Below, in pieces: positions 1 to 27,638 of a stretch of 27,638 nt of DNA. The number at the start of each line of letters is the position of its first letter. Positions within the stretch are counted from its first letter, which is position 1. The stretch is taken from the IMG/VR virus record IMGVR_UViG_3300034190_002620, positions 1 to 27,638 of that record; one strand, given 5' to 3'. The stretch comes from a virus. Both the position numbers and the translations under genes were made by a program. The notes under the pieces were generated by a model that was not told where the DNA came from, did not search any database, and saw only the letters and a program-made list of their open reading frames with translations.

Positions 1-1
1 A

Positions 2-3000
2 GTAACTAACCTAGACCCTAGTAGCGTAATTATTGCTGACACTGGCTACACTGCAACAGACGGTACGTTTGTCCCTCAGCTAGATGTTAGTTGGACTGCT
101 GCAACAAACAACTTAGTCCAGTATTACGAGGTACAATGGAGAGAGGTAAACGAGACTTCTTACTTTAGTTCCACTGTAAATGGAACGAGTATACTTCTTG
201 GTCCTGTTGCCACAGGTGCTGTGTATGAAGTTAGGGTAAGAGGTGTTGCTAACTCTGGTGCTACTAGTGCTTATGTATCACCTGCCACTCATACTGTTGG
301 AGGGGACACACTTTCTCCATCTCCTGTAACTGGCTTAACAGCTACTAGTGGGTTTCAGCAAGTAACTCTCGATTGGACTGCTCCTACTACCAATACCGAC
401 ACCACAACGCTGTACGATCTACAAGGTTATTATATCTACAGACGTACTGCCAATAGTCAGCCTACAGACCCTATAGCTTTCTTTAATGGTGATAGGTATG
501 TAGATGGTGGGTTAGAGGTAAATACTACTTATTACTACTGGATAGAAGCAGTAGACTATAGTGGTAACAAGAGTACCGCAGTTGCTTCTGGAGCAATTAC
601 TACTTCTGACATCAGCTTAGATGGTCCACAGTTTGTTAGGGTGTTGTACTACGATGATAGGGCTACAATAACAGATGGGACTTCTTTTACTCTCAGCAGC
701 ACTGTTGGGGGAACTGACGGAAGTTACATGTTTGCCACTATAACAGGGTCTAATGATTTTAGTTTTAATTCCTCTACGAGTGTACTAAGCAGCACTGGAA
801 CTATTAGCTCAAGCTCTGCTACAGCTACTAACTCAGAGATCTTGGTTATTAAAACACCAGATGAAGATAGTAATGCATTAAATACTACATCAGCTTACGA
901 ACAGTTAGATAGACTTACTGTAGGATCTGAGATACAGCTAAAAGACGAAAACGGTAATCTCACAGTTTATGATGTAGATCAAGTAAGCCTACCTTATGTG
1001 GACGGAGCTACAAGAATTTATGCTATAGGTATAGCCCATAAGACAGGTGTGACCACTGCATTGCCCAGTGCCTCAGATGGAACTAATGTAGAGTTTACCT
1101 TAAACTACCACCTAAAAGGTGATGATGGAGTTACAGGTACAAACTATAAACAAATAAGAATGTACCAGAGCGCAACCAGTCAGCCCTCTGCTCCTTCAAA
1201 CACCGCTTTTGACACATCCACAGGTGAACCTACTTCAAATAACGGTTGGACGCCAACCATAAGTACTATAGCCACAGGGGAAAAACTCTATGTAGCTGAG
1301 TTTTTTATAAAGCAAGTTGATGGAAGCTCTACATGGGAAGCAGACAGTTCTAACTGGAATATAAGTTTAATAAGTGAAGCTGCTAGTAACTATAAGACTG
1401 TAAAGCTATATCAGTACACAAGTAGTAATAGCGCACCGTCTGCCCCTGCTACAAACCAAGGTTTTGCTAATAATACTGGGGATGCAACTAACACGGGTAG
1501 TTGGGTAACTACAAGTAGCGGTACTCCAAACAGATACCTCTGGTCTGCAGAGCTTGTGCTAGTACAAGAACAAGGCACTGGAAACTGGTCAGCAGAAAGC
1601 TCTAGTTGGAATGTTGTCTTAGTATCCTTTAGTGCTGATGATAAGAAAATAATAAGGTTATATCAAAATGCTACCAATACGCCCTCTGCTCCTAGTTATA
1701 ATAATGGGTTTAATACCTCTTCTGGTACTGCTCAATCTACAGGTAGTTGGGCTGTTAGTGCAAGCACTCCTTCTTTAGGTCAGTCCATCTATGTAGCAGA
1801 GATGACCATATTTAAGGCTAACGGAGCTTCTTCTTGGACTAGCAGTGTCAGTGAACCTTGGGTAGTTAACCCTGCAGGAGCCACAGGAGCTACAGGAGCA
1901 GCAGGTACAAACGGCACAAATGGTTCTGATGCCCCAAGGTTTGCAGAGGTAACTCTTTATTACCTTAGCTCTAGTCAACCTAGCGCTCCTAGTGCAACTA
2001 TAACTTGGTCAACTGGTAATATTAGTAATATTACTTCTGGTTGGAGCAGAACTGCTCCCACTCAGGTTGCTACTAGCGATCAACTTGTCTGGTCTTCCTA
2101 TATAGTCTTTATTGATACAACCCCTCCTTACAGCACTACTACAGCCACAGGAGCAACCCCTAGTCAAGGTATTAACTTTTCAGGTCTAGTTACTTTTACA
2201 GGCGGTGATTTTGCTGTTGGGGGTTCTACCATTACAAATATTGATGGTGGTAATATTACAACTGACTCTATCAAAGCAGACTCTATAGATATTGACGAAA
2301 CTCTAGGTCTTACTGGCCCTACCGCAGGGTTTGTTGGCGGTAGAACAGGTACTTCTGACTTCGGTACAGACGGATTTTTTGTGGGTAGAACTTCTACTAG
2401 CGGAAACACAGCCGATGGTTTTCAATTATCTCACACTAGCTTAACTACTGCTAGCCACCCTCAATTAAATTCGGGTACTGTTCAAGGCGTTATTCACGAT
2501 GATGTACAAGGACTAAGAATATACGAACCTATTTTCTACCGGAGGGGTTCAGGCACTGGGTCTGATACTGTAATAAACAGTGCTTCTAATAGTGCAGCTT
2601 CGCTTGCTGCAGGACAAGTTCACACTATCACTCTGATTGGTGGTGGCGGAGGCGGTGGCGGTGGAGATACTGGTGATAGCAATAATGCAAACAGTGCTAA
2701 CCTTCCTACTGATGGTAATGCAGGTGGTACTACTAGTATTACAATAAACGGTGCTTCTGGTTACAATGGAACGAGAAACTTTAATGCCACAGGTGGTTCG
2801 GGTGGCGCAAAAGGTTTTAACACTAATGCAAGCGCCAACGATGGTAACTCTAACCTTAGAGCAGGTGAAACAGGAGGAACTAGTGTTTACGGTGTAGGCG
2901 GAGCAGGGTCTAACGGTGGATCTTATAACTCAGGTCACAACTTTCCTGGAGGCACAGCTACAAGCAGAGGCGCAGGTGGCGGAGGTGGTTCTGGATGGCA

Positions 3001-3637
3001 AAGTGACAACTTAACTGGTAATGGTGGTTCTGGTGGTGCGGCTGCTCAACTTGTAACTGTAACTATAGACTTAACTAATGCCAACAGTAACGGTACTCTT
3101 CAAGTTAATAACATAGGTGCAGGCGGTAATGGCGGTGCTTATGCGAACTCTAACTCTACACGAAGGTCTAATGCAGGTGGTGCAGGTGCTGCAGGGAGAG
3201 TTGAGGTTTCTGGTGTTTTAGATGGGTACAACGCTACGAGTTTAGCTCAACTATCTCCTACCCTGTTTGCACATAATACTCCTACAAATGTTGCAAACAG
3301 TGGAGCAGGTACACATTTAACTGCAGGGGGAAATGGAATTTGGTTTACTGGAAGATTTAGAGCGTCAGGAAACACCAGTACTGCATATACCGCAAACAAT
3401 GCTGACACTTGGATACACTTTACTGGTCATAACCAAAATAACAATGCTGCATCTAGTATTGGATCTAGTACAACTTTTGACGGTACAAATCAAAGTACAT
3501 TCAGTCTCTCTCACTCAAGGACCTCTGGTAATACAATCCCAGTGATTGATAGCTATGCTCATGGTTACTTAGGGCCTAATGGAAATATAACAACTAATGG
3601 TAATGGGGGATTTATTGGTTGGACATGGGCAGGTTAG
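2..3637 (+). CDS. Tail-tip / host-specificity (J-like) protein, 5' end missing
   Basis: The reading frame is open from base 2, so the N-terminal part lies outside the window; about 1,211 residues are visible. In order it holds two fibronectin type III-like domains (about 2-300 and 310-610), four tandem ~82-residue modules beginning near 1145, 1391, 1643 and 1937 (each starting with a xLYQ/LYY strand followed by a SAPS motif), a short collagen-like run of six Gly-X-Y triplets (1877-1930), an INGGNITTDSI-like segment typical of the C-terminal part of J-type central fibre proteins, and a glycine-rich domain (about 2638-3216) with poly-Gly runs. Glycine-rich domains of this kind form receptor-binding adhesins in some phages such as T2/S16 gp38. 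The protein probably sits at the tail tip and contacts the host surface. It is followed after 9 bases by a tail assembly chaperone gene, which supports a tail role. The J assignment is inferred from architecture. Confidence 0.8.
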   Translation, partial: VTNLDPSSVIIADTGYTATDGTFVPQLDVSWTAATNNLVQYYEVQWREVNETSYFSSTVNGTSILLGPVATGAVYEVRVRGVANSGATSAYVSPATHTVGGDTLSPSPVTGLTATSGFQQVTLDWTAPTTNTDTTTLYDLQGYYIYRRTANSQPTDPIAFFNGDRYVDGGLEVNTTYYYWIEAVDYSGNKSTAVASGAITTSDISLDGPQFVRVLYYDDRATITDGTSFTLSSTVGGTDGSYMFATITGSNDFSFNSSTSVLSSTGTISSSSATATNSEILVIKTPDEDSNALNTTSAYEQLDRLTVGSEIQLKDENGNLTVYDVDQVSLPYVDGATRIYAIGIAHKTGVTTALPSASDGTNVEFTLNYHLKGDDGVTGTNYKQIRMYQSATSQPSAPSNTAFDTSTGEPTSNNGWTPTISTIATGEKLYVAEFFIKQVDGSSTWEADSSNWNISLISEAASNYKTVKLYQYTSSNSAPSAPATNQGFANNTGDATNTGSWVTTSSGTPNRYLWSAELVLVQEQGTGNWSAESSSWNVVLVSFSADDKKIIRLYQNATNTPSAPSYNNGFNTSSGTAQSTGSWAVSASTPSLGQSIYVAEMTIFKANGASSWTSSVSEPWVVNPAGATGATGAAGTNGTNGSDAPRFAEVTLYYLSSSQPSAPSATITWSTGNISNITSGWSRTAPTQVATSDQLVWSSYIVFIDTTPPYSTTTATGATPSQGINFSGLVTFTGGDFAVGGSTITNIDGGNITTDSIKADSIDIDETLGLTGPTAGFVGGRTGTSDFGTDGFFVGRTSTSGNTADGFQLSHTSLTTASHPQLNSGTVQGVIHDDVQGLRIYEPIFYRRGSGTGSDTVINSASNSAASLAAGQVHTITLIGGGGGGGGGDTGDSNNANSANLPTDGNAGGTTSITINGASGYNGTRNFNATGGSGGAKGFNTNASANDGNSNLRAGETGGTSVYGVGGAGSNGGSYNSGHNFPGGTATSRGAGGGGGSGWQSDNLTGNGGSGGAAAQLVTVTIDLTNANSNGTLQVNNIGAGGNGGAYANSNSTRRSNAGGAGAAGRVEVSGVLDGYNATSLAQLSPTLFAHNTPTNVANSGAGTHLTAGGNGIWFTGRFRASGNTSTAYTANNADTWIHFTGHNQNNNAASSIGSSTTFDGTNQSTFSLSHSRTSGNTIPVIDSYAHGYLGPNGNITTNGNGGFIGWTWAG

Positions 3638-3646
3638 GTTATTAAT

Positions 3647-4030
3647 ATGATTCATTATGTAATAGAAGTTAGTAGCAACAGAATTTTATACTCCAGTTCG
3701 GACGGAAATATCGCTGTTAATAACTCTGAGAGTTTCTTCGAGCAAGCTACTTTCATTGTTCAGAGCGAAAACGAATACGCTTTAGATGAGTATGTGTATA
3801 ACCCTGACACTTCAAGTTTTGTGCAACAGCTAACTGTAGACAAAATGAGACAAAAAAGAGATGAAATATTCTTTGGTACTATAGATAATATGAACCCAGT
3901 GTGGTACAACGCCCTTACTTCTGACCAACAGACAAGGCTAGCAGCTTGGAGACAAGAATGGTTAGATTACCCGACAACAACCACGGAGCCAACAACAGAT
4001 GTTACGGACATTTTTACGTTCAGAGAATAA
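3647..4030 (+). CDS. Tail fibre assembly chaperone-like protein (Phage_tail_APC type)
   Basis: 127 residues. The C-terminal half has the pattern of the phage tail assembly chaperone family (PF16778-like): an RDEIFFGTID segment, then LTSDQQTRLAAWRQEWLDYP, matching the usual 'R..ll..tDw....ls.eQ...W..yRq.Lrd.p' layout. Members typically lie just downstream of the fibre or tip gene they help to fold, as here. The start ATG at 3647 follows the tail-tip stop by 9 bases. The N-terminal half is probably a small variable domain. The 3' end overlaps the next gene by 32 bases. The family match is judged by eye. Confidence 0.72.
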   Translation: MIHYVIEVSSNRILYSSSDGNIAVNNSESFFEQATFIVQSENEYALDEYVYNPDTSSFVQQLTVDKMRQKRDEIFFGTIDNMNPVWYNALTSDQQTRLAAWRQEWLDYPTTTTEPTTDVTDIFTFRE

Positions 4031-4868
4031 CAACCCCGACATAGTATTTAGGTGTAGAGAAGACCTAATAGATGCAATACCACACCCTGTAGCGGCATCT
4101 AAGATACTGCCTGAATGGTTTAAGAAACTAAGCAGGGATGTGGAAGGGTCTGACAAATCTAGTGTAGGAACTGTAAAAAGATGTATTCCAGTTCTAGATG
4201 CAATGTCTCAAGGATACATAATTCCCCTGTGGGCTGACCTACATGTAAAAATTCATGATGCCTATGTTCTTTACGACAATGATGATAAGGTCATAGATGT
4301 TGTAAAACAAATGAGTGAGTCACCAGAAGACGCTGTTGGTATGGAACACAGTAGCGGTGTTACAATAGCCAGAGTAAAAAAGACTGACGAACCTTATATC
4401 TGGTGTAAGTTTCCTGATCAATTTGATCCTCATGGCGGTGGTGACTTAAGTAATCATAGTTGGCAACAAATGGGTGAGCTTTGCGACCTAAAGAGGTTTA
4501 CTCTGGGCAAAGTTCTAATGAAGTTTCATAATCCTTGGACAATAGAGACTAAAAAAGGTTGGTCTGTATACTTTAAGAACCCTGCTAATAACTGGTCTAA
4601 TGATATACATCTTTTAGAAGGTGTTGTGGATACAGATACATACAAGACAAAAGTTAACTTTCCTTATATATGGACTGGCTCTACTACAGGAGAGTGGATA
4701 ATACCTAAAGGAACGCCCTTAGTTCAAGTTATACCCTTCAAACGTAAACAACTAAAATTGCAAATGGGTTTTACAGACCCCTTTGTAGAAGCTAAGATAA
4801 ACGCAAAACTATCTTCGGTTATGTTTGACAAGTATCGAAGGTTGTTCTGGCACAAGGGAAAAGATTAA
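3999..4868 (+). CDS. Conserved phage protein of unknown function
   Basis: 289 residues, soluble, no signal peptide or membrane segment. The N-terminal part reads DIVFRCREDLIDAIPHPVAA then LPEWFKKL, and a little later VKRCIPVLDAM and GYIIPLWADL. This pattern resembles a conserved phage/marine-virus protein family whose function I do not know. The chosen ATG gives a 32-base overlap with the upstream chaperone gene, with a GGAG about 12 bases upstream. A later start is possible, since homology-like sequence begins around residue 13. The stop TAA overlaps the next ATG (TAATG), implying translational coupling into the lysis cassette. A virion-associated or late accessory role is plausible from position only. 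Confidence 0.7.
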   Translation: MLRTFLRSENNNPDIVFRCREDLIDAIPHPVAASKILPEWFKKLSRDVEGSDKSSVGTVKRCIPVLDAMSQGYIIPLWADLHVKIHDAYVLYDNDDKVIDVVKQMSESPEDAVGMEHSSGVTIARVKKTDEPYIWCKFPDQFDPHGGGDLSNHSWQQMGELCDLKRFTLGKVLMKFHNPWTIETKKGWSVYFKNPANNWSNDIHLLEGVVDTDTYKTKVNFPYIWTGSTTGEWIIPKGTPLVQVIPFKRKQLKLQMGFTDPFVEAKINAKLSSVMFDKYRRLFWHKGKD

Positions 4869-5095
4869 TGGAATACTTATGGCAAAGCATTTTAACAGGG
4901 GCTATAGGTTTGATGCTTTGGGTCATCAGAAGTAATTCTGTTGAAGTGGGTAGGTTAAATATATTATTAAACAGAACTCGTGAAGAACTAGCAAAAGAAT
5001 ACGTTACCAAGGCAGAATCTAATGCTGACATGGAAAGAATAATTAATAGATTAGAGGCGCTCGACAACAAACTAGATAGGTTAATGGAGAGATGA
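4868..5095 (+). CDS. Small membrane protein with N-terminal TM and coiled coil
   Basis: 75 residues. Residues 5-20 (WQSILTGAIGLMLWVI) form a hydrophobic segment; the rest is charged and heptad-like with a coiled-coil tail ending in LEALDNKLDRLMER. Start and stop are tightly coupled to the neighbours: TAATG at 4866 and TGA followed directly by ATG at 5096. Its place at the head of a run of membrane proteins before a two-TM holin candidate and an endolysin suggests a lysis or lysis-regulation role (holin, antiholin or accessory). No family is recognised with certainty. Confidence 0.65.
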   Translation: MEYLWQSILTGAIGLMLWVIRSNSVEVGRLNILLNRTREELAKEYVTKAESNADMERIINRLEALDNKLDRLMER

Positions 5096-5548
5096 ATGGA
5101 CCCTCTGACAATTCTTGGAACACTGAAAATGGGATTAGCCGCAGGCAAGTCCGTTCATTCCCTAAGCAAGGAAATAGGTGCGTTCTTTGACAGTGTTGAT
5201 GGAGCTAAGAAGAAACATCAGAAGAAAAAAGAAAGTCCCTTTGCATCTGCAAACGAAGAAGCATTAGCAACATGGGCAGAAAAAGAGAACGCAAAATTAG
5301 CTGAAGAGCAGCTAAGAGAGTGGGTGTGTAATACAAAAGGTTGGGACTCTTGGCAGTCTCTCCTTGTTGTCAGAAGGCAAGTATTAGAAGAAAGAAAAGA
5401 ACAAGAAAGGTTAGCAAAATTGGAAGCGGAAAGACAAAGAGAAAACGTTGAAACAATAGCTGTAGCTGCGTTTCTTGGTTTAATAATACTAGGTTTTGGT
5501 TTTGCAGCTTTAGTATTTTTTGGGGTCATTGACCCAAGGAGATGGTAA
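5096..5548 (+). CDS. Charged helical protein with C-terminal membrane anchor
   Basis: 150 residues. It begins MDPLTILGTLKMGLAAGKSV, followed by a lysine-rich stretch, a Trp-containing segment (WVCNTKGWDSWQSLLVV), a long Glu/Arg/Lys helix (about residues 90-115) and a hydrophobic C-terminal segment (AVAAFLGLIILGFGFAALVF) that should be membrane-spanning, ending FFGVIDPRRW. Similar small proteins are common in marine phage late regions but have no assigned function that I know. The gene begins immediately after the previous stop, and its own stop overlaps the next start. It may belong to the lysis cassette or be a virion component. Confidence 0.62.
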   Translation: MDPLTILGTLKMGLAAGKSVHSLSKEIGAFFDSVDGAKKKHQKKKESPFASANEEALATWAEKENAKLAEEQLREWVCNTKGWDSWQSLLVVRRQVLEERKEQERLAKLEAERQRENVETIAVAAFLGLIILGFGFAALVFFGVIDPRRW

Positions 5549-5916
5549 TGGAAAATATGAAACTTCCTCTGGCACTTGTGTTAGCTATGGCAGCGCAGTT
5601 AGCAGCAGCAGTGTGGTGGATAAGTGATCAGGCTAATACAATAAAATCTTTACAGACTTCTGTGCAGGAGTTTGCAGATAGAGTTGCCGTAGAAGATCAA
5701 GTAAATCTAAAAAGAGATGTTGAGCAAAACTCTAATAACATAGAAGAGCTTGCAGATGCTGTAATCGAAGAGCTAGAAGAGGTCTGGGAGGACCAGGAAT
5801 TGCTATGGGAGGAGGCTAACAATCAAGCAAAACACATGGTTTCTATTATGGAATTGCAGCAGAGAGTTGCTATTATAGAGAACACACTAAGCTTTACAAA
5901 GAAGGATAGTATGTAA
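5548..5916 (+). CDS. Small membrane protein with N-terminal TM and acidic coiled coil
   Basis: 122 residues from the ATG at 5548. This start is preferred over the in-frame ATG at 5542 because AAGGAG (5536-5541) then has a six-base spacing and the start forms TAATG with the previous stop. The hydrophobic segment LALVLAMAAQLAAAVWWI lies near the N-terminus, followed by a long Glu-rich coiled coil. This topology (single N-terminal anchor, periplasmic or cytoplasmic coiled coil) is shared by some i-spanins and antiholins. However, a candidate spanin is encoded further downstream, so the specific role is open. Confidence 0.62.
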   Translation: MENMKLPLALVLAMAAQLAAAVWWISDQANTIKSLQTSVQEFADRVAVEDQVNLKRDVEQNSNNIEELADAVIEELEEVWEDQELLWEEANNQAKHMVSIMELQQRVAIIENTLSFTKKDSM

Positions 5917-6152
5917 TGGGAATAACACCAGAATGGTTAGATAAGTGGCGTATATGGCCTAGAATGATACTCACACTTTATGGTATCGCCTTCTATCAGA
6001 CTACAACTTGGTTTATGAATTTATCAGACCCCTCAAACGCTCAGGCAGGATTCGTGAGTGTAATTGTAGGTGCAGGGGCAGGTTTTTATGGGATATATGT
6101 TAATGGGTCATCGGGTAATAATCGTAGCTCTACTAACGTTAACGTTAAGTAG
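5916..6152 (+). CDS. Two-TM holin candidate
   Basis: 78 residues. After a short amphipathic lead (MGITPEWLDKWRIWPR) come two hydrophobic segments, about residues 17-35 (MILTLYGIAFYQTTTWFM) and 44-62 (GFVSVIVGAGAGFYGIYV), and a hydrophilic tail rich in Asn and Ser. Size, two TM segments, charged tail and position directly upstream of the spanin and endolysin candidates fit a class II-type holin. I recall similar WRIWPR...TLYG proteins in marine phages annotated as hypothetical or holin. The start is TAATG-coupled. The last 50 bases also encode the start of the spanin in another frame. Confidence 0.6.
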   Translation: MGITPEWLDKWRIWPRMILTLYGIAFYQTTTWFMNLSDPSNAQAGFVSVIVGAGAGFYGIYVNGSSGNNRSSTNVNVK

Positions 6153-6465
6153 CTGTGGCCTAACCTCAGTTTTAAATCCGTTAAGCAGTAAAGGAGGCCC
6201 CACTGTAAATGCAAATGTCTTGGCAGGAAAAGAAAATACACAACAAGCTGTTGGACAACAAAACAGGCAGGATGCAGGGAGGGATATCATTACGTCAAAG
6301 AAAGAAGTCGAGGCCGAAAGCATCGAAGAGGTTAAGATTTCGAACACAAACATACCAGTTTGGGTCATGCTATTGCTCATCCTTGGTTGGTTACTGCCCA
6401 CACCAGACGCAATGGGGAGGTGGTTCGTCAACATATTCACTTCAATCTTTCAGAGGAAAAAATGA
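6103..6465 (+). CDS. Lipoprotein with C-terminal TM: unimolecular spanin candidate
   Basis: 120 residues from ATG 6103; an in-frame GTG at 6070 would add residues in front of the signal and is less likely. The N-terminus is a lipoprotein signal, with a hydrophobic stretch (VIIVALLTLTL) ending in an LSSC lipobox with Cys18. The middle is hydrophilic (Gln/Asp/Lys/Glu-rich). Near the C-terminus is a second hydrophobic segment (IPVWVMLLLILGWLLP). An outer-membrane lipoprotein anchor plus an inner-membrane C-terminal TM in one chain is the topology of u-spanins such as phage T1 gp11, which fuse outer and inner membranes in the last step of lysis. It overlaps the holin candidate by 50 bases and is followed at once by the endolysin. 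The topology is seen; the function is inferred. Confidence 0.62.
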   Translation: MGHRVIIVALLTLTLSSCGLTSVLNPLSSKGGPTVNANVLAGKENTQQAVGQQNRQDAGRDIITSKKEVEAESIEEVKISNTNIPVWVMLLLILGWLLPTPDAMGRWFVNIFTSIFQRKK

Positions 6466-6466
6466 T

Positions 6467-6934
6467 ATGTCTTTTAAATTAGGTACTAAAAGTAAAGAAA
6501 AACTAGAGGGTGTAAACGAAGATATGGTGCAAATCGTATCTACGGCTATTTCCCTCAGCAAGCAGGATTTCTCAGTCATATGTGGCATGAGAACCAAGCA
6601 AGAGCAGGAGGCTTTAGTGGCGAAGGGAGCCAGTCAGACCATGAAGAGTAAGCACTTAGAAGGTATGGCTGTTGATCTTATGGCATGGGTGGCAGGCTCT
6701 GGTGGTAGGTGGGAATTAAACCTATATGATGAAATAGCTGATGGTATGGCACAAGCTGCGTCAGAGTTAGGGATAAGGAACCTTAAATGGGGTGCTGCTT
6801 GGCACATAGATGATTTGGCATCATGGTGGGAAAACGGTAAGTCTGCTGAAGAAGCAATGAACTCTTACGTTGACCTAAGAAGGTCACAGGGAAGGAGACC
6901 TTTTATTGATGCTCCACACTTCCAACTAGGATAA
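6467..6934 (+). CDS. Endolysin, M15-family L-alanyl-D-glutamate/D,D-peptidase type
   Basis: 155 residues. The zinc-binding pattern of peptidase family M15 is visible: SKHLEGMAVDL (His63, Asp70) and APHFQL near the C-terminus (His151), with the upstream ICGMRTKQEQ segment typical of phage T5 endolysin and VanY relatives. It should cleave peptide bridges in peptidoglycan. No signal peptide is present, so release depends on a holin. The start at 6467 is chosen because the M15 domain begins there and AGAGG lies ten bases upstream; the same frame is open back to 6209, but that stretch reads as low-quality protein over the spanin gene. The gene ends just before a terminator, closing the late transcript. 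Confidence 0.85.
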   Translation: MSFKLGTKSKEKLEGVNEDMVQIVSTAISLSKQDFSVICGMRTKQEQEALVAKGASQTMKSKHLEGMAVDLMAWVAGSGGRWELNLYDEIADGMAQAASELGIRNLKWGAAWHIDDLASWWENGKSAEEAMNSYVDLRRSQGRRPFIDAPHFQLG

Positions 6935-6956
6935 ACAACAAGCTATGAAAAAGAAG

Positions 6957-6979
6957 AGGCCCCTTTCGGGGCCTTTTTT
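6957..6979. terminator. Hairpin terminator between convergent transcripts
   Basis: AGGCCCC (6957-6963), TTTC loop, GGGGCCT (6968-6974), then a T run to 6979 on the plus strand. On the minus strand the stem is followed by a pyrimidine-rich stretch (CTCTTCTTTTTC), so it may work in both directions. It lies between the endolysin stop (6934) and the stop of the converging minus-strand operon (6983). Confidence 0.88.
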
Positions 6980-6982
6980 CGT

Positions 6983-7168
6983 TTAAACTCTTTCTTCCCA
7001 TTCATAACAGGCGTAGTCTCTTACTATCCAACCTTGGCTTTCTACTTGATATATACCATCCCTTAAAGAAATATTACACTCTTGTTCTGATGACATAACT
7101 CTTGCAGTTCCAAAAGTTCTACACTCAGTGTTTGCCACATTACAGGCTAGTATTATAGCGCTAATCAT
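6983..7168 (-). CDS. Small Cys-containing protein, unknown function
   Basis: 61 residues from ATG 7168, chosen because AAAGG lies about six bases upstream and because it begins just after the preceding gene's stop (7179). The N-terminus is mildly hydrophobic (MISAIILACNVANTECRTFG) and there are four cysteines in all. It is the last gene of the long minus-strand operon and ends directly at the shared terminator. Nothing else identifies it. The hydrophobic start and cysteines might mean an exported, disulphide-bonded peptide, but that is a guess. Confidence 0.55.
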   Translation of the reverse strand: MISAIILACNVANTECRTFGTARVMSSEQECNISLRDGIYQVESQGWIVRDYACYEWEERV

Positions 7169-7178
7169 ATCTACCTTT

Positions 7179-7421
7179 CTAGAGGGGCAACTCAGGTTCA
7201 CCCTTCATTTCACTGATTAATCTATCCAGATACCATCTAGCCTTCTCTAGATCTTGCACTGGCTTACCTTTGTACCTGAACCTATGTAGGTACTTCTTAC
7301 AGTTACCCTCAAGGTAACCCATGAACATAACAGTGTCCATGTTGTCCTTCATGTAATCTATACACTCTATCTCTCCGTTTCCGTAATGAGGTGGCTTATT
7401 TACAACATCTTTGTCTATCAT
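7179..7421 (-). CDS. DUF3310 family protein (T7 gp1.7-like class)
   Basis: 80 residues with the full DUF3310 signature in order: VNKPPHYGNGEIECIDYM, then GYLEGNCKKYLHRFRYKG, then DLEKARWYLDRLI. The family is widespread in phages and includes proteins annotated as nucleotide kinases by relation to T7 gp1.7; whether this short member has kinase activity is unknown. It overlaps the upstream gene by four bases (ATGA) and lies in the nucleotide-metabolism end of the operon next to RNR, which fits a nucleotide-related role. Confidence 0.85.
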   Translation of the reverse strand: MIDKDVVNKPPHYGNGEIECIDYMKDNMDTVMFMGYLEGNCKKYLHRFRYKGKPVQDLEKARWYLDRLISEMKGEPELPL

Positions 7422-7873
7422 TTTATCTCCACTAGTTCACAATCAACAAAAGGTATATGATAAAAGGTTTCATGTTCTGGTATCCTGTATCGAGGTCCCG
7501 AAGCTTCTCTTATTGTGTCCTCAGTCATCTGTGTTGCCTTTATCTTCCAAGCTCTGTCGTAAGTCTTGTTAAGAACATAAAAGAACAGATAGTCGAGGCT
7601 ATCTTCATATTTCTTTATAAGCCTCATTTTTCTAGCAGGTATCCTAACCTCTTTCCAATGAACAGGCCAGTCATATTTCCACTGGGCCTTACGTTCTGCT
7701 TCATGGAAGTATGTAATGTCATTTTTCTGAGATACAACATCTGCGAAATAATTTTCCTCAGAGCTAACGATACAGTGTCCTGTGTTAGTAAGGTATTTTA
7801 TAACAGCTTGCTTAGAGGGTGTGTCTACTTTGTCGTAGACTTCTTTTCTAAAGGGTCGGGTATATACGTTCAT
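7418..7873 (-). CDS. Conserved phage protein, possible nuclease-fold
   Basis: 151 residues, soluble. The central part reads GHCIVSSEENYFADV, then TYFHEAERKAQWKYDWP and WKEVRIPARKMRLI, with a Glu, Asp and ExK-like spacing that could be a PD-(D/E)XK core. It sits between the ribonucleotide reductase and DUF3310 genes, separated from RNR by one base, so it is co-translated with nucleotide-metabolism genes. I recall similar proteins in marine phages as hypothetical. The nuclease idea rests only on the residue pattern. Confidence 0.65.
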   Translation of the reverse strand: MNVYTRPFRKEVYDKVDTPSKQAVIKYLTNTGHCIVSSEENYFADVVSQKNDITYFHEAERKAQWKYDWPVHWKEVRIPARKMRLIKKYEDSLDYLFFYVLNKTYDRAWKIKATQMTEDTIREASGPRYRIPEHETFYHIPFVDCELVEIK

Positions 7874-7874
7874 T

Positions 7875-9800
7875 CTAGGCTCCTATGTCTACGACTTCAC
7901 ACACATCACCAGAGCAAGCAAAGCTCTGACTTGAATTTGTAGTGTCTTCCTTCTCATAATCTGTTAATAGGCTCCAGTTAATTTTTTCTGGCATAACAGA
8001 GGATAGAGTTTTATAGTCATGTTTAGATATTTCTTGATAAGGAGCTTGCTCATACACATGCTCCTCGAAGGGCAGAAAAGACACACCGCTCATTTCATCA
8101 AAGTGTTTATAAACAAAAGAGCCTACTTCAAACCACTCCTCTTTTCTGACGTTAATGGTAACACTTGGCTTATGTTCACACCAATGTCTTTGAAAGAGTA
8201 GCCATGTTTCTAACTGCTCGATTGCGGACATATCACTTGTTGTTATAGACCCTGCAGGAGATTTAATAGGAAAGCTAAACACAGTCGTTTGATCTGGTTT
8301 CTGTACACAAGGTTGATTAGGTATGCCTTGGTCTTTCATGAATTGTGTTAAGGGGTCTTTGTTGTCTCCTCTAACGGTTCTGATGTAGTGTCTGCTATAT
8401 CTTGCGTGGATACCAGAGGCACTGTCAACGAGTTGACTAACGGTTCCACTGGGTTTGACGCAGGTGATAGATGTACTTTGTGGTATGCCAAGGGTATCAG
8501 CAAGCTCAGAATTAGTACGAACAGCAGTTTCTCGTAAAGTGTCAAGAGTCTTATCCAATCCTTTATTCTGTGTTGTCAGAAGAGGGTTGTCCATTATCCC
8601 TGTGAGAGACACACCGAGCAATCGCTCTTCTTCTGTATTTCGTTGCCACACCTTTCGCAGGTAAGGGAACTTGATGTATGTAGACTGTACAGTTCCAAGT
8701 ACTGTAGCAAGTCTAACTTTCCTTTGTAAATCATCCACATTGTCTGTAGCTCTGACCACAACCTCCGTAAGGTTACAGAACTGATACGGCCTAAGTATAA
8801 TTTCGCTGCAGGGATTAGTTCCGAACTCGTGTTCAGGGTCACGCCTGCCATACTTCTTAGCTTGTTTCTTAGATGCTTCACGATTAAATATTCCCCTTTC
8901 TCCACTACCTGATTCAACAAGTGCCATCCATTCACGCAGGAAAGATAAACTGTCGGGCTTCTCTGAATAGGCAACAGAGTTGTTAGCCATAGATCTGTAA
9001 CCTTGCCTATAGATGTTTTTATCTGGTTCATCCCACCACTGTCCTGACTTAGCGTGTCTCATTCGATCATCTGACAGGTTAGATAAGCTAATCATTGCTG
9101 AACGTCTAACGCCACCAACAACGACAATCTCACCAACTTTACACATTAAATCGTGACACTCTATAGAAGATAGTCTGCGACCTTGTGCGCCTTTAAATGT
9201 AGTAATAGCAAACTCAAATAGCTTAACTAGGGGTGCAGGACCACTAGCTCTACCTCCAAAGACCTTTAACCTCGAACCTGCAGGGCGTACACGAGAGGTA
9301 TCCCACTTTGGTATCTCACCTGCCCACAGTAAAGCTAAGACCTGTCTGAAAGCCTTAGCCCAACCCTCTTTACTATCCTTAACAATAACTGTTGTTTCAC
9401 TGTCGAACAATTCAGGAACTTCAGGTAGCTGCTGTATAAACTGACGCTCAACACTAAACCCTACACCTGTACCACACAACAAGATAAACATAGCCTCGTC
9501 AAAAGACTTAGGGTCATCTACTGGTAGGTAGGAACAGTTATAACCTGCAGTGTTGTCTCTGTCTAAAGCCTCACCTGCAGTCATTAAGGCTCTCATGCTT
9601 GGCATAACCTCTAAGTTTAGTATGGCATCTTCTATCTGTTTAACATATGTATCATCGCCCAAGACAGGCTTTACAACATTGTTCATATATCTTTCTACAG
9701 TTTCTGTCCACGTTTCTCTACGTTGCTTGTCCTCTAACCAACGAGCATAGCGTGATGTATGAATGAAAGACTGGTAGTCTGTTGGTAATAAATTGCTCAT
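7875..9800 (-). CDS. nrdJ: Class II (adenosylcobalamin-dependent) ribonucleoside-triphosphate reductase
   Basis: 641 residues. The hallmark active-site residues of the monomeric RTPR group (Lactobacillus leichmannii type) are visible: Cys89 in YNCSYLPV, the NPCSEI loop (Asn329, Cys331, Glu333), Cys342 in YQFCNL, the FILLCGTGVGFSV segment, the CVKPSGTVSQLVDSASGIH phosphate-binding loop, and a C-terminal CSGDVC pair (Cys629, Cys634) that matches the CxxxxC re-reduction couple of RTPR. It converts ribonucleotides to deoxyribonucleotides without oxygen but needs host B12. It lies beside MazG and the replication genes. Its start overlaps the MazG stop by four bases. Confidence 0.95.
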   Translation of the reverse strand: MSNLLPTDYQSFIHTSRYARWLEDKQRRETWTETVERYMNNVVKPVLGDDTYVKQIEDAILNLEVMPSMRALMTAGEALDRDNTAGYNCSYLPVDDPKSFDEAMFILLCGTGVGFSVERQFIQQLPEVPELFDSETTVIVKDSKEGWAKAFRQVLALLWAGEIPKWDTSRVRPAGSRLKVFGGRASGPAPLVKLFEFAITTFKGAQGRRLSSIECHDLMCKVGEIVVVGGVRRSAMISLSNLSDDRMRHAKSGQWWDEPDKNIYRQGYRSMANNSVAYSEKPDSLSFLREWMALVESGSGERGIFNREASKKQAKKYGRRDPEHEFGTNPCSEIILRPYQFCNLTEVVVRATDNVDDLQRKVRLATVLGTVQSTYIKFPYLRKVWQRNTEEERLLGVSLTGIMDNPLLTTQNKGLDKTLDTLRETAVRTNSELADTLGIPQSTSITCVKPSGTVSQLVDSASGIHARYSRHYIRTVRGDNKDPLTQFMKDQGIPNQPCVQKPDQTTVFSFPIKSPAGSITTSDMSAIEQLETWLLFQRHWCEHKPSVTINVRKEEWFEVGSFVYKHFDEMSGVSFLPFEEHVYEQAPYQEISKHDYKTLSSVMPEKINWSLLTDYEKEDTTNSSQSFACSGDVCEVVDIGA

Positions 9801-10144
9801 CGATTATCTCCTGACCCTTGTAACTTCCCTCTTTGTTTTCTGTCGTTTAGCTTTAGCATGTTAAGATCTAAAACCTTCCTTAAATCCCCATTGTGGAGGT
9901 TAGCTAAAGCTGTGATATAAAATAAAACATCGCCTAACTCTAAGAGTATCTCATTGTCACTATAACGAGTTCCGTCCCTTACTAGCTTCTTTACCTTTTC
10001 AGCTACCTCTCCTGCTTCGCCAACCAAACCAAAGGTGTTCTCATATAATCTGGCCTCACCTTTTGTTAACATTAGATCTTCTACAAAATTTGAGTAGCTT
10101 TCTAGATCTTCTTGCATATCTCTTATGTCATCTGCGTTTATCAT
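9797..10144 (-). CDS. mazG: MazG-like nucleoside-triphosphate pyrophosphohydrolase
   Basis: 115 residues. All-alpha MazG core: GLVGEAGEVAEKVKKLVRDG supplies the first ExxE metal site, and LLELGDVLFYITALANL the second helix with its Glu and Asp. Family members hydrolyse (d)NTPs or ppGpp-like nucleotides; in marine phages they are thought to shift nucleotide pools or stringent signalling during infection. Single-domain length is normal. ATGA overlaps on both sides tie it to RNR downstream and the methyltransferase upstream. Confidence 0.9.
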   Translation of the reverse strand: MINADDIRDMQEDLESYSNFVEDLMLTKGEARLYENTFGLVGEAGEVAEKVKKLVRDGTRYSDNEILLELGDVLFYITALANLHNGDLRKVLDLNMLKLNDRKQRGKLQGSGDNR

Positions 10145-10692
10145 TTTATATCCTCTATAACCCTTCCGTAAAACTCCGTTGGACCTTTGTGTTTTATGTC
10201 AAACAAGTACCAACAACAATTATCCTTTCCTACACCCTTACTTCCTTCTATCCACTTAACTCTGCCTACACTTACAACTTTCTTGCAATATGTCATTAGT
10301 ATAGCGGACTGCTTAGTGTGCATCCAATCGGCATCAAATAGTAACCAAGTCTTACAAGTCCTCATAAATTTTTCTATCATGACATGTAACAAGCTTCTGT
10401 CCCAAGGTGGATTAGTTATAATATAGGTTTCAGGGTCGTACTGATCAACCTCTAGTTGTAAAGCGTTTGCTTTATAAATGTCGCTTCTTCTAGGGTCTAT
10501 GTCAGAGGCTATCAGTAATTGAGCAGACCCACCAGTTAGCTCTGTTAAATGATCGATCAACCTACCATCACCTGCACAAGGTTCTATATACTCGAAGGTA
10601 TAAGGTAAGTGAGGTATTAGAGGCTCTAAAGCGGTTATAGGTGTAGGATAAAAATCTCTAGGGACCCTCTGATAGTTACTCCTTTTACCCAT
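10141..10692 (-). CDS. DNA adenine-N6 methyltransferase-like protein
   Basis: 183 residues with three methyltransferase landmarks: FYPTP near the N-terminus, YIEPCAGDGRLIDHL as the SAM-binding motif I (about 35-49), and ITNPPW (92-97) as catalytic motif IV. These fit a gamma-type amino-methyltransferase acting on adenine (or cytosine N4) in DNA. There is no restriction enzyme partner nearby, so a solitary protective or regulatory role is likely. The protein is short for a complete DNA methyltransferase and shows no obvious target-recognition domain, so substrate is uncertain. Confidence 0.8.
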   Translation of the reverse strand: MGKRSNYQRVPRDFYPTPITALEPLIPHLPYTFEYIEPCAGDGRLIDHLTELTGGSAQLLIASDIDPRRSDIYKANALQLEVDQYDPETYIITNPPWDRSLLHVMIEKFMRTCKTWLLFDADWMHTKQSAILMTYCKKVVSVGRVKWIEGSKGVGKDNCCWYLFDIKHKGPTEFYGRVIEDIK

Positions 10693-10925
10693 TACGCATC
10701 GTACCAGTTAGAAACGTCTGCTGACATAACTATAGGGTCTATACGTTTGTGGAAGTGTCTCACTACGTCATAAGCTTCGTTAAAAGTATCGAAGGGTATG
10801 TCTTGAGGATCTTTAATTACAGCCCCTCCTTCTTCTATTTTACAAGTCAGCCAAACGTTATTGTCTTGATCTTCCCAAGGGCCATTGCAAACGCCCCATA
10901 TTTTAAACAATTCTACGTTAGTCAT
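10692..10925 (-). CDS. Small protein of unknown function
   Basis: 77 residues, soluble and acidic; begins MTNVELFKIWGVCNG and has GGAVIKDPQDIPFDTFNEAY in the middle. No recognised family. It shares ATGA-type overlaps with the upstream nuclease gene and abuts the methyltransferase gene, so it is clearly translated as part of the operon. Confidence 0.6.
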   Translation of the reverse strand: MTNVELFKIWGVCNGPWEDQDNNVWLTCKIEEGGAVIKDPQDIPFDTFNEAYDVVRHFHKRIDPIVMSADVSNWYDA

Positions 10926-11269
10926 CTCTTACCTCTCTTTTTTATGAGATTTAGATAATCATTCATAGGAACCATTACAAGCCATTCTTTACGGTCACCC
11001 CTGAAAAAAACGACAGGGTCGTATTGACCCTGCCTAGCTTGGTCCATCCAGTCATAAACTGTTTGCAGATTTTTTCTTCTCTTAACCTCAATAGAAAGAG
11101 GTAACAGTTTTCTGGCTTTGGGACTTAGTTGTATGTCCTCTCCATTTTGACCCATAGCTGTTGACCTAACATCATCTGCCTCTAGGTTAGAGAAGAGCTT
11201 TAGTATGGCATCCCTAACTTCTTGTTGTCCTAATCTCCCTTTTGCTTTACTTGAACTGGGGGTTCCCAT
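10922..11269 (-). CDS. PD-(D/E)XK-type endonuclease (Holliday-junction resolvase-like)
   Basis: 115 residues. The order SKAKGRLGQQEVRDAIL (Glu17), then GQNGEDIQLSPKAR (Asp45), then LPLSIEVKRRK (Glu61, Lys63) is the small PD-(D/E)XK nuclease pattern found in many phages, often annotated as a resolvase or a nuclease of recombination. It would cut branched or damaged DNA. Its start lies inside the end of the exonuclease gene (40-base overlap), matching a joint role in DNA degradation and recombination with that enzyme. Confidence 0.75.
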   Translation of the reverse strand: MGTPSSSKAKGRLGQQEVRDAILKLFSNLEADDVRSTAMGQNGEDIQLSPKARKLLPLSIEVKRRKNLQTVYDWMDQARQGQYDPVVFFRGDRKEWLVMVPMNDYLNLIKKRGKR

Positions 11270-11949
11270 ATTTCTTCATCCTTTCTTCTCAGCCATAGTA
11301 ACCTTGCGTTTTCTATAACCCTATCTGCATCACCTTCATAAGCCTTAAGACAAGCGTCCCATAACTCTTTTTCAGTTTTGCAGGTATCTAACATTTTCAT
11401 TGCAGTTATAGGTCCAACCTTATTCAAACCTATTATGTTGTCTGCACTGTCCCCCGATAGAATTTGAGAGTAGAAATACTTTAGACCTTCAAAGTCAGAT
11501 ACTGTTTTCTTGGTTCCCTTAGTTATATTAAAGTGATGACAGGCCAATTGAAGCATGTCTTTGTCTATTGATGCAACAACACAAGATGGTCCATGTGTGG
11601 TCACTGCTTTTCCGATAAGATCGTCAGCCTCTTCATTGTCGCTAACTTCAGCACCATAGTTATTTATTAAATGGCCTCTTGTTAACTGTAAGTATCTTGG
11701 CTTTTCTCTCTTTGCTCGATTGCCCTTATAGATCGCTGTTTTGGCTATATCATATCTGAAGTTCCCCTTGCCAGTTAGATAAACTTCATAATCTTTTTTA
11801 CTGGCAAAGGGTCCTATTGTGGCTTCTAGTATGTAGTATACTAAACTATCAGTTTTTATTATAGCTTCTTGTTCTGGATAATCTTCTGAGGCAAAGGCTG
11901 CTCGATAGGCTACTATATCACCATCGATAATCACTTTGCTATATGCCAC
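11230..11949 (-). CDS. 5'-3' exonuclease (T7 gp6 / FEN-like)
   Basis: 239 residues. Acidic metal-site motifs of the 5' nuclease family occur in order: VIIDGDIVAYRAAF at the N-terminus, DNEEADDLIGKAV, VVASIDKDMLQLA, and a helix-3-turn-helix with SGDSADNIIGLNKVGPITA. These bind two metal ions and double-stranded DNA. In T7-like replication systems this enzyme removes RNA primers and degrades host DNA. Length is normal for phage members. The gene ends in the nuclease gene and starts next to a small gene, in a replication operon with polymerase and primase-helicase. Confidence 0.9.
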   Translation of the reverse strand: MAYSKVIIDGDIVAYRAAFASEDYPEQEAIIKTDSLVYYILEATIGPFASKKDYEVYLTGKGNFRYDIAKTAIYKGNRAKREKPRYLQLTRGHLINNYGAEVSDNEEADDLIGKAVTTHGPSCVVASIDKDMLQLACHHFNITKGTKKTVSDFEGLKYFYSQILSGDSADNIIGLNKVGPITAMKMLDTCKTEKELWDACLKAYEGDADRVIENARLLWLRRKDEEIWEPPVQVKQKGD

Positions 11950-12149
11950 TAGAAGTCACTCCAGACCATCTCTCCATCGTCTCTCTCTACAGCTACGGCT
12001 TTAGTGTATGTATAGCCTACGCCATTTAGAAATTCGCTGAACAACCACAAGACATCGTTTATACTTTCAACATCCTCCCTTTCAAAAGAAGTCTTACCTG
12101 TAAAACCATCGTCTTTTGATTCTGATTCTGCAATGATCTGGATTTTCAT
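11949..12149 (-). CDS. Small acidic protein of unknown function
   Basis: 66 residues from ATG 12149, chosen because this ATG follows directly on the stop of the upstream gene (TAA, one base, ATG). An earlier in-frame start at 12176 would overlap that gene with an unlikely sequence. It begins MKIQIIAESESKDDGF and is rich in Glu and Asp. No family recognised. Its position between the SSB candidate and the exonuclease suggests a replication accessory role. Confidence 0.6.
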   Translation of the reverse strand: MKIQIIAESESKDDGFTGKTSFEREDVESINDVLWLFSEFLNGVGYTYTKAVAVERDDGEMVWSDF

Positions 12150-12150
12150 T

Positions 12151-12705
12151 TTATCCGACCATAAACAGTTTATCATCGTCCGAGATAGTGTTATCTCTTT
12201 GATAGGTCACAAGATCTGTAACAGCTACGCCTAATAGTCTGATGCCTGCTCCATTGGAGTAAGTCTCAAACTGAACCTTAGCTTTTGTTCCGTTACCAAG
12301 TTCACCATCTGAGCCTAACTTCCAAGCCCCTTTGTTCTCACCGTTTAACAGGTTAACAACAACTGGTGGTCCACCTAGGTTGTAGCCTTGCTCTTTTGTA
12401 ACAGGGTGTGTCCAGTCTTCACGAATATCGTCAGTAAAAGGTCTACGCATACGCATAAACTTCCCTATCCCATATTCAGGCTTACCTTCTAGTATCCTGT
12501 CATTATTCATAGGTTTCGGGTCGAGGCCATCAGACAACAACTTATCAATTTGAGACTGATCAGTAAAGTAAGCGTTGACTGCAAACTGTCCACCCTTCTT
12601 ATGAATTTCTTGAGCGGCACGAGGGCCATCGGGGTTTCCCATGTCTGCATTTTCAGGGAAAACTTTAGCGTACTCAAGAACCATATCTAATGTGTATCTA
12701 GCCAT
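12151..12705 (-). CDS. Single-stranded DNA-binding protein candidate (gp2.5-like role)
   Basis: 184 residues. The protein is mainly beta-like with many aromatic residues. It ends in an acidic C-terminus followed by a short hydrophobic tip (SDDDKLFMVG), the feature by which phage SSBs contact polymerase and helicase. It is the first gene after a conserved promoter and has a strong AGAAGGAG site about eight bases before its ATG, fitting a highly expressed protein. It lies directly downstream of the DNA polymerase. No OB-fold motif can be proven by eye, so the function is inferred from the tail, the context and the strong ribosome-binding site. Confidence 0.6.
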   Translation of the reverse strand: MARYTLDMVLEYAKVFPENADMGNPDGPRAAQEIHKKGGQFAVNAYFTDQSQIDKLLSDGLDPKPMNNDRILEGKPEYGIGKFMRMRRPFTDDIREDWTHPVTKEQGYNLGGPPVVVNLLNGENKGAWKLGSDGELGNGTKAKVQFETYSNGAGIRLLGVAVTDLVTYQRDNTISDDDKLFMVG

Positions 12706-12731
12706 TTTGAAATCTCCTTCTAGAGTTGGTA

Positions 12732-12767
12732 GGTATATATACAGGCTTTTTTCGGGGTTTCAAACAT
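12732..12767 (-). promoter_or_regulatory. Conserved bipartite promoter motif, copy A
   Basis: On the minus strand: GTTTGAAAC (12765-12757), ten bases, then GCCTGTATATATAC, 16 bases from TTGAAA to TATATA. It matches copies B and C exactly in spacing. It lies in the 66-base gap between polymerase and SSB candidate, facing the SSB gene, with the -10-like part about 30 bases before the start codon. Confidence 0.75.
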
Positions 12768-12771
12768 ACAA

Positions 12772-14604
12772 TTAGTGAATTTCTGCATAATTATTTCCAA
12801 ACTGTGCATCTATCCCTAAATCTACGTTTAATTTCAACTTTTTATTAAGTTTACATATCGCTCCTTCCATTTTCTTTTTTGTTTCTTGTTCCTCACCTTG
12901 CTCAACAAGAGCAATGATCTCATCGTGAAACTGGCCTATCGTTTTAATTCCGTTGTGCCTACAGATGGCAACCCAATTATCAAAACAGTAAACTCCAGTT
13001 CCTTGATTTAAAGTGCTAAACCTATCCTTATCTGACCTTAAAGAATACCAGAATTTAGAAACTGGGTTCTGTACCCACATGCCACCAAGGACTTCCCTTA
13101 CCGATAGGGTGCTTGCCACTTTATCTATAGACCAATTACGAGACCAGAAAGCACCTAAAAGCTTTTGTGCATCACTCTTAGACATACCAGTTTCTCTCGC
13201 TAATTTCGCTGCGCCCACCCCATAGGTTGCGGAGTAGTTAACAACTTTGTAATTCTTACGGAGGGACTTCAAAGATCTCTCTCCGCTATTGTGCTTATCT
13301 ATATCAGACTGAGTTATAACCCCTGCATGTTTAGCCAAATCAAGATGGGGATCAAATCCAGGTTTTGACATTTCTGCAACATAGTCGGGATCTAAAGGCT
13401 TCATGTAGTGCCTTTTTGTTGTGTCCTCTAAGGAGGTCATGTCAGCGCCACAGAGAGTGTGTCCCTCTGGTGAAGTAAGGCAGCTTCTTATCTCAGCACC
13501 ATAGGGCCTGTCTACTGATGGTAAATTGACCAGTGGTTTGGCGTGTTTAAACCGTAATGTATTTGTAAGACCTGCGACAGTGGCCTGAACATAACCACCT
13601 CTTTCGTGGGATAACATTGCCTTGAGTATACCAATTCTATGAGTAAGTACAGACAGACCGTCAAGAAGAGAAATACTAGACTCTTTTTCAGATAGTTCCA
13701 AAACGCTTGCACAGAGTTCACCGTCCTTTCTTATTTGTTCTATCTTTCTTTCATTACCATCGTCCTCACGTTTGAATTTATAGGTACGAGGCTTCCAACC
13801 TAAACTATACAGCCAGTCTTTCACTTGATCGTTAGAGTTAGGGTTACCCTGTTCCTCTCCTACTTTAACAGTCAGAGACTGTACACTTTCTGGCATCTTG
13901 TGCTGCTTACAAAGCTCTATCCAACGCTCTCCATGACTGGATAAACTCTTATCCCTCTTGTACATGACTTTAGGTCTTGTCCTAAGTGCGGTCAAAATCC
14001 TAGGTGGCATAGCTTTAGCTAGAGCTATTGTCTTTTGCTCCTTTAGATCTTCCCATTCAGACAGAAACTTACTGGCTTTTGGTACGTCTAATTTCCACTG
14101 GAGGGCCTCCTGCTCTGCAGCACACTCTAGCTTAAACGTAAGGTAATCGATTAACCTCTTTTTCTCTTCAGGGTTAGAGTAAAGCTTATCTAACTTAAAG
14201 TTTAAGTCTCTCCATAGCCTAGCGTTTATCTTTACGTCTTCGTTACACCGATGTGCATACTCTTCCTTAGTTAAGCTCTGCCAGTCATCGATCTTTGGTT
14301 TAGGTACACCATACTCTTCTCCATAGCCCTCTAAGCCATGCCTGTTCCTTTGATGATGTACATACCAAGATAAAGGTAGGGTATCTATCAACCTAGCTGT
14401 AACTTTTATACCAAGCACATTTTCCACTGCAGGGATATCAAATCTAATGATGTTATGTCCAACAAGTTCTTTTGCTTCCGTAAAGAAAATACGCATGGCT
14501 TCATAGTCGTGCGTATGCTGAACATTGCCATTGTTATCTAACCAAGACACAACATGAATTTTTGTACTGTTTAAGCCATCTGTCTCTATGTCGAAAACTG
14601 TCAT
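12772..14604 (-). CDS. polA: Family A DNA polymerase with 3'-5' exonuclease domain
   Basis: 610 residues. The exonuclease domain shows MTVFDIETDG (Asp5, Glu7), VGHNIIRFDIP (Asp56) and CNEDVKINARL (Asp123). The polymerase domain shows motif A GADMTSLED (Asp388, Glu393), motif B LRKNYKVVNYSATYG (Arg449, Lys453, Tyr457, Tyr461-Gly462) and motif C GQFHDEI (His560-Asp561-Glu562). The residue equivalent to E. coli Phe762 is Tyr457, as in T7 polymerase; a Tyr here is linked to fast synthesis and acceptance of dideoxynucleotides. There is no 5' nuclease domain; that activity is encoded separately at 11230-11949. The start overlaps the primase-helicase stop by four bases. Confidence 0.96.
   Translation of the reverse strand: MTVFDIETDGLNSTKIHVVSWLDNNGNVQHTHDYEAMRIFFTEAKELVGHNIIRFDIPAVENVLGIKVTARLIDTLPLSWYVHHQRNRHGLEGYGEEYGVPKPKIDDWQSLTKEEYAHRCNEDVKINARLWRDLNFKLDKLYSNPEEKKRLIDYLTFKLECAAEQEALQWKLDVPKASKFLSEWEDLKEQKTIALAKAMPPRILTALRTRPKVMYKRDKSLSSHGERWIELCKQHKMPESVQSLTVKVGEEQGNPNSNDQVKDWLYSLGWKPRTYKFKREDDGNERKIEQIRKDGELCASVLELSEKESSISLLDGLSVLTHRIGILKAMLSHERGGYVQATVAGLTNTLRFKHAKPLVNLPSVDRPYGAEIRSCLTSPEGHTLCGADMTSLEDTTKRHYMKPLDPDYVAEMSKPGFDPHLDLAKHAGVITQSDIDKHNSGERSLKSLRKNYKVVNYSATYGVGAAKLARETGMSKSDAQKLLGAFWSRNWSIDKVASTLSVREVLGGMWVQNPVSKFWYSLRSDKDRFSTLNQGTGVYCFDNWVAICRHNGIKTIGQFHDEIIALVEQGEEQETKKKMEGAICKLNKKLKLNVDLGIDAQFGNNYAEIH
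14091..14107. repeat. ATTTCCACTG-family repeat inside the polymerase gene
   Basis: ATTTCCACTGGAGGGCC, differing from the consensus only near its end. It is read in the polymerase frame as ...ALQWK..., a different frame from the copies at 15942 and 16425. A weaker relative, TTTCCACTGCAGGG, lies at 14421-14434. Confidence 0.45.
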
Positions 14605-16106
14605 AACACCTCCTTAAGCGTAAAGCTATCTGAGTTAAACTTCATCTTACCTGCTCTACCTTCCTCACTGCAAGGTCGGTTCTTTTGTACGCTAATGTAT
14701 GTTGTATTGCGCTCGTCATAATCTTCTGACTCTTTGTCACGCTGCAGGTCTATGATAACGGATGCACGTTGTCCTATCATCTTACAATACTTAGGGTCAC
14801 CATTTTCATTTGTATGTGCAATCGTAACTATCCCTACATTTAGTTCTGCTGCAAGTTTCGACAATCTTATAGATAAATCAGCAAGCATAGCTTCTTTGCT
14901 TTCCTCAGATGTGCCAACAACAACATCTTGGATAGGTTCAAAGAAAACAAACTTACAGTCACAAGCTTGACTGAAAAACCGTATCTGATCGCAAAGTTCA
15001 TCTGCGCCTTGACCATCAGGTAAATAGAACTGATAAAAGTTTTCATCTTTGGTTAACTCAGAGATAGACTCTACAACATCGTCTTCAGCTTGTTTTTGTT
15101 CTATGAGATCCCTTCGGGTAAGGTTGTCATTCCTATGATAGGAAACTAAACCTAGTAAGCTTCTTAGCTTTGTCTCTTCTAAGTGCCAAGCTGCAATCGG
15201 TATGTCCCTCTGTAACATGTTGTATTCTAGATACCTCATAATCTCTGTCTTACCTATACCAGTCGGAGCCTTTATAACTGTAAAGTGTCCCTGCATTAAA
15301 CCTAAAATCTTGTCATCTAAAGCTTGTATGCCTGTTGGTACATACTGATGTTCTGGTGTGTCGTGATACAAAGTTAAGAATTGTTCTGTACTGTTAAGGA
15401 CATTCTCTGGTGTGTGCTTTTGTGGTTTAAACCAAGCTGACTTAAATTCCTGGATTGCGTCACGCTGCAAGAAATCATTCGCATCTTTATACTTGTCGTG
15501 AGGTACACGGTACACCTTGTTTGGGAACAGCCTAGCAACACGGTCAGCTACAGCATTGCCTGCATCATCGTTATCTACAGACAACACGATACGTTCAAAA
15601 CTGTTTAACCAGTCAGAGCAGTTCTCCCATAATTTCTTCGAGGGGGTCGCTGATGGTAGCGACACAACAGGATTGATGTACTGGCTCTTAAGCATTTGAG
15701 CGACAGACAATGCGTCTAGCTCACCTTCGGTTATTGTTACTGTCTTAGAGCAGCCTGCAGTGTAAAGGTTCATACCGAACAATTCATCACCTCGAAAGCC
15801 TTCTTTGGTGTAGAACTTCTTATCAGATATACAACGAACCTTAACACCACCTGAAGGATAAATATATTCTTGTTTATCTCCGTAAGTTAGTACGTTGTAG
15901 TCTTTCATAGTTTGTTGATTTATCCCTCGCATGGCCTCATAATTTCCACTGGAGGGGTCAGGTTTTCTTATCTCCACTATTTTCTCCGAGCTTAGTTTGC
16001 CCTTCGCTTGGCACGAGTGGCAATAGTAAACATTCTTTTCCTCATTGTAACTGTAGCAATCCTTGTGACCACAGTGAGGACATTCTTGATGTGTTATTTC
16101 TACCAT
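14601..16106 (-). CDS. Bifunctional primase-helicase (T7 gp4-like)
   Basis: 501 residues. A zinc ribbon (Cys9, Cys12, Cys29, Cys32), Toprim motifs (TEGELDALSV, Glu127; LSVDNDDAG, Asp178-Asp180) and a DnaB-type RecA helicase core follow in order. The helicase has a Walker A variant KAPTGIGKTE (about 279-288), AAWHLEET, VFFEPIQDV as motif II, and GIVTIAHTN. It unwinds the fork and makes primers for the polymerase encoded directly downstream. Residues DPSSGN near position 50 are encoded by one copy of the ATTTCCACTG repeat (15942-15958). Its leader carries promoter copy B and an inverted repeat. Confidence 0.95.
   Translation of the reverse strand: MVEITHQECPHCGHKDCYSYNEEKNVYYCHSCQAKGKLSSEKIVEIRKPDPSSGNYEAMRGINQQTMKDYNVLTYGDKQEYIYPSGGVKVRCISDKKFYTKEGFRGDELFGMNLYTAGCSKTVTITEGELDALSVAQMLKSQYINPVVSLPSATPSKKLWENCSDWLNSFERIVLSVDNDDAGNAVADRVARLFPNKVYRVPHDKYKDANDFLQRDAIQEFKSAWFKPQKHTPENVLNSTEQFLTLYHDTPEHQYVPTGIQALDDKILGLMQGHFTVIKAPTGIGKTEIMRYLEYNMLQRDIPIAAWHLEETKLRSLLGLVSYHRNDNLTRRDLIEQKQAEDDVVESISELTKDENFYQFYLPDGQGADELCDQIRFFSQACDCKFVFFEPIQDVVVGTSEESKEAMLADLSIRLSKLAAELNVGIVTIAHTNENGDPKYCKMIGQRASVIIDLQRDKESEDYDERNTTYISVQKNRPCSEEGRAGKMKFNSDSFTLKEVL
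15942..15958. repeat. ATTTCCACTG-family repeat inside the primase-helicase gene
   Basis: ATTTCCACTGGAGGGGT, encoding DPSSGN on the minus strand. It is one of about seven good copies between 14.1 and 19.4 kb. Confidence 0.55.
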
Positions 16107-16113
16107 AGTTTCC

Positions 16114-16138
16114 TACTTAAGTTTATTATAATTAAGTA
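16114..16138. repeat. Inverted repeat in the primase-helicase leader
   Basis: TACTTAA (16114-16120), 11 bases, TTAAGTA (16132-16138). It lies between promoter copy B and the primase-helicase start codon, starting about 15 bases after the -10-like element. The sequence ACTTAAGT (16115-16122) also recurs after promoter copy C. Confidence 0.55.
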
Positions 16139-16151
16139 TGAATAATACTAA

Positions 16152-16189
16152 CGTATATACATACAGGCTTTATAAAAAGTTTCAAACAT
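16152..16189 (-). promoter_or_regulatory. Conserved bipartite promoter motif, copy B
   Basis: On the minus strand GTTTGAAAC (16187-16179), ten bases, GCCTGTATGTATATACG. It starts two bases after the stop codon of the sigma-like gene and faces the primase-helicase gene. Element identity and spacing match copies A and C; the TA-rich part is shifted by a short insertion of a further TATG unit. Confidence 0.72.
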
Positions 16190-16734
16190 CACAAATTGTT
16201 ACAAAGTTTTTCAATAGCTGACTTTTCCTTTCTTGATACCCACATTTGGTTGTGACCTATGTCTTCTGCCACTTTATCTTGTGATAGGCCATCCCAAAAT
16301 CTTTTTCTAATAATTATCCATTCCTCCTGATCGAGACAACTTATCGCAACCTTAAAGATGTGATCGATTAACTGTTTTCTTTCCAAAAGGGTCTCTGTTG
16401 ACTCAGTGAGCGCCATGTCCTCTCTTATTTCCACTGAGGGGGTATACAATGCTTTTTGTAGAGCTAATGAAGTCCAACCACCCTTTCTATCGTCAGATTT
16501 TGTAGAGTGGGCCTTACTAGATTTTGGAACATGAACAACCTTTCTTTTGTGGTTGTAATAATCGTTCATAGCCGTTCGAGCATGGCTTTTAATTTTCTTA
16601 TAGTCTCTGTTACCTTTTTTAACTTCTTCGAGGCACTTGATAACGCCCTCTGAAACTAAGTCATGATACTCTTGACCGTCAGAATATCTCTTAGCAAGAC
16701 TCCTACAAAGTTTTAATATTTCCTGCTCTGTCAT
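16189..16734 (-). CDS. Phage RNA polymerase sigma factor-like protein
   Basis: 181 residues from ATG 16734. This start is preferred to a GTG at 16764 because AGGGA lies eight bases upstream and it overlaps the previous stop as TGATG. The N-terminal half resembles sigma-70 region 2: YHDLVSEGVIKCLEEV, then KSHARTAMNDYYNHKRK, which matches the helix that binds core polymerase and the -10 element. The C-terminal part is a region 4-like HTH: CLDQEEWIIIRKRFWDGLSQ, then VAEDIGHNQMWVSRKEKSAI. Between them is a Lys/Ser-rich linker. It could direct host RNA polymerase to phage promoters; the conserved promoter motif lies directly downstream. It could instead be a DNA-binding regulator with only sigma-like ancestry. 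One ATTTCCACTG repeat lies inside the gene. Confidence 0.7.
   Translation of the reverse strand: MTEQEILKLCRSLAKRYSDGQEYHDLVSEGVIKCLEEVKKGNRDYKKIKSHARTAMNDYYNHKRKVVHVPKSSKAHSTKSDDRKGGWTSLALQKALYTPSVEIREDMALTESTETLLERKQLIDHIFKVAISCLDQEEWIIIRKRFWDGLSQDKVAEDIGHNQMWVSRKEKSAIEKLCNNL
16425..16443. repeat. ATTTCCACTG-family repeat inside the sigma-like gene
   Basis: TTATTTCCACTGAGGGGGT, the fullest form of the consensus. On the minus strand it is read as TPSVEI in the linker of the sigma-like protein, a different frame from the copy in the primase gene. Confidence 0.55.
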
Positions 16735-16895
16735 CACTCTTCCCTCAAACAAAAATCGCACCACTCGTTATGAGTAGGCGCACCACAACTGACACATTTT
16801 CCAGTGTTAGCTTTTTCTTTCTCCTTTGCTCTTTGTCTCTCTTCCCTTGTCATCGGCCTTATTTTTTGCACTGGTCTTATCATGGCTGCTCTCAT
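16734..16895 (-). CDS. Zinc-ribbon microprotein upstream of the sigma-like gene
   Basis: 53 residues. A basic N-terminal half (REERQRAKEKEKA) precedes a four-cysteine ribbon, CVSCGAPTHNEWCDFC, ending LREE. Both ends are translationally coupled: its ATG overlaps the upstream stop (TAATG) and its TGA overlaps the sigma start (TGATG). Zinc ribbons next to sigma factors can be anti-sigma or co-activator proteins, but many phage zinc ribbons have unknown roles. The ORF, coupling and cysteines are seen directly; any partnership with the sigma-like protein is inference. Confidence 0.65.
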   Translation of the reverse strand: MRAAMIRPVQKIRPMTREERQRAKEKEKANTGKCVSCGAPTHNEWCDFCLREE

Positions 16896-17053
16896 TAAAA
16901 TAATAACTCCCCATTTTCATCGAAGGGGTTCCTTGATAGTGCAAGAAGGGCATCTTCCTCGTCTAGCTTTACTTCCTCAGCTAACTCCTCTAATTCCCCT
17001 ACTGGGGGAAGAACGCCCATCATATCTAAAATAATTTCTATGTCTCTGTCCAT
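16895..17053 (-). CDS. Small acidic protein upstream of the zinc ribbon
   Basis: 52 residues, strongly acidic (many Glu and Asp), beginning MDRDIEIILDMMGVLPPVG and ending NPFDENGELLF. It overlaps the upstream HTH-like gene by 16 bases, and its TAA forms TAATG with the zinc-ribbon start. No family recognised. The dense overlaps argue that it is a real gene. Confidence 0.55.
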   Translation of the reverse strand: MDRDIEIILDMMGVLPPVGELEELAEEVKLDEEDALLALSRNPFDENGELLF

Positions 17054-17253
17054 CGCTTTGTCCTTGGTTTAGTTTCTCTATATCTATGATCATGATGCAA
17101 CTCATAAGCATAGCTTGGCGATATCTGCCAATATCTAGCAGCCGCTGCAACACTGCGAAATGTTTTACCGAATAGCCTACACTCCAACTGGTTTTGAACT
17201 CTTGTCGGATGATACTTTATTCGAGCGTGTGCATGTAAGTTTTTAGGTTGCAT
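17038..17253 (-). CDS. Small basic HTH-like protein
   Basis: 71 residues, basic. The central stretch LFGKTFRSVAAAARYWQISP then SYAYELHHDHRYRE resembles the 'F.SV..AA..lgis...v' helix-turn-helix of NUMOD1-like or small phage DNA-binding proteins. It abuts the SleB-like hydrolase gene, sharing one base. It may bind DNA; the target is unknown. The family likeness is weak. Confidence 0.55.
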   Translation of the reverse strand: MQPKNLHAHARIKYHPTRVQNQLECRLFGKTFRSVAAAARYWQISPSYAYELHHDHRYRETKPRTKRWTET

Positions 17254-17648
17254 TATTCCCCCTTTGGTGCAGTGTAAAAGATGTGGTCTCCGACCCTACC
17301 ATCTTTGTTATATTTCTTTGACCAGTACGGCCTTACAGAAGCTGCGTGATAGTGAGTAGAGGTGATTGATGTGTCTCCCCTGTTGTAAACTTCTAAGGCC
17401 ACTGTACGAGCTACTATGGCGGCCCTCCAGTCGATTGAGTTTTTTATGTGTGCCTCGATACGATCAGACAAACCATCATGAGTAAATGAGAATTGTTTAT
17501 ACTGAAAAACAACATCACAAATTCCATTAGGCCACCTGTCACTCTCGACCCTGTTCATTACTACCTCAGCTACAGCAAACTGTCCTTCGATAGGTTCGTT
17601 GCGGCTCTCAAAGAAAACCGCAACTGCTAAACACTCAAGCCCTATCAT
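17253..17648 (-). CDS. SleB-type cell wall hydrolase
   Basis: 131 residues. The Hydrolase_2 (SleB) signature is clear: LAVAVFFESRNEPIEGQFAV with catalytic-type Glu14, then AEVVMNRV, CDVVFQYKQFSF and, near the end, STHYHAASVRPYWS and GDHIFY. The family cleaves peptidoglycan, usually as lytic transglycosylases. There is no signal peptide. It lies in the minus-strand replication operon, away from the M15 endolysin in the late cassette, so the phage carries two unrelated wall-active enzymes. The start ATG overlaps the upstream stop by four bases. Confidence 0.85.
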   Translation of the reverse strand: MIGLECLAVAVFFESRNEPIEGQFAVAEVVMNRVESDRWPNGICDVVFQYKQFSFTHDGLSDRIEAHIKNSIDWRAAIVARTVALEVYNRGDTSITSTHYHAASVRPYWSKKYNKDGRVGDHIFYTAPKGE

Positions 17649-17881
17649 GTTAACTCTAGAACTCTATCTGTATAGAAAGATTTATATACAGCAGCTTCTT
17701 TGGGTATGCCTGCAAGCTGCATAATAACTAGGTTACTGTAAGGCCCTGCTTTCTCTCGCATATCTTGAACCTTACCAAGATACTCACGCTCTTCACCTTG
17801 GTTAGTCTCGAACTTGATACGAAAGTATCTGCCTTGTTTACTACGAAGTTTTGCTTCTACTAGATCAGTTTTCAGTGTCAT
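17645..17881 (-). CDS. Small phage protein of unknown function
   Basis: 78 residues from ATG 17881, selected because AAGGAG lies seven bases upstream; the frame is open to 17941, but that part crosses an ATTTCCACTG repeat. It reads MTLKTDLVEAKLRSKQGRYF, then REYLGKVQDMREKAGPYSN and ends DRVLELT. Soluble, mixed charge, no known motif. Confidence 0.6.
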   Translation of the reverse strand: MTLKTDLVEAKLRSKQGRYFRIKFETNQGEEREYLGKVQDMREKAGPYSNLVIMQLAGIPKEAAVYKSFYTDRVLELT

Positions 17882-17891
17882 ATTAATCTCC

Positions 17892-17910
17892 TTATTTCCA
17901 CTGATAGGGT
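17892..17910. repeat. ATTTCCACTG-family repeat just upstream of a start
   Basis: TTATTTCCACTGATAGGGT in the gap between the C5 methyltransferase and the next gene. On the minus strand its 3' end runs into the AAGGAG ribosome-binding site of the gene starting at 17881. Confidence 0.55.
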
Positions 17911-17943
17911 TATGAATGATTCGTTTAATTAAGTCAAGCATTA

Positions 17944-18720
17944 TTACAACCTTTCTCCCAATGCTTCACAAATTGGATTGCTATATCGCAGGGATTGCAT
18001 GGTTGCACAGTTAGCATTGAACACCGCTTGAGCAAAGCCACGAGGCGTTGCGCTGCGTATGTTTTTAGTCTTCATAGATTTACCGCCAAGCTTCAAGTGC
18101 TGTCGGCTATGTCCTGTCTCAGGTTCCACTGGTGACTTGTCAGGCATAGTAAAGCCACCACCTGTCCAAAGGCAAGTCTTCTTGGGGTATGCATCCATAG
18201 GTGCAATGTAGTCAGGCCACTTGGGATGCTCCGCTTGTTCGGGGTCAATGTAGCCGCCATACTCGTATGGGTGGAAGCTGTAGTCAGGTTTACGCCATAG
18301 AGTAGACAGCACACTAACAGGGTTTTCTATAAAGTATGGACAACCCAATGTGTTAAACAATCTCGCACACCATACGGCATAACTTGCAGCCTCATCTTGA
18401 AAACTGGGATTAGCTTCACGCTTTTTTGCAAAGTGGGCAGCCCCGCTGACAGATAAGTGAGTACATACAGGGAAGGCCATAGCGAATGTGACCTCCTTAT
18501 TAGAAAAGAAAGCGTGTATGTCATTAAGGGTACGATTATCGTGCAAGTCAGCATACCTATACTTGATCGTGCCTCCACTCTCGAATGTTTCAGTTACCTT
18601 GTTTTCGTGTTGAATATCAAAGGCATGGCACTGATACCCTGCCTCAGCCCAAGGCTTTAAAGCTTCGCCTGTATAGTCGTATAGACTAATTACATATTTA
18701 TCTTGATTATGATTTTTCAT
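17944..18720 (-). CDS. C5-cytosine DNA methyltransferase-like protein
   Basis: 258 residues from ATG 18720, which has GGAGG six bases upstream; an in-frame ATG at 18765 overlapping the previous gene is possible. Motif I-like SLYDYTGEALKPWAEAGYQ, then AFPVCTHLSVSG, where Cys86 occupies the catalytic Pro-Cys position, FIENPVSVL corresponding to the ENV motif VI, KKTCLWTGG, and SATPRGFAQAVFNAN near the C-terminus. These features fit a small phage C5-cytosine methylase that lacks a large target-recognition domain. It could methylate genomic cytosine for protection from restriction, or act earlier in a base-modification pathway. No cognate nuclease lies nearby. Confidence 0.8.
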   Translation of the reverse strand: MKNHNQDKYVISLYDYTGEALKPWAEAGYQCHAFDIQHENKVTETFESGGTIKYRYADLHDNRTLNDIHAFFSNKEVTFAMAFPVCTHLSVSGAAHFAKKREANPSFQDEAASYAVWCARLFNTLGCPYFIENPVSVLSTLWRKPDYSFHPYEYGGYIDPEQAEHPKWPDYIAPMDAYPKKTCLWTGGGFTMPDKSPVEPETGHSRQHLKLGGKSMKTKNIRSATPRGFAQAVFNANCATMQSLRYSNPICEALGERL

Positions 18721-18761
18721 AGCACCCTCCATGCTGTTGTTTTTGTACCCAAAAAATTTAG

Positions 18762-19082
18762 TCATCGGTCATTACTCTTCTCTCTATCTGCTATCTCGTC
18801 CATTCTGCAGATCATAACATTAAAAGCAACACCTAAATCTTTGAGGGATGCTTTCTCTGCACACTCTTTTATCGTTGTCCAAGGGTGATTATATTTTGGA
18901 GTCGTTACCTGCTTTTCCTCTACTATTTCTTTTGCAGCCGTATCTATGTGGCCTGTAAAATCATTAAGCCATTTCAATAGGTTGGGTTTGTCAGTAGGAA
19001 CCTCAACCATCGAGGCTCCGATCTTTTTTGCTTCGGCTTGAGTTCCTACCCACTCGCCTAATTTATTTGCATATAGTCTCAT
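18762..19082 (-). CDS. Small conserved phage protein, unknown function
   Basis: 106 residues, soluble. It begins MRLYANKLGEWVGTQAEAKK and continues with MVEVPTDKPNLLKWLND, a start pattern that I recall in marine phage hypothetical proteins. The C-terminal half is helical. It shares a base with the upstream zinc-finger gene and overlaps the region before the methyltransferase, so it is co-transcribed. Confidence 0.65.
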   Translation of the reverse strand: MRLYANKLGEWVGTQAEAKKIGASMVEVPTDKPNLLKWLNDFTGHIDTAAKEIVEEKQVTTPKYNHPWTTIKECAEKASLKDLGVAFNVMICRMDEIADREKSNDR

Positions 19083-19246
19083 TAGTCTTTCCTTAAGATT
19101 ATTAAATACTCATCGCCTACATCTTGATAGACAACACTCTCATCAGCGCAATCTTCACAAAGTATAACTCCACACTCTGTATGTACACTGTCATTGTGCA
19201 TCATTGATCCCTCGCAGAAGTCACATGTCTTTATTGTGTTTTCCAT
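19082..19246 (-). CDS. Zinc-finger microprotein at the head of the minus-strand operon
   Basis: 54 residues from ATG 19246, with CGGAG about eight bases upstream; the frame is open further upstream but that part consists of repeat sequence. It holds CDFC, then HTECGVILCEDC, a four- to five-cysteine plus histidine pattern able to bind zinc. It is the most upstream gene of the minus-strand operon, so it is likely expressed very early. Its role could be regulatory, but no family is recognised. Confidence 0.6.
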   Translation of the reverse strand: MENTIKTCDFCEGSMMHNDSVHTECGVILCEDCADESVVYQDVGDEYLIILRKD

Positions 19247-19270
19247 TTCATTTCTCCGTTGTTCGAATCG

Positions 19271-19299
19271 TTTGTACCAATTTCCACTGAGGGGGTCAA
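19271..19299 (-). promoter_or_regulatory. Possible early promoter of the minus-strand operon
   Basis: On the minus strand TTGACC (19299-19294), 17 bases, TACAAA (19276-19271), about 25 bases ahead of the first gene's start. The -10 match is moderate, and the spacer is one of the ATTTCCACTG repeats. Confidence 0.35.
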
Positions 19300-19422
19300 C
19301 AAAATAATTTTCAACTTGTATGAGTAATGGAGGGTGACTCATATTTCCACTGGTGGGGGTCCTTATTTCCACTGGTGGGGTCAACAAAATAATTTTTTTT
19401 CAACTTGTGTGAGTAATGGAGG
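19279..19422. repeat. Imperfect ~55-base direct repeats with ATTTCCACTG motifs
   Basis: Copy 1 (19281-19333) and copy 2 (19366-19422) share TTTCCACTG, GGGGTCAACAAAATAATTTT, CAACTTGT.TGAGTAATGGAGG; copy 2 has four extra T. A short copy of the motif lies between (19343-19360). The period between the long copies is 85 bases. Confidence 0.8.
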
Positions 19423-19433
19423 AAGGGGTTCCT

Positions 19434-19529
19434 GATTCGTTCTTTGTTGATGATTCGTTTCTGATTCGTTCTAGTTTCATGATTCGTTTCTGATTCGTTT
19501 TCTCGTACATGATTCGTTCCTGATTCGTT
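19434..19529. repeat. Iteron array: seven GATTCGTT copies
   Basis: Copies start at 19434, 19452, 19463, 19481, 19492, 19511 and 19522, alternating 18 and 11 base steps (one step is 19), so pairs recur every 29-30 bases. Degenerate GATTCG copies follow at 19590 and 19605. Regular spacing near whole helical turns, in non-coding A+T-rich DNA, suggests binding sites for a replication initiator or regulator. Confidence 0.75.
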
Positions 19530-19637
19530 TTTTAAGCTTATAGCATTGCATAAATTGCATATCTGATATTTATTTTTTGCATAGCTCATGATTCGATTTT
19601 GCAAGATTCGAGTCTCTGTACGTCAAGACCACTTTTT

Positions 19638-19652
19638 GCATAGCTGCTATGC
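19638..19652. repeat. Inverted repeat GCATAGC-T-GCTATGC
   Basis: A perfect seven-base inverted repeat with one central base, in a run of TTGCAT repeats. TTTTTTGCATAGCT is also present near 19573. Operator-like in size. Confidence 0.5.
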
Positions 19653-19768
19653 ATTTATTGCATACCTACAAAATGTTCTATTTGCGACATTTTTTTACTT
19701 GACATGTCGTAAACAGTCCCAGGTCTAAATACGTCATTTTATGTAATAAAACCGACATTTTGGGCATT

Positions 19769-19787
19769 TTGAGTATCGAATACTCAA
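19769..19787. repeat. Operator-like palindrome TTGAGTAT-CGA-ATACTCAA
   Basis: Perfect eight-base arms with a three-base centre, about 170 bases upstream of the plus-strand gene at 19955. The size fits a binding site for a dimeric repressor. Confidence 0.55.
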
Positions 19788-19887
19788 TGTAAGCGTCACT
19801 GAGTAGGGCGAATCACTTTTTTTGATATAGACTTAATAAAACCCCTTTCGGCTCTGTACGGGCTTCTTAGGGCTTCTCAAGGTATAC

Positions 19888-19917
19888 TTGACTCTTTTTA
19901 CCGAATCATAGTACAAG
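19888..19917 (+). promoter_or_regulatory. Possible promoter for the plus-strand island
   Basis: TTGACT (19888-19893), 18 bases, TACAAG (19912-19917), about 38 bases before ATG 19955. The -35 is good and the -10 weak. Confidence 0.3.
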
Positions 19918-19954
19918 TTATTCATAGACAATAAAAACTTAGGAAAGAATCAAA

Positions 19955-20173
19955 ATGCCTACTAATAAGGATAAATTTTTTATCAAGTGTTACTTTGAAG
20001 AAATTAAAACTTTAATTGAAACCTTGGAAAAATTAGAGATTAGCGAAAAAGTTATTGAACAGGTTATCTCTGAGTCAACGATTCTCATGCATAGGTATGA
20101 TGAGATGAGTCGTAAAATGGCTAGAATTGCCAAAAATATAGATCATACTTTAAAACCGAAAGGATTAATTTAA
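19955..20173 (+). CDS. Small helical protein, unknown function
   Basis: 72 residues, mostly helical with coiled-coil character (YFEEIKTLIETLEKLEISEK, then DEMSRKMARIAKNI). AGGAAAG lies about seven bases before the ATG. It is the first gene of an A+T-rich plus-strand group that is opposite in direction to the neighbouring replication operon. No family recognised. Confidence 0.6.
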   Translation: MPTNKDKFFIKCYFEEIKTLIETLEKLEISEKVIEQVISESTILMHRYDEMSRKMARIAKNIDHTLKPKGLI

Positions 20174-20174
20174 A

Positions 20175-20273
20175 ATGGGTATTCTAATTTTCACAATGGG
20201 TTTTATTTTGGTAGCTGCTTTGGCGGCTGCTATCGTTGATTTGATTTTATGGCTACAAAATAGGGGCTTATAA
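20175..20273 (+). CDS. 32-residue membrane peptide
   Basis: The ATG lies two bases after the preceding stop. The peptide is almost entirely one hydrophobic segment (FTMGFILVAALAAAIVDLIL) with a short polar tail WLQNRGL. TAATG coupling joins it to the next small gene. A single-TM micropeptide of this type could be an inhibitor or toxin, but only topology is visible. Confidence 0.5.
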   Translation: MGILIFTMGFILVAALAAAIVDLILWLQNRGL

Positions 20274-20413
20274 TGTTTGAAGTATGGATCAAAAGAAATG
20301 ATAACTGGAGGTTGTCCGCTGCTATTGGTTATCAATCAACATATCTACAAGATATTTTAATAAGTTTATATAATGACAAAAGTGTACAACAATTGAAAGT
20401 GATAAAATGTTAA
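20273..20413 (+). CDS. 46-residue protein, unknown function
   Basis: Begins MFEVWIKRNDNWRLSAAIGY. Its start overlaps the upstream stop (TAATG) and its end overlaps the start of the 290-aa gene by seven bases. No motif is recognised; the coupling on both sides argues for a true gene. Confidence 0.5.
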   Translation: MFEVWIKRNDNWRLSAAIGYQSTYLQDILISLYNDKSVQQLKVIKC

Positions 20414-21279
20414 TTAATCAATTCCCGAAAAACAATAGCCAAGTGTTAAAAGAGCATTATAATTCACCATTTTGGCAATTAGTGAGAGATCATGCAAACG
20501 CTAAAATTCGAGCTGCATTACGACCAAACAATACTTTAATATGGGATAAATTGCCCAATATATTAAGCACTAATCCAAAAGTTGAGAAATCACCAGATAC
20601 AGACGAAAAATTCTTAGTTAATATTATCCACCTTGCTCCCTCTTGGGCTTCTCTATTCAATACTTGTTCTAGAGCAACGATTGGTTGCGGCACTAATTGC
20701 CTAAATGAGTCGGGACATGGACAAAGACATATGATCAATAATGGTAGTCATACGGTGCATGTAGCTAGAGTCATACGCTCTATTATTTGGTTTAAGTATA
20801 GAGACCAATTTAAAGCAAAAGCACAAAGAGAAATAGACTCCCTTAAGCGTAAAGCGTTTAAACTTGGTGCGACTCCAGTGTTGCGACCTAATGGAACAAG
20901 TGATTTAAAATTTGAGTCTTTATGGCCCCAATTGTTTAACGATAATCATGATCTAGTTATTTATGATTATACTAAAGACTCCAATCGTGACGTTAGTCAT
21001 TTATCAAACTATTACTTGTGTTATTCAGTAAGTGAAGACTCAACACAACAACAAATAGAGCAAGCTTTTAGTAATGGATTAAATTGTATTGTTGTCTTTA
21101 GAATAAATAAAACACAACCTAAACCGATTCATTATAACGGACGGCCCGTTATTGATTGCGATAAGCATGACCTACGATTTCTCGACCCTATCGGAGTCTA
21201 TGGCGGCCTATCATGTAAAGGAAATACGGCCATAAAAGACTCTACGGGTTTTGTTAAAGATGTTCCCCAATATGCATGA
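20407..21279 (+). CDS. 290-aa conserved plasmid/phage-type protein, unknown function
   Basis: Soluble protein with a Cys/Gly-rich motif in the first half (LAPSWASLFNTCSRATIGCG then NCLNESGHGQRH), followed by RVIRSIIWFKYRDQF, GATPVLRPNGTSDLKFESLW, VIYDYTKDSN, CIVVFRINK and DKHDLRFLDPIGVYGGLSCK. I recall this order of motifs from uncharacterised proteins of phages and marine plasmids (possibly the DUF7227 or Gp88-like group), but I cannot confirm the family. The cysteines may bind metal. It is the main gene of an A+T-rich, plus-strand island and ends just before a strong terminator, so it is transcribed separately from structural and replication genes. Confidence 0.75.
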   Translation: MLINQFPKNNSQVLKEHYNSPFWQLVRDHANAKIRAALRPNNTLIWDKLPNILSTNPKVEKSPDTDEKFLVNIIHLAPSWASLFNTCSRATIGCGTNCLNESGHGQRHMINNGSHTVHVARVIRSIIWFKYRDQFKAKAQREIDSLKRKAFKLGATPVLRPNGTSDLKFESLWPQLFNDNHDLVIYDYTKDSNRDVSHLSNYYLCYSVSEDSTQQQIEQAFSNGLNCIVVFRINKTQPKPIHYNGRPVIDCDKHDLRFLDPIGVYGGLSCKGNTAIKDSTGFVKDVPQYA

Positions 21280-21406
21280 TTTTTTCCTAGGGATAGACTC
21301 CCCAACTTGGCGACTCTTCGGAGTCGTCTTTTTTCTTTTATGCTCAATGGTTTATATTGTGTACTATACAAGCGTTTATTTACTCTTGATTAAACTTAAG
21401 CTTTAA
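21272..21406 (+). CDS. Possible 44-residue membrane peptide overlapping the terminator
   Basis: Starts eight bases before the end of the preceding gene and reads through the terminator hairpin. The product has a strongly hydrophobic segment (LFGVVFFLLCSMVYIVYYTS) and ends LLLIKLKL. Overlap with an excellent terminator argues against it; the coherent TM character and overlapping start argue for it. Confidence 0.3.
   Translation: MHDFFLGIDSPTWRLFGVVFFLLCSMVYIVYYTSVYLLLIKLKL
21311..21338 (+). terminator. Strong intrinsic terminator after the plus-strand island
   Basis: CGACTC (21311-21316), TTCG tetraloop, GAGTCG (21321-21326), then TCTTTTTTCTTTT. A UUCG-capped stem with a U tract isolates the island from the structural operon. 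Confidence 0.85.
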
Positions 21407-21669
21407 ACGTGACATGGGGAAGCTTGGCGATTCGCCCTCCGAGCGCAAGTATTTTATTTGTTTGTCAAGAACTTTCTTATAAACTGTTGTATTTTTACCA
21501 TAGTCGTTACTTTTTTTCTCGTTAGGGGGTTGACAAGGGTGGGACCCTCCAGAAAATACCGAATCGAATCAGCCGGGGGCGCAACCGACCCCATGTCCGA
21601 AAACAAAATATTTGTCAAGAAAAAAGATTCGTTTAAATACAATGGCTTGTAAAAAAGTTTCCTAGTGTG

Positions 21670-21703
21670 TGTTTGAAACAACAAAAAAAGCCTGTATATA
21701 TAG
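21670..21703 (+). promoter_or_regulatory. Conserved bipartite promoter motif, copy C
   Basis: GTTTGAAAC (21671-21679), ten bases, GCCTGTATATATAG. Spacing and both elements match copies A and B, and it points toward the terminase, portal and fibre genes. It is about 200 bases upstream of the terS start, giving a long leader. Confidence 0.78.
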
Positions 21704-21713
21704 AGTAACAGAC

Positions 21714-21791
21714 ATACTTAAGTATTCTACTATAGAAATGGGATATATAATTATTATATTATATCCCATAAACTTAAGTATTATACTTAAG
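21714..21791. repeat. Palindrome cluster in the structural-operon leader
   Basis: ATACTTAAGTAT (21714-21725) is a perfect 12-base palindrome near the expected transcription start. A hairpin with arms ATGGGATATA (21738-21747) and TATATCCCAT (21760-21769) follows, and then CTTAAGTAT-T-ATACTTAAG (21773-21791). ACTTAAGT also occurs in the leader after promoter copy B. Confidence 0.65.
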
Positions 21792-21798
21792 AAGGGTT

Positions 21799-21888
21799 TT
21801 CCCAAGTCAACCATGACAAATCTTTACGGCATACCTGTCGATTTCTTGTTGTTTATTAAGAGAATAGTCATGCCGATGCACTTGGGAA
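21799..21888 (+). promoter_or_regulatory. Long-range stem in the terS leader, covering the probable RBS
   Basis: Outer arms TTCCCAAGT (21799-21807) and ACTTGGGAA (21880-21888), inner arms CATGAC (21812-21817) and GTCATG (21867-21872). The only SD-like sequence before terS, GGGAA, lies in the outer right arm, ten bases before the ATG. Confidence 0.45.
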
Positions 21889-21898
21889 TTTTATTATC

Positions 21899-22297
21899 AT
21901 GGATCAAAATTTAGCATTGAAATATAGTGAAGTAATCGCAAAGAAGGTACGAGAAGGTATCCGTAATGGTGTATCTGTTAAAGACATCATGGGATCAATA
22001 CAGAAGTATCAATATGCACCTGCGTCTACATCTACGTTGTATAAACTCTACGGTGAAACAATTGCCGAAGAGAGAGCAAGTATTGTAGGTCAAGTAGGTT
22101 CTGTTGTTGTGCAGCAAGCTCTAGATGGCGATTTTAAAGCTGCAGAGTTTTTCCTCAGATCTAAAGGAGGGTGGTCACCCACTCAAACTATCAATGAGGT
22201 TGAGCAGACAGAAGATCCAGACATGGATGAGAGTGCTATTGATACGCTTATGACACTGCTAGGCAAAACATCCGATGAAGAAAATAACAGCGAGTGA
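21899..22297 (+). CDS. terS: Terminase small subunit candidate
   Basis: 132 residues. The N-terminal half is a helical, HTH-like DNA-binding region (KKVREGIRNGVSVKDIMGSI, then YAPASTSTLYKLYGE), the middle is helical (VVVQQALDGDFKAAEFFLRS) and the C-terminus is acidic. This organisation and its position directly before the large subunit (23-base overlap) fit TerS, which recognises phage DNA and feeds it to TerL. The ribosome-binding site is weak and may be enclosed in a leader stem. Confidence 0.8.
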   Translation: MDQNLALKYSEVIAKKVREGIRNGVSVKDIMGSIQKYQYAPASTSTLYKLYGETIAEERASIVGQVGSVVVQQALDGDFKAAEFFLRSKGGWSPTQTINEVEQTEDPDMDESAIDTLMTLLGKTSDEENNSE

Positions 22298-23639
22298 ACT
22301 GAGAAGTTTATCCCCTGCGAAGCTACAAAGTGTATTAGAGACTTTAGGTCCTAAGAAGACACAAGAGCTACAACACACATGGGAGTTCTGGGCAAGACCA
22401 GAGCAATTAGAACCTGAAGGTGATTGGAACATATGGATAGCCCTAGCAGGTCGAGGTTGGGGTAAAACCAGAGCAGGTGTTGAATGGGTTAGGCATCAGG
22501 TCAAATCTGGAAAGAGAAGGATTGCTGCTGTTGCTCCAACAAACTCTGATATTAGAAGGGTTATGGTAGAAGGGGAGTCAGGCTTCCTAAATACCTGTTG
22601 GAAGGGCGACAAAACTTACCGTGGCGCAGACCTCGGTTTTCCTAACTGGTCTCCTACAAACAGGACTTTAACGTGGGAAAATGGCGCAAAAGTAGAGTTC
22701 TACTCAGCCGAAGACCCAGAGAGACTTAGGGGACCACAGTTTCACGCTGCTTGGGCAGACGAAGTAGCTGCTTGGAGAAATCAGCAAGACGTTTGGGATA
22801 TGTTGCAGTTTACCCTGCGACTAGGTAGAAAGCCAAGAGTAATGGTAACTACTACTCCTAGACCGACTAAGTTGATGAGAACACTTATAAAGTCTAATGA
22901 TAGTCATGTTACAAGTGGTTCAACCTTTGATAACATAGACAATTTAGCGAAACCGTTCTTAGATACTGTAAGAAAAGAGTATGAAGGAACTCGTCTAGGT
23001 AGACAGGAGCTTTATGCCGAAGTATTAGAAGAAGCGGATGGAGCGCTTTGGACAACTGAAATACTAGATAGTTGTCTTGTAGAGAAGAAAGATATACCAG
23101 AACTAAACAGGATTGTAGTTGCAATAGACCCTGCTGTGACTGCAAACATAGAGTCAGATATGACAGGTTTAGTTGTTGCAGGTATAGATGTAAACGGAGT
23201 AGGATATGTCCTTGAAGATGCCACCAATAGGTACACTCCTGCAGAATGGGCTGCGAAAGCTGTATCGTTATATAGTGACTATAGTGCTGATCGTATTGTT
23301 GCAGAACGCAATCAAGGCGGTGAAATGGTTCGCAGAACGCTTGAAGCAGAAAGCGAAACCGTTCCTATCAGGCTTGTACACGCTAGTCGAGGAAAAATGG
23401 CTAGGGCTGAACCTATATCTGCACTCTACGAAAGAGGCCGTGTTAAACACGTTAAGGGCCTTGATGAACTGGAAACGCAAATGAGAACATGGGAGCCTCT
23501 AGGTTCCATTGGATCTCCCGACAGACTAGACGCATGTGTATGGGCATTAACGGACTTAATGCTTAATGGTGTGAACAACCCTACAGTTCGCCTCTCTTAC
23601 GCTTCCGCAAAGGGTCTTAACGAAGTATATTTAGGTTAA
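22275..23639 (+). CDS. terL: Terminase large subunit
   Basis: 454 residues. ATPase domain: Walker A IALAGRGWGKTRAG (about 55-68), Walker B HAAWADEVAAW (Asp162, Glu163) and coupling motif VMVTTTPRPTK (about 189-199). Nuclease domain: VVAIDPAVTANIESDMTGLV (Asp285, Asp295) and a C-terminal Asp in DRLDACVWALTDL. It translocates DNA into the procapsid and cuts it. The AGRGWGKTRAG pattern resembles terminases of siphophages and of alphaproteobacterial gene transfer agents. Length is normal and all key residues are present. Confidence 0.95.
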   Translation: MKKITASELRSLSPAKLQSVLETLGPKKTQELQHTWEFWARPEQLEPEGDWNIWIALAGRGWGKTRAGVEWVRHQVKSGKRRIAAVAPTNSDIRRVMVEGESGFLNTCWKGDKTYRGADLGFPNWSPTNRTLTWENGAKVEFYSAEDPERLRGPQFHAAWADEVAAWRNQQDVWDMLQFTLRLGRKPRVMVTTTPRPTKLMRTLIKSNDSHVTSGSTFDNIDNLAKPFLDTVRKEYEGTRLGRQELYAEVLEEADGALWTTEILDSCLVEKKDIPELNRIVVAIDPAVTANIESDMTGLVVAGIDVNGVGYVLEDATNRYTPAEWAAKAVSLYSDYSADRIVAERNQGGEMVRRTLEAESETVPIRLVHASRGKMARAEPISALYERGRVKHVKGLDELETQMRTWEPLGSIGSPDRLDACVWALTDLMLNGVNNPTVRLSYASAKGLNEVYLG

Positions 23640-23642
23640 CCG

Positions 23643-24956
23643 ATGAAAAAACTAAGCGAAGAGTTGGGCAAGTTAGAGCTAGGTCAAGGCGGTTCTAACA
23701 CAAAAGACGGAACAATTCGAGCGGATGAGTTCTTACCTGATTTAAAAGGTAAAAGGGCTATCCGTAAATATCGTGAAATGCGTGATAATGACACTACTAT
23801 TGGCTCTATCATGTATGCTACTGAACAAGTCCTGCGTGACGTAGATTATTATGTCGAACCCGCAAACGATACGGATGCAGCTAAAAAGGAGGCTGACTTC
23901 GTTAAGAGTGTTTTAGGTGACATGGATCACACCTTAGACGATCATATCTCTGAAGCGTTGTCGCATTTAACCTTTGGTTTCTCAATATTCGAAGTTGTCT
24001 ACAAACGTAGGCGTGGACCAAGCTCTCGGTCAGGTAAGAAGTACTCTAGGTTTTCCGATGGGAGAATTGGAGTACGCAAACTTGCGTCTAGGGCGCAGTG
24101 GACCGTTGAGAAATTTGATGTGGATAAGACAACAGGAGATGTCTTGGGCGTCAGGCAAGAGCAGAACTACGGAATTAAATCTGTCTTCATACCTGCAAAT
24201 AAGATCTTGCATTACAAGACGACCAACACTAACAATGACCCATCTGGACGCTCTATCCTACGCAATGCATACACTTCTTACCAGTATCTTAAAAGCCTAC
24301 AAAACATAGAAGCCGTAGCAGTAGAGAGGGAATTACATGGCGTACCTGTCGGTAGAATTGCAGCAGAATACTTGTCACCAGACGCTACAACCGACCAAGC
24401 GTCAGTTCGATCACAAATGGAGAAAATCCTTCGTGATCTCAAGTTTAATGAGCAAGGATACGCACTTCTCCCCTCTGATGTATACAGAGATGCGGACGGT
24501 AAACCAACAAATCAGAGAATCGTGGACGTTGAACTTATCACATCCAATGGTTCTAGAAATATAAATATAGATCCTATTATCTCTCGCTATCAGCATGATA
24601 TAGCTAGAAGTGTAATGGCAGAGTTCTTAATGTTAGGTGGAGGGGCAAATGGTTCCTACGCCTTGTCTAAATCTAAGACTGACTTATTCCTACGGTCTAT
24701 GGAGAGTTATATAAACTCTATCTTTGATGTATTGAACAAGCAGTTAGTCGAACCCCTTTGGCATATGAACGGTCTTAACTTTGACCTTATGCCGAAGATA
24801 TGTGCAGGTGATGTAGCACCACATGACTTGCGTGAACTAGGTTCTTACCTACGAAACCTCAATGGTGCAAACATCGACTTGTCCGATCAGGACGATATTG
24901 TAAACGCTCTGTTAGCAAATGCAGAGCTACCACCTAAAAAAGTGAGTGAAAACTAA
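23643..24956 (+). CDS. Portal protein, Mu gp29-like (DUF935)
   Basis: 437 residues. Typical portal features in order: RKYREMRDNDTTIGSIMYAT, LRDVDYYVEP, ALSHLTFGFSIFEVVYKRR, a beta-rich wing with KILHYKTTNTNNDPSGRSIL, and then EFLMLGGGANGSYALSKSKT, LFLRSMESYINSIFDVLNKQ and a C-terminal helical region. Portals form the dodecameric DNA gate of the capsid. The gene follows TerL by three bases, and its stop forms TAATG with the next start. Confidence 0.9.
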   Translation: MKKLSEELGKLELGQGGSNTKDGTIRADEFLPDLKGKRAIRKYREMRDNDTTIGSIMYATEQVLRDVDYYVEPANDTDAAKKEADFVKSVLGDMDHTLDDHISEALSHLTFGFSIFEVVYKRRRGPSSRSGKKYSRFSDGRIGVRKLASRAQWTVEKFDVDKTTGDVLGVRQEQNYGIKSVFIPANKILHYKTTNTNNDPSGRSILRNAYTSYQYLKSLQNIEAVAVERELHGVPVGRIAAEYLSPDATTDQASVRSQMEKILRDLKFNEQGYALLPSDVYRDADGKPTNQRIVDVELITSNGSRNINIDPIISRYQHDIARSVMAEFLMLGGGANGSYALSKSKTDLFLRSMESYINSIFDVLNKQLVEPLWHMNGLNFDLMPKICAGDVAPHDLRELGSYLRNLNGANIDLSDQDDIVNALLANAELPPKKVSEN

Positions 24957-25393
24957 TGGCAACTTTTAATAAAGTAAATGACTTCGTTGTAAACGTAGTC
25001 CACGATATGGATCTGGCTTCAGATCAGATCGTTGTTGCATTATCTAACACAGCCCCTGGATCTGAGAGTTCAGACCCCAGTGCAGACAACAATGGAGTTT
25101 TAGCTAATGTAACTGAAATAACTTATACTAACCTATCTTCGAGAAACGTGACAACCTCATCTTCTACGCAAGCTTCTGGTACATATAAGTTAGTGTTAGC
25201 AGATATTACATTAACATCTACTGGCGGCTCAACTGGACCTTTCAGATATGTATATCTATTCAATGACACACCTACTTCTCCTGCAGATCCTTTGATTGGT
25301 TATTATGACTATGGATCATCAATTACCCTAAACGATGGCGACAGCTTTACTGTTGACTTCGATGCATCAAACGGTGTTATCCAACTAACATAG
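24956..25393 (+). CDS. Small phage structural protein (tail/decoration type)
   Basis: 145 residues, beta-rich, Ser/Thr-rich. It has the arrangement of a structural protein common in marine phages: MATFNKVNDFV start, DQIVVALSNTAPG, VTEITYTNLSSRNVTTSSST, YKLVLADITLTSTGGS and FRYVYLFNDT...GYYDYGSS. The family is usually annotated as hypothetical virion protein. It lies between the portal and the S74 fibre, so it is likely virion-associated. The exact position in the particle is unknown. Confidence 0.72.
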   Translation: MATFNKVNDFVVNVVHDMDLASDQIVVALSNTAPGSESSDPSADNNGVLANVTEITYTNLSSRNVTTSSSTQASGTYKLVLADITLTSTGGSTGPFRYVYLFNDTPTSPADPLIGYYDYGSSITLNDGDSFTVDFDASNGVIQLT

Positions 25394-25401
25394 AGGCTTA
25401 A

Positions 25402-26436
25402 ATGGCTGCGTATAAGCTCGGCAATAGAATAAAGGTTGCTTGTAGCACTACTGGAACTGGAACCATAACCTTGGTAAGTGCCGAAGATGGCTTCCAAGAT
25501 TTTGGCAGTGGTGGTATAGCTAACTCTGATGTTGTTCGTTACGTCATAGAAGATGGCACTAGTTTTGAGATAGGCTATGGTACTTTTACTACACCTAGTT
25601 TAACTTTAACTAGAAATCTTGTAGAAAGTAGTACAGGGTCTCTGCTAAACTTAAGTGGAGACTCTGTTGTATTTGTCTCCCCTTCTGCAGAAGATTTAGT
25701 TACTAAGGATGCTAGTACTGGTGATGTAGATCTTGGTGCTAGTAAATTACTGTATGCAAACGTATATAGTAACATAGGTGATCTACCTGCTGCTTCTACT
25801 TATCATGGCATGTTTGCACACGTTCACGGCACAGGAGCAGCTTACTTCTCTCATGCGTCTGCTTGGTATCGCCTAGTCAATTATGATAGTAATGGAGATA
25901 TTGTCCCATTAACTAATGATACTGATGACTTGGGTACGGATTCTAACAAGTGGAAAAACGCTCACGTTAGTGCTTATGTAAATGCACCCTATTGGAGATC
26001 TGATGCAAACAGCTCAGACTATGCCTATTTCGATGATACTAATAGTAGACTATCTATACACTTTGATGGGGATGAAGACTTTAGGTTTAGTGATGGTGGC
26101 GCTCTTCTCTGTAACAATAACATAACTGCATACTCTTCTACTATAGCCTCAGATGAACGTCTGAAAGAAAACATAGAAGTTGTTAGCGGCTTAGATAGTT
26201 TAGAACAGTTGGACGGTGTTACCTTTAACTGGAAACGTGACGGCAAATCTGGTGTAGGTGTTATAGCACAGCAAGTGCAAAAAGTACTACCTGAAGCTGT
26301 TGGAACTACAAAAGACCTGCAAACAGATGAAGAACACTTAGTTGTAGATTATAACGGAGTTATTGCGATCCTTATTGAATCAGTGAAAGAACTAAAAGCT
26401 GAAGTTGAGGAACTGAAAAATGGCTCTTCCATCTAG
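25402..26436 (+). CDS. Tail fibre/spike with C-terminal S74 intramolecular chaperone
   Basis: 344 residues. The N-terminal ~95 residues (LGNRIKVACSTTGTGTITL, then SFEIGYGTF, and VFVSPSAEDLV) form a module that occurs at the start of many marine phage fibres, probably for attachment. The middle (about 110-245) is a variable beta region. The C-terminus is a Peptidase_S74 domain: IASDERLKENIEVVSGLDSL with Ser250 and Lys255 in the autocleavage dyad position, GVGVIAQQVQKVLPEAV, and a coiled-coil end. The S74 domain trimerises and folds the fibre and then cuts itself off. Its end overlaps the next gene by 17 bases. Confidence 0.88.
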   Translation: MAAYKLGNRIKVACSTTGTGTITLVSAEDGFQDFGSGGIANSDVVRYVIEDGTSFEIGYGTFTTPSLTLTRNLVESSTGSLLNLSGDSVVFVSPSAEDLVTKDASTGDVDLGASKLLYANVYSNIGDLPAASTYHGMFAHVHGTGAAYFSHASAWYRLVNYDSNGDIVPLTNDTDDLGTDSNKWKNAHVSAYVNAPYWRSDANSSDYAYFDDTNSRLSIHFDGDEDFRFSDGGALLCNNNITAYSSTIASDERLKENIEVVSGLDSLEQLDGVTFNWKRDGKSGVGVIAQQVQKVLPEAVGTTKDLQTDEEHLVVDYNGVIAILIESVKELKAEVEELKNGSSI

Positions 26437-27638
26437 TGGTGAGATAAGCTTAAACGAGATGCACGTTGAAGTAGGCGGTGGTACTGGTACTGAAGTCACT
26501 ATCAACGACACAGACATTAGAAGAATGATTAGTAAAGCTAGTCAATCTGAAATGTCATTTAGCGAGTGGTATAGCGCTAGTGTTCCTTACTCAATAACTC
26601 CTTCAACCACAATTCCTAACGAAGGGGTTACAGTAACATTTACTGTTGTTGGAAAGGCTAGCCAAACATACTATTATTTGCAAGGAACTTACCTGCCTAC
26701 AGGTTCTTTTGACTGGGCTATAACTGGCGGTGGAGCCTACCAAGGATTTGATTCTTTTACTACAGACGCCAATGGGGACGCTACGTTTCAACTAGATACT
26801 GTTGCAGATACACTAACAGAGGGTTCTGAAACCTTTTACTTTATGTTAAAAGAGACCCTTTCAGATCCTACTTTGGCTCAGACTGCTGATATAATAATAC
26901 AGGACACTTCCTTAACTAACTTTAGCTTAACGCCCTCAAGCACTACTACCCAAGAGGGTGGCCTCAATCTATCTTATAGTGCCGTTGGAAACCCTAACAC
27001 CACTTATTATATTACAGTAAACCATATAACAACTACTTCTGCTGATTTTAGTCTAGGCAGTTCTGGCAGTATCACGATGGCTGCAGATGGAACTGGGACT
27101 TGGTTTGTGGGCCACACAGCCGACAATCTAACAGAGGGTTCTGAAACTTATCAACTAGAAATGAGAAGTGGTAGTGCTAGTGGTACTGTCGTAGCTACCA
27201 GTCCTACTGTAACGATATCTGATACTTCAACTACAAGCTATTCTATTAGTCCCTCTTCTACCAGTATGAATGAGGGGGCTTCTATAACCGTCAGTATTGG
27301 AGGAGTACCTAGCAGTACTTACTTCTGGGAAATAGTTAACGGAACTACTGCCTCTGCAGACTTCTCTTCTAGTAGCGGTATTGTTTCTACAAACTCTAGT
27401 GGAAACGGTAGCTTTACAGTAACTACTACTGCTGATCAGACAACCGAAGGTTCTGAGACTTTTACGGTTCGATTCAGGGACAGTCCGGGCGGTACTATCA
27501 GAGGTACAACCAATACAATAACAATAGCCGACACTTCTCAAAACGTCACCTTAACAGAAGACCCTTACTTGCGCGCAGGGACGATGGAAGCAAAGGGCGT
27601 CTTTGGACTGGTCAGCCGTGAAAGTGCACTGCTTACCA
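26420..27638 (+). CDS. Calx-beta-like repeat structural protein, 3' end missing
   Basis: 406 residues are visible; the frame is open to the right edge. The ATG at 26420 has GAGG nine bases upstream. The N-terminus (MALPSSGEISLNEMHVEVGG, then DIRRMISKA and MSFSEWY) is a module found in many marine phage structural proteins. Three tandem ~105-residue domains follow (about residues 57-163, 167-270, 273-372), each with an N-terminal EG motif, a TEGSET strand (133, 238, 342) and an ending DTS. This is the pattern of Calx-beta-like beta-sandwiches, likely extending a fibre or decorating the virion. The last ~75 bases look richer in G+C than the repeats. Confidence 0.78.
   Translation, partial: MALPSSGEISLNEMHVEVGGGTGTEVTINDTDIRRMISKASQSEMSFSEWYSASVPYSITPSTTIPNEGVTVTFTVVGKASQTYYYLQGTYLPTGSFDWAITGGGAYQGFDSFTTDANGDATFQLDTVADTLTEGSETFYFMLKETLSDPTLAQTADIIIQDTSLTNFSLTPSSTTTQEGGLNLSYSAVGNPNTTYYITVNHITTTSADFSLGSSGSITMAADGTGTWFVGHTADNLTEGSETYQLEMRSGSASGTVVATSPTVTISDTSTTSYSISPSSTSMNEGASITVSIGGVPSSTYFWEIVNGTTASADFSSSSGIVSTNSSGNGSFTVTTTADQTTEGSETFTVRFRDSPGGTIRGTTNTITIADTSQNVTLTEDPYLRAGTMEAKGVFGLVSRESALLT

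Follow-up and report, generated by a model that had tools for sequence, protein, structure and literature searches.

The window, that is, the whole 27,638-nucleotide stretch of viral DNA analysed here, raises the question of whether a sigma-like protein encoded beside one of three promoter-like sites is what reads all three of them, or whether the sites belong to something else. The sequence-only reading of this DNA had described a bipartite motif at three intergenic sites, and a motif search of the window upheld this: GTTTGAAAC-N10-GCCTGTA occurs without mismatch at 12740-12765 (-), 16162-16187 (-) and 21671-21696 (+), with 3 of 3 copies intergenic and none inside a gene, as compared with a chance expectation in shuffled sequence of 0.23 matches with three mismatches allowed. 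No fourth exact copy was found in the whole 27,638-base viral contig. All three sites have a promoter-style layout, TTTGAA-N17-TATRTA, with GCCTG abutting the -10 (Table 1). The GCCTG had been noticed before and is indeed part of the motif, but it was then taken for a piece of the spacer; in the usual notation it lies directly before the -10 and is therefore part of an extended -10 element and not of a neutral spacer. Each copy had also been said to aim at a functional gene block, which holds for all three, with promoter A facing the SSB-like gene and the genes down to ribonucleotide reductase, promoter B the primase-helicase and DNA polymerase, and promoter C TerS, TerL and the structural genes. 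The SSB-like protein has no match in Pfam or PHROGs and is 57% identical to a hypothetical protein of Roseobacter phage CRP-6. As for the sigma-like open reading frame, it does lie beside copy B, at a distance of one base (stop TGA, then T, then G) and not of two as previously given.

Table 1. Positions in the window of the predicted sigma factor gene, its putative contact segments, the three candidate promoters and genes of the blocks they face
Feature	Position	Strand	Evidence or sequence
Phage sigma factor gene (predicted), 181 aa	16189..16734	-	Pfam, PHROGs, AlphaFold2 and Foldseek
Codons of region 4.2 recognition helix segment, approx. residues 159-170 (GHNQMWVSRKEK)	16225..16260	-	Covaries with the 5' (-35) element
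Codons of last region-2 helix and next segment, approx. residues 47-75 (SHARTAMNDYY...VPKSSKA)	16510..16596	-	Covaries with the 3' (extended -10) element
Promoter A (candidate)	12736..12765	-	GTTTGAAAC-N10-GCCTG-TATATA; -35 12764-12759, -10 12741-12736
Promoter B (candidate)	16158..16187	-	GTTTGAAAC-N10-GCCTG-TATGTA; -35 TTTGAA 16186-16181, -10 TATGTA 16163-16158
Promoter C (candidate)	21671..21700	+	GTTTGAAAC-N10-GCCTG-TATATA; -35 21672-21677, -10 21695-21700
SSB-like protein	12151..12705	-	First gene past promoter A; name from the sequence-only reading
Family A DNA polymerase	12772..14604	-	phrog_17 3.8e-103, PF00476 8.8e-19
Primase-helicase	14601..16106	-	phrog_239 1.6e-89; first gene past promoter B
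Small terminase-like protein (TerS)	21899..22297	+	Adjoins TerL; homologous to CRP-6 gp65; first gene past promoter C
Large terminase (TerL)	22275..23639	+	PF03237 1.8e-26; 67.5% identity to CRP-6 terminase

The sigma-like identity of the protein was checked by HMM searches and structure prediction, which agree with it. Region 2 occupies approximately residues 3-63 and region 4 approximately residues 130-180. Region 4 matches Pfam Sigma70_r4 (PF04545) above the cut-off (3.5e-9, 36.5 bits against a cut-off of 24.1), while the match of region 2 to Sigma70_r2 (PF04542) is weak and under the cut-off (9.5e-4, 19.4 bits against 24), though in the right place and order; in PHROGs the protein matches sigma families 351 and 1740. 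When compared with the PDB, a profile built from 52 homologues matched SigB and SigF best, followed by SigA and RpoD, and the group profile aligned to SigA regions 2-4. The AlphaFold2 model (mean pLDDT 78) contains helices at residues 3-17, 23-39 and 45-63 and a C-terminal helix-turn-helix with its recognition helix at 163-180, the linker 66-112 being poorly predicted and the mutual placement of the two domains not confident (pTM 0.38). Searched with Foldseek, the model comes closest to the SigB subunit in an open complex, and SigA was also matched. With regard to a possible ECF assignment, region 4 fits PF04545 best, and the leading PDB matches are sigmas of groups 1 and 3, not ECF. Judging by profiles and modelled fold, the protein is most probably a sigma-70-type phage sigma factor, one that would consist of regions 2 and 4 only.

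Among isolated phages the nearest is Roseobacter phage CRP-6 (MK613348), which has the same gene blocks in the same order, with identities of 67% for TerL, 70% for the primase-helicase, 72% for ribonucleotide reductase and 70% for polA, and whose gp14, annotated as hypothetical, is the homologue of the window sigma. This phage group is reported to be ubiquitous in the ocean, and no description of the sites or of the sigma was found in the searched text of the CRP-6 paper (PMC6918029). Relatives were obtained as IMG/VR contigs with sigma, primase, SSB and TerS as queries, CRP-6 being added to them, and the window itself shows the mark of the CRP-6-type group, replication and packaging genes in shared order with sigma before primase. 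In the relatives and in CRP-6 alike, the sigma gene precedes the primase-helicase and sites are found at the three corresponding places, i.e., the sites are kept where the sigma gene is kept. Their geometry is constant at these places while their sequence is specific to the lineage: the sites read GTATAAAAT..GCACTTA in L026, L027 and L029, GTCTAAGAT..GCCCTTA in L023 and GTTGACTNN-N10-RGACGTCATA in CRP-6, which differs from the window phage in this respect and whose sigma has an overall identity of no more than about 29%. When 29 different B sites were compared at the A or C region of a genome, the one from that genome was best in 30 of 32 comparisons, and half-sites differ in close relatives even though the flanks are nearly identical (L023/L026, L052/L053). 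Scanning the complete CRP-6 genome (44.9 kb) gave exactly three zero-mismatch sites, whose -10 elements lie at 4093, 8032 and 42183 of MK613348, and no further match with fewer than four mismatches, and whole-contig scans of contigs of 47.4 kb and 42.1 kb also gave exactly three each, extending the three-site picture of the sequence-only reading to whole genomes.

Departures from agreement within a genome are found at site A of L072 (GTTACA, as against GTCTA at its B and C sites), in the 3' element of site A in L051 and in that of site C in L031; these may be either assembly chimeras or recombinants so recent that the other promoters have yet to follow. The exact motif of the window was present in 13 contigs, among which the same replication genes are encoded by L005 and L009 alone; the others look like chance matches and were discarded. 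No prophage relatives were found in bacterial genomes by tblastn. Many relatives (L018, L020, L021, L072, L077, L083 and L086) carry an insert of approximately 1.4 kb that separates sigma and site B from the primase-helicase, site B remaining beside the sigma gene.

Since site B lies directly behind the sigma gene, protein and target are visible together in each contig. About 80 such pairs were read and 39 unique combinations entered the statistics, a count that exceeds the effective sample size, the sequences being related and mostly metagenomic contigs. Recognition-helix classes pair with 5' elements across diverged backbones: NKMWVSR goes with GTTACA, NQKWVSR with GTCTAA, NQVWVHR with GTATAA, S/T-KQA with GTTGAC, NQSTVSR with GCATAA, TQRQVSR with GTCTAG and the NQMWVSR of the window with GTTTGA. 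At the end of region 2, SHARTAM is paired with the 3' element GCCTGTA, SHAKATM with GCACTTA, AAKRVMF with GCCGTTA and SAA(I/V)xM with GTACATA, while YREANRAM goes with ATCCCTA if KHNVARR comes next and with GTCCCTA if KSWTARD does.

The association of the 5' element with the region 4.2 helix persists when the other segments are removed (partial Mantel r 0.605, 0/2000 permutations, in tests that include locus L109, whose B site was wrongly extracted) and when the permutation is made inside backbone clades (0/5000), although permutations leave some relatedness in these statistics; among the 39 unique combinations, the 5' element showed no association with other sigma segments. Different-clade pairs with an identical helix core had identical 5' pentamers in 5/5 cases, as opposed to 0/480 for those sharing at most 2 of 6 core residues. 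Within-clade permutation ties the 3' element to the last region-2 helix (5/5000) and to the segment that follows (9/5000), the separation from descent being less clean than for the 5' element because the 3' element correlates with the backbone too, and no association with region 4 was found by permutation (3875/5000). The link between sigma and sites, previously only supposed, is thus supported by residue-to-base covariation, which suggests a readable code in which the 5' element goes with region 4.2 and the 3' element with the end of region 2.

Excess variability of the contact segments was seen in one clade (18/28 as against 33/153 variable positions, p 1.5e-5) and was dropped as general evidence, two other clades, in which the exchanged stretches are longer, giving p 0.35 and 0.30. 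There is also a hint at the level of a single residue at the start of the recognition helix, S/T-K-Q-A occurring with TGAC and S/T-R-Q-A with TTGC in the -35, across diverged backbones (L034, L100 and L173 compared with L059, L142, L032, L103, L289 and L329).

Natural recombinants are, as we see it, stronger evidence for the link between module and half-site than the permutations. The L030 protein matches L026 in the region-2 segment (36/36) and L018 in the helix (15/15), and its site is composed of GTCTAAAAT, as in L018, and GCACTTA, as in L026. Similarly, the N-terminal half of L053 is that of L052 (44/44, 36/36) and its helix that of L056 (15/15, compared with 7/15 for L052), while its 5' element is as in L056 and its 3' element as in L052; in L048 and L049, helix and 5' element are common to both, and region 2 and the 3' element differ. 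The rules leading from helix to 5' element were fixed before new contigs were collected, and the predicted element was present in all seven new sequences with a listed helix, namely L281 and L285 (NQKWVSR), L283 and L286 (NKMWVSR), L289 and L329 (S/T-KQA) and L270 (TQRQVSR), of which L283 and L270 are close to known sequences, the backbones of the remaining five being far more diverged. One further sequence, L326 (GQMWVSR), is a near miss of the window rule, with TTAGA in place of TTTGA.

These data bear directly on other possible readers of the sites. If the sites were ordinary strong host sigma-70 promoters and the sigma-like gene acted elsewhere, the resemblance of TTTGAA-N17-TATATA to TTGACA-N17-TATAAT, with its 17-bp spacing and TATA-like -10, would be accounted for, as would the GTTGAC class of the relatives, which resembles the consensus -35. 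However, the -35 of most relatives (TTACAA, TCTAAA, TATAAA, CATAAT) is far from TTGACA and yet the sites of each genome match, covariation ties the 5' element to the recognition helix of the phage protein even where backbones have diverged, and a host sigma-70 would be unable to impose a different 3' element on each phage lineage; a simple sigma-70 scan of 16000-22300 also lists neither B nor C. We consider this reading very improbable, and the earlier suggestion that the sites are read by a modified host polymerase, independently of the phage sigma, is likewise disfavoured.

A role for the sites as targets of another phage activator or repressor, or in replication or packaging, with the sigma-like protein as a bystander, might be favoured by the 10-bp gap of the bipartite site, which could suit a dimer, and by the further dispersed repeats present in the phage. 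It is hardly credible given that the half-sites are not inverted copies of one another, that the sites always lie just before gene blocks and are oriented along them, and that their divergence is explained by two separate sigma segments, the very ones expected from sigma structures. Finally, a single-subunit T7-type RNA polymerase encoded outside the window could be imagined, the window being a fragment of a genome of approximately 45 kb with replication genes like those of podoviruses. The earlier observation that no phage RNA polymerase is visible in the window was borne out by a PF00940 search, which found none in the window, in the full CRP-6 genome or in any of five large relatives and which recognised the enzyme of Pelagibacter phage HTVC041P, used as positive control, at 4.6e-94; the published CRP-6 description reports an RNA polymerase gene in CRP-7 and none for CRP-6 (PMC6918029). 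This leaves such a polymerase with next to no probability.

The window sigma, on comparative evidence, almost certainly reads the three sites, and we regard as very probable the explanation as a whole, in which an early phage sigma works with the host core polymerase at three promoters and has had its recognition modules recoded and reshuffled. Early genes, including the sigma gene, would be read by the host holoenzyme, after which the phage sigma would bind and take over host core RNA polymerase and start transcription at A, B and C, turning on two replication blocks and the packaging/structural block, together or in a sequence that may depend on promoter strength. The region 4.2 recognition helix would read the 5' element GTTTGAAAC (-35), and the last region-2 helix with the segment after it would read GCCTGTA (the extended -10 and the start of the -10). 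The sigma gene has no site upstream of it, and the sigma therefore apparently does not drive itself. Across the phage group, recombination would recode and reshuffle both modules, with the three sites following; the -35 of site B is separated from the helix codons by about 60 bases, which allows a single short exchange to replace the two together, after which A and C must follow.

In temperate phages, repressor/operator specificities diversify. By analogy, the recoding of orthologous late sigmas, with freely recombining -35 and -10 modules that drag their promoters along, might be driven by conflict with co-infecting related phages, satellites or host defences, the latter sensing or exploiting the phage sigma; we put forward this reading, the part played by host defences included, tentatively and as rather unlikely in its entirety.

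Other elements of the window were also noted. A dispersed repeat, ATTTCCACTGNNGGGG(TC), is found at 19282-19380 and also at 7677, 14093, 14422, 15944, 16429 and 17896; its core TTCCACTG has 12 copies on the + strand of the window and none on the - strand, is clustered in tandem in a non-coding stretch at 19.3 kb and is present in approximately 200 collected loci, nearly always on the strand opposite sigma and primase. It may be an element of an origin or one used by the primase (GGGGTC). A leader resembling a hairpin (CCCAAGTCAACCATGAC ... GTCATGCCGATGCACTTGGG) lies at 21801-21890, between promoter C and TerS, and is also conserved in CRP-6, among others, the loop motifs TCAACC and TGCCGATG being kept while the outer stem letters vary; it has no Rfam match and is maybe a late-operon leader RNA, e.g., an antiterminator. 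Palindromes of the ACTTAAGTA type are located at 21700-21800 and 16106-16150, in the leaders behind promoters C and B, and recur in the window, CRP-6 and relatives.

Phage sigma regulons as such are already known. Salmonella phage 7-11 encodes the sigma SaPh711_gp47, with late promoters GTAAtg-(16)-aCTA tested in vitro (PMC8948821), and resembles the present case in having a phage sigma with region 4, bipartite promoters, few sites before late blocks and, as presumed for the window phage, use of the host core polymerase; it differs in being another type of phage with eight promoters instead of three. The phiEco32 sigma phi32_gp36 serves a small number of middle and late promoters whose genome positions are conserved (PMC8948821, PMC4331800), and the window group would work like phiEco32 and 7-11, with three sites at conserved places. 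The phiEco32 promoters consist of a single element (tAATGTAtA) without a -35, and phi32_gp36 has no recognisable region 4. The two known sigmas are approximately 15% alike and were judged independent acquisitions (PMC8948821); specificity there differs between unrelated sigmas, whereas in the CRP-6 group it differs between orthologues, half by half. In engineered chimeric ECF sigmas, domain 2 reads the -10 and domain 4 the -35, and swapped domains read chimeric promoters (PMC3817407); those chimeras are laboratory constructs combining two ECF subgroups, while the phage swaps are natural, within one family, and are followed by the genomic sites. Clostridial SigI paralogues have diverged in promoter specificity through non-conserved residues of a C-terminal helix-turn-helix (PMC10575876), but they are paralogues in one cell with anti-sigma partners, and their C-terminal domain has no homology to region 4, unlike the phage sigmas, which are orthologues in competing phages. 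No natural, recombination-driven recoding of both halves within a single family of orthologous phage sigmas turned up in searches of the open-licence literature, and what appears to be new, on sequence evidence, is one sigma family in which both recognition modules have been naturally recoded and reshuffled.

Phage sigma regulons have so far been known singly, whereas here approximately 120 related sigmas each adjoin one of the promoters that they would read, and a residue-to-base code for region 4.2, and likewise for the region 2/extended -10 segment, thereby becomes directly testable. The same set is a source of ready-made orthogonal sigma/promoter pairs. For the phages themselves, the finding names the promoters of an abundant and hardly studied marine group, gives CRP-6 gp14, now annotated as hypothetical, a predicted sigma function, and raises the question of why abundant marine phages keep altering the specificity of their central switch.

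Follow-up and report, generated by a model that had tools for sequence, protein, structure and literature searches.

We found that the virus contig analysed here (27.6 kb, hereafter the window) contains an island of GANTC sites filling the stretch from where the early operon diverges up to terS, that the rest of the genome avoids this pentamer, and that both the enrichment and the avoidance reflect selection at the DNA level. Inside the island lies an array of GATTCGTT octamers; it belongs to NYGNTTYGTTC, a widespread kind of putative phage binding array built on an 11-mer, and is the form of it that contains GANTC. We put the chances close to even that the island would be a control region that serves the divergent early and late/terminase operons and is gated by CcrM methylation. 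Among cultured phages, Roseobacter phage CRP-6 is the closest relative, with identities to the window of 77% for TerS, 67% for TerL, 78% for the primase-helicase and 70% for the polymerase. The leftward operon of the window encodes a sigma-like factor, the primase-helicase, a polymerase, nucleases and a ribonucleotide reductase, and the rightward operon comprises a 72-aa ORF, GP88, TerS, TerL and a portal protein (Table 1).

In the window, 36 of the 62 GANTC sites fall within 19251-21650, where 7.6 are expected (z +11.5), and 29 sites versus 6.6 expected (z +8.7) are left in the island when the array is removed; the remaining 25 kb are depleted, with 26 sites observed and 84 expected (z -6.3). 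In the complete genome of CRP-6, the final 3 kb, which correspond in place to the island of the window, hold 38 of the 69 sites (z +10.9), and 31 sites versus 161 expected lie outside them (z -10.5). None of the other palindromic pentamers behaves in this way, and the island contains GANTC with each of the four bases at N, which fits GANTC itself being what matters. Synonymous-codon resampling served as the null model for coding DNA. The coding part of CRP-6 outside the island contains 18 sites versus 74 expected, whereas its GP88-like gene contains 15 versus 5.6 expected, a number reached in none of 2000 synonymous shuffles; the GP88 gene of the window likewise exceeds its expectation (p 0.0005, counts in Table 1). 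Because these counts deviate from the synonymous-codon shuffles, selection acts on the DNA, not on the protein.

Requiring at least 18 GANTC sites in some 2 kb, we detected islands in 98 of the 394 distinct viral contig stretches gathered. It should be noted that the loci were gathered via the arrays, GP88, the primase and a second repeat, part of them with a GATTC-containing pattern and many by GANTC-free features (the second array, GP88, the primase), so that contig counts are not a census. The position is constant: the island lies 5' of TerS and ends at terS in all 58 island contigs with a TerS homolog, and it lies 5' of the primase-helicase, too, in each of the 41 island contigs that encode a homolog of that protein. 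No island was found in CRP-1, CRP-4, CRP-9 and CRP-13, or in the examined 50 kb of CRP-7. Three further phages (L360, L422, L411), whose TerS is 75% identical, lack an island; their 11-mer array is of a non-GATTC form. Among 72 arrays collected without GATTC, the GATTC form occurs in five, and these five all rank among the nine whose surroundings are richest in GANTC.

Depletion of GANTC is general in the alphaproteobacterial phages that we checked and is known in pelagiphages (PMC9516812). The group of the window resembles pelagiphages in this genome-wide avoidance by marine phages of Alphaproteobacteria and differs from them in that, in the passages of that report considered here, depletion is reported with no enriched island. 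In the literature searched, no report turned up of such an island together with avoidance across the genome in an abundant marine phage group; clusters of host-methylation sites in phage control regions are known from P1.

The seven exact octamers claimed in the original prediction are real. They start on the + strand at 19434, 19452, 19463, 19481, 19492, 19511 and 19522, in steps of 18, 11, 18, 11, 19 and 11 bp, and only two further exact copies occur elsewhere in the 27.6 kb. For the whole window, 0.48 copies are expected by chance (sd 0.66), and nine copies were reached in none of 100 shuffles; dinucleotide shuffles of the 567-bp intergenic stretch, which already include the array's own dinucleotides, gave seven identical 8-mers within 100 bp in 2 of 1000 cases. 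As had been described, this stretch is non-coding and A+T-rich (65%), with leftward genes, replication genes among them, on one side and rightward genes on the other. The alternation of 11- and 18-bp steps holds apart from the single step of 19, whereas a period of three helical turns does not, 29-30 bp being about 2.8 turns. An extension of the array to 19610 is not borne out either, because the copies at 19590 and 19605 are degenerate and the exact copies stop at 19529. Rfam and tRNA scans gave no matches, and BLAST of the array against phage isolates, with a query that was possibly masked or too short, gave none.

Table 1. Features of the window that are discussed in the text (ordered by position)
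Feature	Position	Strand	Remarks
Predicted adenine-type DNA methyltransferase, 183 aa	10141..10692	-	phrog_799; EPCAGDG and NPPW motifs
Primase-helicase	14601..16106	-	Toprim + DnaB_C; leftward replication operon
Phage sigma-70-family factor	16189..16764	-	Leftward operon
GANTC island, ~2.4 kb	about 19251-21650 (feature row 19265..21630)	.	Non-coding DNA and genes up to terS; all four N forms
Second repeat array TTTCCACYGRNGGGG	19279..19380	+	Three copies (19279, 19342, 19364); common to CRP-6 and many island phages
GTTCCTGATTCGTTC	19428..19442	+	GTTC-N7-GTTC unit giving the register of the phage-wide 11-mer
GATTCGTT array	19434..19529	+	Seven exact copies, each in (T)GATTCG context; all seven match YGAKTCG
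Two degenerate copies, GATTCGAT (19590) and GATTCGAG (19605)	19590..19612	+	
Inverted repeat TGCATAGCTGCTATGCA	19637..19653	+	Kept in several relatives
Near-palindrome TTGAGTAT-CGA-ATACTCAA	19769..19787	.	
72-aa ORF	19955..20173	+	First rightward ORF past the array; weak HTH-like match, below cut-off
GP88-family protein gene (PF17338), 290 aa	20407..21279	+	Within the island; 10 GANTC vs 4.5 codon-expected
Probable TerS (small terminase)	21899..22297	+	Assigned by its place ahead of TerL and by homology to the CRP-6 gene located there; bounds the island on the right
TerL (large terminase)	22275..23639	+	First clear late gene

An unbiased scan, together with mixed arrays (L214, L206), identified the octamer as one form of a phage-wide 11-mer in an 11-bp register, for which we coined the family label NYGNTTYGTTC; the recurring step in this wider family is 11 bp, not 29 bp. 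By its register, its non-coding location and its position 5' of the terminase operon, the array of the window fits the family as defined here. The 11-mer arrays lie 5' of terL at 66 of 67 loci, on the same strand as terL in 44 cases and on the opposite strand in 22. The exact GATTCGTTNCTGATTCGTT pattern occurs in 81 viral contig stretches. In relatives the copy number varies and the steps of 11 and 18/19 bp persist, and the orientation of the array between the divergent gene blocks is kept in classes A and B. Since copy number, spacing grammar and position are found again in dozens of contigs from marine phages, in which the form of the array is conserved, an array of protein-binding sites in a divergent region, as originally predicted, fits the data, whereas its assignment to an origin found no specific support. 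Clustering of all neighbouring ORFs revealed no universal binder gene near the arrays, and we found neither an earlier report of GTTC 11-mer arrays nor the motif strings in the literature searched. Copies of the GATTCGTTC pair in bacterial chromosomes or prophages were considered and rejected, with eight scattered matches in 85k bacterial and archaeal genomes, which is about chance by a rough base-count estimate.

Several other elements were observed in these control regions. Arrays of the GTTC 11-mer in non-coding DNA, e.g., GTTCACGTTTTGTTC, were seen widely across diverse phages (L188-L272, L336-L433). The second repeat, TTTCCAYYGGNGGGG(TCA), occurs two to six times on that side of the region where the early genes lie (also at L179:16748-16880 and in L434-L529); it was found in at least 120 contig stretches, about half of which, among the matches listed, have a GANTC island. 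ParS-like palindromes TGTTTCACGTGAAACA (at most two mismatches) occur in GTTC-array phages, in several cases near the array (L341, L352, L365 with three copies, L420 with four, L372, L376, L395, L409). Palindromes of the TAGTTTAAYNNTTAAACTA form are repeated in the control regions of otherwise different Roseobacter phages (L307:608-740 and L311, from CRP-9 and CRP-13; class-A right flanks). The control region of CRP-603 has four TGTGATCACA palindromes (L310:7105-7223), and CRP-1 and CRP-345 have two as well.

Comparisons of close relatives show that the array is one exchangeable part of the putative 2.4-kb control region. CRP-6 has nine GTTGCAAAAATGTCAC repeats in its place (L179:16511-16733, at the right end of CRP-6). 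Single GTTGCAAAAATGTCAC elements were also seen beside GTTC arrays in several other phages. A second pair, CRP-9 and CRP-13, both on host strain FZCC0023, are 81% identical in TerS, 73% in the primase-helicase and 71% in the polymerase; CRP-9 has a class-B array and CRP-13 has no array.

These exchanges bear on the idea that the region is a replication origin, in which the array would consist of initiator iterons and the island would be the alphaproteobacterial counterpart of the GATC clusters at oriC and P1 oriR, its methylation licensing or delaying re-initiation. Origins of P1 and E. coli carry clusters of Dam-methylated GATC. Like iteron origins of plasmids and phages, the region combines short, regularly spaced direct repeats with A+T-rich non-coding DNA, the most A+T-rich part of the window lying immediately to the right of the array; its divergent position, its dense methylation sites and the occurrence of 11-mer arrays on either strand relative to terL (44 versus 22) are compatible with an origin as well. 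The cumulative GC skew indeed has its minimum near the array, at 19-20 kb, but this is not specific for an origin because transcription diverges at the same point. Unlike iteron origins, the region has no initiator-type gene recognised among the neighbouring proteins scanned, and its array is exchangeable while the replisome is conserved. The original prediction had named, beforehand, loss of the array with the neighbouring genes kept as evidence against a conserved origin, and this is the situation in CRP-6, which retains these genes and carries a different, unrelated repeat. The array is absent from CRP-6 and CRP-13, and an iteron origin is disfavoured because the replisome is conserved (70-78% identical in CRP-6) without the array. 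The 290-aa GP88 protein, which had been suggested as a binder, was also rejected as an initiator or array binder, because it diverges or is replaced where the array stays: phages with the array have GP88 at 60%, at 32%, or an unrelated family instead. We consider a replication origin unlikely. As a separate observation, six otherwise similar phages (L110, L111, L114, L148, L202, L218) have, in the position of GP88 (window 20407-21279), a cysteine-rich family of ~250 aa that is unrelated to GP88 and has no Pfam match.

It is rather unlikely, in our judgement, that the array is an operator for a regulator encoded by the phage, such as its sigma factor or a small DNA-binding protein made early, and that the island is a separate by-product of restriction pressure relaxed in this interval. 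Non-GATTC 11-mer arrays are indeed found in many island-less phages, island phages carry a sigma-like gene, and the depletion in alphaproteobacterial phages described above, pelagiphages included, would agree with restriction pressure. However, relaxed avoidance would bring the density of GANTC back to expectation, not to 3 to 5 times above it, and arrays of the GATTC form go together with GANTC-rich surroundings. Restriction alone can explain the avoidance of GANTC, but not a 3- to 5-fold enrichment.

A packaging site, i.e., a methylation-dependent pac element read by TerS, has a precedent in P1, whose pac needs Dam methylation (PMC12707154). The constant ending of the island at terS and the location of 11-mer arrays 5' of terL would agree with such a site, and the window shares with the GATC clusters of the P1 pac and origin a concentration of host-methyltransferase sites in a putative phage control region adjoining packaging genes. 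Unlike in P1, the sites are GANTC rather than GATC, they spread over 2.4 kb including coding DNA, and they are avoided elsewhere. Against a pac element, TerS is 77% identical in CRP-6, which lacks this array, 75% in the island-less L360, L422 and L411, and 81% between CRP-9 and CRP-13, of which only CRP-9 has an array; arrays occur on both strands relative to terL, and contig ends are not clustered at the array. By this indirect test, TerS as a reader of the array is disfavoured because it is conserved with and without the array or the island (75-81% identical), and pac is quite improbable. Genome termini at the array were rejected, with array positions scattered along the contigs.

Tandem SOS boxes (GTTC-N7-GTTC) bound by host LexA, compelling at first because the GTTC half-site and the 11-bp step are the same and GTTCN7GTTC is present in 20 of 20 alphaproteobacterial lexA promoters, are very improbable and were rejected by comparison of the N7 with 38 host boxes (lexA, recA and uvrA genes), none of which matches the inner NYGNTTY, position 6 being A or G in 31 of 38 host boxes versus T in 190 of 212 phage arrays, and the window array having only one exact GTTCN7GTTC.

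We therefore return to the methylation-gated control region. In Alphaproteobacteria, GANTC is the methylation target of CcrM. GcrA binds m6A-GANTC, requires m6A and recruits RNA polymerase (PMC3667746); an extended motif for activation by GcrA, TGATTCG / YGAKTCK, has been reported for Caulobacter, and this preference was not seen in Brevundimonas (PMC7987155). The phage of the window would infect a CcrM-bearing alphaproteobacterium, a host that we infer only from CRP-6, which grows on a Rhodobacteraceae strain and has FZCC0042 as its laboratory host. The CcrM of this host, or the phage's own adenine-type methyltransferase, would methylate the island, and replication of the phage DNA would change its methylation state and thereby gate the divergent control region. 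The array, with seven tandem TGATTCG, could be a high-affinity docking site for a reader of methyl-adenine, for which the best candidate would be host GcrA, bringing sigma-70 RNA polymerase to methylated TGATTCG promoters; DNA methylation would then time the switch from early to late/terminase genes.

Like GcrA/CcrM-controlled promoters, the array has the exact extended motif, in 7 of 7 copies (PMC7987155). GcrA was found in each of the 20 alphaproteobacterial genomes tested. Unlike such promoters, it has seven tandem copies, within 36 GANTC sites in 2.4 kb. Outside the array the island shows no preference for the extended motif (34%, versus 34% at non-island sites), which differs from these promoters as well, so that a role of GcrA, if any, would be confined to the array. 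Further observations count against the switch: CRP-6 has the island but lacks the TGATTCG array, and simple promoter scans around the array of the window gave nothing above chance. Because of the former, CRP-6 would have to use something else as the reader site, perhaps its own repeats.

The 183-aa protein is predicted to be an adenine-type DNA methyltransferase; its fold model is of moderate quality (pLDDT 72) and matches class-I methyltransferases, including the adenine-N6 enzyme TaqI. It was found in CRP-6 and in eight island contigs, these being the ones found to hold both methyltransferase and island, and the island-less CRP genomes yielded no copy of it. Isolate relatives of this phrog_799 protein are almost all in phages of Alphaproteobacteria, and those checked are GANTC-depleted. 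We rejected the idea that phages with this methyltransferase generally have an island: Mel-JY03, RHph_N3_2 and GB2A are GANTC-depleted and have no island in the parts read, which for GB2A leave out 1-12 kb. The methyltransferase is thus a lead and not a proof, because three other carriers have no island in those parts.

The avoidance of GANTC in marine phages has been known, but without an explanation. The strong enrichment, its identical place in 58 of 58 contigs and its upkeep through codon choice suggest that these phages actively use GANTC. Our tentative proposal, which we hold as plausible rather than probable, is that a group of abundant marine phages keeps a 2-3 kb island as an epigenetic switch, in which adenine methylation by host or phage would be read at the TGATTCG array or at an exchangeable replacement and would set the time at which early genes give way to packaging; elsewhere the genome would have been purged of GANTC, leaving the island as the only part that is read. 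The swap of arrays between close relatives offers a natural experiment on the change of specificity in phage control regions, and since an RCA Roseobacter strain serves as culture host of CRP-6, the use of the CcrM/GcrA cell-cycle mark by a phage is directly testable.
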